From Glaciozyma antarctica PI12 (taxonomy: Eukaryota > Basidiomycota > Microbotryomycetes > Kriegeriales > Camptobasidiaceae), in contig KZ627148.1 in the NCBI GenBank assembly GCA_002917775.1, forward strand, positions 1,206,764-1,270,763: a stretch of DNA of 64,000 bases. Direction: 5' to 3'. The translations under genes and the position numbers were made by a program. The notes under the pieces are model-generated. The model did not search any database. It was not told the DNA's origin and worked only from the letters and a program-made list of their open reading frames with translations. Below are positions 1-64,000 of this stretch, piece by piece. Numbering within the stretch: position 1 is the stretch's first letter; each line of letters opens with the position of its first letter.

Positions 1-242
1 TCGGAGCTCAAAAAGCAAAGCTGGCGGTTCCACAAGCAGTACCTAACCTGGTTCCAACGCGCCAACGAGCCTTCCCAAATCACCGACGAATACGAGCAAG
101 GAGTCTAGTACGTCCCCTCTCCCCTTCCTTTCGTTGGATGAGGCTGATGAGGAGTAGCTTGTATTTCGATTGGGAGGGTTCGTGGTGCCAGAGAAGGAAG
201 AGCGACTTTAGGTTCGAGTACCGATATCTTGAGTCCGAGTAG
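1..242 (+). CDS. NOT3: CCR4-NOT subunit NOT3/NOT5, C-terminal end (partial)
   Basis: This is the last part of a CCR4-NOT complex subunit of the NOT3/NOT5 family, which acts in mRNA deadenylation and decay. The window opens in frame with [14 protein letters not shown], then [16 protein letters not shown] and FEYRYLE just before the stop. This is the conserved NOT-box tail of the family. The exons are 1-107 and 158-242. The intron at 108-157 starts GTACGT, ends TAG and carries a CTGATG branch motif; it splits the tyrosine codon of EQGVY. Fungal genomes often hold one NOT3/5-type gene, and NOT3 versus NOT5 cannot be separated from this tail. Everything upstream lies outside the window. Confidence 0.9.
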
Positions 243-988
243 GGTGAGTACTTCTCTCGTGCGAGAGTGTGGAGGGAGGGAGCTGATGAGTGTAGGGAGG
301 CAGCTGTGTAGCCCTTTCGTTGAATTTCAGCTTGTGTATCGCCGCGTCCTTTGGGTGGGAGAGTTGGGAGCGCTGAGAGAGGTTTGAGAAGGGTTTGCGA
401 GAGAGTGGGGCTCGAGCGAGGACGAGAGCTCGGGCTTCGCGCGGCGGCTCCTTGCAGAACGTCGTTGAAGTAACCTTGCTGAGGAAGACGCGGAGAGAGG
501 CGAGCAGGGGAGAGCTGAGTCGGGCTCAGACGAAGTGAGGTCCGTCAGTCCCTCGACGGCAGCGCCGCCTCTGGACGCCAGTTCCGCGACAGGTGGAGTC
601 TCTCCCTCTCCCAGCGGTGCAAATCTAAGCGCACGTCAAGGCAGGAGGGTGAAGGAAACGAGGTGCAGGATGCGTCGAGGCGCTTGAATGGAGCTGGCGG
701 AAAGCTGGGAGCAGATTCGATGGCGCGCGCAAGGTCACGACGACCGTTCCAAGAGCAACATCACGAGCAGCGTCACTCCCTCTCGCTCAAGCAGACCAAC
801 CACACCGAGCAGAAATCTCTTCACTCCCAAGCGCGCAGGCCTTCTCTCTCCCCATCTTCATCTGGAATGCGCCTCATGCGCCGTAGCGTACGAATTGCAT
901 AGTCGGCCGGTCTCGCTCACGATGGTGTGGGTGGCGGAGAGGAGTGGGAGGTGGGAGGATGCGAAGGGGGGAGTTGTCGAGTGGGGAT
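243..988. other. Intergenic region
   Basis: This stretch lies between the convergent 3' ends of the NOT3/5 gene and RPS25. The overlapping open frames here are low-complexity, Arg/Ser-rich translations with no recognisable domain. I see no tRNA, repeat or transposon and treat it as 3' UTRs and spacer. Confidence 0.5.
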
Positions 989-1696
989 TTACTCGTCGGC
1001 CTCAGCGATGGCGCGGGTGTCTGCGCGCGAGTCGTATCAGCTCCAAATTCCTCGGCATCTCCAGTGAAGGCTACTCACAGACAAGCTGTCCGTTGTGGTG
1101 GATGACAGGCTTGATGAGTCCCTCCTTCAACAAGTGACGGATGGCGACGCGGGCGAGGGAACCGTTGATCTTCATGCGGTCGATGAGGACCGACTGGGAG
1201 ATCATCTTGAAGGTGGGGACCTCCTTCATGATGCGGTCGAACGTAACGCGGTCGACGATGACGGCGTTGTTGGACTTGTCCTTCACCTTGCCCTTGGACC
1301 ACTTCTTCTTCTTTCCTCCTCCCGACTTGTTCGTGGGCGCTGCTGCTGCCTTGGCCCTGCGTTATGACTGCAAGAAGGGCGTTAGCGCCTGTCCTTGAGA
1401 CTGGGGCGAGAGGTGCGACTCACGAAGATCGAAGTTGACGAGTGGGAGGGAGTGGGGAGTAGGGGAGAAGCGGTCAGCGTGCGGTCCCCATAAGACGATG
1501 GTCTCCCCCTTGTTCCTCCAGTACGCCATCCTCCCTCCTGTACACCCTCTTAATGCCTGCCCCCCTCCCTCCATCGTGCCGAGAATCGGCGCCGCCGTTT
1601 CCTAAGGTCCCGAGTCCGTTCCAGCAGCGTTGGCGGCCGCACGTTCGTACCAGTTGGTAGAGAGTGAGAATGTGAGCGCAGGCAAGAGCCTTACAT
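989..1696 (-). CDS. RPS25: 40S ribosomal protein S25 (eS25)
   Basis: This is a small-subunit ribosomal protein located near the mRNA exit/IRES-contact side of the 40S head. The main exon (1079-1356) encodes [18 protein letters not shown], then [11 protein letters not shown] and the winged-helix core ending HHNGQLV. The last exon (989-1020) gives TRAIAEADE and the stop. The intron at 1021-1078 has GTGAGT, a CTGATA branch and GCAG. The spliced product is about 103 aa, as usual for eS25. The start is inferred: a 338-nt first intron would split the ATG itself as AT|G, with the A at 1696 and a GTAAGG donor. This gives [11 protein letters not shown] and is typical of fungal ribosomal genes with one long early intron. 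An RNA read across 1356/1695 would settle the start. Confidence 0.88.
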
Positions 1697-2367
1697 TGTC
1701 GTAGGTATCGAAAGGGACGGAGGGCAAGAGCACCTCTGCCCAAAAACTCCCCCAAGTCCAACTGCGTTGCGGCGAAACTCTGACTTTGTGGTGAATCTCG
1801 CTCCCGAAGGCCAATTCCTTCTTCTCTTCTTCGTCCTCGCCACTCGAATCGAGAATGAGCAGCGAGAGGAGAGTTAGGATAACTGCTAGATGCCAGACTG
1901 TGAACAGCGAAGATCACGGTCGTTGAGGGGGAAGAGGAAGTTGAAAAAGGTACTATGGACTTCGCAGGCTCAGTGACCCTGAAGCAGCTTCCCTCCGGCG
2001 GCGGAGGAGGACACCTAAAGGATTTCTCTCTCCGTGAAGCCGCCATTATCTGCTGAAGGTGGCGGTCGATGGCGCCAAATGACCGCAGGCAGCGACAAAG
2101 CCTTCCGAAGCCAGGTTCGCTACCCTCGCTGGTCGATTGTGAGTTCGTTGCACTTGCAAAACTCTGCAGGAGCTACGTACGCTTTCGCTTTATCCATTAC
2201 TGGCGCCCAGACGACTCGCCTTCCACCTGACAGGCTTCGTCGCAGCTCTTTTCTCTCTCATCCGAGCGATCTCTCCGACATTGCGGAGCAGCTTTCCGAG
2301 TCATTTACGACGCCCTTCTCTCCATCAAAAACCTCTCCCAGCTCCTTACAGTCGACATTCCAGCTCC
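1697..2367. other. Intergenic region
   Basis: This region lies upstream of RPS25 and downstream of SND2, both on the reverse strand. It must contain the RPS25 promoter and 5' UTR. Several open frames cross it, but none shows a recognisable domain or a coherent splice model. No repeat or RNA gene was seen. Confidence 0.45.
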
Positions 2368-3094
2368 CTACGTATACCGCGACATCCTGGCCGGCCCCTT
2401 CTCCGCGCGCGCCTTGAGCTTCGCCTGCCGCTTGCTCGTCGTCTCCACCGGCTCCTCCCTCACTCCTCCCTTCACCCCAGCAACCGGTGCAGCAGCTCCC
2501 GAAGGCCAGACGTACGGCATCGCAAACGTTACGAGGCGGTAGAGCGCATACAGCGGGATCTGCGTGCTGGTCAGCGCCTCGAGCTTCCTAAGAGCGGGAA
2601 AGGACTCACGGAGAGGTAGAGGTACCAGAATTTGGCCCAGACGAGCGCGGTAGTGACGTGCACGAACCAGGTCACGTAGAGGACGTCGAACATGTAGCTT
2701 CAGAAGCGGGTCAGCTCCACCCCCACCCGCTCGCTTCGGGAGGACTCACGAAGTTAATCCAGGCGCCGCTAGCTCATCCCCCTTTGCTGCCATTCCCTCG
2801 AGCTGCTGCCATAGCACCACCTCCACGATTGATGAGAGGGAGAAGTAGAAGAAGCGGGACCAGGTGCGGCCGGACTTGAAGAGGACGAGGGAGAGGATGT
2901 AGATGGCCTGTTTGGGGAGGTGTTGGCGGGCGCAGGAGCAAGGAGGGGAGAGCGTACGAGGGTGCTGGCGACGCCGACGCGAAGGACCTTGACGGTCGAC
3001 TTGTTCTGCGCGTTGATCCGCTTGCCGCTTGCTCCTGCCTAGGACGAAGAGGGAGTCAGACGAGCTTTCGTGGTCAACGTCTCTGGCTCACCAT
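2368..3094 (-). CDS. SND2: SND2/TMEM208-like ER targeting protein
   Basis: This is a small ER membrane protein of the SRP-independent (SND) targeting route, family TMEM208/DUF788. Five exons (3092-3094, 2958-3038, 2750-2907, 2610-2697, 2368-2559) join without frame problems into 173 aa, the usual length. The order is a polar start ending RINAQNKSTVKVLR, a hydrophobic hairpin (IYILSLVLF, FYFSLSSIVEVVLW), the signature GLTSYMFDVLYVTWFVH, another membrane stretch (FWYLYLSIPLYALYRL) and a basic tail KRQAKLKARAEKGPARM. The first exon is only the ATG: a GTGAGC donor follows it directly. All introns have CTGAC/CTGAT-type branches except the one at 2908-2957, which is still GT-AG. Confidence 0.92.
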
Positions 3095-4277
3095 TCTGAG
3101 TTGCTGAGGGGGAGTGGAGGAGGGAGAGAGTCGACCGCGGGAGTCGAGGCAACAGCACGGCGGTCCAGGGGCCTTCTCTCCTTCTCTCAGTCTTCCTCCT
3201 CTTCTCTCGCTCTCGACTGGACCCAGAACAGCCGCAATTTCAAGGCATCCACTACACTGCGATTCCCGCCTCGCCGGAGCCACCTTCTTTGCGAGAGCCT
3301 TCCTGCTCGCGGGCAGACCGGTTCGAATCGCTCCGTCGACGACGAGCGTGATAGGGTCCCGCTCGAATCGCCGCGAGACCTCAGAGCAAGCTGAGAGGTT
3401 GAAGTCAGTGCTTCCTATCGAGGGAAGGAGGACGAGGCGGTCCCAGTCGGAGCAGAGCGAGGCGACCCCAAGAGCGAGTCGACTCCGAAGAGGGTACATC
3501 GTCAAGCTTCTTTTCGCCTGAGATAGAGTGGGATAGAAGCGTACCTACTCCTCCAGAACCTCCATGTGGGCCTTGACGTTCCCGCTGCCATGGAGGCGTT
3601 TCCAGCGTCAAAGCGTGCTGCGAACCATTGAATCAGCGGGCTCGCACCTCGTTAAAACTGTCAAGCTAGTCCAAGACCTTCATGAGAAAGCTCTCGAGCA
3701 TGTGAGATTGATACTGGAGCTGACGAGGCCAGAGGCGTGGGACTGAGGGTCGATTGAGCGACGAGCGAGATGATGGTCGCAGATTCGCTAGCGAGGCATG
3801 TCGGTCTTCTCCTCCCGCTTCAATGTAGATAGCGCAGCGGGGAACTACTGGGGAAGGAGCAGAGACAGCGGGCATGGTGTTCGGAGTCCAGCCTTACGTG
3901 GAGCAGCGGGAAGAGAAGACGGATGGGGGGAAGGCTGCTCAGGAGGGAATCTGGGGAGCTTGAGCCTGAGCTACTCCAATGAGCTCTCCTGCTCTACGTG
4001 CTCACGACCTGCAGGTCCTCGCCACGAGCACGAACCTGGAAGGCCCGTCGAGGAGCGACGACGACCGGTTGGTCTCGAGCAAGCGTTTGAGCGGGGGTGA
4101 GTGGACTCCGCGAAGCCGAAGCTGTAGATAGGTACACGCAGGTAACGGAGCAGTGCAATCGAACGAAGGAGCAGAGTGGGAGAGGGACAGCTGCCGAAGG
4201 CGTTGCCGCGAACTCTCCCCGCGCCGTCCTGACTCAACGCTCCTTGCCCTCCTCCCCTCTCTTCACCTTATTCAGCT
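3095..4277. other. Intergenic region between divergent SND2 and BAT, with weak coding hints
   Basis: About 1.2 kb separates the divergently transcribed SND2 and BAT genes, so it carries both promoters. Reverse-strand stretches near 3240-3500 and 3560-3750 look somewhat protein-like, and one pair of sites (GTGCGA ... CTGATT ... GCAG, about 3610-3650 on the reverse strand) looks like an intron. I could not build a stop-free model and recognise no product. No tRNA is present: the TTCGAAT at about 3323 has no pairing stem. Confidence 0.4.
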
Positions 4278-5849
4278 ATGGCGCCTACCGTCGTTCCCCC
4301 TTCGTGCGTAGCCCCAGCTCCTTGGTCCTGTCCCCGCTGACCTCCCCCATCGCGCTCCCCTCCCCACAGATCCACATTCAACTGGGATAAGCTTGCCTTC
4401 GACCTCACTCCCACCAAGTGAGCCTTCCTTGCCAGCTCCCTCTGAACCGTGCTAACGCCCTTCCCCCCGCAGCGGCTACGCAAAGGTGAAAGCGCTTCAG
4501 AGGGAGACGCTCGCGGAGTGGGGGAGCTGACCCGACGGCTGCAGTACGTCTGGAGCGATGGAGAGTGGGGCCCCGTCGAGTGGGTCCAGGAGCCCTACCT
4601 GAAGATGCACGTCGGTTCCGGTAAGTCTTCCCTGGGTTAGAGGGGAGAACACGGGGAGCTGATGACTGTCGGCAGTTGCGCTCAACTATGGAGCCTCCTG
4701 CTTCGAGGGCCTCAAGGCTTTCCGCCAGCCCGATGGCCAGGTCAAGGTCTTCCGCCCCAAGGATAATGCCGCCCGGATGAACCACAGCGGCTCCATCGTT
4801 TCCATGCCTGAGCTGCCCGAGGCCACTTTTCTCGAGGGTGTCAACCTTGCCGTTGCTCGCAACCTGGAATTCGTGCCCAAGCACGCACCCTACGGCGCCA
4901 CTGGCGCGTTGTACGTGCGACCTCTCTACGTGAGTCCGTCCGCCGCTGTGGGTCGAGGAAGACGCTAACATTGCGGCTTGCGCAGTTCGCCTCGGGCGCG
5001 AACTTGATCCTGAGCGCGCCCAGCGAGTTCACCTTCATCGTCTACGTGACCCCTACCGGAAGTCTCTACGGCACTGCTGGATCGAACGCTCCCGCTGTCG
5101 ACGCTCTCGTCATCGAGACGTTCGACCGCGCTGCTCCCAAGGGTGTTGGACACGCCAAGCTCGCTGGTAACTACGCCCCTACGTTCCAGGTAAGGACAAG
5201 TTCGTCGTCGAGTTGCAGTGGAGTTAATCTTAACCCCTGCAGTTCGCCTCCGCCGCGAAGAAGGCTGGTTTTGCCATCACTCTCCACCTCGACTCTGCAA
5301 CGCACAAGAACATCGATGGTGCGTGCTTCTCGCGTCGCTTTTATTCCGAACTAACGTACGCCGCTGCGTAGAGTTCTCGACCTCGAACTTCCTCGGCATC
5401 GCCACTCGCAAGGACCCCTCCGCCGTCCCCAAGCTCGTCGTCCCTACCTCCCCCTCCATCCTCGCCTCCGTCACGACCAAGGCCATCATCGAGATCGCTT
5501 CTTCGCTCGGATACGAGATTGAGCGCCGCGTCATTCCTTTCGCCGAGGTCGTCGCAGGTGGCTTCGAGGAGGTCTGCGCCTGCGGAACTGCTGCCGTGCG
5601 TTCCGTTCCTCGACCTCTCGCTTTTCGACGAGCTGACATCTCGCAAATCCGCAGGCCATCACTCCTATCCGAAGCATCTCGTACAACTCCTCCCCCGATA
5701 CGCTCGAGAAGGTCGTCATTGGGAACGGCGAGACGGCTGGACCTGGCTTCCTCGCTATCCTCGCTGAACTCACTGGGATCCAGAGTGGTGTCCGCCCCGA
5801 CACCTTTGGATGGACCTGGCCTAGCGAGGGAGTCGATGGATCGTCGTAA
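4278..5849 (+). CDS. BAT1: Branched-chain amino acid aminotransferase
   Basis: This is a fold-type IV PLP enzyme that transfers amino groups between Leu/Ile/Val and 2-oxoglutarate. Nine exons (4278-4303, 4370-4417, 4473-4485, 4545-4620, 4676-4929, 4986-5189, 5243-5318, 5372-5595, 5655-5849) give about 371 aa with no shift. Key stretches are KYVWSDGEWGPVEWV and LNYGASCFEGLKAFR near the N-terminus, YVRPLYFASGANLIL in the middle, and GHAKLAGNYAP, whose lysine should bind PLP (about residue 195). The end is GFLAILAELTGIQSG. One exon is only 13 nt. The N-terminus (MAPTVVPPS) is short, with no clear mitochondrial presequence, so a cytosolic form is likely. The family also contains specialised fungal homologues, so substrate range is inferred. 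Confidence 0.93.
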
Positions 5850-6316
5850 AGCGGAGGTCGTCGTATTGAATGGAATTACGAAAAAGATCAAGTCCACCCT
5901 CGCTCCTGCCCGACGGGCCTCTTCGTTCCTTGCTCAGCCTGCTTGATACTCGCCAGCGACTACAGCATCTACACCTTGTTCCATTCCTGTCGCCGTTCCG
6001 GTCGAGATTGCCACGAGGAGATGACCAAAGCGCGCGTCATTCGGTGAGCGAGGGATTGAGAAGGCAGAGGATTCTCCGAGGATCTCGTTTCGTTGTCTTC
6101 ACTTTTTGCGCCTTCCCTGTCGTTGGCTCTGTACTCTTCACTCCTCTCTGCCGAGTACTCAGCCTTTCGACTCACCCCCCTCCCACGATCCATCGGCCTT
6201 CCGCACGCCTTGGCACCCCAGTTTTACAAGCACCTCGACCCGCTCTCGTTGCTCTTTCTCCTACCCAACGCCAAACAGCTCTTTGACTCAACTCCTCAAG
6301 CTCTTCAACTTCAGCC
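5850..6316. other. Intergenic region
   Basis: This is the spacer between BAT and the phosphate carrier, both on the forward strand, so it holds the BAT 3' UTR and the carrier promoter. It is pyrimidine-rich close to the carrier ATG. No gene or repeat was recognised. Confidence 0.5.
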
Positions 6317-8071
6317 ATGTCGACTAAAAGCGCTCAGGCGCCTCTCCCTCACTTTACAGCCCTGGAGTGAGTCTCAACCAGCCCCTTCCTTCCTTCCCCC
6401 TGTCCCCCGACGGCAACTTTACCACCTTCCGCCTTTGTCCCAGCTCTCTAGCGAGCCTCACTGCGCCTATACACACGACAGTGAAGCACGGTAGCTAACC
6501 CCCGCCCTCTCGCAGCTACACCAAGTTCTTCGCAGCTGGCGCATTCTGTTGCTCAGGTGCGTCCTTCCCACTCCTCACCGGCTCCCTCCAGCGCACAGCT
6601 AACTCTTTCTTCTCTTCGCAGCTACCCATGCCGTGATGACTCCCGTCGGTACGCCTCCACTCCCTTGCGGGGCTCCCGCGGAAGCGATGCCGTGCAGCAA
6701 GTACGGCCGGCGAGGGATAGGCAGCTGACCTTTCCAACCCCCACAGACGTGATCAAGACGCGTATTCAGATTGATCCTGCTCTCAGCAAGCTGGGAATGA
6801 TGAACGCAGGGCGGTCGATCGTCGCCGCGTGAGTCGGGGTCGTTTTTGGCGGCTTTGAGCGAGGTTGCTGAGATTGCGCGCAGGGAGGGAGCGAAGGGAC
6901 TATTGACTGGGTTGGCACCTACCGCAGTAGGATATCTGGTGCAAGGAGGAGCAAAGTACGTTCTTCCTCGAGCTCTCGGTGGTCGAATGGAGCTGATTTC
7001 TCTCGCTGTTCTCAGGTTCGCTGGATATGGTGAGCTACGTTGCGCAGTCGAGCGTGAAGAAAGCTAATCAAGGCTATCGCGACTCAGAATTCTGGAAGAA
7101 GCAGTTCGTGGAGCTCGCAGGAGGTCCTCAAGCCGCCGCTCCTCACCGCACAGCCATCTACCTCGCAGGAGCCGGGTACGTCCTCGCGCTTTCGCAGTCC
7201 TCCGTCGAGCTAATCAAAGTGTACATTATAGTGTCGCAGAGTTCTTTGCCGACGTCCTCCTTACGCCTCTAGAGGCAACTCGCATTCGCCTCGTTTCGGA
7301 CCGCACCTACGCTTCGGGACTGGCACCGGCGTTCTTGCGCATGGCCAGGGAGGGAGGGTTCAAGGAGATGTACGCGGGCTTTATTCCCATTATCGTGAGT
7401 CTGCGTTCCTCGTCGTTGCTGGGGATGATTCTGACGCCGTTCCCCCATCGCAGTGCAAGCAGATTCCTTGTTCGTCCTCTTCCCGCTCTCCTCCTCTCCA
7501 CTGCGCTCCGCTAACTCGCCTCCTCTGTAGACGCCGTCGGACAATTCACCATCTTTGAACTCTGCCAAGAAGCCGTCGCAAAGCGGATCTCGCCCGACAC
7601 TCGCGCAAGCCTCTCCACGCTACAAGAAACGGGCATCACTCTCGGCTGCGGTGTCGTCGCCGTACGTTCCGCCTTCAACTCGCTCTCCAGACGGTTTCTA
7701 AACCTTCTCACAGGGTATCGGTGCCTCGCTCCTCTCTCAACCCGCCGACACGCTCCTCTCAAAAGTGCGTTCCGCTCACTCCTTCGCTCCACCTCTGCTG
7801 ATCCCCGCCTCTTAGATCAACAAGGAAGGCGCCGGAAAGGGCGGCATCGTTCCCCGCCTCTGGTCTCTCGCAAAGGCTGCTGGTCCTAAAGGACTTTTCG
7901 CCGGTACCGGTCCTCGCATGGTCCGTCCTCTCCTCTCCCCCTTCTTCTTCGCGCGATACTGATGAGGGAGCGCAGATCATGACGACGGGATTCGTGGCTG
8001 GACAGTTCCTCATTTACGCAGAGGTCACCAAGGCGCTTCATGCGCCTGCGGGGGTCAAGATTGTCGATTGA
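6317..8071 (+). CDS. MIR1: Mitochondrial phosphate carrier
   Basis: This is an inner-membrane carrier of the SLC25 family that imports phosphate for ATP synthesis. Thirteen exons give 311 aa, the normal size, with three carrier repeats. The repeat signatures are PVDVIKTRIQ, TPLEATRIRLV and QPADTLLSKI, the Pxx[DE]xx[RK] series on the odd helices. GLAPTAVGYLVQGGAKF and GFIPIICKQIPYAVGQF match the phosphate-carrier subgroup (Mir1/SLC25A3) rather than other SLC25 members. Exons are 6317-6366, 6516-6556, 6622-6648, 6747-6828, 6884-6955, 7016-7029, 7088-7175, 7232-7394, 7454-7469, 7531-7661, 7714-7764, 7816-7920 and 7976-8071. Two are 14 and 16 nt. There is no frame disruption. Confidence 0.93.
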
Positions 8072-8741
8072 GGCTGCTTGCGGCAGAGCATGGTTTTTTT
8101 CAAGCGGCTGCTTGTGTGCAAGGAGCTCGACGGGGATAGAGGGTTTGATTGGAATACTACGGGACTTCATTGGGATTCGCTGAGCGAGGACGAGAGCTGC
8201 TCGGGGTTTGTCAAACGGATCTCGGCTTCCTCGCGCTTCGTCAGATGTACTGCTTGCGAACGCATCGACAGCTGCGATATCTGCGGTTTGGAGGTTTCTT
8301 GAGAAGAGGTTCGACGGCGCTGAGACTGTGGGGAGACGGGTGCGGGGGGAACGTTCGAATGGGAGGGCGCGCGCAAAGCAGTTCGAGAAGTCAACTCCAC
8401 GCGAGAGATTATTTCTCTTCTGACGATCTGGACAGCAGGGGGAGGGTGAACGGAGCAGGATATGTGGGAATCGTATGTCGCAGTGATGGAGATGCGGTTG
8501 GGGGAGATTCGACCAGCGGCTCTACCGAACGAGCTCAGGTCTGGGTTTCGCCACAACGCCAGTCTACTTTGCATACTCCAGCAGCGAGGAACGACCGAGT
8601 CAACGAAGAACGCAGACCCTGAGAGAGCTCAATTTTGGATGACAACAAATTCTGCCGCCGGAGAGATTGGCGCGCAGAGCATCCTTTGACTCGCTCCGTC
8701 ACTTTGCCCCAACCACCTCTCCCGACTCAGCTACGCTCAGA
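8072..8741. other. Intergenic region
   Basis: This region follows the phosphate carrier and precedes homocitrate synthase, both forward. It should contain one 3' UTR and the lysine-pathway promoter. A long open frame on the reverse strand (8167-8574) has no family resemblance and is taken as chance in GC-rich DNA. I looked for but did not find a convincing Lys14-type site. Confidence 0.45.
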
Positions 8742-10771
<2,030 letters not shown>

Positions 10772-11617
10772 AGTCGCTCAGTCGCTGGGAGGAAGAGGGA
10801 GGGGGGGACAAAAGGGTCGCGGCGTTTTTTTGACCGCATCTTTGACCACACACACTTGTAAAATCCGATATTTGACTATGCTGTTCAGGGATTGGAGAGG
10901 CTTGGAGAGGAGACGTGCTTCATGCGGCGTTCGTGAGAACGAGTCGGGCGACAGCCCCGTGCGAAGGACAGACGAGATGCTGTGCGTGCTGCCACGACGA
11001 GCTAAGTTTGGAGCGATGAGCAACGGTTTGCCCTTTCTTAATTCTGTTGCGACCACACCTTCACCTTCAGAGGGGAGATTCTAAGAGAGAAGAAAGGAAG
11101 ACAGGGGTGTCAATTGCTACTTTTAGACTGCTACTTCAACAGCTCGAACTTCGCGGAATTTCGCCATCTCAACTTGGCTCCCGTCCGTCAACGAATCTCG
11201 TAAGGACACGCTCCTAGAAGGCCTCAGAGAAGCCATGCTAACCAACCCCTTGCAACAGTTATAATGGCCCCCGGAGGCGAGTCTTTCGTCTGGAGCCAAG
11301 CGTTCGAGGCAGTTTTCTCCAAGTGCGATCAAGGGAGACGGAGGGAGATGGAGAGACGAGCTGGGGGCGCACGAGGGAGAGGGCGTAGGAGGGAGGGCAT
11401 CTGCGAAAGGGGGAAGAGTTTTCGGGAGGCGGCGGGGAGGACTGGACGACTAGGAGACGACCTTCGACACGACTTGGGGACTTGAAGGGAGGGAGGAACC
11501 AGGCTTGTGTGGAGGAGGGCAACGGAGCAGGGACCTGATGGACAGGAGGGAGGAGACGGCACCAGCAGACGAGCTCTTGGAGGACGGCGAAGCTAACATT
11601 GCTTTACGCGTCGCTAG
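10772..11617. other. Intergenic region with probable RPL26 leader and 5' UTR intron
   Basis: The first few hundred bases are the LYS20 3' UTR and spacer. Near the end a good intron is visible at 11200-11258 (GTAAGG, GCTAACC branch, CAACAG acceptor), followed by an ATG at 11264 whose 73-codon frame resembles nothing. The remaining 11325-11617 ends with a GCTAAC branch and GCTAG acceptor leading into RPL26. I infer that the RPL26 leader and first coding exon lie here, but I could not place the start codon. Confidence 0.5.
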
Positions 11618-12215
11618 ACGTTTCCCAATCTAGGCGCAAGGCACGCAAGGCGCGACTTCGATGCTCCTTCCTCCATCCGGAGGAAGATCATGTCGGCGTC
11701 CTTGAACAAGGAGCTCCGCGAGAAGCACTCCGTACGCTCCTTCGCCAACCTCTCCCCCTCCTGCCCGACTTGCCGCCCTCGACGAACTCCCAACTGACTC
11801 TCCACCTCACGCAGACCCGCTCGATCCCCGTCCGCAAGGATGATGAGGTCCTCGTCGTTCGTGGAACCTACAAGGGTCGTGAGGGAAAGGTCGTCCAGGT
11901 CTACCGCAAGAAGTGGGTGATCCACGTCGAGCGTGTTCACCGGGAGAAGGGCAACGGGCAGACCGTCATGATCGGCATCAACCCTTCCAACGTTGTCATC
12001 ACCAGCCTCAAGCTCGACAAGGACCGGTACGTCGCTGCGAACTTGGGGGAGCAGGAAGGACCAGGAGCTGACGAGAGCTCTTTGCGATTTGCAGCACTGC
12101 CCTTCTTGAGCGCAAGCGCGTGACGAAGAAGGAGGAGGATGTTGTGATGGTGCGTTCTCGTTCGGTGCTGGGCGTTGGGAGCGGTCGCTGACGGTCTTTC
12201 GTGCGGCAGGCTTGA
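11618..12215 (+). CDS. RPL26: 60S ribosomal protein L26 (uL24), start exon unresolved, apparent frameshift
   Basis: This is an essential large-subunit protein that binds near the peptide exit tunnel and helps early 60S assembly. Exons are 11618-11731, 11815-12026, 12095-12149 and 12210-12215. The sequence runs [12 protein letters not shown], then [36 protein letters not shown] (KOW motif), and ends [17 protein letters not shown]. The first block and the FDAP block are in different frames: one surplus base at 11651-11656 turns the expected His codon (CAC) into CGAC. The alternative frame is also open across the exon but loses the conserved basic start. The last exon carries only Ala and the stop. 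A sequencing error is the simplest reading for such a gene. Confidence 0.88.
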
Positions 12216-12858
12216 GCGTTGTGAGATTTGGATGCTCCTACCCACCATGGCAATGGTACCCCACTTCCCCCCGAGCGCCTACGGTTCCTGAGAGAGGTTG
12301 TGAGAGGGCGGTGACTGCTCGTTGTGGATTTATCGACGACTCGGAAGAGGCTGCTCCGTTCTGTTTCGAAGCTGTGTCCTACCGCTGCCGTCGCACTACT
12401 TCTGCGCTGCTCAATGCCAAGCTTCCTTGGTCCGCACATTCAACGCACGGCTGGACGACCCCGACGGAGACCCTCTTAGTGAGCCCGCACGAGCGTCGCA
12501 ACGAGTCTGCTCGAATCGTCTCAGTCAAGTCTCGGCGACCTCCCAAACTTCCCTCGCCTTCGCTTGACGCGCGTTGCTCGACTCCAGCTCTGGATGCTAG
12601 GCACTCAGCGTCGTTCGGAACGTCGGAGCAGTCGACGCCGCGACCGTCGAAAAAGGGGAGCTCGTTCGTTCTGCCGGAATCAACCCTTCTCTCTCTCTCG
12701 CTCTCTCACTCTCCAGGACTTTGTTAAGGCTACGAGCGGCTCTTGAGCTCTCATAAAGATTAGATGCACAACGACTCAACCCCAGCGAACCACTTGAACC
12801 TCCGAAACATTAAACCCATCCAACTTGTCGCCCGAACGCCCGAACCCAGATCCTAGGC
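12216..12858. other. Intergenic region
   Basis: This is the spacer between the convergent RPL26 and CBM48 genes, made of 3' UTRs. It has a CT dinucleotide-rich patch near 12680-12715. Overlapping open frames on both strands have no recognisable content. Confidence 0.5.
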
Positions 12859-14769
12859 TCACTCCTTTCCGAAAAGCTTCTGGAAGAAGCTAGGCTTGCG
12901 CGTCCGCACAGGCTGCTCTCCCTCCGCACCCGCCGCCGCAGCAGCCGAAACGCTAGGCTGACGCCTTCCGAACGTGCCAAACTTCTTCGCGTCCTTCGGG
13001 GGCGGTAGCGGGGGCGTGAATCGGCGGTGGCGGGAGCGACGACGGGGAGGCCGTTGGGGACGATCACGTCTGCGTCGGGGGCGGTGAGGGGGATGATGAC
13101 GGACTCGGGGTTGGAGGGGAGGGTGTTGGCGGAGGGCTCGTTGAGGACGACAGGAGTGGCGGGGGAGGGAGTGACGACGGGGGCCTCGTCTTGGAGACCG
13201 AGTGCCTTGAGCGCTGATGCGCCGAAAGGCAGCTCAGAGACCGCCGCCTTGCCAGAATCGACCGCTGCGAGCACGTCAGCTTCCGTACCGAGTCGCTAAT
13301 TCGCACACACTCACCCTTGGTGGTAGCCTCGACCGCCTGAGCCTGGTACGCCTTCGCCTGGGCCTTGAGGACCTCAGCCTGAGCGAGCGCCTCAGCCTTC
13401 TTCTCCTCCGCCAGAGCGTGCGCCGCGACGCGCGCCTCCTCAGCGACGGCAAGAGCCTTGGCCTTGGCCTCATGGCCAGCCTCGAGCGCCTTTCCAGCGA
13501 CTACGGTCGCTCCGGCGACGACGGCGCCAAGTCCAGCGGTGGCGGCTCCGAGGTACGAGTCGTCCTCCTCCTTCGCCTGCTCGAGCTTCGTAGCCTCGGC
13601 AACAGGTGCGCCGGTCTCGACAGCGGGTGCGGCAGTGGCGTCGACCTCCTTTGTAGCGGTCTCCTCGGTGGGCTTGACGGCCTCGACGACGGAGGCGGCG
13701 ATTGCAGCGGCAGCGACCGAAGCTCCAGCAGCGGCAGCACTAGCATAGCTCACTGCGATCGCAAAATCCATCAGCTGTCTCCTCCGCAGAAGCAGCGCCG
13801 TTCGACTCACTGGCAGCCTTGACAGGCTCCTCCACCACGCTAACCGGTTCCTCGACCTTCGCAGCCTCTTCCACCACCGCGACGGGCTCCTCCACCTTGA
13901 CGACCTCGGGTACCTCGACGACGGGCGCAGCGACAACGACTACTGCTGCCTCCTCGACCTTTGCGGGCTCCTCCACCGCAGCCGTCTCGACGATAGGCAC
14001 CGCGACGATAGCGACGGGAGTCTCGACGACTGCCTCAGGAGCTGCGACCTGTCATCAGCTACCTTCCTTCCCAGGCGGAAAGACGAGACGCACCTGTGAA
14101 GACGTTGTTCATGTTCCCCGACTCGTCCGCCTCATGCGCCTCATTCGGGTTGTGCTGCCAGTTCCCATCCACAACGTACTGCGCCCCATCAGCTCTCTCT
14201 TCCCTCCCTTGATCAAGCGCAAAACGAACCTTGTAGAGGATCTTCTGCCCGGAAGGAAGTTGGGTGGTGGCGGAGAGCTTGCCGTCCTCGTTCTTGGTGA
14301 GGGGGAGAGATCTGGAGAACTGTCAGCGGTGGGACGGGGGAGGGGAGGGAGGGACGTACGAGGTCCACTGCGAGCGAGCGAGGGGAAGAAAGGAGGCCGT
14401 CAGCTTACTTCCTTGTCTTCTCTGGACCTGTTCAGCACCACGCAGATGCCCCAGCTGCGCCTTCAGGGCCGCAGGGCTCCCCCTCCCAGTCCTTCCGCCC
14501 ACACCGCACACCCCTCCCTCCTCCCTCCCCCCGTACGAAGAACTCACGTCGTCGAAAGTTCCAGTAGCCTGCTCGCCCACACAGGTCATCAGCACAATCT
14601 CCCTGACAGAGGCAAGGAAGGGACTTACGATGACCGTTGCGCCCTCGCCGATCCTGCAAGATGGCAGGAAGTCAGCTGCCGTTCTTCTCCGTTCTCCCTC
14701 TGCTACCACCAAGGAGGTAAGGAGGAGGAAGCGGGCGTACCAGGTGAAGGTGTGCTCGAAAGTAGCCAT
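12859..14769 (-). CDS. CBM48 (glycogen-binding) protein, Mdg1/Crp1-like
   Basis: The N-terminal 90 or so residues form an AMPK-type carbohydrate-binding module 48: MATFEHTFTW, GEGATVIATGTFDDW, SLPLTKNEDGKLSAT, YKYVVDGNWQHNPNEAHE, NMNNVFT. Yeast Mdg1 and Crp1 share this layout and act in pheromone signalling and cruciform-DNA binding; the role here is inferred. A VEEP/KVEEPV acidic repeat region and a long Ala/Glu helix (residues about 170-320) follow, then KPSFFQKLFGKE at the end. Exons: 14741-14769, 14629-14653, 14548-14568, 14360-14367, 14230-14311, 14094-14178, 13811-14041, 13315-13752, 12859-13264. One exon is 8 nt. The tail needs one extra base near 13018-13022 to stay in frame. Confidence 0.8.
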
Positions 14770-15293
14770 GCTGCGTGCGAGTAGAAAGAGGGAGGGAAGG
14801 AAGGGGGCGAGGCGGCGGTTTTGAAGCGGACTGGGAGGGTGGGGCAGGAGCAAGAGGGAAAGGTTAGCATGATATGCTTAGAATGGGTGCAGGGGGAGGT
14901 GCGCTCACGTCTTGCGGGGTGGGTGGAATGGCAAGAGGGACGAACGGCGAAGTCCTCTTTGCAGCTGCAGTCTCGGACTGTCGGTCATCTCGACGATCTC
15001 TCAGAGAACGACCCAGTCGTTCGACGAGCAGCTTCCAGTCGTAGCGGATTCACTTCAGAGAGAATGTACAAAGCAGTCTTGTCTTCGCGCGCACTCCAGC
15101 GAGAGGGACAGTCGGACCCTCGCAAGGAGAAAGAAAGGGAAGCCGACGACGACGAGGAGCTGGGAATTGAACGAAAAAGGGTCCTTGGGTATTTGCCAAT
15201 CTAGACAGAGCAAGCTAGAAAAGGAAGAGGAGAGGGAGTAGTAGATGGGGGAGAGGGGATTCCGCGAGCAAAGGCGTCCAGCGTCCATTTTGT
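14770..15293. other. Intergenic region
   Basis: This region carries the promoter of the CBM48 gene and the 3' flank of the GDP-mannose pyrophosphorylase gene, both on the reverse strand. Only chance open frames cross it. No repeat or RNA gene was recognised. Confidence 0.5.
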
Positions 15294-17030
15294 TCACTGC
15301 AGCGGAGGTTAGCTTGCGAACGACTGAAGAGCGAGGGTAGGGATGTACCATGACGATGGAAGGCTCAGTGATGCTGGCACTGGAGGGGGGAGGGGGGAGG
15401 GGGGAGGGGGGAGGGGGGAGGGAACGAGTTAGCGAGGTTGCGAAGGAAGGGAGGACCGAAGACGCACCTGATGCTCTTGTGGGGCAAGACCGACACGCCG
15501 TTCAGGTAGATCTCATCCTTGATGTTAACATCGTCTCCCAAAACCGAAACGTTCTCCATCCTGCAACGAACGCATCAGCACCTAGTTCCCTCAAATCCAG
15601 GAGAACGAAAGGACGCACCTAACCCATCGACCGACGTTCGAGTTCCACCCGACGATACTCGACTGAATCCACGCATGATCACGCACGCGCGCCGCCTCCA
15701 TGATAACACACCTTTGGAGCCTAACGCCCTTGCCAATAACGACCCTAGGGCCAATGACGACATTGGGTCCAATGACGGCCGAGGGGTCGACGGTGGCGGT
15801 AGGGTCGACGAGGACGTTGCCGCCAAAGACCCAGGGGTTCTTGGAGGGCTCGGAGAGGAGGGACGACTTTTGGGAGGAGAGGTACGAGAGGTAGAGGCAC
15901 GTTCCTGAGAGGTAGTCCTTGGGTTGTCCGACGTCGGCCCAGAAGCCGTTGAGCTCCATCGCGTGGAGCTGGGAGTCGGCGACCATGGAGGGGAACGTCT
16001 CGGATTCGATCGAGGTGGGCTTGAGCTGCGAGCAGGGGAGTCAGTGGGGAGGGCAGGGGAGGTAGGGAGGAGAACGCACCTCGATGCGGTCGAGCATGGA
16101 GGGGTTGAAGATGTAGATACCGGCGTTGATGCGGTTGCCAACGAACTCCTTGGGCTTCTCGACGAACGCGTTGATAACGCTGCTGCCGGGGGCAGTGAGG
16201 ACGACACCAAACTTGGAAGGCTCATCGACCTTGGTCACCTGCGTCGCGTCTGTCAGCTCCCGTTTCCTCCCATGCACCCACTTGAGCCTACCAGAATCGT
16301 TCCCTCTCCACCGTGCGCCAGGTGGAAGTCGCGAAGGGCTTCGAAGGGGTAGGAGCAAGTGACGTCCGAGTTGAGGACGAAGAAGGGGGCCGAGTCCTTG
16401 CCGAGGACCTCCTTGGCGAGTGCTAGAGGACCAGCTGCAGCGAGTAAAGTATCAGTACGAGCGCTCACCATCGACGCCAGATCAGAGCGTGGCGTGAAGA
16501 TCCCAACACGCGAGCGTCCGACGACGGGGGAAGGCGAGCGAGCCACTCACCCGTTCCAAGAGGCTCAGTCTCGACGGAGAAGGTGATCTTGATATCGTAC
16601 TGCTCCTCGACCTTGCTGAGAAGCGCGACCATGATCTCAGGGCGGCTGCAAAGCAGCAAAAGTCAGGGAACGGGTTCTCCGGGAGCGTCCACAACGACAC
16701 GTACTAGTTGACAGCGAGAACAATGTGCTTGACTCCAGCCTGCAATACCACACGCACACTGTCAGCTCCTCTGTTCCCCCGCGCGAAAGGTGGGAGCACC
16801 AGAAACACACCTTGACGAGAGCTTCGATCTGGTGGAGGATCATCGGCTTGTTGCAGAACTCGACGAGGGGCTTGGGGAGGGTGAGAGTGAGAGGGCGGAG
16901 ACGCGTTCCGAAGCCTGCGTGGTGGGTATTGGGCACCGTTAGCTGGATCGAAGGCTGGGGAGGGAAGGCGGGACGTGCCTCCAACGAGAATGAGCGCCTT
17001 GAGAGGAGCGGATGAGGTGGAGCACGACAT
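15294..17030 (-). CDS. PSA1: Mannose-1-phosphate guanylyltransferase (GDP-mannose pyrophosphorylase)
   Basis: This cytosolic enzyme makes GDP-mannose from mannose-1-phosphate and GTP, feeding glycosylation, GPI anchors and wall mannan. Ten exons give about 373 aa. [21 protein letters not shown] is the nucleotide-binding loop, [10 protein letters not shown] the metal-binding region, [18 protein letters not shown] the sugar site, and the C-terminal half ([20 protein letters not shown] onward) is a left-handed beta-helix of hexapeptide repeats ending EPSIVM. Exons: 16979-17030, 16811-16914, 16705-16739, 16551-16645, 16292-16434, 16080-16238, 15619-16025, 15468-15560, 15349-15379, 15294-15296. 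Intron 1 has a GC donor. The stop codon TGA stands alone after the last intron, directly behind the final Met codon. The frame is intact. Confidence 0.95.
15383..15422 (-). repeat. Heptamer (GGGGGGA)n microsatellite in an intron pyrimidine tract
   Basis: About five and a half copies of GGGGGGA on the forward strand (TCCCCCC on the coding strand) lie directly before the acceptor of the PSA1 intron at 15380-15467. The repeat therefore is the polypyrimidine tract of that intron. Copy-number change would lengthen or shorten the tract without touching coding sequence. Confidence 0.9.
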
Positions 17031-17666
17031 GGTGGTGACTGGTGGTAAGGTGATTAGGCTAAAGGAGAGGAACCGGGTTAGCATGGGAGCGAAGGAGGCC
17101 TCGTTGTCGCGACTCGAGGTCGAAGGAGTGGGAACTGGCGGCGGGTGGGACGTGGCAAGGGCTGAGGCGACTGGAACTCACGCGACAAGGGAAGGAGTTG
17201 TTCAGTCGCTGTTCTGATGGTGTTTGGGCGTAACGTTCGAGTGCTTTGCCGAGGTGTGGAGGGAGGGAGGGAGCTGTCAAAAGGAAATAGAGGTCGAAAG
17301 ATCAGCGCACTGCCCTCTCCGCCTGAGTTCAATTAAGGGCCACGCTCACCTCTAGCTGACGGACTCGGACGGAGTGGCTGGTGTTGAGTACGTACGAGTT
17401 GATAGGTGAAGGCGTTCGTAAAGGAGTGCGTCGGCGTAAAAACAGCCCCAACCTCTTCCGCCCGGCTGTGTCCCAACGGGAATGACGCGCCAGATCTCGC
17501 AGGAAGATTTTGCTGTTGAGGAATGCAGCAGCATGTAACGGCGAAGGACTGAAAAGGAACGATCTCGAGCAGAAGCAGGTCCTGCGAAGGGAGATCGGAG
17601 ATGCCATCGAACGAACGAGTGTACACTCAAAAATCACATGGCACATCCACGTTCCTCCTCGCGGAA
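17031..17666. other. Intergenic region
   Basis: This region is upstream of PSA1 and downstream of the cystinosin gene, both on the reverse strand. It includes the PSA1 promoter and leader. No coding exon or repeat was supported. Confidence 0.5.
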
Positions 17667-18895
17667 TCAAGGGTCCACCAACGGAGTCCGCTCCGTCGCT
17701 CCTCCATCCTCCTCCGGTGTATCGCGATACAGGACGAAATGCTGCACGACGAAGAGGAGGTCGAACGCGATGGAGAGGAACGAGAGGCCTCTGCAGCGAG
17801 GTTAGCGAGGTTTTCACACTTTTGTCAAGCGAGAGGACGTACAGCTTCCCAGGATTGCCTATCACTGAATTCCAGTCGTTGGCGATCCAGGCGTCGAGGA
17901 GCAATTGAGCGCTGGAAGAGAGGGATGAGCCCCATTCGCGAGCTGGGCGTCGGCAGCGAAAACTCACAGCGAAAGCGTTCCGCCCGTCAAATCCAGCAGG
18001 ATGTTCTCGATCGCCCAACCGACTGTGCTCTTGCGCTTGAAGTTGATGTAGGCCTGAGGCATGTATTTGGCGAAACTGATGTAGAGCTTGATGTACGAGA
18101 GGAAATAGAGGAGGTCGAGGAAGGAGATGTGGGAGGTGGTGGCGGAGAGAGTGGTGGCGGTGAGGATGGAGAGGAGGATGATGAGGAGGAACAGGCGGTT
18201 GTAGGGCGATACGCGTTGGGTGGCGTCGCGCTGAGCGGCGGACTAAGTCAGCGTTAGAGCTGGGAATGAGAGCGGGACGGACTTTGTAGATGAAGGACTG
18301 AATGACGGTAATTGACGAGATTACAAGAGCCTGTGCGGAGGATCAGCTTTCGTTCATGTCAAAGGGCAGGGGAGCTCGTACATGCACCGCGAAGGCGGCG
18401 TCGTTCCATCGCACGGAGGAATCATGCCCACCGTGCCTCACGCGATACTCATCTCGCACAGTAGGCGAAAGCAGCAGTACCGTATTGAACGTCTGCATTA
18501 AACCCATTCGTCAGCAGCTTGATGGCGAGGGTGCGAAGGGAGAACGCACGCTGTAGCAAGCGAAACCAAGGGGACTGCAGCTCACTTTGTCAGCGAGAAC
18601 GCAGTGCGGGCGAGAAGGACTTACTTAAGGTAGAGGAAGTCTATCGACAACCCGCTCACGCTCTTCCGCTGGTAGTTGAGGAGGGCTTGAGGGTAGAAAC
18701 TGAGCGACCAGGCGGCCGTGTAGACCCAGCCTAGGAGCCTGTCGGGAGTTGCGGTTCCGGCGAAGGATAGGGGAGTAGAGTGTGAGAAGAGTGGAGCAGG
18801 GTGGAAGTGAGGAGGGAGCGGAGTCCTGGTCAGCACGCAACCTGGGAGGATGGAGGGGGGACGCACGATGACAAGGCGGCAAGGACGGAGAGCAT
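17667..18895 (-). CDS. Cystinosin-like lysosomal/vacuolar cystine transporter
   Basis: This is a PQ-loop membrane protein of the cystinosin (CTNS; yeast Ers1) family that exports cystine from the vacuole with protons. Eight exons (18867-18895, 18625-18738, 18550-18574, 18382-18492, 18283-18330, 17968-18242, 17843-17911, 17667-17790) give 264 aa without shifts. The two PQ motifs are [20 protein letters not shown] and [19 protein letters not shown]. The neighbouring [31 protein letters not shown] and [12 protein letters not shown] match the family closely. The large lumenal glycosylated N-domain of animal cystinosin is absent, as in fungi. The intron at 18243-18282 is only 40 nt. The tail EERTPLVDP-type end is short and acidic. 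Confidence 0.9.
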
Positions 18896-19042
18896 TCTGA
18901 GGACGCTGGGGGGTTCCACGCGTACTCCTTCAATTCACGAAGCAGGCAAGATCCCCAAACGAAAATGAAGAGGCTCGAGGAACAACAAACGCAGCGACTT
19001 CGCCCCCTCCAACTCTCTCCCTCCCCCCACACCATCGCAACG
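18896..19042. promoter_or_regulatory. Compact bidirectional promoter, cystinosin / RPB12
   Basis: Only about 147 bp separates the start codons of the divergent cystinosin and RPB12 genes, so both promoters and leaders must share this interval. It contains an upstream ATG at 18965 in a different frame from RPB12. No TATA box is obvious. Confidence 0.6.
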
Positions 19043-19499
19043 ATGAACCAAGCCGGTGGACCCCCAGCAGGTGGCGCGCCCCCGCCCTTCCGTCCCCAAG
19101 TCTCCACCGCCGTCCAATACTCCTGCGCCGGTACGTCTCTCAAAACTTCGCTAGGTCGGAGAGCTGACTCCACCCGCTTCCTACTTGGTTGTGGAACGCA
19201 GATTGTGCTTCGGATAATGAGATCAAGGCGCGTGAGCCGATTAGGTGCAGGGAGTGTGGGTGCCGCGTCATGTACAAGAAGAGGATCAAGAGGAGTGAGT
19301 CGAGGTTTTTCGTACGGGGGGGCCTGAGGCGGGGCACTGGGAGGGAGGAGCAAGGGAGTTGCTTGAGGCGGTAGCTGACGGTGTTCTGTGCGTGCGTTGC
19401 TTTCGTGGCTTGCAGTGGTGAGTGGCGACCTGGCGCGTTCTTTGAGAGAGGTGGGGGCTGATCTCCTGTGGCGTGCAGGTTCAATTCGAGGCTCGCTAA
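19043..19499 (+). CDS. RPB12: RNA polymerase I/II/III shared subunit RPB12 (ABC10-alpha)
   Basis: This is a zinc-binding subunit common to all three nuclear RNA polymerases. The predicted product is 67 aa: a Pro/Gly leader, [32 protein letters not shown] and the invariant end KRMVQFEAR. Two CxxC pairs form the zinc site. Exons are 19043-19130, 19202-19294, 19416-19417 and 19479-19499. The third exon is just TG, needed to complete the Met codon (A|TG) before VQFEAR. It is flanked by a TTGCAG acceptor and a GTGAGT donor, and both surrounding introns have CTGAC/CTGAT branch motifs. No other donor/acceptor choice keeps the conserved end. The identity is firm; the 2-nt exon is inferred from splice logic and needs RNA evidence. 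Confidence 0.9.
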
Positions 19500-20726
19500 G
19501 CGCTACGACGGATTGGGAAACTCTTCAAGAACCCTACCTCTCGTCGCCCTGGAGCAGTGTGCCGAAGAATGCATGGGAGGATGGGGGGAGTGGAGGTGGT
19601 GGAGGGGAGGGAGAGGGAGGAGTGGGTGCCAGGGGCTGGGCAAATGTACTTGTTACGGTACGGTACTGTGGGTGATTTGGGGGGAGAGGGCTCGGTGCGG
19701 TGTGTGGGACGGCGTCACGGACCGAGGGCGGGACGACAAGGCAGGATGGTCTCTCTGCTTTTGTGTGCAGCGTCTGCTCTCTCCTCTGCTCGTACTGACT
19801 TTCCCATACTTGCTAGTTGGCCCTGCTTCTAAGCTCTTTTCCCTGCTTCTTGCGCATCTCAAGATGATGCCTTGTCGGCACCGGCGAACGAACAGCTCTT
19901 TCAGCTCGCCCGTTGCTGCTCCTCCCTCCTCCCTCAAGTTGTGCTGGCGTGTACGACCTTTGTGCATTAGCGCCTCTAACACTGGATCGCACTCGCGCCC
20001 AAGGGCCGGAGAGAGTTGCCTGCAGGAGAGTGGAGGAGCGCCTAAAGACAGGAGTTGATTTTACTTTGCGAGTTCGCCTGCTCCTCCTCCTCATCCGAGT
20101 GACTGAGAGTACCTCGATAGACGTTAACATTCGCTAGAAATCTTCCGTCCCCTTTAATTTCGACTGGCAGTCGTCAAGGTAAGATTTAGTGGACGCGCTC
20201 CCGCAAACCCATGAACGCGCGGTCAACACCTTTCTTTCCTCCTCCCGCTCCCCTCGACTCTCTCTCGACCCTCTACCACCAACACAGAGCTCGAATACAG
20301 CTCGTCCTGACGCCCGTCCCAGCCCCGCCAGAATCCCTCCTGCAGCTATCGATCTTCCGCCCTGCAGCGGAACTACGGGACCCTTTTCTCTTTGAAGCTC
20401 CACGATCGCCTGCAGGAGCAGGATGAGCAGGAGCGTTCGAACGGCAGTTAGGCAGCTGGGAGAGGGTAGAGCTGTGTCAGAGGCGGCGTGGAGACGGCAA
20501 GGTGAGCTGGTGTGAGCTTCAGGACGGTGACCAGCTAACGATGGCTCTTTTCGCTGCAGGACTGCGCACTGCGCCTTCTCATCTTCCATTCTCGGTCGTT
20601 TCGAACGTATGGACGACTGGATACGAGCGGTGCGTGAGGTATGCGGGAGCGTCTGCAGGATCTGGCGAGGTGAGGTCGCTAGTGCGGGAACGCCACGAGG
20701 AGCCGTACTGATAGTACGACGTGCAG
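19500..20726 (+). other. Region with candidate unrecognised exons upstream of the RhoGEF
   Basis: After the RPB12 3' UTR this 1.2 kb stretch has protein-like pieces from about 20211 on. An ATG at 20211 opens a frame containing TLYHQHRARIQL; a second frame reads LHDRLQEQDEQER and then AFERQLGSWERVELC. The intron at about 20502-20560 (GTGAGC, GCTAACG, GCTGCAG) is plausible, as is one ending at 20726 (TACTGAT branch, GTGCAG). These pieces may be the first exons of the RhoGEF gene or a separate small gene broken by a shift. I could not join them into one coherent model and recognise no domain. Confidence 0.35.
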
Positions 20727-23700
20727 ATCCAATCGCCCTCTCGTTCAAAGACACTTCAGCAGCACAACTCTCCTACCAGGCTCTCCTCGGCGACATCGTC
20801 ACCTCCCTCTCGACGAGCGATCCTCCCTCCTGCCTCCTCCCCTCTCTCACCCTCAGCGCACCCTTTCCACTCTTCCTCATTCAGCGCGACATTCCACACC
20901 CTCCCTCCCCAATCTTCGACGCACGCAGCAAGATACTCCCCTCCAGAGCAACCCGGAAGTGACCCTCCTCGCGACGATCATCAACGACAGCTGTCGCACC
21001 TCTTTGCGGGACTAGGAATCGCGTTTGGATCAACTTCCTTGTCGAACGCTCTCGAGATGCAGGAGGAGAACGAGGAGGATGAGCGAGGGGGAGGTCGTGC
21101 GGGCCGAAAGTCGTTCACGGCGGAGCCCGAGGAGCTCGAGGACAGGGACTACGAAGGTCGGAGCGAGAGCGGGAGCGAGCTGTTCGAAAGTGCGGACGAA
21201 GGGGAAGAGGGAACTTGGACGAAGGGGAGGCGAGCGAGCAGGCGCTCCACGCAAAAGGCGTCGCGCGACAGGCTCTCGTCCGCACGTCCGACGCTCTTCA
21301 CCATCCCCGACCACAAACCCATCTCCAACGATCTCAGCATTCGTACCGACGTTGAGCGTCCTTCGTTCGTCACCGCCTACGGAGGATTTGACGATCCTTC
21401 GCCGGACGATGACTCGCCGACGTCTCTCCAACAACTCGTCCAGCAATCTTGGCGTCTTTTGGAAGGAGGATCGCACGACTTTACGCCGGCGCAGCAGAGG
21501 TGCGTTTCGCAGCGCGTGGCGGAGCGCCGGCGCGTTCGGAACGTCGTCGAAGTGGACGACCTCCAGGTCCCTCAGGCCGGATCACGGCGTCGCTCGCTGA
21601 ACTCTATCCCGCCCGTTCCTCGCCCTCTCCCTCCTCCAAAGTCACTCGAACGACTCGTCGTACTGTCTCAGCAATCCTCGATCAATCGTCCCTCACCAGA
21701 ACCCTCCTCGCCATCTCAAACCACTTCCTTTCCTTCGCCTTCGCCCTCGACCAGTTTCGAATGGCAACGCCACCCTCAGGATGTCGCTTCTCCCTCGCCC
21801 ACGTTCGATTACATCGACCTCCGTTCACTCGCACCACCTCGAGCGGCTTCGCACGGCCAGGACCTCCGCCTCTCCTTCCTCGACACGAAGCCACCCGCAC
21901 GCCCATCAGGCCGAGCAGAATCCACACCAAAAGGACGAGTCGTGTCAGAGCCAACGCTCAAGAAGTCAAAGTCGGCGGCTCGACTGTCGGCGCTCTTCAA
22001 GCTCGGGCGGTCGCGGTCGAACTCGAAGGCCGATGGCGTTCCGGAACCCCTCGACGGTCCATCCCCTACTTCGCCTCCTCTTCCTTCGCCTTTCACTCGT
22101 CGAAGAGCTGTCTCGGACGTCAGCTCCCCTTTCGTCTCCTCCGCCGCACCTCCGGTCCCGCCAAAATCCCCAGCCACTCCCTCCAAGGTCTCATCTAGCC
22201 ACGACATCCCGTCTACGCCTCCCCCTCCTTCCGGAATTGGCGCCTCTCCCTTCACAAGTCGGACGTGGCGTTCGACGATGGCTTTGGAGGAGTACGAGAC
22301 GCTCTCGACTCGATACGGTCCTCAGGAGATGCGGAGGCAAGAAGGTGCGCCTCTAACGTGTATCGTCCGCTTTCGACCTTGCTCACGACATTGCAGTGAT
22401 CTGGGAGCTCTGCGAAACCGAGAAGGCGTTCGTGACCAGCCTTCGTGGCGTCCTTCGCATCTTCTCCCTTCCTCTTCGATCGCCCAACGGCTCCTGGATC
22501 AAGGGCGTCCCGATGGGCGTCTCGCGACTCTTCGACTGGCTCGACGACATCGTCTCCCTCCACGCTCAAATCAGCACCGCCCTCGAGTCCGCTCGAATCT
22601 CCCACCACCCCATCGTCCTCAACGTCGCCGACTCCCTCCTCCCTCTCGTCGCGCGTCTCGACGTGCACTTGCCGTACCTCGTTCGATTCGAGACAGTTAC
22701 GAAGGCGATAGACGAGATGACGGTCGACGGGACGAACGACTTTGGCGAGTTCGTGCGCATGCAGAGTAGCTTGCCCGAGTGCGCGGCCTTGTCGCTAGGC
22801 AGCTACCTTCTCAAGCCCGTTCAGCGATTGATGAAGTATCCGCTGTTCTTCAAGGTGCCTTCCCTTCCCCAGATACCTGAGGCTTTGCTCATCGTCTCCC
22901 CTGCAGCAACTCTGCGACCTCACCCCTCACACGCATCCCGACCACTTCCCCATTCTCTCCCTCCTCCAATCCACCGACGCGATTATTCGAGTTATGCAGG
23001 AAGTCAAGTCGCGCGAAGACGACTACGACGACGCGGAAGCTCTCCAATCGCGTATCCGAGGGCTACCCGAGGGGGTTTCCAGCTCGCGCGTCGGGACCGT
23101 CGTGCCCACGGCCACGGCCAGGTGCACCAAGTCCACCTACGGGACAAGGACCGCGCTCTCCTCGAAATGGACGCCTTCGCCGACGCGATCATCCCGCAGC
23201 GGAAAGGGAGCGACACCTCCCTCCTCTCCCCTATCACCATCTCCTCGACTAGCGCTACGCCCGACCGCAATCGACCGCAATCGGTCGTCTCCGATTCGGG
23301 ATCAAGTCGTCGTTCAGCAGGATCCCTCTCCTTCTCCGACGCCGACGCTTCGTCCGGCTGGACTTCCCCTCCTACCCCCGACTCGTTCACGATCCCCCAT
23401 CGCCTTAATCCTTCGAAACCACTTCGACTCGATTCAAGCTTCCCTCGACTGCGCAGCGATTCGCTGGCGTCCGAATCGCTGGAGTACAGCAGGGAGCAGT
23501 CGCCCCCTCTCTCGCCGGCGTTGTCGTCGTCGGGCGTGATCGTCAAGGGGAAGGGGAAGGATTCGTCGCTCTACGTCTTTGTTTTCTCAGATTTGGTCGT
23601 GTTGGCGAGGAAGAAGGAGGAGGGAGGGAGGTTCAAGCGGACTTCGACGAGCTCCTCCAAGTCAGAGCACGAAGCGACCTACAAAGTCATCGAAACTCTC

Positions 23701-24140
23701 GGCCTGTCATCCATCCTGAACGTCTCAGACCTCTCCGGCAAAACAGGTTCGTCCTTCCCCTCTCCCTCTAATATCAATCTGACCTCGTCGCAGCGCACGA
23801 CCACCTAATCCGCATCGACCTAGTCCAGATCACCTCCTCCTCTCCTCCAACCTCCTTCCTCTCCTCCGCCTCCCTTGCCCTCCCCATCTACCTCACCCTC
23901 CCCCCCTCCTCCTCCCAGCGCCTCAAAACCCACCTCCACTGGCTCCAAGCCTTCCATCACTCTTCCCTTCGCTCGATCTCCTTTCCCAATGTACTGAGCG
24001 TACCCGTCACGCCGGAGGAGCATGAGGACGCTGAGCGGGAACAGGGAGGGGAGGGGGAGGGGGAGGAGAGGAGGTTTTGGAGCGCGAGATTGGGGGTCGT
24101 GAGGAGGGAGATGGAGGAGAGGAGGAGGAGGAGTGAGGGG
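20727..24140 (+). CDS. Dbl-homology RhoGEF (DH-PH), start unresolved
   Basis: This is a guanine-nucleotide exchange factor for Rho/Cdc42-type GTPases. From the acceptor at 20726 four exons (20727-22344, 22397-22854, 22907-23746, 23794-24140) give roughly 1,090 codons. The first 540 are disordered and Ser/Pro-rich, with LKKSKSAARLSALFKLGRSR as a basic patch. The DH domain starts VIWELCETEKAFVTSLRGVL and contains LGSYLLKPVQRLMKYPLFFK, the signature helix. The PH domain (LYVFVFSDLVVLARKK, then HDHLIRIDL) is split by a long Ser-rich insert. Inside the DH domain the frame changes at the G run 23071-23075, which needs a sixth G to give LPEGGFQLARRDRR. Start exons are upstream and unclear; the first in-frame ATG is near 21058. 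Confidence 0.82.
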
Positions 24141-24782
24141 TAGCGAGCGGGGGGTTGGTTAGATACGTAGTGTGTTGTTAGAACAGCTTTTTGTGTCGAC
24201 GAGTCGAGGAGAGTGGTACGTTGTGCGAGGAGACATCTCGCATGCAGGTAGGAACGCCTGCCTAGAACCTCGCGCTTCGTCCAGCAGTTGGCTGAGTGCC
24301 ATCGGATCCATGGGCGCAGCTGATGTGGTGCCGATTCCAACGAGCGACGGAGCAGTCGTCTGAGCGAGCTGCGAAGGGAGCAGTTGGCCGGCAGAGCTCA
24401 CGCGGCAGTGGAGCGACGATGAATAAGCGACTTCCAGAACTTCTATCCTGCGTCCTTCTGCTCCTCGTCTCCCCGTCCGTGCTCCTCCTGCCTCGTTCGG
24501 GGCGTCGATTCGGCGCCCTCCCTTGATCCTGAGGCCGTGATCGGCGGGAGGCTGAAAAGGGTCGGGGTGTAAAGAGGGGAGCGTGGGGGCTGGTGGAGAG
24601 ATGTAGGGCTGGTAAGCTGGAGGGAAGTGGTCAACTTGAAGTCGGCAAGGGGGTGCTGCGAAAGAGGTTGCCTGCGAGAGAGAGTCAGATCCAGCTGCAG
24701 CAACAGCGTCCTCAGAGCTAGCGACTCACAATGCAATCCTACAGGACCAGCCTGAGGTCCTCTCGTCTACGAAGTCCCCTCC
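24141..24782. other. Intergenic region
   Basis: This is the spacer between the RhoGEF and the convergent small basic-protein gene. Only chance open frames are present, and no repeat or RNA gene was seen. Confidence 0.5.
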
Positions 24783-25224
24783 TCACAGCGCCATCTCGAG
24801 CTCCATCAACGCGCCAGCCAACCCATCTCCTCCTCGCGCCAGTTCCTTCGGCATCTCCTGCACCTTAACCAGCGGCTTCTCCTCCACCTGTGCACGCTCT
24901 CCCTCATCAGCTCCACTTCCACTCGCCACACCTCGTCGAAACGCACCTCTGGCCGCACCATCAACAGCTCCCTCAACTGCGCCTCGTCTCCATTCAATCC
25001 CTCCTTCAAGCTAGAGTCCCGAGCCTTCTGCGCCTCCTTCTGCGTCTTGGTGCGGATCTTGGGGGCTCCTGCCTTTGGTTTCGTCTGGGTGGACGAGCGG
25101 ACCTTGGGCGTGGACTTTGCGCGACCTGCTTTCGAGGGCGGAGGTCGGCTCGAGGGGCGCTGTTGGCGGTCAGCGTAAGTTAAACCAATCTCCTCTCGGC
25201 GTAGCTGCTCACCTTTCCTGCCAT
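24783..25224 (-). CDS. Small basic protein, unrecognised
   Basis: Three exons (25213-25224, 24947-25159, 24783-24887) make a clean 109-aa frame. It begins MAGKRPSSRPPPSKAGRAK, has a lysine-rich middle (KPKAGAPKIRTKTQKEAQK), and ends with two short acidic/hydrophobic helices (GDEAQLRELLMVRPE; LAGALMELEMAL). The start is the first ATG after an in-frame TGA just upstream. Both introns have CTGAC/CTGAT branch motifs and standard ends. The composition suggests a nucleic-acid or protein-complex partner with a disordered basic arm, but I do not recognise the family. It is divergent from the next gene over about 180 bp. Confidence 0.65.
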
Positions 25225-25401
25225 TCTCGTGTCGATGCGGAAGGAGACGACGTTTCCAGGCTCGAAGAGAGGAGGTCGCTTCAGGGCACGGGCCACAAAT
25301 TGGCGAGGAAAGCTGTCGGGCGCTGCTTCTCAACCAAGTCACTCTCCAGGAAACACTTCTCCACCTGAATAGAGCACGACGACGACGACAACGACCCAGT
25401 G
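25225..25401. promoter_or_regulatory. Short divergent promoter
   Basis: About 177 bp lies between the start codons of the small basic-protein gene and the next forward gene. It has a run of CGA/ACG triplets just before the forward ATG. Both promoters must lie here or overlap the genes. Confidence 0.55.
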
Positions 25402-27266
25402 ATGTCAGCCGAAACTCAAGCCATAGACGACCACCAGCCAGGCGACTCCGAAGGACCCTCGCCTCCGGCCTCCCCGACCCTCCGCCCAACTCCTTCCACC
25501 GAAGGAGAGCCTACGACCATCGGATTCGGCGACTCTCCGGCAAATCACCATCGTCGGAGGCCTCACCAGAAGCGCAAGAAGAAGAAGGGCACGGGGTTCG
25601 AGCCAGGGAGACTGGAACCACCGCCGCACGAAGCGGACGTCAATCGCTACGACCCGTGAGTTTATCTTGCTCGCTGGGCTCGGAGGAAAGAGCTGATAGT
25701 TGCGTTATCCAGGACGCTTCCTTGGGACCAGCGAATGCTGAGAGCGGTGGACGAATGGAGGTCTCTTCGCTCGCTTCCTTTCGACTTCAAGTTGACGATC
25801 GACCAAGTCTTGTGAGTCCTCCTTGCCTCTCTAAGAAAACGTGCATAAGCTAAGCAATGAAGCCAACAGACACCACCTCCAGCTCGACATTCGCGCCCTC
25901 CGCCTCAAGTTCGGGAGGCAGGCGCTACGAGGCAGCGACCCTCAGGCCGTATTCGAGACCACCGCCGCCGATTCAGACGACGAGGCAGAAGTCTTTGAGC
26001 TCGCGGAAAGTTCAAAGTTAGGAATGGGCTCAGAACGTCTTGAGCGAAGGAGCTATCGCTCGCTGGCTGGACGACAGGATGAATGACCGGTGCGTTTTTT
26101 GTTCCTCCGTGCGAAGCGAGCTGACGATTTTCGAGCTCGCAGCTACACGCCCACGCTCACAATTGCTCCTCTTGTCCTGCTTAACTTCCTTCACTTCCTG
26201 ATCGTCCGCCACGTCCTCCCTCTCCAAGAGCCCAAGATCCGCCTCGCTCTCACCATCGCCGCAGCAGCTCAGCACCAGCGTTCGTCCATCCCTCTCCTCG
26301 CCATCCGCAGCCCTGACGTCCTCCACAGTCGCTTCTTGCATCTCCCTCCTCAAACAGCTCCCAACGCCTTTCGACACAGCTCTTCACGCTCTCCTCCCAA
26401 CACCCGAATCCACCCTCCCCTCCCCTCTCCCATTGCACGACCCCCCACCTCCTCCCACAACGATCCCCTCCCTCACAACGATCCGCCACTTTCATCACGA
26501 CCGACGCAGAGCTCGACCTCGATACGACGCCTTACGAAGGGTGGCCGGGTTTCGAGACGGAGAGCGAGAGTCCGCTCGCGAGGGCCGAGCTGATGAGGAA
26601 GGGAATTGAGGAGGAGGCGAGGAAGTTAGAGGCGTGGATGGGGGAGGAGAGGGGGGTGGAGAAGGTTGAGGTCGTTAGGGGGGTGTTGGGGAGCGAGGAG
26701 GGGGAGTGGAGGGTTGGAGCCTGGGAGAGGAGCGCTAGGAGCGTGGTGCGATGGGAGGAGATCGATTCCGCGACGACGAGGACGACTGCGCCGGTCGAGG
26801 GAGGAGCGAGCACGACCGACCCACCTCGCCTCTACCGCCTCCACCTCTCCCCCCACAACGCTTCCTTCCCTCTCACCACCTCCCTCTCCCCCACTCTTCC
26901 CAGCACCACCTCCTCCCACCCACACTCCCTGCACAACCCTATCTCGCTCTTCGTCGACGAGCCGAACGTCAAACATCTCCACGCCGGCATCGTCCTCGAA
27001 GCCGATTTGCAGCAGGTCATTTTCGTCCCTCGTCTCCCGGGGAAGGAAGTGAGGGAGATGTGGATCGTGGAGAGGGTTTATAGGGTCTTGCCGAGCTGGT
27101 GGGAGAAGGCGGGAGAGGGTGAGTTCGTTTTTTTGCGCGTTGAGGGTGCGAAGCTGATGCTGGCGCAGCGCTGAGGGACGAGCCGGGGAGGTGCGTTTCG
27201 TTTGAGGGAGGTTGGGAGGGACCGGTTGAGGAGGAAGGAGGTCGAGAGGAGGCGAGCGAGATGTAG
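25402..27266 (+). CDS. Unrecognised protein with a hydrophobic segment, two apparent shifts
   Basis: Six exons (25402-25655, 25713-25811, 25870-26089, 26143-26279, 26329-27118, 27169-27266) give about 531 aa. The N-terminus is Pro/Ser-rich with HQKRKKKKG. A helical region follows (LPWDQRMLRAVDEWRSL, HLQLDIRALRLKFG, LSEGAIARWLDDRMNDR), then a hydrophobic stretch (LTIAPLVLLNFLHFLIVRHVL) that may be one membrane helix. The C-terminal half has GWPGFETESESPLARAELM and ADLQQVIFVPRLPGKEVREM. Two single surplus bases are needed to explain frame changes, near 26018-26021 and in the TTT at 26490-26492. The splice sites all fit the local pattern, so a real gene is likely, but I recognise no family. Confidence 0.6.
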
Positions 27267-27479
27267 TTTTGTCGTCGCTCCGGCGCTGTTGTTTTTCTCT
27301 GGCTCTCTCGCTCGCAGGAATGTATAAGTCCACCGCCAGGTCATCGAATGCATTGTGCCCGGCTCTACCCTCGTTCGTGTGTACACATGGCTATGGCAAA
27401 ACGTGAATCGTCAAAGGGAGGACTAAAAGTACTGATAACGGAAAACGAGAACAGCCACCACGACCCCGTCGTCGAAAGC

Positions 27480-28528
27480 CTAGACGCGAACGCACGCTCC
27501 GTGCTGGAGAGATATCAAACGTTAGCGAGTTGTCGGTGAGGAAGAGGAGGGAGGGAACGAACCTGGAACGACCATCCGGGGAAGCAAGAGCTGACGGCGC
27601 ACTGGGAGTTGACGCAAGAGACTCCAAGGGCTCCAGGGATGCTGAGGCACTGAAGGAGGAAACAGGAAGTCAGCAAAGAACGAGCGAGCGAGGAGAGAGA
27701 GAGAAAGCGACGCACGTTGACTCCACCGTGTCCGAGGCAACCTCCGCACGAATCGAGGGAAGAGGTGACATCGAGGCACTCGTATCCACCGGAGGGAAGA
27801 GGGCAAGCCGTCTCGGAGCTAGGGCAAAGGTCGGCCTGGCTGCTGGTGAGGGACTTCTTGGCGCGCGAGCGAGCGAGGGCCGAAGGTGCGAGCTGGCAGA
27901 CGGACTGGCCGGTGCCGAGGACGTCGACGACGACGTTGCCAAGGATTGTGCAGGCGGCGACGGAGAGGCAAGTGCCAGTGAGGGCATCCTGGACACGCGT
28001 ATGGGGTCAGCGAGAGTGGTAGCGAGGAAGGGGGAGACGAACAGCGAAGAAGCCGGGCAAGCAGGCGCAGCCGCAAGTGTCGGTGGCGCAGATTCCGGTC
28101 GCGTTGGGATCCGTGCAGGCGGCACAAGGCGACGTGGCGATGAATCCGGGCTGGAAGAGAAAGGGGAGTTAGCTAGCGACGAGGCGAGGCAGCAGAACCG
28201 AAACGTGCGAGAATTCCACCGGCAGCATCCACGCAAAGGCACACGGAGGCGAGGGCAGGGATGAGGAGGTTGATGGAGAGTCCGATGACCGACCCACCAC
28301 CGCATTCTGCAAACGGAACGCGTCAGCTAGCTGTCGTGGAGAAGAAGGAGGGGTAAGGTGTAGCGCACCAGTGGGATCAAGAATGTCAGCGATTGCGTTG
28401 ATGTTCACAAGGGTTTCGCCATTGTTGAGGATGTTGGGGTCCAGGTTGAGGTTCAGCAGTCCTCCGAGGTCGATCTGGGCGGAAGCGAGGGTGGCGAGGG
28501 TGGCGAGGGCGGCGAAACGAGAGAACAT
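27480..28528 (-). CDS. Secreted cysteine-rich protein with Cpl1/PriA-type C-terminal domain
   Basis: The product (about 250 aa) starts with a clear signal peptide, MFSRFAALATLATLASAQ, then a small hydrophobic region and a cysteine-rich body (CLCVDAAGG, SPCAACTDPNATGICA, CGCACLPGF). The C-terminal part, CPSSETACPLPSGGYECLDV, DSCGGCLGHGGVNCLSIPGA, VSCVNSQCAVSSCFPGW, matches the cysteine spacing of basidiomycete PriA and Cryptococcus Cpl1 proteins. Cpl1 is a known secreted factor affecting host macrophages; here an extracellular or wall role is all that can be inferred. Exons: 28369-28528, 28205-28306, 28043-28150, 27716-27988, 27563-27649, 27480-27503. One base at the CCC of 28148-28150 seems surplus after splicing. 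Confidence 0.82.
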
Positions 28529-29913
28529 GTCGAAGATGGGAAGGGAAGAGAAGTAAAACGAGTGTGGGGAGACTGGGGACTGTAAAGGAGAGTGTGAGAA
28601 TAATGAAGGCAGGAGAGAGAGAGACGGAAGGCCTTCTTTAAAGGGAGAAACTGGAACTCGCTACGCGTCGAGAGGTTGAAGGTTGATCTTCCCTTCCCGC
28701 CATTTACGGACGCGTTCTCTCTGGGGAATGAGAAAAGAGCGTGTTCGCGTCTGTTCTACAGGGAGGCGTAGGAATAAACTCCAAGAGCGGGAGGGTAAGA
28801 CACTCAATCTCGCGTGAGGATAGTCGAGAGAAGATCGAAAGTCAGGTGGCTTCTGGAGAGAGCGGAGAAGACTGGGGAGCCCTGGGGAGGGGGGAGGTGC
28901 AGTACTGTACTACTCACCCCAGGTCGCGTCGGGGAGGCGTGAAGGAGGAGCAGACGGGGAGAGAAGAAGAAGAGAGCTCCCTCGGAAAACTTCGCGCCCG
29001 ACGCGTCTTCCCGCTCCCACCACCAGGTCTCCACTCCTTTGCTAGGCTCTCAACACTCTCGCGCTTGCGATTGACACCGATGTACCCATGCAACAACAAC
29101 AACAGGGCATCTACAAAGGGAAAGTCGGTTAAGAGAAATGACGAATGAGTACTTGTCGAAGCTGGCGTGGGTACGGCGCACCTCGCACTTTCGCGATTTG
29201 CGGAAGAGAACGCGACGCGCGTCTCCATATAATGAACACGAGCAACTACGCGTTGTTCCTCTCGACTCGTGCTCTCAGTTGCTCTCAGTCAACAATCTGC
29301 CAGCTCTGCGAAGGGCTCCTCCGTCGTGCACGCGAAGCTCCCAGACCGCGGCAGCAGGCGCGTACTCGCCTGGGCAATAACGTAGATAGTCCCCGATTGA
29401 GCTGCGTGTTCGATCTGCTGCGATTGAGACTTGGGGCGCGACTTGGGGGTACGCGACGCGCGTCCCAAAAAGGTTCGTAGAGGATCGCCGGGGTGCGTCG
29501 ACCTCGATGAGGGAACGGGGAAGCGATCCCGAGTCTGGGTCTACACAGGATCTTTACCCCGTCTGGAGATCGGAGGAAAGAGACGCGACGCGTCAGGTCA
29601 ACAAGCGAAGGGAGTTCCCACAGAGACAGCGAGAGACGGTCTGTGTTTTTGTGCGGGAGACTGTCGGTGTGTATGTAATAGTTCGTAGCGAGGAGAGGAT
29701 TTGCGAAAAGCGAGGGGAGAAGCAGGAAAAAGTTGAAACAGAAGTGATCCCGCCGGGAGAGCAGAAGCAACGGCATCCCAAGGTGCGAACGAACAACAAG
29801 TCGCGAGGAATCCCGTGACTCGCTCGCTTGTGGTCATTCTTCTCCTCTTGCGAAGCGGTGGCCGTCTCTGTCTCTAGCTCAGTCAAGCCTCGAGCTTCCC
29901 AGCAACCGTTCAT
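28529..29913. other. Large intergenic region
   Basis: About 1.4 kb upstream of the Cpl1-like gene and downstream of the GNAT gene, both on the reverse strand. Near the Cpl1-like start it has a GA-rich patch (28610-28625). Open frames on both strands (28741-29148, 29285-29776) show no domain, no splice structure and no repeat. I see no tRNA. An unusually long promoter for the secreted protein is possible. Confidence 0.45.
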
Positions 29914-30873
29914 TCAATTCGCCCGCAACGCCTCCCAGTCCTTCCGCTCAAGCACTATCGTCCTCCGCCCCAAATCCAACGGCCAACACGCTCCCAGCAC
30001 GCGACTATACCACCCCTCCTTTCCTTCCTTCCACCCCTCCACCTCAATCTCCAACGCGCTCCCGACGGATACCTCCTTGGTTCTCGCTACGCGCAGCTCT
30101 GCGAGAAGACCGCGCTCGACGATCGGGCGAAGTGCGATGGTGAGGTATCCCGCTGTTGGTATGTCGGAGGAGAACGGGGAGAAGACGAAAGAAGTGGCGT
30201 GGGCGAGGAGCTCGGATTCAATCCCGGCCGCACGGAGGGTGGCGAAGCGGCGGAGGTGGACGGTCGAGCTTGTGGAGAGGGTCGAAGTGACGGAGGAGGT
30301 GGCGGTGGCGCGATTTCGGAGAGTGGAGGAGGTGGAGACGGCGGAGGAGGTGGATTTGGGAGAGCTGGCCTCGGTAGGAGGGAGGTCGCTGATGGAATCG
30401 AGCTCCTTGCCTGCGTTACGCCCGGTGATTCCCAGCGCGCCGAGGATCTGCCCGTCGTACTCCAGTACCCAGAACCCCTTACGTCCTCCCTCCGTGGCGA
30501 CCTTTGACCCCTTCCTCGAGGCGACCTTTCCATCTCCTGCTAGCTTCGCCGTCTCGTAGTACCCGTCGATATCCCTGCGCGACACTCTGCAAGGTATCGA
30601 GCCGTGTTCTCGCTTGCGCACAGCTGCACCGAGTCAAGCCAGCATCGGCTAAAGTGAACAGTGATCATGAGGTGGACGAGGGGCGCGAGGACAAGGAGGG
30701 GGAAGGGGCGAAGGAGAGCGGCTAGGTTGGCGGGAGGAGGGTTACATGGTGCCGCTGTCGACGGTGTAGCGGACCACCTTGAGGTCTGTCGTCGTGAAGG
30801 GTCGGATCGTGGCGGGAGGAGGGGGAGGAGAGGGCGCTCCGGGCGGTTTGGCGAAGAGAGCGAAGGGATCCAT
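29914..30873 (-). CDS. GNAT-family N-acetyltransferase
   Basis: The first exon (30746-30873) encodes MDPFALFAKPPGAP, then TIRPFTTTDLKVVRYTVDSG, a typical GNAT beginning. The second (29914-30586) contains YYETAKLAGDGKV, GRKGFWVLEYDGQILGALGI (the beta4-alpha3 core with the acetyl-CoA pocket region), a Ser/Thr-rich insert, and a C-terminal LTIALRPIVERGLLAELRV. The layout resembles NAT8-type enzymes. Removing the intron 30587-30745 keeps the frame (AT|A) and gives 266 aa. That intron, however, also contains a hydrophobic coding-like stretch in another frame (see findings). The substrate is unknown. Confidence 0.72.
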
Positions 30874-31597
30874 CAGCGCAGGTTCGGGAGCAGCTGAGGA
30901 GCTCGTTGTGCGCCGGCAGAAGGCAAACAGAGAGCAGTGGCGAGAAGGCGGAGGAGGAGTAGCAGGACAGAGCTCGAGAGCACAACAGCCTACGCGCATG
31001 TCGACCTCTTCCCTCCCCTCTCGCTGCCCTCAAGAGCTTGCCTGCACCCTCTTGAAGGTCCAGCGTAGCCCTTCAAGCTCTGCGCTCAACGAACGGCGAG
31101 TCAAGAGCGTTCAAGGGGGACTCCCTCTGCGTGCGCGTCGAAGCCACCGCCGTCTCCTGCCAGCTCCCGCGCCGTCGTACTCCCCTGCAAGGCGACGAAC
31201 GATCCAGAGCTCTCATTGGACTGTTTGCGTGACTCGCTAGCCTCGGCGTTCCAACGGTGGAGACACAGGCCGCGCGTCCCCGCCTTCAAACCGCAGAGCC
31301 GTTCTTCTTCTCCAGCACCACGACTGCACGTCGCCAGCTTCTTTACAGCGGGGAATGCTCGAGCGAGGTGTTCTACAGAGCACGCCAACAACAGAATCAG
31401 CACAAGCGAACTCCGGCGAGCTTGAAAGGATCGCCGCTCGCTCTTCATTGTGCGCTAATTGTCTTCCTTCTTGGTCCAAGCCTGGACCCAAGGCAGACTG
31501 CTACACCTCTGCTGACTTGCTCCCAAATCCCTCTGCTTTGCCGCGCCCTCTTCGACCTTGACGCCTCCCACACACGAACGGCAGGACACAGCTCAGG
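30874..31597. other. Intergenic region
   Basis: This is the divergent interval between the GNAT gene and the membrane-protein gene. The first coding exon (signal peptide) of the latter may be hidden in its right half, but I could not define it. No repeat or RNA gene was recognised. Confidence 0.4.
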
Positions 31598-33917
31598 ATG
31601 GGATTCGCTCCCAGCACTTCGCCCACGTTCGAGACGCCAGGAGGCGCGCACGACGACGTTCTTTGGCGCCAGGTGCAGCAACGAGGCAAAATCCACGAAC
31701 GCCAGCTTTTCGGAGGGTTGGGAAACGCCCTTGGAGGAGCGTTGGGAGGAACCGTCGGCGCGGTCAAGGATCTGACCTCTGGCTTGGGGTTGCCTTGCTT
31801 GATTCCTGGTGTGGTGAGTCCTCAAGCCAACATTGATCGCTGGCAGCTAACGGTCTTCCCCGGTACACAGGTCGGGAACTGCCCCGTTGCCTCCCCAGCG
31901 TTGTCGAGTCCCGCCGTGGTGGCCCCCACCTCGCCCCGCCCAGCAACCAGTGCGTCCCCTACACTTCTTTGATTTCTTCTCGCTTACCTCCTTTAGCTCC
32001 AGCAACGACGCGTTCCGTAGCGACGCGACCGCCCGTCACCGCACCAAGCTCGCCAGCCCCACCGCCCTCCTCGCCCCCTCCTGCGACTTCAGCACCCGCA
32101 CCACCAAATACCCCCTCCCTGTTCAATCCCTCCCCGCCCAATCCCTCTCCGACGACAGCAGCCACTTCGCGAGGCCCAGTGGCTTCCTCGGGCGCGAACG
32201 GCGGATCTTCGCCCGGCACGGTACCTTCACCAACGAGCCCCATCGCGGAGAGCCAGGTGGTTCCCTCGGAACGTACGTAAAGCTTCGCAGAACCGCCAGA
32301 GACTCCGTTTGCTGACCGTTCCCCGTCAGCCACAACGACCTTTGTTCTCTCCACCGTCGTCGGTGGCGAAACCGTCGCTTTCTCGACTGCCACCCTCACT
32401 GGCACCTCAGCAATCGCCGTCGCCTCCTCCCTCCTCGCTACCGACGCCGTGATCACTACGACCGACGCGCAAGGTCAGGCCTTTACGCTATCCGGAAGCG
32501 CCGCCTCGTCCATCCTCGCATCCTCCCTCTCGTCCCTGCTCTCCGAAGCCACCGTGGTCACCTCCGCCGGCTTTGTCACGACGACGGATTCGCGGGGAAG
32601 GATTACAACGAGCTTTCGCAGCGCGCGACCGACGTCGTCGGGAGAAGCGACGGCAGTCAAGGAAGTTGAGGCTGCGGCAGCAGCGGACCGAACGAGGAGC
32701 ATCCTGATTGGCGTCTTCGTTTCGATCTTTGTGGTGGGAATAGCGCTCGCACTGTTATTTTTGTGGGGGAGGAGGCGTCGTGCAAAGGCGAACGCAGGTG
32801 CGTCTTCTCAAGTCGCTCTCGCGTGATGCAGAACGAGTACTAACTGCGCCTCCTTCGTCACCCAGCCCTTCCCCCTGGATCATCGATACGCTCGCACGCT
32901 CGCCTATTCCCTGAAGCCGCTCGCCCCCGTCCCACATTCCTCGGCCTCCCCGTCTCCTTCAACCCCTCGAGGAACAGGAACGTCGCAGCGTCCATCCAGA
33001 GCGGCGCCTCATCGACCTATGGCACGTCGATCATCAGCTCCGATTCCGTCGAATCTCAGTTCGAGATCCGATCCTACCACCGCGATGGCTCGCCCTACGA
33101 AGGCAACTCATCACCTCCTGCAAGATTCAGCAATCCGTTCGAGTCGTCCCCCACTCCTACTCCTACTCCTGCGACCGTCGTCAACTGGCAACGAGAGTCG
33201 TCGAGCTCTTCAAGTGGCGAAGGAACCGTTCGCCCAGTTGACCCCGTTTGGTCCAGCGCGTCGGCCCTCCAGCATTCCGATTCGGACCTCCCGTACGCAA
33301 GCCGCGCGCTCGGGACAAAGACAAACGCCCTCCTCTCTCCACATCTCGAGGACTCTCTGGTGGCAAGGTCGCTGCAACCTCCCTTTCGCAACGTCTTCCC
33401 CTCTCGCCCTCGTCCGACTCCCCCTCCTCGCTCTCCCCTCCGACCTCCCTTCACCGTCGTCCCCATCCGAATCGAGGAAGAAGAACCCCGCACTTCCTGC
33501 GACAAAACTCGCACTTCCTGCGACACTCGTTCTCAATCCTCTTTCAAAACGGCAGCGTCGCGACTGGGGACAGCGAGCGGAGGAAGTCTCGATGGCGATT
33601 CCGAGGAGGAGGACGTGATGGACCCAGCGCACGACGTCGCCCCTCGTCTTCGCCTCGAAGATCTTGCCCAAACGAGCGAAGATCCTTTCGTCGAGCGGAC
33701 GCAGCGACGATGGCAAGCGAGCGCGTCGGGCTATTGGGCTCCCCAGGACGGCGGGAAGTCGAGCGAGCAGGATCGAGCAAGTGGAGCGGGTTTCGTCCAG
33801 CGACATCCGTTCATAAAGCCGAGAGCGGTGTCGGAGCGGAAGGAGAGTATGGCGACGATGGCGTCGGAGGAGAGTGGGTTGGGGTCGATCCTTCGGGAAT
33901 TCCCTACGAGGACGTAG
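31598..33917 (+). CDS. Single-pass membrane protein with Ser/Thr/Pro-rich ectodomain (wall-sensor-like)
   Basis: Five exons (31598-31813, 31871-31949, 31997-32272, 32330-32797, 32866-33917) give about 696 aa in one frame. After HERQLFGGLGNALGGALGG and a short Cys-containing part comes a Pro/Ser/Thr-rich stalk and a TTTFVLSTVVGGETVAF-type Thr/Val repeat region. One transmembrane helix follows (ILIGVFVSIFVVGIALALLF, about residue 320) with the stop-transfer GRRRRAK. A cytoplasmic tail of roughly 350 aa is Ser-rich and acidic. This is the layout of fungal wall-stress or mucin-like sensors (Wsc/Mid2 type), but no WSC domain is present. No signal peptide is seen at the chosen start, so the true first exon may lie upstream. 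Confidence 0.65.
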
Positions 33918-34288
33918 TTTGGATTGAGGGCGGTTACGGGTGCTTAATGTCGTTTCGGGCTTGGTGTATAACTTGGGATGAAGTCGTGGGGAATTGGATA
34001 TCGGATGCTGGAGAAAAGCTTGCGAAGCTCATCAGAGAGCTGAGCGAGAGGATGATTCGGGACGGGACGAGTCGTTTGAGTGGCCCTCAGGTGGAGGTTG
34101 GCTCGTTGGGCGTCCTTGTACTACTTTCAGCTACTTCAGCTTCACCTTCAGGTTCAGAACTGACCTGGAAAGCAAAGAGAAGGGAGAGAACCTCCTATTC
34201 TTTGCCGCCTCCAAAATTTCTCTAGTTTGCAAGCGCTTCTCCTCCTCCCTCCCGCCTCCTCTCACCTACAGCTACGCCGACCGTATCA
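33918..34288. other. Intergenic region
   Basis: This is the spacer between two forward genes, holding the 3' UTR of the membrane protein and the RRP8 promoter. It is pyrimidine-rich just before the RRP8 start. Nothing else was recognised. Confidence 0.5.
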
Positions 34289-35805
34289 ATGCTATTCGAC
34301 ACTCCCGGCCTCTCCATCCCCTCCAGCAGCAAGCCCGTTGCGACTCCGTCCGCCGCCGCCCTGTCCAAAAAGCGCAAGCGCAAGTCCGATGCCGGCCCGT
34401 CCTCGTCCTCCAAGGCCCCTCTGAGCAAGGAAGAGAGCGTCGAAGTCAACCTCGACAAGCTCATGAAGCGGATGAGGAAGATGGAGAAGGACTCGGGGTG
34501 GGGTGGGGACCTGGGTGCGGGAGGGAAGAGCGGGGTCGAGCAGGCGGAGAAGGACGAGAGCAAGGCTAGGGCGAAGGCGAAGGCTAAGGCTAAGAAGAAT
34601 GAGGCAAAGGAGGGTGGGCTACCGGTTGTTGCGGTGATGGGAGAGGGGAAGAAGGGAGGGAAGCCGGAGGGAGCTGCGTCGTCGCCTGCGCCGAAGAAGG
34701 AGAAGCCAGCGAGGTTCGAGCCGGCGAAGAAGCCCAAGAAGGCGAAGAACAAAAAAGGACAACAACGAGTTCTCCCCCGCCTCGTCCGCCAACATGTCGG
34801 CTCTCCCACCCCGTCACCAAGCCGACTCCTACGACGCCTCGCCCGCGAAGCCTTCGGCCCGTCACGCTGCTCCCACCGACGAGGAGGCGAGCGGAGGATC
34901 ATCGGCAACACCTCAGACGGCGATGCAGACGGCGTTGCGTGCGAAGCTCGCTGGAGGCAAGTTCCGCATGCTCAACGAGACGCTCTATACCAGCACGGGC
35001 GAGGAAGCTTGGGCGACGATGAAGGAGGAAGGCGCTTTCGACGACGTGCGTGCTCTGGCTCCACTCTGCAGTATCTTCGCATTGCTGACCCCAGCTCTCG
35101 CAGTACCACGCCGGCTTCCGAGGCCAAGCTTCCCACTGGCCCGTCCACCCCCTCGCACTCCTCACGACCTCCCTCTCCGCCCTCCCTCCTCTCTCCCTCA
35201 TCGCCGACTTTGGCTGCGGTGACGCTGCACTGGCCCGCGCGCTCGTGCCCAAGGATCTCAAGGTCATCTCGTTCGACCTCGTCAGCAAGGACGGCTGGGT
35301 CATCGAGGCCGAGTGCTCGAGTGTGCCGCTTCCTGGAGGACGGGCGGGAGGACAGATTGTCGATTGCGTTGTGTGCTGCTTGAGTCTTATGGGGACCGAT
35401 TGGGTCGAGATGGTGCGAGAGGCGAGGAGGATCCTCAAGGAGGGGTGAGTTCGACGTCGGTTCGGTCTGCGTTCGCGCTTCGGTGGCTGACCCCGTCGTT
35501 CATCTTCCTTTTTTGCAGAGGACAGCTCAAGATTGCCGAGGTGACGAGCAGGTTCACCAACGTCGACGCCTTTGTCGCCCTGATCGAGTTTATCGGATTC
35601 AAGAAGACTCACAAGGTGCGTCGTCGTCCGTCTTCGTTCGCTGCTGGCTCGCTGACTATCTCACCGACTGAAGGACACGACCAACACCCATTTCATCATG
35701 TTTGATTTCGTCAAGACTGCGGGAGAAGACTGCCCGATGAGCAGGGGGGAGACGACGAAGAAGGCAGCGGCGTTGTTGACGGCGTGTGTGTACAAGCGTC
35801 GATGA
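34289..35805 (+). CDS. RRP8: Ribosomal RNA-processing protein 8 (25S rRNA m1A methyltransferase)
   Basis: This nucleolar SAM-dependent enzyme methylates an adenine N1 in 25S rRNA. Four exons (34289-35045, 35104-35444, 35519-35615, 35674-35805) give about 441 aa. The N-terminal third is Lys/Ala-rich (ALSKKRKRKSDAG, KARAKAKAKAKKNEAK), consistent with nucleolar targeting. The catalytic part has KLAGGKFRMLNETLYTSTGE, HWPVHPLALLTTSL, the SAM loop LIADFGCGDAALAR, CVVCCLSLMGTDWVE and GGQLKIAEVTSRFTNVDAF, all typical of Rrp8. The two halves are one base out of frame at the A run 34751-34756; five A instead of six would give KNKKDNNEFSP. Conservation on both sides argues for an indel error. Confidence 0.9.
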
Positions 35806-35999
35806 TTGTCTGGGAACGAGCTCGTTATATCGGAGCGAGCGACAAAACGAGCTCTTCAGCGCGTTTCGCAGCGAATCAGTGAGCCCTTGGAAAGCCTCGA
35901 AAAGGTAGAGAGCGCAGCATCCTCGCGCGGCGGACGCGGAATCGAGTCTGCACCGCTCGGCCTTGCTTCCTCCTGCCTTTCGCCTCAGTTCTAGGATCC

Positions 36000-37293
36000 A
36001 TGTCTTCCTCGCCCGCAGAGTACCAGGCAGCAGCAATCTCAGCGCCACCAGGTAAGAGCTTCCGCCACAGCCGTTCTCCTACCCCGCTTTGACACCACCC
36101 CTTCCCTCCTTGTCACCACAGCTTCCCAAGCCAACACGCTCAGCGCAACGCTCGAAGCAGGAATCGACTCTCCCGCCATCACCATCGACTCTCCGCGCGT
36201 CACGCACCACCACACCAGTTCGAGCTCAAGTCGCGGTACCTCACGCTCACGCAGCCTCTCCCCCTCGTCCCCCCCACCCATCACCCTCGCCTCCTGCGTC
36301 TCCGGCTTCTCCCCTCCCAGCCCCCTCTCCTTCGCCTCCCGTCCTTCCCCCGTCGTCCCCTCACCCTCCGTCCCTGGTTCACCGACCTTTTCCCGCCCCA
36401 CGTCTCCCACACCGAGGGAGCGGAGTCTCGTGAGCGGGACGCAGCCTGGTTCGCCGGCGCGCTCGAACCATGACCTATCCTTGTCGGTGTCGGAGAGTCA
36501 GCCGGATTTGACGCACATCTTTGAGCGAGGTGAGGAGCGTTTCTCTTGAGGCCGGAGGAGGGCCAAGGCTCGTCACGGTGGCGTGCTGTGCTTCGGAAGA
36601 GCACGAGAACTGACTGGCCACGTACCCGCAGACGTTGAATTCCATGCGACCCACCACATCTCGCCTCAAGAAGCCGTCGACGTCGCGATCCCCCCAGTCC
36701 TCGACGAAGCCTTCGTCGCCCTCTCCTCTTCCGACGAACTCTCCTCCTCCGACCTAGCCTCAATGGTGCGCGATTCCGAAGACGTCGGTTTCGGCTGGTC
36801 CTCCCCCGCCCTACCCCCGACCCTCCCACACGCCTCCCGCTCGCCCGTCCGCCACTCGACCGCCCGTTCCCGCTCCCCCGATTCTCCCTCCTCCATCGGT
36901 CCTCCCCTCTTCCCCATATCTCATGCCAATGCACCAAGTGCGCATGCGGCGAAACCTTCGTACTCGGTGGGGGCGGTGCCGTTCCCGTCGCCGAGCTCGA
37001 CGGATCACCTCGCGAGCGGTCCTTCGATCGACGCGCTGGGGGAGGCAGAGCCTGCGATGAGGAGGTTGTCGTTCACGAGTTATGCGGATTTGCTCAACGA
37101 GGAGAGGTTGGCTGATTGTGAGTCGCGGTTCTTCGAGGGAGAGGGAGGGAAGCTGATGTGCTGTGCGCTTGTAGTGCAGGGGAACACGTTTGGAACTGGA
37201 GGGACGCCAGCTAGGACGGGGAACAGTGCTGGAGCGAGGGATTTGGTAGGAGCGTTGGAGGAGCTGCAGGTTAAGGAGGGTGCGGAGGCGTGA
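36000..37293 (+). CDS. Unrecognised Ser/Pro-rich protein with conserved C-terminal motif
   Basis: Four exons (36000-36051, 36122-36529, 36632-37117, 37175-37293) join cleanly into 354 aa. Most of it is Ser/Pro-rich and likely disordered. Two better-ordered parts are FHATHHISPQEAVDVAIPP and RRLSFTSYADLLNEERLAD; the second, an Arg-Arg-Leu-Ser-Phe block that is a likely phosphorylation site, looks like a conserved short motif. All introns have standard ends; CTGAT/CTGAC branches are visible in the second and third. The family is not recognised. Multiple SP/TP and RxxS sites suggest kinase regulation, by inference only. Confidence 0.65.
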
Positions 37294-38389
37294 TTGGGAG
37301 CGAGGGGGTGGGGTGTGTTCCGTTAATGGATGGTAGGGGTTACTAGGGCAGTTTGAGGGGCGTATAGGGTACTGGGGACGACGTATGTGTGTAAGGGAAG
37401 GGAGTGCTTTTTACGGAGGGGGATGTCGCTGCTCGCTGTGCTTGTTTTGCTCAGCTGCGCTCCAGGACTCCTCTGCTTTCGGCTTTGGCGTCGCTGCTTC
37501 GTTGTCCAGCTCTCCTCGCGCCGCATTGGTACTGTTCTCCTTCCCAGCTTCGTTCCTACCTCGCTCAACTGTCTCGCTATTCGACGACTGCACCGCTTCA
37601 ACGCTCCAAGATTTGGGGCCTGCGTCTTTGCTCTGATCTCTGCGCATTGTCCCTATATCGACCGAGCGATACGGGAACTGCGTGCTCTATGTGCGCAGAA
37701 GGAAGAGGCGAATCTGGGGTCTTTCGGAGAACGAGGTCGGCGAGGACTTTTTTCGGTGGATCGACTCAGTTACTCAGGTCGACGTTCTTTTAAACGCTGT
37801 TGCACTCAAACGCCTTGATCAACGCTCTCGAAAAACCCGAAGCACGACTCCGCCGTCGTCGCCAGCCAGGCCTTCCAGCACGGACCTCTTTCGATTCCGA
37901 CCCGCCTCCGTTTTTTGTTCGTTCTCATCCTCTCGCTTCAGCACCAACGACCTCGACACGTTAATACCAACCAGGTTACGCCCAAGTACAACCACCGAGT
38001 CGCCGGATCAACAACAGGGAAACTCTTCAGCCCACGCGGAGTCTTCCTTCGTCCCTCCCCTCCATTTTCTCCTTTGTCCTCAGGACAACAACTCGGCCAA
38101 CCAGCACCGTGCCCCGCCTCGCCCACCTGCCGACCTCCCTCCAGAGTCCTCCGCGCCCTCCCTGAACGAACGCTCCCCGTTCAACTCTCCGGCGACGATA
38201 ACGGCGCATTCATCCAGACCCTCCGACGCCGACACAAAGACCACAGCTCTCCGAGGTGGTGAGTCCTCTCTCTGGGATGGACAGAGAACGAGGGCGTGTT
38301 AGCTGACTCTAGCGTGACTCGTTCCCCTCCCCTCCCTCTCAGTATCACTCCGCACCCTCGTCTCGCCGCGCCCACCTCTTCCTCTACCC
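37294..38389 (+). promoter_or_regulatory. BEM1 upstream region with a 5' UTR intron
   Basis: About 1.1 kb lies before the BEM1 start. An intron in the leader is visible at 38259-38342 (GTGAGT donor, GCTGAC branch, CTCTCAG acceptor), 47 nt before the ATG. The left part holds the 3' UTR of the previous gene and the promoter. Overlapping open frames here lack domain content. Confidence 0.5.
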
Positions 38390-40718
38390 ATGAAGGGCAT
38401 TCGTCGGTCCCTCAACAAGGGGAGCATAGGCGCTCCCACTCCCACCTTCAGCTCCCTGCCTACCGCTGGCTTCCCCTCTCTCAACCCTATATCGCGCCCT
38501 CATCGCGCCCTCTCCAGTCGCCCGCCCCTCCAAAACGGGTTATCCGCGCCACAGAGGCGTACCGCTCGCGCAGTCCGCGTGAGCTCTCGTTCGCGGAAGG
38601 AGACTTTTTCCATGTCGTCAGTGACGAGGGCGGGGACGACTGGTTCGACGCGGCGAACCCGATGACTGGCGCGAGGGGTCTGGTGCCGGCGAGGAGCTTT
38701 CAGGTGCTAGGGCGGAACGTACGAGAGACGGCGCAGGGCGTCGCAGGCAAGAGCGCAGGGGGAGGGACTCAGATCACTCCGGGGTACGGGGGATCGTCGA
38801 TGCAGCAGCAGCAGCAGCAGCAGCAGGCTCAGTCGTCGCAACAATACGGAGGCGCCAAGCAGGGCGGACAGCAAGGCTACATCCCTACGAGCACCGGACC
38901 GACGCAGAGCACCTTCATCTCCTCCCCACCCATCTCCCCTCCCATCACCACCCACAACTCGGCCTCCACCTCCTCCGGCACTGCCGCCTCCCGCCCTCCC
39001 TCCCAACCCGCCCCCAAGTCCCAACCTCTCTATGGAATCGTCCAGTACGACTTTGTCGCCGAACGCGCCGACGAACTCGATGCGAAACGAGGAGAACCCA
39101 TCATCGTTATCGCCCAGTCCAACCACGAGTGGTTCGTCGCGAAGCCCATCGGACGACTCGGAGGACCAGGCTTGATCCCCGTCGCGTTCGTCGAGATTCA
39201 GGATATGACGACGGGGAAGCCGGTGGAGAACGTCGAGGAGCTCATTCGGAGTGCCGTCGTGCCCAAGGTCGAGGAGTGGAAGAAGATGACGGCCGACTAC
39301 AAGAGCGCGTCGATTCCTCTCGGGCGGTTCGACTTTGCGGACGGCAGCGCGCCCGTCGGCGGAGCAGCGGGCTACGGCGCGAACTCTGGAACCCCTCCTC
39401 CGATTCCCACCTCTCCCTCGGCGCGACACTACGACGACCAGGACGACCTCCGCAACCCCAACTTCCCTCCCACGCACGCCTCCCACTCCTCCCCCGCCCT
39501 CGGCACCAACTCTGGCTCCGACTCTCGACGCGAATCGTACGGCGAAACGGGCGAGAACCGGTATTCCTACACGCGCGAACGCCAGCAGTACGGCCTCGTC
39601 CTCTCCGCCTCGGTCGAGAGCTTCCACCAAGAGGAAGGCGCGTACTGGTTCCACCTTCGCGCCAACTTTACGACGGGCGCCTCCCTCATCCTCTACCGCC
39701 TCTACCAGGACTTCTACGACTTCCAAATCGCCCTCATGGATGAATTCCCAGTCGAAGCGGGCCGCATCCCTCCGGGTGGCGAGGACAGTGGGAGACCGGC
39801 GGAGAGGATCTTGCCGATGATGCCTGGTCCGACCGACTTTGAGGACGAGGTCGTTTGCGCGCAGAGGGTGCACGATCTGAGCATCTACCTTACCGACCTC
39901 TGTGGTCTTCCGGACCGGATTCGGGGCGGGGGACTCATGTATGAGTTCTTGGTGCCGAGAGCGGGGGACGTCGAGGTTGAGGTGGGGAATGGGAAGGGGG
40001 ATCAGGAGGGAGGAGGAGCGGCGAGTATCGAGGGGCAGTACGGGGAGCTCGTCGAGTATTTGGATCAGATGGACGGGCAGGAGAGGAAGAGTGGAGTCGA
40101 GAAGGGGATGGAAAGGCTCGATTTGAACGGAGGAGGGTACCCGAGCTATGGCGCGCAAGAGCAGGAGCAGGGGAGCTATTCGCGGTCGTCGAACCAGTAC
40201 TCAGCTGCTGGCGAGGGTACGTTCTCTCTCGCTTCTCCCTCTCCGATCCCGTACTAACCCTCCTCGTACGCTCGCAGATCAATACGCCGCACCCTCGCAA
40301 TCCTACCAAGCGACCTACCCCTTCCCACCCAATTCCTCCCCTCTCCCTCCCCTCGGCACAGCGAACCAAAACGTCCCGTTCGTCAAGATCAAGATCTTCC
40401 ACCGTAACACGGACGACCTGATCGCGATCCGCGTTCCGCCCAACATCTCGCACGCCGCCATTCTCGAAAAAGTTCGCGAACGGCTCGGGAACGATGTCGT
40501 TCATTTGAGGTACCGCGAGGAGGTCGGGAGCGCGCAGGGACCTGCGGGGGGTGGGCAGGTCATCATGGCGGGAGGAGCGAGGTTGATTGCGGTGGATGAT
40601 GATGAGGATTTGGATCGCTGGATTCGGGGAGGGTCGCGTTTGGTGCTGGTGCGTTTCGCCTTTCCGGTTTGCTTGCGCTGGATGCTGACGGTGGTCGATC
40701 TCGTAGTATGCCGATTAG
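38390..40718 (+). CDS. BEM1: Polarity scaffold Bem1 (SH3-SH3-PX-PB1)
   Basis: Bem1 holds Cdc42, its exchange factor Cdc24 and PAK kinases together at sites of polarised growth. Exons are 38390-40216, 40278-40648 and 40707-40718 (about 736 aa). Domains: SH3-1 near residues 50-105 (VIRATEAYRSRSPRELSFAE ... RGLVPARSF); a Q8 run; SH3-2 near 213-271 (LYGIVQYDFVAERADELDAK); PX near 400-520 (YGLVLSASVESFHQEEGAYW, LYRLYQDFYDFQIALMDEFP); and a C-terminal PB1 near 643-736 (VKIKIFHRNTDDLIAIRVPP ... LIAVDDDEDLDRWI). The start MKGIRRSLNK is family-like, but it is in a different frame from the SH3 region; a fifth G in the run at 38419-38422 restores it. The last exon encodes only YAD and the stop. Confidence 0.93.
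38803..38826 (+). repeat. (CAG)8 trinucleotide repeat coding for glutamine
   Basis: Eight uninterrupted CAG codons lie in the BEM1 linker between the two SH3 domains, encoding Q8 followed by a looser Gln/Ser region. Such a tract can vary in length between strains without shifting the frame. Confidence 0.95.
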
Positions 40719-41024
40719 GAGTGAGACTTGCGTTAGGGCTTCTACAAGTAGCTGGGCTTTTCGGTTTTTCGTCGTACCCCCCTCTCCTTTCCGTTCGACG
40801 TTCGACTTTGACTTTTTTAGGTTGTAACCCTTGTACTGTCGTTAAGTTTGGACGTGGGAAGAGGCGTAATGCAAGGACGGAGTTCGCGGCTAGCTCTCGA
40901 CGTTCGCACTCTGCTCTCGCTACCGAGCACAACGTTGATTCAAAGCACTAACTCAAGCCCTACCCTCCTCAAGCACAACACGACTTCCCTAAACTCCTCC
41001 TCCTTAACATCACCTCCCTCCGCA
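40719..41024. other. Intergenic region between convergent genes
   Basis: This short interval joins the 3' ends of BEM1 and the helicase gene. Only UTR-like sequence is seen. Confidence 0.5.
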
Positions 41025-44000
41025 CTACGCCCTCAACCTCCCCGCCCGCTCGAACGCCTCCTCCTCCTCCAGCGACACCTCCCCCTCCTCCCCAAACACC
41101 AAATCCGGCTTCGCCTGCTGCACCTTCTGCCTAACCTTCTCCTTCTGCAACAGCCCCTTGACGCCGAGCTCAAAGTGCGTCGCGAGCGAGGCGTCCGGCG
41201 GACTCTGCTCGACGCTCGCGAGGAAGTCTTTCGCTTCGCGCATGAGCGACGGGACTGAGGCGAGGGAAGAGCGGAGGAGGGTGACGGCGTTGGGATTGCT
41301 GAGGACGGGGGAGAAGGGCTTGAGGTTGCCGAGGATGCTTCCGAACTGGTGGCTGAACTTGCTGTAAGCGGGAGAGGGGGTCAGTGGTGCTCGGGCAGCG
41401 AAGAGAAAGGACGCACTTGACTTGAGTGATGGCGTTGGCCGTCTTCGTCTCGTCGTCCCCCTTCGCACTACGCCAGCTCTTCTTGAGTACGTCCTTCGCC
41501 TTCTTGAGAAGACGGTGGTTGCCTTCGAGCGCAAAGACGAGCTCGACGAGAGGGCCTGCGATGGCAGGGCGACGCTTCCGTTCTTGGTACGATCGCCAAA
41601 GAACGAGCAACGAGCGCTTCTCATGCTGCTCGCGATCCTTGATCTGGAAGAGGCGATGGCGAACTCGCTTCTGCAGAATCGTCGCAGCGGCGTTCTCCTT
41701 CTCCAGAATCGCCACGGCGATGGCGGCCTGCTTCGTCTCCTCCTCGACCGTCGCAGCTGCGGACTCCTCTCCGAAAGACGTGTCCCCAGCTTCTTCGCCG
41801 TCGGCGTCGGCGTTCGACTTGTTGATGGGCGGCGCAGCTTGACGAAGGAAGGAAGGTACGAACTCCTTGGCGCGAGGTGAGAGTGTCGTGAAGAGCTGGC
41901 GTTCGACGGCGTCAAGGCTCACTCCGCGCACAACTCGGACACCTGCTGCAGCTCGGAGGTTGCTGTCGGGAGAGAGGTCGAGCTAGAGGATAGAGTCGAG
42001 CCCAAAGCGCCTTCCAGTTCGGATGAGCTGGTCCTCGAGAGCGCTCCAGTTGCGCGCGGTGAAGTACCTGGAGCGAGACAGGTTAGCGTTTTTCGGCAGC
42101 AAAGCGAGCGAGCGACGAACCCGGCCGTGCGAAGATCAAAAGCATGAGGCCCGAGGTCCAGAATGGTCTTCATCTCGTCTCGGACGCGGTTTTCGAGCTG
42201 CGAAGAGAGGGTTAGCTTCGACGATGCTGAACAAAGTGCACCGGCTCGCCTTCGAATTGTCGGTGTTCACCGCGATGCAGACCATGAGGCGAATCCTGAG
42301 CCGACGTGAGGTGAGCGAAGGCGATGAGGTAGCTTCGCTGAGTATATGCACAGGCGGAAAGCGATGACATGCCGAACATATGCGCCTCCGGAGATAGGGA
42401 TCCCCTCGAAGAGCAGGTGGGGCTCCCCGAGAGCACGTCGATAACCAGCTTGCGGATCAACTCCACGAGCTCGAGACGCATCCTGGGGCTACGACGGAAG
42501 AGATTCAGCGATCACGTTCAGCGCCGAGACATTGCAGACGAACTTGATGTCGATGATGCATCGCTCGCGGCTGCCACGAATGAGGCGACGCATGAGGGAT
42601 CGAGGGAGGATGAGACGGTGCCAGGACCACTCTGTGATGTTGCCCTTGCTGGTAGTCGTGCGGAGCGTCGACAAGATTGCGAACTCCTCGATGAGGTGGA
42701 CGAGAAGCGAGACGTCGACCATGAGCGGCTTGGTGATAATTTGGCTGCGCACACTCGGTCAGCGAAGAACGGGGGGGGGGACGTAGAATACGTACCCAAA
42801 AGCGGCGAGGACGTTTCTCCCGTGATCAAGCTTGAAAGCGGCCTCGGCAGGGAGCGAGATGAATGCGAGCTACCTCTGCGATACCGACTTGCTCGGACTC
42901 CCGCACAGGTACTCAGGGCGGCGAGACTGCACCACTGGTCGCGATGCTGCTCCTGTTGGCGAACTCCGACGAGATGATCGCCGCGCGCATCAGCATGGGG
43001 AGGACCGCCGGCTGCGACGAGGATAACGCGAACAGCATGTCGCGAGCCCTGATCCTGTGAGTAGGCACGAAGTCAGTGTGAGTTTGATCGGCGAGAGTTC
43101 TGAGACGCAGCGTACGCTAGGTTCGACGTCGTCGAAATCCACTCGGGCGTGCGCTTCATCTCAGCTGCCTCACTCGATCCGCCGGCGAAAGGGTGAACGG
43201 GAAAGATTGTCTGGCAAAGAATCGAGTGCCGCTTGCTGCGAGGAATCTGAGTTCAGTACTGAAACTGGCAGGAAAGTAGAGCTCGGCACCTCAGCTCCAC
43301 TAGGCGCTCTTGCGACTTCTCCGCGTCCGGAAGAGCGACTGATACGAAGTCGAATCCCGGGCTCAGAGCGTTGATGATCGATCCCAGGCAAGAGACGCGT
43401 TCCGAAAAGGCGGTTTCGGTTAGGCTGGCCGGAGGGAGGTGTTGACGAGTGCAGGCTGCGACTTTGCAGGTTCCAATAGCACTCCGCAGGCATGGCAGTC
43501 TGCAAAGAGTTGTTAGCGAAGCGACCAGACGACTTTCAATGCGGCTTGCCGGAGGGCTTGAGACTGCTGAAGAAGCACGCTGGTCGTGAAGAGAAAGTCG
43601 TCCAAGCGCTTTCCGAGAAACTTGCTGACGAGATCCGAGATGGCCGTTGCGGGAATTGAGAGGTCGTCCATAGTCGCTTGCGTGGGAAGTGGAGTGAGGA
43701 AGGAGAGGAGCGGAGAGGTCGGAAGGACGCGAATTCCCCTGCGAGTCCTTCGTCTGCGAGCGCCGTTCTCGTGTCGATGCCAAAAAGACGCTGAATGGCG
43801 GTTCCAAGAGCGTCGACGTTCTGCGCGAGGTCCTGGACGAGGGTTCCGTATTTCTCGACGCGAATGAGGTATTGCCGGACGTCGGAGATCGTTTTCGATG
43901 CGTCTGCGAAGGAGGGGTAGACGGAGAGTGCGACGTCCAAAGCTCGAAGCTGGAGAGAGGGCTGCTTGTGCGCTCCGAAGGTTTCGGCAAGATCGAGGAG

Positions 44001-47000
44001 CTTGTCGAGGCTCTTCCTGGTGATGAGGCGGCAGAGTTCGAGCTTTGTGCAGTGGTCGTCAGCACGCAACGCATCATGTAAACTCGTAAAGCTCACCTCC
44101 GTCAAGATGTTGGCACGGCCTTCGAATTCGACGTCAACGACAGCGAGAAGTGCGTCGACCTCGTTGATGAACCCCGTGGCCGCCTCGAACATCGCCAAGT
44201 TCTCCCAATCGTCGGAGCATCCTAGAGGAAGCGTCGCCGAGAGGAGCTCGAGGAGACACCGGATGGCGAGGACCCTCGAGTCCTCATCTCCAGCGCGGAC
44301 AAAGAGAGGATACGCCGAGCGCAGCTCGCCTGCTTCCAAGTCGATGGTCGCGGCGTCCTTGAAGCGTCCGACGGAGACAAAGAACGCTCGACGAAACGTG
44401 TCGAAGCCGTAGTCCTCCATGACTGGGAGGCGAAGTCAATGACAAGACCAAGAAAGCGACGCGAGGAACACTCACACGCCAGCTGCGAATCATCGTCGTC
44501 AAAAAGAGCGCTCGCCTCGGCGAGCCTGCTGTTCTTGAGGTAGTAGAGGCGCGATCCGTAGGAGACCTTCTCCTTCGTCGCTGCTGTCACTGCCTTCGAG
44601 GAGCTCCTCGCCTTCGTCTTGATGACTCGAACGGCATCGCCGAAAGACCTCCCTACGAGGAAGTGCGTCGCTGCTCGCTCGAGATCTCCCCCTCGCTCAA
44701 AGTCCCTCGCCGCCTCAACTCCTTTCCCGGCCGCAAAAAAGCATTCGCCAGCGACAAGGAAGAGCGATTCGGCTTGCGTCGTTCCAGCTGACGCTCGCGA
44801 GGCGTAGGCATGAAAGAGTTCGGCGACGTGTGCGAAGGATGCCTGCTGCGCTCGTCCTGCTTGCCTTTGAGAAGCCCTGACCTTGCGACGCTCGTCATAC
44901 GCCAGCGCGATGGACTCTTCGAAGGACGCCCCAGCTTTTCGAAAGCAAAGTGCTGCCTGGGGAAGAAAAGCATCAGCTCATGAGACGTATCCTGGTGATG
45001 CCGACGAACTTGACGGTAGTTCTTGCGCGCATAGAGCACGCGTCCTTGACTCTTCCAGAGATCTGGCGAGGAAGTCGCTGCGATGACCGGGAGTTCTGCG
45101 CCTGTGACGTTGATGACCTTACGATGCTCGAGGAATTGCTGATGTGGGAGGGAATCGAGTAAGTCTGGAGATCTCCTGCGCTTGGAGGAACTTACCTTGA
45201 GCGCGTCGCCTTTGCTGCTATCGCTGTCGGCGAACCAGAGAACGTTTCGGGCGCGAGTGACGGCAACGTCTGCAAGCGAGATCAGCGATTGAGACGTGAC
45301 GCTCGCCTGGAGACGACTCACACAGGTGTCGAAGCTCTTGACCGATCACAGCGTGGCGAGTAGCGTCGAATCGCGGTACTCCGGCGGAAGGAGGCTTAAA
45401 GAGGTTGAGAATCACTCGCCAGTCCGAAGCACTGTGAACGCATCGTTAAACGGGAGTCGACTCGCCGAGTCAGTCGTGCGAAGCTCACCTCGCTGACGAA
45501 TCGGAGAAGAAATCGTACAGGAGTACGTCGCTGAACTCAAGGCCTTTGCTCTGAGCAAAGCGAACGTAAATCAGTGCAAAAACGCACTGGAAGCGAGGGA
45601 GAAGCCTCACCTCTGCAATCGTCATCACCAAGCCGATATCCTCTCCAATCCGTCGTCGAAGTCGATCCCGAGCGTCTTCGTTCCGCACAAGGATACCTTT
45701 ACAAAAACGCTCAGTCACTTCGCTTCACGACGGACCGACAAGAGAGGCACTCACACTGCTCAGCTCCGAACTCGATCCGGCTCCCGCTCTCGCCGAACAG
45801 AAACGAAGAGAACGACCACTCCTCCTCGTCCGACTGAGAGCCCGCGATCCAAAGTGGCTTAAGACCAGGCGAGACGCCCTTCTCCGGCGCGAGACGATCG
45901 ATCGACTCGGGGAACAGCACAAGGAGAGCATCCACGAGCGATTGACCAACTCGAGTGATGCACTGTGCTGGGATCAGTGCCTGGTCGCTTATCGAAAGGA
46001 ACGACGAACGGCGTGAGAGCGGTAGTTCAAAGCGAGCGAGGAGAGAGTTGATTCGACGGGCTTGCGCTTCGCAAGTGCGGCCTCCTGGATCTCTCGCCGG
46101 TAGACGCACGCCTTGAGGTCATCGAATCGGAAGGAGGATCCAGCTGCGATGGTTTGTGCGGTGTTGCCTGTGTGAGGAGTCAATGAGGAGGAGTCCAGGA
46201 CGTCCAGAGAAAGGCGACTTACCCGCCCATAGCCATCCAGCGGGGTTGTTGCAGATTCCGCCGAGGAGTTGAACGTCGGCGAGTAGAAGGTCTTGAGCCT
46301 CGTCAACGTAGACGAAATCCAGCGGCGTTGCGACTCCCTTCTTGCGCATCGCCCGAATGACAGCATGAGTCCTGGTTCGTCTCGTCAGCCGAGCTTCAAA
46401 CGACCGAACCTGGAAGACGCACCTCTGCGCGCAGTCAAAGTCCCCAGCTTTGCTTTTTCGAGCGAGGTAGAGCTCGAAGATCGAATAAACTTGAGGCCTG
46501 AGCGAAGCGTACGTCGAGTTGGTGCGTTCCGAGAGCGCAAGGTAGGCTTGCCGAGAGAGGTAGCCCTTGGGCGTTTCGGACGACGCCTCGCTCCCGCAGA
46601 TCGTCCCTAGAATCTCAGCCCAGCAGAGGACGGGGTCGATGCCCTGCGAGCGCGCCGTTAGTGGGGAGTTCGCGAAGCTTCGAAGACGAACAGCAGCGAC
46701 GTACCTTGGTGAGACGCTGATCGAATGAGGAGGACCAGCTGGCAGGGACTCCTTCGTCTACGAAGTGCTCCCAGAGCCGTGGGGGTGCGATGTCGGAAGT
46801 CGATTCGAGAACTTCGAGGTCGTCCGTGGCGTCCGCATCGACGACGATTTGCTCGCTCAAGAGAAGAGCGAGGGCGGGACGACTGAAAGCCTGCTTCTGG
46901 CCCGCAAACTTCTGACGCTGCCCCCACTTCAGACCGTAGTCGGCCTCAAGGAGGAGGAGAAGGGCGTCGACGGAGATGAAGAGTGGAAAGATAGAGCTTC

Positions 47001-47700
47001 GCGTCGGCGGTCGTCTGGGGAGGTCCGCCTTTGTAGACCTTGCTAAAGAGGTCGAGCTCGGCGTCGGTGAGTTGAGGAGCAGCTTCCACGCGCCTCGCTC
47101 GCTTCCGTTCCTTCTGCGAGAGCTTCTTGTTCGAGTTGACGGCTTTGGGCTCGTACTGTTGAAGTCGATTGCAGAGGCTCGTCGAAGTAGCGATGAGGGA
47201 TCATTCTTGACGACAGCGGCGGTGGGTGTTGGAGATTTCGCAGTCGAGATGGATGTGCGGAGGGAGATGCGAGATGAAGTTGAGGAGGCAGGCGAGGAGG
47301 GCAGATGTCTGGGTCGAGCGGTGGCTCGTCAGGTACGGAACGAGCGTCCGGAAGGAGAACTTGTCTTCCATCAAAAGACCAGTCAGCTCAGCTCAGCGTC
47401 GAGCGCGACTTGACGGCCACTCACTGGTCAGGAATTTGCACGTCTCCAGTTCCCCGAGAGTGAGGAGGTCGTCGACAGTCTTGTCCATGCTCCTGTAGGA
47501 AGCCCTCTTCTGCTTGCGTTCTGCGAGGAAGTGGTTCAGCCTCGAAGGCCGCCTGAGGCATGCTGGACTCACCGGCACGTGCGTTCTCGTAGTCGTTCTC
47601 AGACGACCTCTTAGAGACAGAGACGGAGGTCGTCCTACTCGCAGTATTACTGTGGAGTGAGTGTAAGCTTGTCTTCGCCAGCTGGTACCTCTGCAGCGGC
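41025..47700 (-). CDS. Large UvrD-like (TRANK1-type) helicase/ATPase, start unresolved
   Basis: A multi-exon gene of about 6.7 kb encodes a superfamily 1 helicase-like protein of the TRANK1 type, common in basidiomycetes. From the 5' side: RKQKRASYRSMDKTVDD, an early helical region, DALLLLLEADYGLKWG, GIDPVLCWAEILGTICGSEA, RTHAVIRAMRKKG. Then the helicase motif II PLDFVYVDEAQDLLLADVQL, TLSSLALNYRSHAG (motif IV area), ESKGLEFSDVLLYDFF (motif V), and YVAVTRARNVLWFAD (motif VI). A TPR-like alpha-solenoid follows (AALCFRKAGASFEESIALAY; FLVAGECFFAAGKGVEAARD), then a C-terminal coiled stretch ending EEEAFERAGRLRA. I did not see a Walker A GxGKT upstream of motif II. At least one surplus base (about 46984) and further doubtful joins (about 47210-47260) blur the N-terminal part. 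Function is unknown. Confidence 0.75.
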
Positions 47701-49329
47701 CCTGCTCTGGATACATTCCCCTGCGCTCCATCCCGCCTCCGAGTCCGCTGCTAGGTCCTGAGGAGACTTCCGACGGTCAGATGCGAGAGGCTGGCTAGCA
47801 GCTGGCACTAGGTGCTCTTCCCTGAGCTACAGAGGGGTGGAGAAGTGGAGTGAGGAAGGCGCTGTCGAACTTGGGACGTTGGTTGATGGAGTTGGCGGAG
47901 GGAGGGCAGGCGGCGAGCTGATCGCTGGGCGGTGGTGACGATGTGCTGCGAAGGAGTCCCTGGGCTAGCAGTTGGGGAGCTGGGCGTGGATTTGGAGGAG
48001 GCAAAAAGACGAGGAGCGAAAACGACGTGAGGGGGCCAAGTGTTGGCAGGCGTCGTTCTCCTCGCGTCGAGGCGCGAAATTCCTCTCTTTGACATCTTTC
48101 GAGCCGCAGAGCGAAAGCGAGCTCGATCTCGACGTGAGAAGGCACTGTATTACCGGCTTGTGTATTGCAGTCAAAGTCTAAACAAAGTTCCTCCCTTTCT
48201 TGAACCACAGCTCGAACGGAGTTCAACTAATGTGGTGTGTGCTTTCGGGCGACTCGTGGCGGGGTAGGCTGTAGGCCGGCGTGCTCTACGACTGACTAAG
48301 AAGGTTGTGTGGAAGGCAATGCTGGAGTTGGTGAAGCGAAATACGCTGATGGGCGGGAGGCGAGAGGTTGAGTTGAAGCAAGCTCCAGTTTCCGTCGAGA
48401 AGCCAGGCACCGAGGCGTGCGCGCGTCCCGTCCAGACACGAGACGTTCTAAAAAGCAGAAGGGCCGGATCGGGCCTGACCGTCGAGCCGCAGGCGGTCGC
48501 GTCGCGGGAGCAAGGCAGCAGCGGGTCCCTTCGAGAGTCGGCTCGAAGCCCGCTACAAGCAGATGATCATTGGCACGTCGGGAGCCAAAGCTCTTGGACT
48601 CAGAATCAGGTGCTCTCCTTCCCGTTGGCTCCGTCACTCCTGCCTCAATGACCCTGCCCTCAGCTCCTCCTCCAACCTCTCCTCCTCTTCCCCCCGCCCT
48701 CGCCCCCACCCAGTCCTCCGCTCGCAGTGCCGTAGCTGTCCCCGTCCGTGCTCTGATTCAGCAGCGCCAGATCAAAGGCGTCGCAGCCCTTCCTCTTTAC
48801 CGCTCCCTCTCCCTCCCCTCCCACCGACAACTCGAAGAGTCCTGTTGTATTCCAGCTCGATAGAGTCGAGTCTCTAATACAGGAGCACACCTTCCAGACG
48901 GAGAGAGTGGACTGGCTGGGCTGTGTTGGTGTTTGAAAGATCGGGCACTGAGCGGAGGTGATGGGAGCGCCTTGGGGTTGGGTCGAGGAGCTTGAAGGGG
49001 CGCGACGGCTGGCGCTCGAGGAGTGGCACGGTCGCTGATGAGCGTGATTCGAGTGCCCTGAGCTGAGTAGGAAGGAGAGAAGTTGAGCGCTCAGCACTGC
49101 CGAGGAGCTGTGCAGTCGCCTGGGCGAGGTTCGTCCTCCTCTATCTCTCTCTCTACCTCTTCCTCCGCCTTTCTCAGCACCTCAGGCACCGGCAGCACTT
49201 CACTCGACTCCAACGATCAGCGATCCACCTCGCCTTGAGTTACGAGCTACAACCCTCACGAGCTCGCACGCTTCGTCTCCACTTCCTCCCTCCGACCCAG
49301 CTCCCCGCCTCTCCCTCGCCTGAGCTACC
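47701..49329. other. Large intergenic region before chitin synthase
   Basis: This region lies between the divergent helicase and chitin synthase genes. The left end (47750-48230) has reverse-strand open frames that could be the first helicase exons, such as LTPLLHPSVAQGR next to REEHLVPAASQPLASD in another frame. A forward frame at 48570-48863 has a Pro/Ser-rich start and no domain. The stretch right before 49330 is pyrimidine-rich, as in other promoters here. Confidence 0.4.
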
Positions 49330-52300
49330 ATGTCCAACTACCCATCCCGCGATCCCAACTATCCTCCGTCCCGTCCCGAAGCCGCGCGGAGCTACCAAGA
49401 CCCCTTCGGCGACACTCAACAACAGCCCCCTTTCAACCCGCACGACGACTCTAGCGTCGGCTTCGGAGCTCACGATCGGGCCAACAGCAGATCGGCGGGA
49501 AAGCATCACCAGCCTTCGCGGTACCCGTACTCGGATCCGTACGGCGGTTCGAGCCAGAGCTTGGCGCGTACTGGCAGCTCGTACAACATCCCCGAGGAGA
49601 AGGTCTACGACGGCGACGAGACGTACCAGGGCGTTGACGATGATGACGAGGCGCTACCTTTGAGGGAGGCGCTACGTATGATTTTTCTACGCTCAGGGAC
49701 AAGAGTGAGTCGACGAGCAGGAGCCGATCCTCTCAGGAGCTGATCCCGAGTTCGTTTCGCAGGCTTGGTCCAGATGGTGCACGCTACGCCTCTCCCGATG
49801 TGAGCTTGTACCAGATGCCTCCGACTCCGTCGGGCTACGCTGGGAGCAAGCTTTCGAGGAACGAGACTTCTGCCGAGGTGCGTGCGCTTCCTACTTCGCT
49901 TGGAGACGCACTTGGCTCACAGGCACTTTGGGGAACAGGCGTGGGGACGGAGGCAGCGGATTAACCCTCGGAGGGCTATGACGAAGAGGGTCAAGCTTAC
50001 CCAGGGTGTGTTCGTCGCTACCCGTTCGACAACCTGAGCTGATCGCGTTCTTGCGGCGCAGGTAACTTCATCGCCGAGTTTGCTGTACCGACTGCCGTCA
50101 AGAACGCCAATCTTTCTGCTGGAGTCAGTGCGTTGCTCTCCTTTTCCCTAAAGTGCGAGCTGGGGCTGACCATCTTCGCCGACAGCTGGAGGACCGACGG
50201 AGTTCTCCCATATGAGGTACACTGCCGCGTGCTGTGATCCCAACGACTTTACTGCTGAGGTACGCTCCCTATTTCTTCGCTCGTTGCAGACCTAACCTCT
50301 CGTCCAGAACGGCTACTCGCTCCGCACCTCCTCCTACGGACGTCAAACTGATCTCCTCGTCTGCATCGTGCGTCTCTCCCGCGTTCTTCTTCCTTCAGCT
50401 GCTAACTCTCCACTCCCAACGCGCAGACTGCCTACAACGAGAACAAAATCCTCCTCTCGCGAACGCTCCACGGCCTCATGCTCAACATTCGCGACATGGT
50501 CAAGGGCAAGTTCTCCGAGTTCCGCAAGAGGGCCGAGAGCGGAGGACCAGAAGCTGGACGTGTGGGAGAAGCTTGGAAGAGGATCGTCGTGTGCTTGGTG
50601 TTTGATGGGATCGAACCGGCGGATAAGGCAGCTTTGGAGTGAGTTCGAGCGCTGCGTCGAAGGCTGGGGGGAGTGGGAGCTGATGGGTGCTCTTCGCAGC
50701 GTTCTCGCTACGATTGGATTGTACCAGGATGGTGTGATGAAAAAGGACGTCGATGGGAAGGAGACGATTGGTGAGCTCCGTTCTCCGCTGTCGCTCGCTG
50801 GGAGCTGATTTACGCTGCAAAGCCCACATCTTCGAGTACACAACGCAGCTCTCCATGTCTCCCAAGCCTGCGCTCGTCGAACCGCACCCGAACGATCCCA
50901 ACAACCTCGTCCCAGTCCAGATGATCTTCTGGTGCGCTCTCCTCGCTCGCTGCCCGTCTCGCCTTGCTCACACACTCGCCTCGCCTCGCAGCCTCAAACA
51001 GCAAAATATGAAGAAGATCAACTCGCATCGCTGGCTCTTCAACGCTATCGGAAAGCACCTTCAACCCGACGTCGTCTGCCTCCTCGACGCTGGAACCAAG
51101 CCTGGCAAGCGAAGCATCTACTACCTCTGGGAGGCCTTCCACCACAACAAGCATCTTGGAGGAGCCTGCGGGGAGATTCACGTGCGTCGGTCCAGTAGCG
51201 TGTTGATCTTGAGCTGACGAAGAAGAACAGGCGATGCTCGGGAAGGGCGGAAAGAAGCTACTCAACCCCCTGATCGCTGCCCAAAACTTCGAGTGCGTCT
51301 TCAGCATAGCTTCATGCGGTTCACACTGACCTCTCCTTTAGGTACAAGATGAGCAGTACGTCGGCGTCGATCGAGAATTTGCGAGGCTCGACTAACGAAC
51401 TCTCCCTCCCTCGCAGACGTCCTCGACAAGCCTACCGAGAGCTCCTTTGGCTACGTCGTGCGTTCCTCGTCACCTGATTCTTTTGTGCTGGTGCTTACGA
51501 GGTCTTGCAGTCCGTCCTCCCTGGCGCATTCTCCTGCTACCGCTACGTCGCGATTCAAGGCCGTCCTCTCTCGCAGTACGTCCTCATTTGCGCTCGGCAC
51601 ATCGTCACAGCTAACAGTTTTGTGCGTAGGTACTTCCACGGAGATCACACGCTTGCGTCTCGACTCGGAGTCAAGGGAACTGACGGCATGAGCATTTGGA
51701 CGAAGAGTGCGTCCACGCCTTGATGCAGATCTTGAGGAGGTTGGAGCTGACGCCTTACGGTCTGCAGACATGTTCTTGGCCGAGGATCGGATTCTCTGCT
51801 TCGAGCTCGTCGCGAAAGCCAACGAGCGATGGGTTCTCGGATACGTCAAGCCGGCGAAGGGAGAGACGTGTGTACTTCGCTTCCTCGCGTATGCAGGTTC
51901 TGATCCTTGAGACTGCAGGGACGTTCCGGAATCCGCTGCTGAGCTCATCAGTCAGCGTCGTCGCTGGCTCAACGGTGCGTCGTCTCGTCGAGGATAGCGA
52001 CTTGAGCTGATGCGAGAGTCGAGCAGGATCGTTCGCAGCTGGAGTCTACGCTCTCGCGCATTTTGGTCGCTTGTACAAGTCGGACCACGGCATCACTCGT
52101 CTCTTCTTCCTCCACGTCCAGGGCATCTACAACACCGTCATCCTCATCATGAGCTGGTTCGGTGAGCGATTCGTGTTCCTCGCCTGCAGGCCCGCTCGCT
52201 GACCCCCACGCGCTCGCAGCCATCGCCAACTACTACCTTACCTTTGACAGTGCGTACTTTCGCCAGGATCGCAGGATCGCAAGCTGACGGTTGAAGTCAG

Positions 52301-53771
52301 AAGTCATCATCACTGTCGTCGCGACCTCGCTACGGAATCCTCTAGACATTCCTGGGGCCAGCGACATGACGCAGCAGTGCTGGGCGGGCAGCTTCCTGCA
52401 GGATGACGATAGCTCGTCGTTCGACTGGCTCGGAGAGGTCAAGTGCGTCGCTGCTCGTTCTGCTGGAGTCTGGAGCTGACTTGGGTCGCTCTCTGCAGTT
52501 GGATCCTCAAGGTCATCTGTGCGTCGTGATCGACTGCGCTCCAGCATAGTTCTAGACTGACGCCCCGCCAAAGACCTTGTCTTCCTCGGATTGCAGATCA
52601 TCCTGGCTCTCGGTAACCGGCCGAAGGCGGAGAAGTTCACCTACACGCTCAGCATCGCTGTGTACGCCAGCTTGTCGACCTACCTCATCTTCAACACCGT
52701 CATCCTCACCATAAAGGCGTTCTGTGTACGTCCGCGCTGGCTTGACGTATGGACGGGGCACTGACGAGCTTCTTCTACAGCCCATCGGAGCAGCTCTCGC
52801 GGAATCAAACGGTACCAGCATCGGGGTCTTCCTTGGCAGCACCTATGGTCCCATCTTTGCCGGAATCGCTGGAACGTTCGGTGAGTCCGACCTCGTTCAT
52901 CGTCGGTGGCGTTGCTGACGCTCAGTAATGCTCAGGAATCTACATCCTCGCGTCGCTCATGTACCTGGACCCATGGCACCTCTTCCAGAGCATGCCTCAG
53001 TACTTGCTCATCGCCGCCAGCTTCACCAACATCCTCGTACGTCCATCTTTCCGCTCGTCGCTGCGCTCGCATTAAACCTTGCTGCTTTTGCGCAGAACGT
53101 CTACGCCTTCGCCAACTTGCACGATGTTTCGTGAGCCTCTTTCTCGCTCCTCCCGCGTTAGTGGGATACTGACTTTGACGCAGCTGGGGAACCAAGGGAT
53201 CCGACAAGGTCGAGGCGCTGCCATCCGCGACGTCGAAGAAGGACGGCAAGGAGGCGACCGTCGAAGTCCAGGAGAAGGTTCAGGAGGGCAAGTCGCTCGT
53301 CTGTGCTGCTTTCAAGCTCGCCTAACGCTCAATTTCTCGCAGATATCGATCTCACCTTCAAGGCTACTGTTATGCGCGCCGTTGCACCCTTCGACGAGAC
53401 CCAGGAAGTGGAGAAGCCGACGCCCGACGATCAGAACAAGACGTTCCGAACTCGCTTCATCTGCGCGTGGTTGCTCATGAACACCATTCTCGGTACGTCG
53501 GTTTGAATGCGCGACATACCTGGACGGAAGCTGATGAGGCTTCGTGCGTAGCTCTCACCATCAGCCGTCTCGGCTCTACGGTTCAGTCGAGCTACTTCAA
53601 GACGATTCTCTGGATCACTTTTGGGCTGTCTCTGGTGCGCTTCTCTGGTCTCGTCTGGTGAGCGCTTTCGTCTCTGCAAAGGTGTATTTTTCGTACTGAT
53701 GCGCCTGCAGGTATCTCGCTGGCGAATACGTCTTCCGTCTGGCGCGTCTTTGCACGCGCGGTCGCAAGTGA
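49330..53771 (+). CDS. CHS: Chitin synthase (division 1), 29 exons
   Basis: This is a plasma-membrane processive glycosyltransferase (GT2) that polymerises N-acetylglucosamine into wall chitin. About 958 aa in 29 exons: a disordered N-terminus ([20 protein letters not shown]), the chitin synthase N-domain ([20 protein letters not shown]), then catalytic motifs [64 protein letters not shown] and [20 protein letters not shown]. Several membrane helices follow ([40 protein letters not shown]) and a last pair at the C-terminus. QRRRWLNGS and overall layout fit class I/II/III enzymes. Exons of 14, 20 and 30 nt occur. One base seems missing at the start of exon 2 (49763), where C|GG rather than C|G is needed for RLGPDG. 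Confidence 0.93.
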
Positions 53772-54067
53772 GGAACGAGGAGAGTTTGTGCGGAAGATAC
53801 CACGTCGTTTCTGTAGCCACCTGCGTCTAGAAGCACCGTTCGCAGCGTGATAGCGAGCAAGCTGCTGCTGGAAGAGCGGGGGGAAGCTCGGCAGCGAGAT
53901 TGAGGTCCGAGCTCAACCGTCTTCGAAATCGCCAAGTCGAAACCGGTTCAGCCAACTTTTGCGTTCGTTCGCACCAGCCCACGTTTGCTGCTGCCCCTGC
54001 TCGCCTGAAAAAGACTCTGCGAAAGAGCACGAACCGTTCCAGTGGACCTGCTTCCCTTCCGGCCGCG

Positions 54068-55266
54068 ATGAAGGTGAGTCCTCCCCACCGACGCGAATCC
54101 CTTTGTTCGTCGGAGCTCGTTCTGACTTCGACGGTCTCGCTCCTCCCTGCAGCGTATCGCTGCTCTTCCCGCACTTCCTGTGGCTCCTCTCCTACCCCTC
54201 CGTGCGGCGCCCCTCCCCACTCGCCGTACCTTCGCCACAGCACGTCGACCTTCCCGCATCCCTCGGTTCGACTACCGCGAGGCTTTCGGGGGCTCCCCAG
54301 CACCTTCTGTCGCGTATGTCAACGACCCAGACGAAGCGGACGACTATCTAGAGGCTTTCAGATCTTCGTGAGCCATCTCTTTGAGCTGAATAGGCGGGCG
54401 TTCGTTTGCTGACGTTCTCCCCAGCCGTCTATCTGTGTTTATAGACGACGACATGATCGCAAGAAAATCTGGGCTGGGAGAATGGCGAGCGTTCCCAGAC
54501 AAGACGAGCGCGGTCTGCCTTGCAGATAGCGAAGGAGTCGTTGGTCCGTCACTTCTGAACTCCCAACGAACCTTGCTGACCGTCTCGTTCAGTCATCCAC
54601 ACAGCTCCCATGACTCGCAAGCCCCTTCGATGCTCGACGAAGATGAGCTCGCTAATTTCTGGCTCCGCAGAACCTCCAGTAAAACCTCAAACAAAACCTG
54701 GAATCCACTCGCATCGTCAAGCAAACCGTCGGCGCTCCAACCTCGGTGAAGCAACTTCTCAAGGAGCGAGATCCCTGGAAGATGCGACCGAACGCTTTCC
54801 TCGACCTGCGACTCATGGCGCTCCAGCTGTACCCGGAGCTCTTCGTCGACACGGGCGTCTCGCACGTCGAGTTCCTCCAGTTCATGGTGAAGGAGTTCCT
54901 CGGAAAGGACTACAACTCTTCTACGGGTGGTTCGCGCGTGCGAACTAGCAACCTTCGAGGAACTGCCACGCTGGAAGGTGAGTTTGCAGCGTCGAAGCTA
55001 CTCTGAACTCGCTCACCTCGCTTGCAGAACTCGTTGCGACGACCTGGGCGACGCACCTCGTCGGGATCATCCTGCACGAGACTCTGGAGCTCAGGGCCGC
55101 CGAGATCCTCAAGCTGGTTCACGCGGATCCGGAGGTGCGGCAAGAGCTTCGGCAAATTCCTGAGGAGTGGATCGACGAGAAGGAGGAGCTGGCGACGATT
55201 AAGAAGGGGTGGTTGGAGAGGCTCACGTGTGGTGCGGAGGATTTTGAGGGATACAAGCGCAAGTAG
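54068..55266 (+). CDS. Unrecognised, probably mitochondrial protein
   Basis: Four exons (54068-54073, 54153-54367, 54425-54977, 55028-55266) give about 337 aa. The N-terminus MKRIAALPALPVAPLLPLRA, continuing into PTRRTFATARRPSR, is rich in Arg/Ala/Leu without acids for about 40 residues, like a mitochondrial presequence. After that come DYREAFGGSPAPSVAYVNDP, an acidic linker, QNLESTRIVKQTVGAPTSVK, KMRPNAFLDLRLMALQLYPE and a helical C-terminal part ending GAEDFEGYKRK. The first exon is only ATG AAG. One A is missing in the run 54681-54684 if RRTSSK is to continue into NLKQNLES. I do not recognise the family. A role in mitochondria is inference from the leader only. Confidence 0.65.
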
Positions 55267-55426
55267 CTGAGAAGTGGTTTTTGAGAACTGGTTACGCTGG
55301 TGCGAAGGTCCGAAGCTCGATCAAGGAAGAGGGAGAGGAGAAGAACGACGTCGCAGCCTCGCTCAATCTTCGCACCGGCCCTTGTCAGTCCACAACCGCT
55401 TCATAAAATTCCACAGTACACCCGGA

Positions 55427-57661
55427 CTACATCCTTCCACTCCCAGAGCGTGCCCCTAAACCTCGGGTATCAACCCAACCATCCCGTGCGCCACCACCGC
55501 CGGTCCCGCAAACGTCAAACGTGCAAACCGCGTACCAACCCACGCCGCCAAAGATAAAAAACGCCGCCAGCACCGGACTGGTATAGTTCATATTCGACGC
55601 CGATACGGGCGCGTAGTTGGGTACGCAGAACATCACCGACACGAAGATCTGCGACGGGGGTCAGCGAGGGTACCGAGCTGCGTGAGGAAAGACGAACGAT
55701 GTAGACTAGCGCGATGCTGTTGCAGACTTTTGCGAGAGTGTCGGGGAGACGCCAGGGTGCTGGTGGGAGGTTCTCCCGACCGCGGAAGAGGAGGAGGCAA
55801 ATGGGAACGAAGTAGGAGCCGAGGTAACCGATCGTCGTCGATCGTCGTCAATTCTGTGATCAGCTTGGAACGGGGAGTGGATGTAGGGAACGTACGGAAG
55901 AAGGCGTAGAATATTACGGTGCTTCCTAGGTAGATTAAGACGAGGATGGCGGGGATGGTGATGTTTAGGAGAAGCGCCTCGATGGGAACGACAAAGGTGG
56001 GGTGGATGCGACCGAGACTGCCGGGAGCAAATCAGTACTCGCAATCTGGTGATACTAAAGCTCCTGCACTCACACTTGGTAGCCCGGGAATCCCTTGTCC
56101 CGTGCCATCGACCAGACGTTGCGAGAACTGGCGCACAAGATTCCGCTGCGAGGAAGGAGCTTCATCAGCCTCGCTCGCTCCACCACAGAATCAAGCTTAC
56201 ACCATAGCAAGGAAGAGAGAAAGCAGGTTGAGGAACATGCAGAACGTCGCGCCTCGCAATCCTAGCCCATTCTGCGCCTCCTCATCAGTGAAGCTCCGGT
56301 CCGCTGAAGCCGCACACTCACCTCGAAAATGACCATTAAAGGGGTAAAGGAAGTCGCGACCGAGTCCACATCGCCGATGCAGAACAGGAGCGTGATGATG
56401 AAGCACAGTCCTGCGACGGAGGATAGAGCAACGCCACCGAAGACGGCGAGTGGCGCCAGGCGGGCTGCATCGTGTGCTTCTTCGCAGAGGTGAGCTGCCG
56501 CGTCATATCCTGCGGTAAAGTCGTTAGCTCCAGCAAGAATGAGGCACGCAGCAGCAGCACTCACCAATCATGGTAAATGCGGACTGCAAAAGTCCGAGGA
56601 CGACGACGAGTCCCACGGATTCCCATCCAGTCGAGTTGAGGAACTCAGTGAACACGAATTTGGCGGGCTGCTTGACGGGAGTGGCGACAGCGAGGGCGAT
56701 AATGATGGCAAGAGTGGCGGTAATGGAGAGGGCTGCTGCCAGCTTGCTCGCTGCGTCGAAAACGCGGACCGCGAAGACCTGATCAAGGGTGCGTAATTAG
56801 CGCAGAATAACAAGTAGACGATAAGCGAGACGTACGTTGCAGAGGAAGAAGCAGAGGAGGAGGCCGAGGTACACGCCGACCAGGTGAGCCGGCTGCTGCA
56901 CGTAGTCCGGATTGTACGAGAGAGCAACTCCAAGCATCTGGTTCGAGAGGATAAAAGTACCAGCTGCCATGATAGCCCAGGCGCCAAAGACATTGAACAT
57001 CCTGCAGTATTCGCGAAGTCAGCGAGGTGGCGTTGAAGGCGTAGTAGCGAGAGAGGAACGAACGCTGTCCAGTACGAAAGAAATGGAGCCCAGCGTGGAG
57101 GAGCGAGCTTGTAAGCCCAGAATGCCTGTCCTGTGTGCGAGTTGCGTCGGTGTCGCCGCTGAAAGGGAAGGGAGAGCACTCACCGGCAGCATGAGGCCAG
57201 GCCGAACACAGCTCCGCCAAACTTGCAGCGATCATGAGGGAAATGATTGAGACTCCGCACCATCCCCAAACCATCACGACAGGTCCTCCAGACACGAGTG
57301 CGGCAGTCAGAGAGCCTGTGAAGGGCGAGTGCGTCAGGAGAGGATCGGGTCGAGTTGGTCGCAAAGCCGCCCGCTCAGAGAAGCTTCTTACCTCCAATCG
57401 CGGTCCACACTGACATGTTAGAATATGAGAGGGCGAGAAGAGCCTATCGATCGACTGTTAGCCGGAGAACTCAGTGCTGGAGGAAAGAGTACTACGCACC
57501 CAGAAGCTCATCGAAATCGTGAACTGCTACTTGTGGCCTGTGACGGCGTTCACGATAGGCGCTCCTTCTCCTTGCCATTCCTCGCGCGCAGGAATCGCGT
57601 CGTGCGTGAAGTCTGCCTTCTCAGGCTTTGAGGAGGACGAGGTCGAGCGGTCGAGGTCCAT
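55427..57661 (-). pseudogene. Amino-acid/GABA-type permease (APC family), probably inactivated
   Basis: Twelve exons would give about 537 aa of an APC-superfamily permease of the fungal GABA/choline/polyamine group (Uga4/Hnm1-like). The hallmark start SVWTAIGGSLTAALVSGGPV is followed by WGWCGVSIISLMIAASLAEL, SAWPHAAGQAFWAYKLAPP, ESVGLVVVLGLLQSAFTMIG and ASSRNVWSMARDKGFPGY, with about 12 membrane helices. Two lesions are visible. A TAG at 57527-57529 stands where the family has a residue between GHK and QFTISMSFW. A 10-bp tandem duplication at 55829-55848 shifts the frame between STVIFYAFF and IGYLGSYFVP. All splice sites remain good and both flanks are conserved, so loss would be recent. Start at the later ATG (MSFW) could bypass the first lesion only. 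Exons: 57500-57661, 57392-57443, 57184-57315, 57064-57130, 56836-57001, 56565-56778, 56322-56509, 56201-56271, 56074-56145, 55896-56017, 55698-55853, 55427-55648. Confidence 0.8.
55829..55848 (+). repeat. 10-bp direct tandem duplication inside the permease gene
   Basis: The decamer CGATCGTCGT occurs twice back to back. With one copy, the exon reads QLTTIGYLGSYF in frame with the preceding exon; with two, the frame is lost. It therefore looks like a replication-slippage duplication. Confidence 0.9.
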
Positions 57662-58196
57662 CGCGAGGAATCGAGGACGAGGTTCGAGAAGAGGGCATGT
57701 GGCAGGAGCGCCTTCACAAACCAACACAAGACGGGCAACCGTCCGGCAGCGCAGTACCACGATAGGCAGGAGGAAGAGTTAATGCGGCGCGGGGAGAGGG
57801 CGAGATTGTGCTCGCCCCGCCTTGCCGATAAACCGAACGATTTCGTTCCTCCGCGTGTCACTTTTGACTTTGCGCCGCCACCCACGCCAACCCAGGCCTC
57901 CAGCGAAGCCGGTTCTGGACTGACTTGCCAGCAACAATATAAATGCACTGGTGTTCGTCTGTCAATTGGCCGGAAGCAGAGTCTGGAACGCGTCGAAGGG
58001 AAGGCAGTAGGCCTCACTTGGTGCTGTTCCCTCGTAGTTGAGAGGAAGGGAGGAGGAGCGAGCTCGAGGAGGGCGCGCCTAACCAAAAACGAATATTTAT
58101 CCCGAAATCTATTCCACGCGGCCCCACCTCTCTCCCTCTGTCGACAACGTCTCAGGGATCCAACAAAGGAGAACAGCGCGCCGTTTCGAGTAAGAC
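57662..58196. promoter_or_regulatory. Divergent promoter, permease / Zn2Cys6 regulator
   Basis: About 535 bp separates the permease start from the start of a divergent zinc-cluster regulator. A regulator sharing a promoter interval with a permease is a common fungal arrangement for substrate-induced uptake. I saw no clear pair of CGG half-sites at a fixed spacing, so regulation is inference from arrangement. Confidence 0.45.
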
Positions 58197-60317
58197 ATGT
58201 CGTGCGCCTCGTGCCAGAGGAGTGGGCTGCCTTGTGACGGGTGAGTACGAGCTCGCAAGGTCGTCTCCGTACTCTCCTGACCTCGAATCTCTCCAGAGGA
58301 CTGCCCAGCTGCCTCGCCTGCCGCATCTTCGGCCATGTAGGCTGCTCTTACGGCGTGCAAATAGGCTGGATTGCTTCTTCCAACACGAGTGAGCTTGAGA
58401 TGGAGGAGATTCCGCGGAATAGCTGGGACGAGTCGTCGCTCCCGGCGTTGGTGCGTTCTCGCGCTGAAGGCTAGGAGGAGGGAGCTGATGGGTTCGGGGT
58501 ACTGCAGCCTTTCATCTTTCAGGTGCCCAAACGGTCCCTCCCATCTCTACCCGACTCAACCCCCTTCGAGCTCCTCGCGCTGGACCACTTCCTCTCGGGA
58601 GTGGCTCCCACCCTCGTAGCCATCGAATGCCCCTCCGTCGACAATCCCAACTTTACCTACCTCTCCCGCGCCATCTCCACCCACCCCACTTCCTCCAAGG
58701 CGCTCTATCACGCGCTCGTTGCCTCCGGATCCGCGCACGCTCAGAACTGGGGGATCACGATTGATCGCAAGCTCGTCGTCAAGAACGAGCGGATGTCGCT
58801 TAGGCTGCTGGAGAAGGATTTAGTGATGCTGGCGGAGCGGATGGGGAGCGAGGATGCTGGAGAGGTGGAGCTGCGGGAAAGAGTCAACTCGATCCTGGCG
58901 GTGATGCAGGTGCTCATTTTGTGAGTTTGGGCGCGTTGCTGTGCGAGAAAGAAGGGAAGATAACGAGGAGCTGAAGGTACTGCACGACGGTGGGCGATAC
59001 GAAGACGTGGCGGCGCCACCTTCAAGGCGCAGCGGCCTTGATTGAGCAGGTGGTGAGGCTGCGGAAGGGCAAGCGACCGTTGTACCTTGATCGGTTTATC
59101 GTCGAGACTCTGAGGTGAGTCCACCGAACGAGTGAGGATAGGTTCCAGGAGCTGATGCGCGTGCCGTTTTTAGGTACAGCGACATTCAGACCTCAATCTC
59201 GGAGAACAAATCGACCTGCATCCCTCAAGAAGTCCCGGTGATGGATTGGGAGCCAACGCAGACCGTCGTATCATCATCAGGAGTGAGAAGGTTTCTCTCT
59301 CGACAGCTGCGCGAAGCCTAACCCGCTCCCAGACTCTCATGCATGGCTTCTCAGCCGACTACCGAACTACCATTGGCAAGATCTGCGGCCTTGCCGACCG
59401 CCTCGCCGTACACCGCACCCTCATCTCCCCTTCGAACCCAACGTTCTCCCTCCCCCTCCTTCCCCTTCCCTCAACGCGCTTCCCTCTCGCCCACCTCTCC
59501 GACCTCCTCGACCTTCTCCGCCTCATTCGACCGCACAACCTCCACCTCCCCAACCTCTCCCACCAGAACTCGCCGCCCTCGTATTCGAAATCACGTACGA
59601 CCTTGAGCGGACGCGCCAGCATCTGGCGACGCTCCAGGCGGACCCGGAATTCCGGAAAGCGCTGGTCGCGCGCCTTCCGTTCGATAACCACGTCGCGAGA
59701 CTGGAGGGATACTTCTCGTTTGCGGACTCGGTCTTCTTTGCGAGCAAGGTTTACCTCGCTAGGACGCTGAGTGAGGAGCAGCAATTGGGAGTGGAGGCAA
59801 GAGGGTGGGTGTACGCCGGCCTTTCGGTGCTGGAGCAAGGTGAGTTCTCCCCATTGCGGTGCGTAGAGTACGTGGCTGATACGGCTGCACAGTACCATGT
59901 CAAGGAAGCGCCGCGAACCTCCTTGCCTGGGCTCTCGTCGTGCGTTCCTCCCTCTCTCTCCGCTTTCGCAGCTGCTGAGCTAGGATCGTATTCGCAGGTC
60001 ATCGGCTCGGAGCTTTCCGACGACGAGCCAGCACGCAGCATCGTCCGACACCGCCTCAAAGCTCTCGAAGCCCTGGGCCACATGTCCGTCCTCCCTCTCG
60101 CAGCCCGAACGTCGCTCACGCGCTGCGCAGGAACTTCAATCAGACGACGCAGCTCATGGAGGAAGTGTGGAAGAGGTACGTTTCCTTTCTTCGTTGCTGA
60201 GGTGGGGACTGACGTTGGTGTGCGAACAGGAAGGATCGGAGTAGGAAGAACGGAGGACGGGCGGTGACTTGGCAGGAGGTTATGAAGCAGTTGGGGTGGG
60301 ACCTTTTGATCGTTTGA
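58197..60317 (+). CDS. Zn2Cys6 transcription factor (fungal-specific)
   Basis: The protein (about 554 aa, nine exons) starts MSCASCQRSGLPCDGGLPSC and continues LACRIFGHVGCSYG: six cysteines with C-x2-C-x6-C then C-x2-C-x7-C, a zinc binuclear cluster right at the N-terminus and without the usual Lys/Arg-rich first loop. A regulatory helical domain of the fungal_trans_2 kind follows (PFELLALDHFLSGVAPTLVA, ALYHALVASGSAHAQNWGIT, WRRHLQGAAALIEQVVRLRK, YDLERTRQHLATLQADPEFR) ending NQTTQLMEEVWKRKDRSRK. Exons: 58197-58240, 58297-58450, 58523-58920, 58977-59114, 59174-59282, 59333-59839, 59893-59939, 59998-60175, 60230-60317. Two bases appear missing, both in C runs (about 59559 and 60104). It is divergent from the permease, which may be a target. 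Confidence 0.8.
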
Positions 60318-60631
60318 TTGAGGGGAGGGTGGGCGCAGAAGCATTCGTTGATACCGTATTGAACTCGTAATGTTGTTTATCGTTTCGTCTCGCAGCAAGG
60401 GAGGGTGCGAGAGAGAGTGCGGTGGAGAGGCGCGACTTGGGTACGAGTCGTTTGCGAAGGCCGTCGTAGATCTCGCTTTCAACGGGCTGGACCATGAGCG
60501 ACGGCTTTCTAGGACCTTGGAATGTTGGGGAACGAAAGGAGGAGCACGGTAGGGGCGAGCGACCACGCAGAGGAGGGCTCGCTCTCGCTTCCGCGCCTGC
60601 GAACAGCCGTGAACAAGACCTTTCCAGTGAA
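60318..60631. other. Intergenic region between convergent genes
   Basis: This interval holds the 3' flanks of the zinc-cluster regulator and HRI1. Nothing else was recognised. Confidence 0.5.
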
Positions 60632-61439
60632 TTACGCGCTCAGTCCCGACTGCCTAACAACCCACTTCCTCCCCGCCACCTCGACGACATCTCCTTCCAC
60701 CCAGCTCTCCTCCCCCTCCTCCACCGCCACGATCTTCTCCCTCACGTTCTCCCCAAACGCATACACCTCCACCCACCCCCCCTCCTTCCAATCCTCCCTC
60801 CATGCAAGGTAATTCCCCTTCCCATCCTCCATCAGCCCCATGCGCCAGTCCCCAATCCTCCCCGAGTACGCCTTGCCCAATCCATCGTCGCCGAGCGTCT
60901 CGAGGATCAGCACAGGAGAACCAGGGGCGAGAGGGAGGGTCTGCCAGACTTCCTCGAAGGGGACGTAGGTCTCTGTATCGGCGGAGAGGGGGTTGGGCAT
61001 CTTGCCGGATTCGAGGAGGCGAGAGGAGGGGAGAGGGGTGAAGACGACGTCGTCTGGGGTGGGGAGGGTGAGGTCTGTAGAGGACTCTTCGGGGTTGATG
61101 AGGGAGGAGGGGAGGAGGGGGTGGAGAGCGCCGGTGGAGTAGCGTTGGTCGATAATGTTGATGAACCTAACGGGGGTGCGCTCTGCGAGCAGCAGCGTTA
61201 GCTACCAAGCCTGGGACTGTAGAGGGAACGTACCTTCACTTCCGCCGGGGAGGTCGAGGCAGACTCCTGCCATACTCCAGTCGATCGTCCCTTGAGCGGG
61301 TCCGGCCTTGAAGACGCGCAGGTCGAGGTAATACTTGCCGCTCGTCAAGACGAGGATATCGACTAGAACATCGACTAGGAGCGTCGGGAATCCAGCGCAG
61401 GGATTCACGCGTGGTGACGGACGCGGTGAGAAGTGCCAT
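60632..61439 (-). CDS. HRI1: HRI1-family protein
   Basis: Two exons (61234-61439, 60632-61182) give about 251 aa. The match is to the fungal HRI1 family: RESLRWIP, SGKYYLDLRVFKAG, IDWSMAGVCLD in the first lipocalin-like half. The second half has TETYVPFEEVWQTLPL, GRIGDWRMGLMEDGKGNYLA, WVEGDVVEVAGRKWVVRQSG. HRI1 is a cytosolic/nuclear protein of unclear role known to interact with Hrr25 kinase in yeast. In the first exon the frame changes just after RWIP (near 61385), where one base looks surplus. Directly beside it is a 12-nt in-frame near-duplication (LVDVLVDI). The remaining frame is clean. Confidence 0.75.
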
Positions 61440-61804
61440 CAGGTGCTTTCGACGTCGTTGGCGGAAGCAGAGGGTGTGACTTCCTCGAAGAGGAAGGCGA
61501 TCCTATGTAGCTCGCCCGACTCCCCCGCCCCGCCCAGCAAAGGAGCGGCTGTGAAAAAGACTGGCCTAGCTCACAGGAGTTGTTGCGATCCAAGGCAGTG
61601 CGGCTCCGGGGGATCGGGGATGCTGCTGGCGAAGATCGGCCGGAGGGGAGCACGAGATAGCGGGTAAACAACGACGTCCCAGCGCGTGAGGGAGCAGAGG
61701 AGCCGACCGCGCACTGAAGAGTGGGGGCCCAAGGCCCCAAGTGCTTGCTCTTTCGCAGAGCTCTCAGCTTGGAGAGATTGGAGGAAGACAAGGGGCAAAA
61801 TGAG
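61440..61804. promoter_or_regulatory. Divergent promoter, HRI1 / Zn2Cys6 regulator
   Basis: About 365 bp lies between the start codons of HRI1 (reverse) and the second zinc-cluster gene (forward). An out-of-frame ATG (61800) followed at once by TGA sits five bases before the chosen start, forming a minimal upstream ORF. No other element was recognised. Confidence 0.5.
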
Positions 61805-64000
61805 ATGAGCGAGTCCCCGAGCGGCGGAACCCCTCCTTCTCCCTCTCCCCCCGCCGTCGATATCCGCTGCGACCAGGCGTCTACACTGAGCTCGACTGAG
61901 AAGCAGCAAGTTCATTCCAGCATGGTCCTTGGAGCTACAAGTGAAGGAGGAGCTGGACCAGGAGGAGCTGGGGTAGAGGGGAAAGTGCGGGTCAAGGTGC
62001 GGGCGGCTTGCGCCTCATGCCGTGCGAGAAAGGTGAGCTTTGCTGGAATATGCTTTGAGAGGGCGTGCTAACCCTTTGGTACAGGCCAAGTGCGATGCTG
62101 GACTACCACGCTGCTCGTGCGTCTTGGGTGTTATGATGGCGCGCGTCCAGGGCGGAGCTGACGCTGTTTCCTTGCTCTAGTTACTGCACTGTGAAGGACC
62201 AAGAGTGCGTGTATCCTGCAGAGCCTATCAAACGAGGACCGAAGGTGAGTGAACGCAGGGCGTCCCGAGTGCCGGTGCGGAGCTGATCTCGAGCGATGTC
62301 CTGCAGAAGGGAGCCAAGTATCGCAAGCGAGGTCAGGACGACTTGCCTATTCCACCGCTGCGACCTTCGCTACCAGCGCTGTGCGCCGTCGCAAGTGCAA
62401 GCGGAGCCCCTCCCTCCAAGCGGCCCAGGATCCAACCTCAGCCCTCTCCCACCTCTTTCGCCTCCCCGTCAAATCATCCGAGCGAGGCCAGCTCCTTGTT
62501 CCTTCACGACGACCCGCCTATCCCTTCCCCCGATCACCATCACACGCCGCGTTACCAATCTCTGCCTCCTCCAGCCGACCACCTTCCGCAACCGCTCCCG
62601 CCGGCCCCCATCGTCCTCTTCCCTCACCTCGACCATCTCCCCTACGAGGTCGCCCTGCACTTGATCGAAATTTTCTTCACCCACGTCAACTTTACTGCAT
62701 TCCCTCTCCTCCACCAGTCGACCTTTATGCGCAAACTCGCGCGTTGCGAAGTCGACTCTCCCCTCCTCTTCGCCATCGCTGCATCCGCCGCCCCGTTCTC
62801 GGTCCACCCCTCCGTCATCCAGGCCCCACCTCAATCTCACTCCCGGTACCTTCCTCCTCCGCCCAGCCCCGCCGAAACCTGGGCCCTGGCCGCCCGTTCC
62901 GCCCTCCACCTCGCGCCGAAGGGTCTTTTCGCGTTGCAGTCCCTGCAGGCGCTCGCCATCTTATGCGTATTTGAGCTTGCGAGGGGGAGGGGCGAAGCAG
63001 CGTGGATGGACGTCGGGAACGCGATGCGGGCGGCGCAGCTCATGGGGTACGACGTCGAACGAGGCGGGCCGGAGGACGAGGATAGCGAGATGCGGAGGAG
63101 GATCGTCTGGACGCTCTCGTCGCTCGAGACGGTGCTGGGGTGCGGAGCAAAGTCGTCGGCGATGTTTGGCTCGACAGCGAACTCGTCATTGGATTTGCTG
63201 CTGCTGCCGACCGTTGGACGGCTCGAGCGGTTGATGACGGGAGAACGGCGCGCGGGAGGTGCGACTGGTCGAGCCGGCGAGGAGGAGATACCCGCTGTAT
63301 TCCTGGGAGGAGGGCGGATCGTGCAGGCGCTCCATCTCTGCGGAGTCGAGCCGCTGTTCTGCCGAGCCTTCGACATCTTCGCCCGCACGAACCGGTACGG
63401 GGAGGCGAGGCGACTCGCCACGAAGACACCGTCGTCGGCGACTGCCAATCTTCCAGATTGGGACCCCGCATCGCCGTTCGCGAAGCTCTCTCTCGATCTC
63501 TCCACCTGGGCGATGAACCTCCCTCCCGCCTTCTTCTTCAACCCGAGCGTCATCGCCTCCCTACTGCCTTCTCAGCTTCCATGCTTCTACGGAATGCACG
63601 TCTTACAGCATCTCGCACAGATTAGGTACGCGCCCGCTTCGTCTTCAAGAAGATCCTGATCGCTGACCTCTGCCGCAGTCTACATCGCCCTTACGTCCCC
63701 GATTTCCGATTCGAAGGACGCCAGCGTTCCCCAGCACGGCCTGTCGACGGCAAGGCCGTCTTTGCTGACTCGGCACACAGCAAGTCTGCCATCCACGCCA
63801 TCTCCCTCGCGCGAGTGCTCGTCTCAGCGACCAAGTCGTCTACTTTTGCACTCGTTCGTCCCTCGCTTGCATACCGACATCTGAAGCTAACCATACCCCT
63901 TGACAGTCTCCTCTCGCTGGTTACGCCGCCTTCACCGCTGCGACAGCCCTTCTTTTCGACATGGACGTGCAAGGATCGACCGCTGCCTCGCAAGCACTCC
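61805..64000 (+). CDS. Zn2Cys6 transcription factor with fungal_trans domain (3' end outside window)
   Basis: Six exons are visible (61805-62032, 62085-62116, 62181-62244, 62307-63625, 63679-63853, 63907 to the window edge). The zinc cluster ACASCRARKAKCDAGLPRCS, continuing YCTVKDQECVYP, has perfect C-x2-C-x6-C-x6-C-x2-C-x6-C spacing. It is split over three exons and followed by a basic KRGPKKGAKYRKRG linker. A Pro-rich linker leads to the fungal-specific regulatory domain (PF04082 type): HLIEIFFTHVNFTAFPLLHQ, TWALAARSALHLAPKGLFAL, ARGRGEAAWMDVGNAMRAAQ, LMGYDVERGGPEDEDSEMRR, RIVWTLSSLETVLGCGAKSS. No frame disruption is seen. The target genes are unknown, and the 3' end lies beyond the window. 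Confidence 0.9.

Follow-up and report, generated by a model that had tools for sequence, protein, structure and literature searches.

A probable two-nucleotide coding exon in the RPB12 gene of a fungus

The window analysed here, a stretch of 64,000 nucleotides with a GC content of 59.7%, contains a gene for RPB12 (RPABC4) at 19043-19499 on the plus strand, within contig C3 of a 20 Mb genome of 18 contigs. The Rpb12 subunit is essential and is common to the three nuclear RNA polymerases, its sharing being read partly from the PDB molecule names of its matches (RNA polymerases I, II and III). Exon 2 of the gene ends with ...AAG AGG A, and this final A (19294) is the first base of a split ATG codon. 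The last exon begins at 19479 and reads GTT CAA TTC GAG GCT CGC TAA. Where, then, do the other two bases of the split codon lie? RPB12 very probably carries a coding exon of 2 nt, TG (19416-19417), likely to be constitutive and placed between introns that would be removed stepwise by intron definition. The structure is as follows:

19043-19130, plus strand: RPB12 exon 1; opens with the start ATG at 19043, and its last base is the first of a codon
19131-19201, plus strand: RPB12 intron 1; 71 nt, GTACGT...GCAG, with CTGAC at 19164
19202-19294, plus strand: RPB12 exon 2; Zn-ribbon CADC...CREC and YKKRIKR
19295-19415, plus strand: RPB12 intron 2; 121 nt, GTGAGT...TTGCAG, its single CTRAY motif being CTGAC at 19375
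19416-19417, plus strand: putative RPB12 2-nt exon TG; completes ATG, Met 61
19418-19478, plus strand: RPB12 intron 3; 61 nt, GTGAGT...GTGCAG, with CTGAT at 19458
19479-19499, plus strand: last RPB12 exon, GTTCAATTCGAGGCTCGCTAA; VQFEAR and stop TAA

The TG thus lies in a gap of less than 3 nt between a canonical acceptor and a canonical donor, and both of these sites have a partner. A preliminary description of this DNA had placed TG at 19416-19417, between a TTGCAG acceptor and a GTGAGT donor, and had reported introns of 121 and 61 nt with CTGAC and CTGAT motifs. These letters, coordinates and motifs are all correct, with the A at 19294, GTGAGT at 19295, TTGCAG up to 19415, GTGAGT at 19418, CTGAC at 19375 and CTGAT at 19458. 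The distance from the branch A to the acceptor is 34 nt in intron 1, 37 nt in intron 2 and 17 nt in intron 3, and neither intron 2 nor intron 3 has an AG between its branch motif and its acceptor.

The identity of the gene was examined using the spliced product with TG, which is 67 aa long. In the test for the Zn-ribbon, this product scored 58 bits against PF03604 (family cut-off 24), and a genome-wide PF03604 search at E <= 0.001 returned one match, the RPB12 locus. The product matched 12 eukaryotic Rpb12 sequences in PDB with E <= 4.4e-10, some of them near-copies of one another. The best match was the Rpb12 chain 3h0g_L (66.5 bits), from what we take to be the fission yeast enzyme. Among pattern matches in viral_contigs (23 and 24), no relative was found. 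In genome_contigs, 11 of 38 pattern matches were confirmed, all with archaeal titles, and none was a eukaryotic RPB12 orthologue.

With TG included, the junction (AAGAGGATGGTTCAATTC) joins A, TG and GTT to read AAG AGG ATG GTT CAA (K-R-M-V-Q), and the product ends in KRMVQFEAR. These last nine residues are those of 3h0g_L, letter for letter; the corresponding end of 28jc_L, presumably the human sequence, is KRLVVFDAR. The ending had been described as invariant, which holds for its spacing and for the residues surrounding the split codon, since neither tail length nor R, V, A and R vary across five aligned Rpb12 tails. It does not hold for the methionine, the split-codon residue being M, M, L, L and V in the same five. 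The alignment runs through the last residue in 11 of the 12 PDB sequences, and the aligned stretches are of equal length in 10 of the 12, the other two showing a one-residue difference at some point along it. Joining exon 2 straight to the last exon (junction AAGAGGAGTTCAATTC) shifts the frame to ...KRSSIRGSL and gives a product of 125 aa without VQFEAR, as had been predicted for skipping of the TG. A closer inspection of this product revealed that it matches 3h0g_L only up to residue 61, with 51.5 bits, 15 fewer than with TG. The conserved C-terminal tail that ends the protein is present with TG and lost on skipping, and TG is needed to join the incompatible phases of a conserved protein. We strongly infer that TG would be included in RPB12 mRNA.

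Splice-site strength was assessed with a model trained on 264 kb of the genome (the window plus 200 kb, with 28,657 bases masked). The training set comprised 196 introns, predicted rather than annotated, with coding support on both sides, and RPB12 was left out. Their median length is 55 nt, 167 of 196 contain a CTRAY motif, the commonest donors are GTGCGT (58), GTGAGT (29) and GTACGT (26), and 106 have the acceptor GCAG. Relative to this set, the donors at 19295 and 19418 both lie at the 57th percentile, and of the acceptors, that at 19415 lies at the 76th and that at 19478 at the 56th; five competing acceptors were at or below the 3rd. For intron 1, the donor is at the 70th percentile and the acceptor at just the 17th. 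Three AGs in the interval 19290-19480 have a score above 0, and only the two that are used exceed 0.5. Six GTs score above 0 in the same interval, namely the two used, GTGCGT at 19388 and 19392, GTACGG at 19312 and GTTCTT at 19437. Several features of intron 2 count against the TG model. The GTGCGT donors inside it score 6.9, compared with 6.1 for the donors used, its length is at the 96th percentile, and its distance from branch A to acceptor exceeds the 95th percentile (30 nt), although the 34 nt of intron 1 does so too. The whole-intron score is at the 22nd percentile for intron 2 and at the 61st for intron 3.

The 184-nt intron that would skip TG, with the same outer sites, has a whole-intron score at the 12th percentile and is plausible to the splice model, so that its sites do not preclude skipping. 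There is consequently some room, although the odds are against it, for TG to be skipped or an intron retained on occasion, with such unproductive splicing setting RPB12 output. This is compatible with a coding TG exon. In addition to the 125-aa skip product, retention of intron 3 would give 146 aa with the same shifted tail, and retention of intron 2 would meet a stop after 86 aa. However, the splice sites flanking TG have unremarkable strength, and no sign of regulation appears in the sequence.

A very unlikely alternative is that exon 2 and the last exon are separated by one 184-nt intron (19295-19478), that the assembly has dropped two coding bases close to where exon 2 ends, and that the succession of acceptor, TG and donor is due to chance. 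The gene comes from one assembly, in which two bases missing next to a splice site would give the same picture, and an intron at the 12th percentile is not absurd. However, just 2 of the 196 introns in the training set exceed 184 nt, and TG supplies the same residue as the top PDB match. Moreover, chance would have had to put a 76th-percentile acceptor 2 nt from a 57th-percentile donor. When the inner 172 nt were shuffled with dinucleotides preserved, a 2-nt exon flanked by two equally strong sites arose in 0 of 20,000 shuffles, and the summed score was reached in 0 of 5,000. An equally strong frame-restoring microexon of 2, 5, 8, 11, 14, 17 or 20 nt occurred in 3 of 20,000. In 470,686 bases, searched on both strands, two AG-NN-GT sites are equally strong, the RPB12 site included. 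A threshold of 4 on both sides is passed by 13 such sites, and of these RPB12 alone has all three companion signals: a branch motif no more than 60 nt away and, at distances of 42-130 nt, a donor on the upstream side and an acceptor on the downstream side.

Sites with an acceptor close to a donor were also observed elsewhere. On the minus strand of the window, at about 46424 (reverse-strand position 17577), GCGCAG-AG-GTGCGT, a second strong AG-NN-GT site, places a high-scoring acceptor and donor 2 nt apart; no branch motif is present within 60 nt, nor any downstream acceptor, and the site is probably an ordinary exon end or chance. When AG..GT pairs 0-40 nt apart, each site scoring at least 4, were counted on both strands of the window and loci L003-L022, a spacing of 2 nt was the commonest (13; others 3-12), and spacings of 41, 47 and 55 nt reached 13, 13 and 14. 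The 2-nt peak may be noise or may reflect an AG/GT preference of exon ends. Across the whole genome, GCAG-N(0-24)-GTGAGT occurs 2,120 times on both strands and the reversed pattern 1,557 times, counts in which ordinary sites are mixed and from which no inference was drawn. Intron duplication as the origin of the RPB12 introns was considered and rejected, as the similarity among introns 1, 2 and 3 does not exceed that among shuffled introns.

Other ways of joining the conserved parts of the gene were enumerated. VQFEAR is kept in frame by 17 single-intron models (GC donors allowed) and by 28 models that have two introns and a middle exon no longer than 30 nt. A wider list held 344 in-frame canonical models, 14 with a single intron and 330 with two. 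The A/TG/GTT model ranks first of the 344 with a score of 13.4; the runner-up (10.8) removes the greater part of the Zn-ribbon. No other model among the 344 leaves exactly one residue between KKRIKR and VQFEAR. These results support the earlier proposal that the ATG codon is assembled from A, TG and GTT. The first ranking, made without a per-intron charge, favoured two-intron models; it was repeated with penalties of 3, 6 and 9 per intron, and at each the TG model remained ahead of the best single-intron model. A single intron that reaches VQFEAR through another donor or acceptor is hard to credit. The best of the 14, from the donor at 19312 (GTACGG) to 19478, is in frame with canonical GT-AG ends. 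However, its donor is at the 5th percentile, it scores 0.6 as opposed to 13.4, and it replaces M with SESRFF, adding five residues to a conserved tail and lowering the match to 3h0g_L by 12, to 54.2 bits.

A gene finder given no protein information returned the exact RPB12 structure, TG included, at an intron penalty of -3, one of five penalties used. At -4, -5, -7 and -9 it called no gene on the plus strand at the RPB12 locus. An earlier, self-trained gene finder included TG as an exon in three of its four rounds and was discounted as far too permissive, with up to 1,379 introns and run-on genes. Predicted small or densely packed exons also occur at other loci. In locus L016, at around 5635-5764, an 11-nt exon with four good splice sites is predicted between introns of 58 and 61 nt; the gene finder called it at 5/5 penalties. 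At 49978-53325 of the window (plus strand), an ab initio gene has 22 predicted introns in 3.3 kb, reflecting either very dense introns or over-prediction.

How could an exon of two bases be spliced? Introns 2 and 3 are ordinary GT-AG introns of 121 and 61 nt, and recognition of each would span the intron instead of the exon. A U1-type donor covers nine bases, and the nine at 19418 (GTGGTGAGT) start with the G that closes the upstream acceptor. Because of this overlap, simultaneous occupancy of both sites is hardly possible. The size and signals of the introns suit intron definition, and a stepwise order would follow because both sites cannot be used together; stepwise removal by intron definition fits the anatomy. 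Were intron 2 removed first, the RNA would read AAGAGGAUG/GUGAGU (AGGAUG/GUGAGU), a normal donor. Were intron 3 removed first, TTGCAG/TGGTTCAA would form a normal acceptor. Either order would yield AAG AGG ATG GTT CAA and an intact C-terminal tail. We infer that TG is included constitutively and that its flanking introns are removed stepwise. It is improbable, more so than occasional unproductive splicing, that the TG exon serves as a control point at which two mutually exclusive splicing steps let spliceosome capacity feed polymerase supply. If it did, failure of either step would lead to frameshifted or truncated Rpb12.

The preliminary description had also raised the possibility of recursive splicing. 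In zero-nucleotide recursive splicing, abutting introns are removed stepwise at an AG/GT point and no exon base is left. In this strict sense the term does not apply to RPB12, where the arrangement is AG-TG-GT and TG must remain in the mRNA. A stwintron, in which one intron would sit inside a splice signal of its neighbour and nothing between exon 2 and the last exon would be kept, is the least probable reading of all. Stwintrons are known in fungi and, as far as the excerpted text of PMC12403724 describes them, resemble the structure proposed for RPB12 in having two introns that abut, or here almost touch, and are removed stepwise. They differ in that a splice signal is interrupted, whereas both RPB12 introns have complete splice signals of their own and two coding bases would be kept; unless the assembly is wrong, the reading is excluded by the frame, which removing all 184 nt would break.

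A coding 2-nt exon in RPB12 would mean that an intron-dense fungus requires hardly any exon for intron definition, an exon of two bases being near the lower size limit. The C-terminus of this protein is likely to be wrong in ordinary annotation. Among the matches listed, the titles and abstract openings of open-licence PMC papers named neither a 2-nt exon in a fungus nor an RPB12 microexon. The excerpts of PMC12409088, PMC8042270, PMC13149111 and PMC5639578 add nothing on 2-nt exons, and that of PMC8624252 mentions RPB12 once. In the literature examined, only a few genes have an established exon of less than 3 nt, and the RPB12 TG exon is filed here with this known, very small class.

The excerpted reports describe a 1-nt exon in Arabidopsis APC11 (PMC4674806) and 1-nt exons in plant APC11 and VPS55 (PMC8831610). 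As proposed for RPB12, an exon of less than 3 nt lies in a conserved protein between two flanking introns and was missed by annotations, and stepwise removal has likewise been proposed for APC11. The plant exons are 1 nt long and are backed by RNA-seq, RT-PCR and cross-species conservation, whereas the RPB12 exon is predicted from the sequence of one genome. The smallest basidiomycete exons given in the excerpts of PMC9142197 and PMC1184071 are of 5 nt in Sirobasidium magnum bglA and of 6 nt in Rhodotorula minuta bglA and Phanerochaete chrysosporium P450s; as in RPB12, these tiny exons sit amid many short introns. A 1-nt exon has also been described in the CYP621A P450 genes of Fusarium, which the authors call the first in a fungal gene (PMC12940212, in excerpt). 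That exon is 1 nt long, belongs to a P450 and is backed by 20 orthologues and 18 reads, as against a polymerase subunit and the sequence of one genome for RPB12. Nevertheless, both are fungal and both were deduced from incompatible phases within a conserved motif. In both, moreover, the gap greatly exceeds the length of a typical intron, at 139 nt against a median of 56 in CYP621A and at 184 nt against a median of 55 in RPB12.
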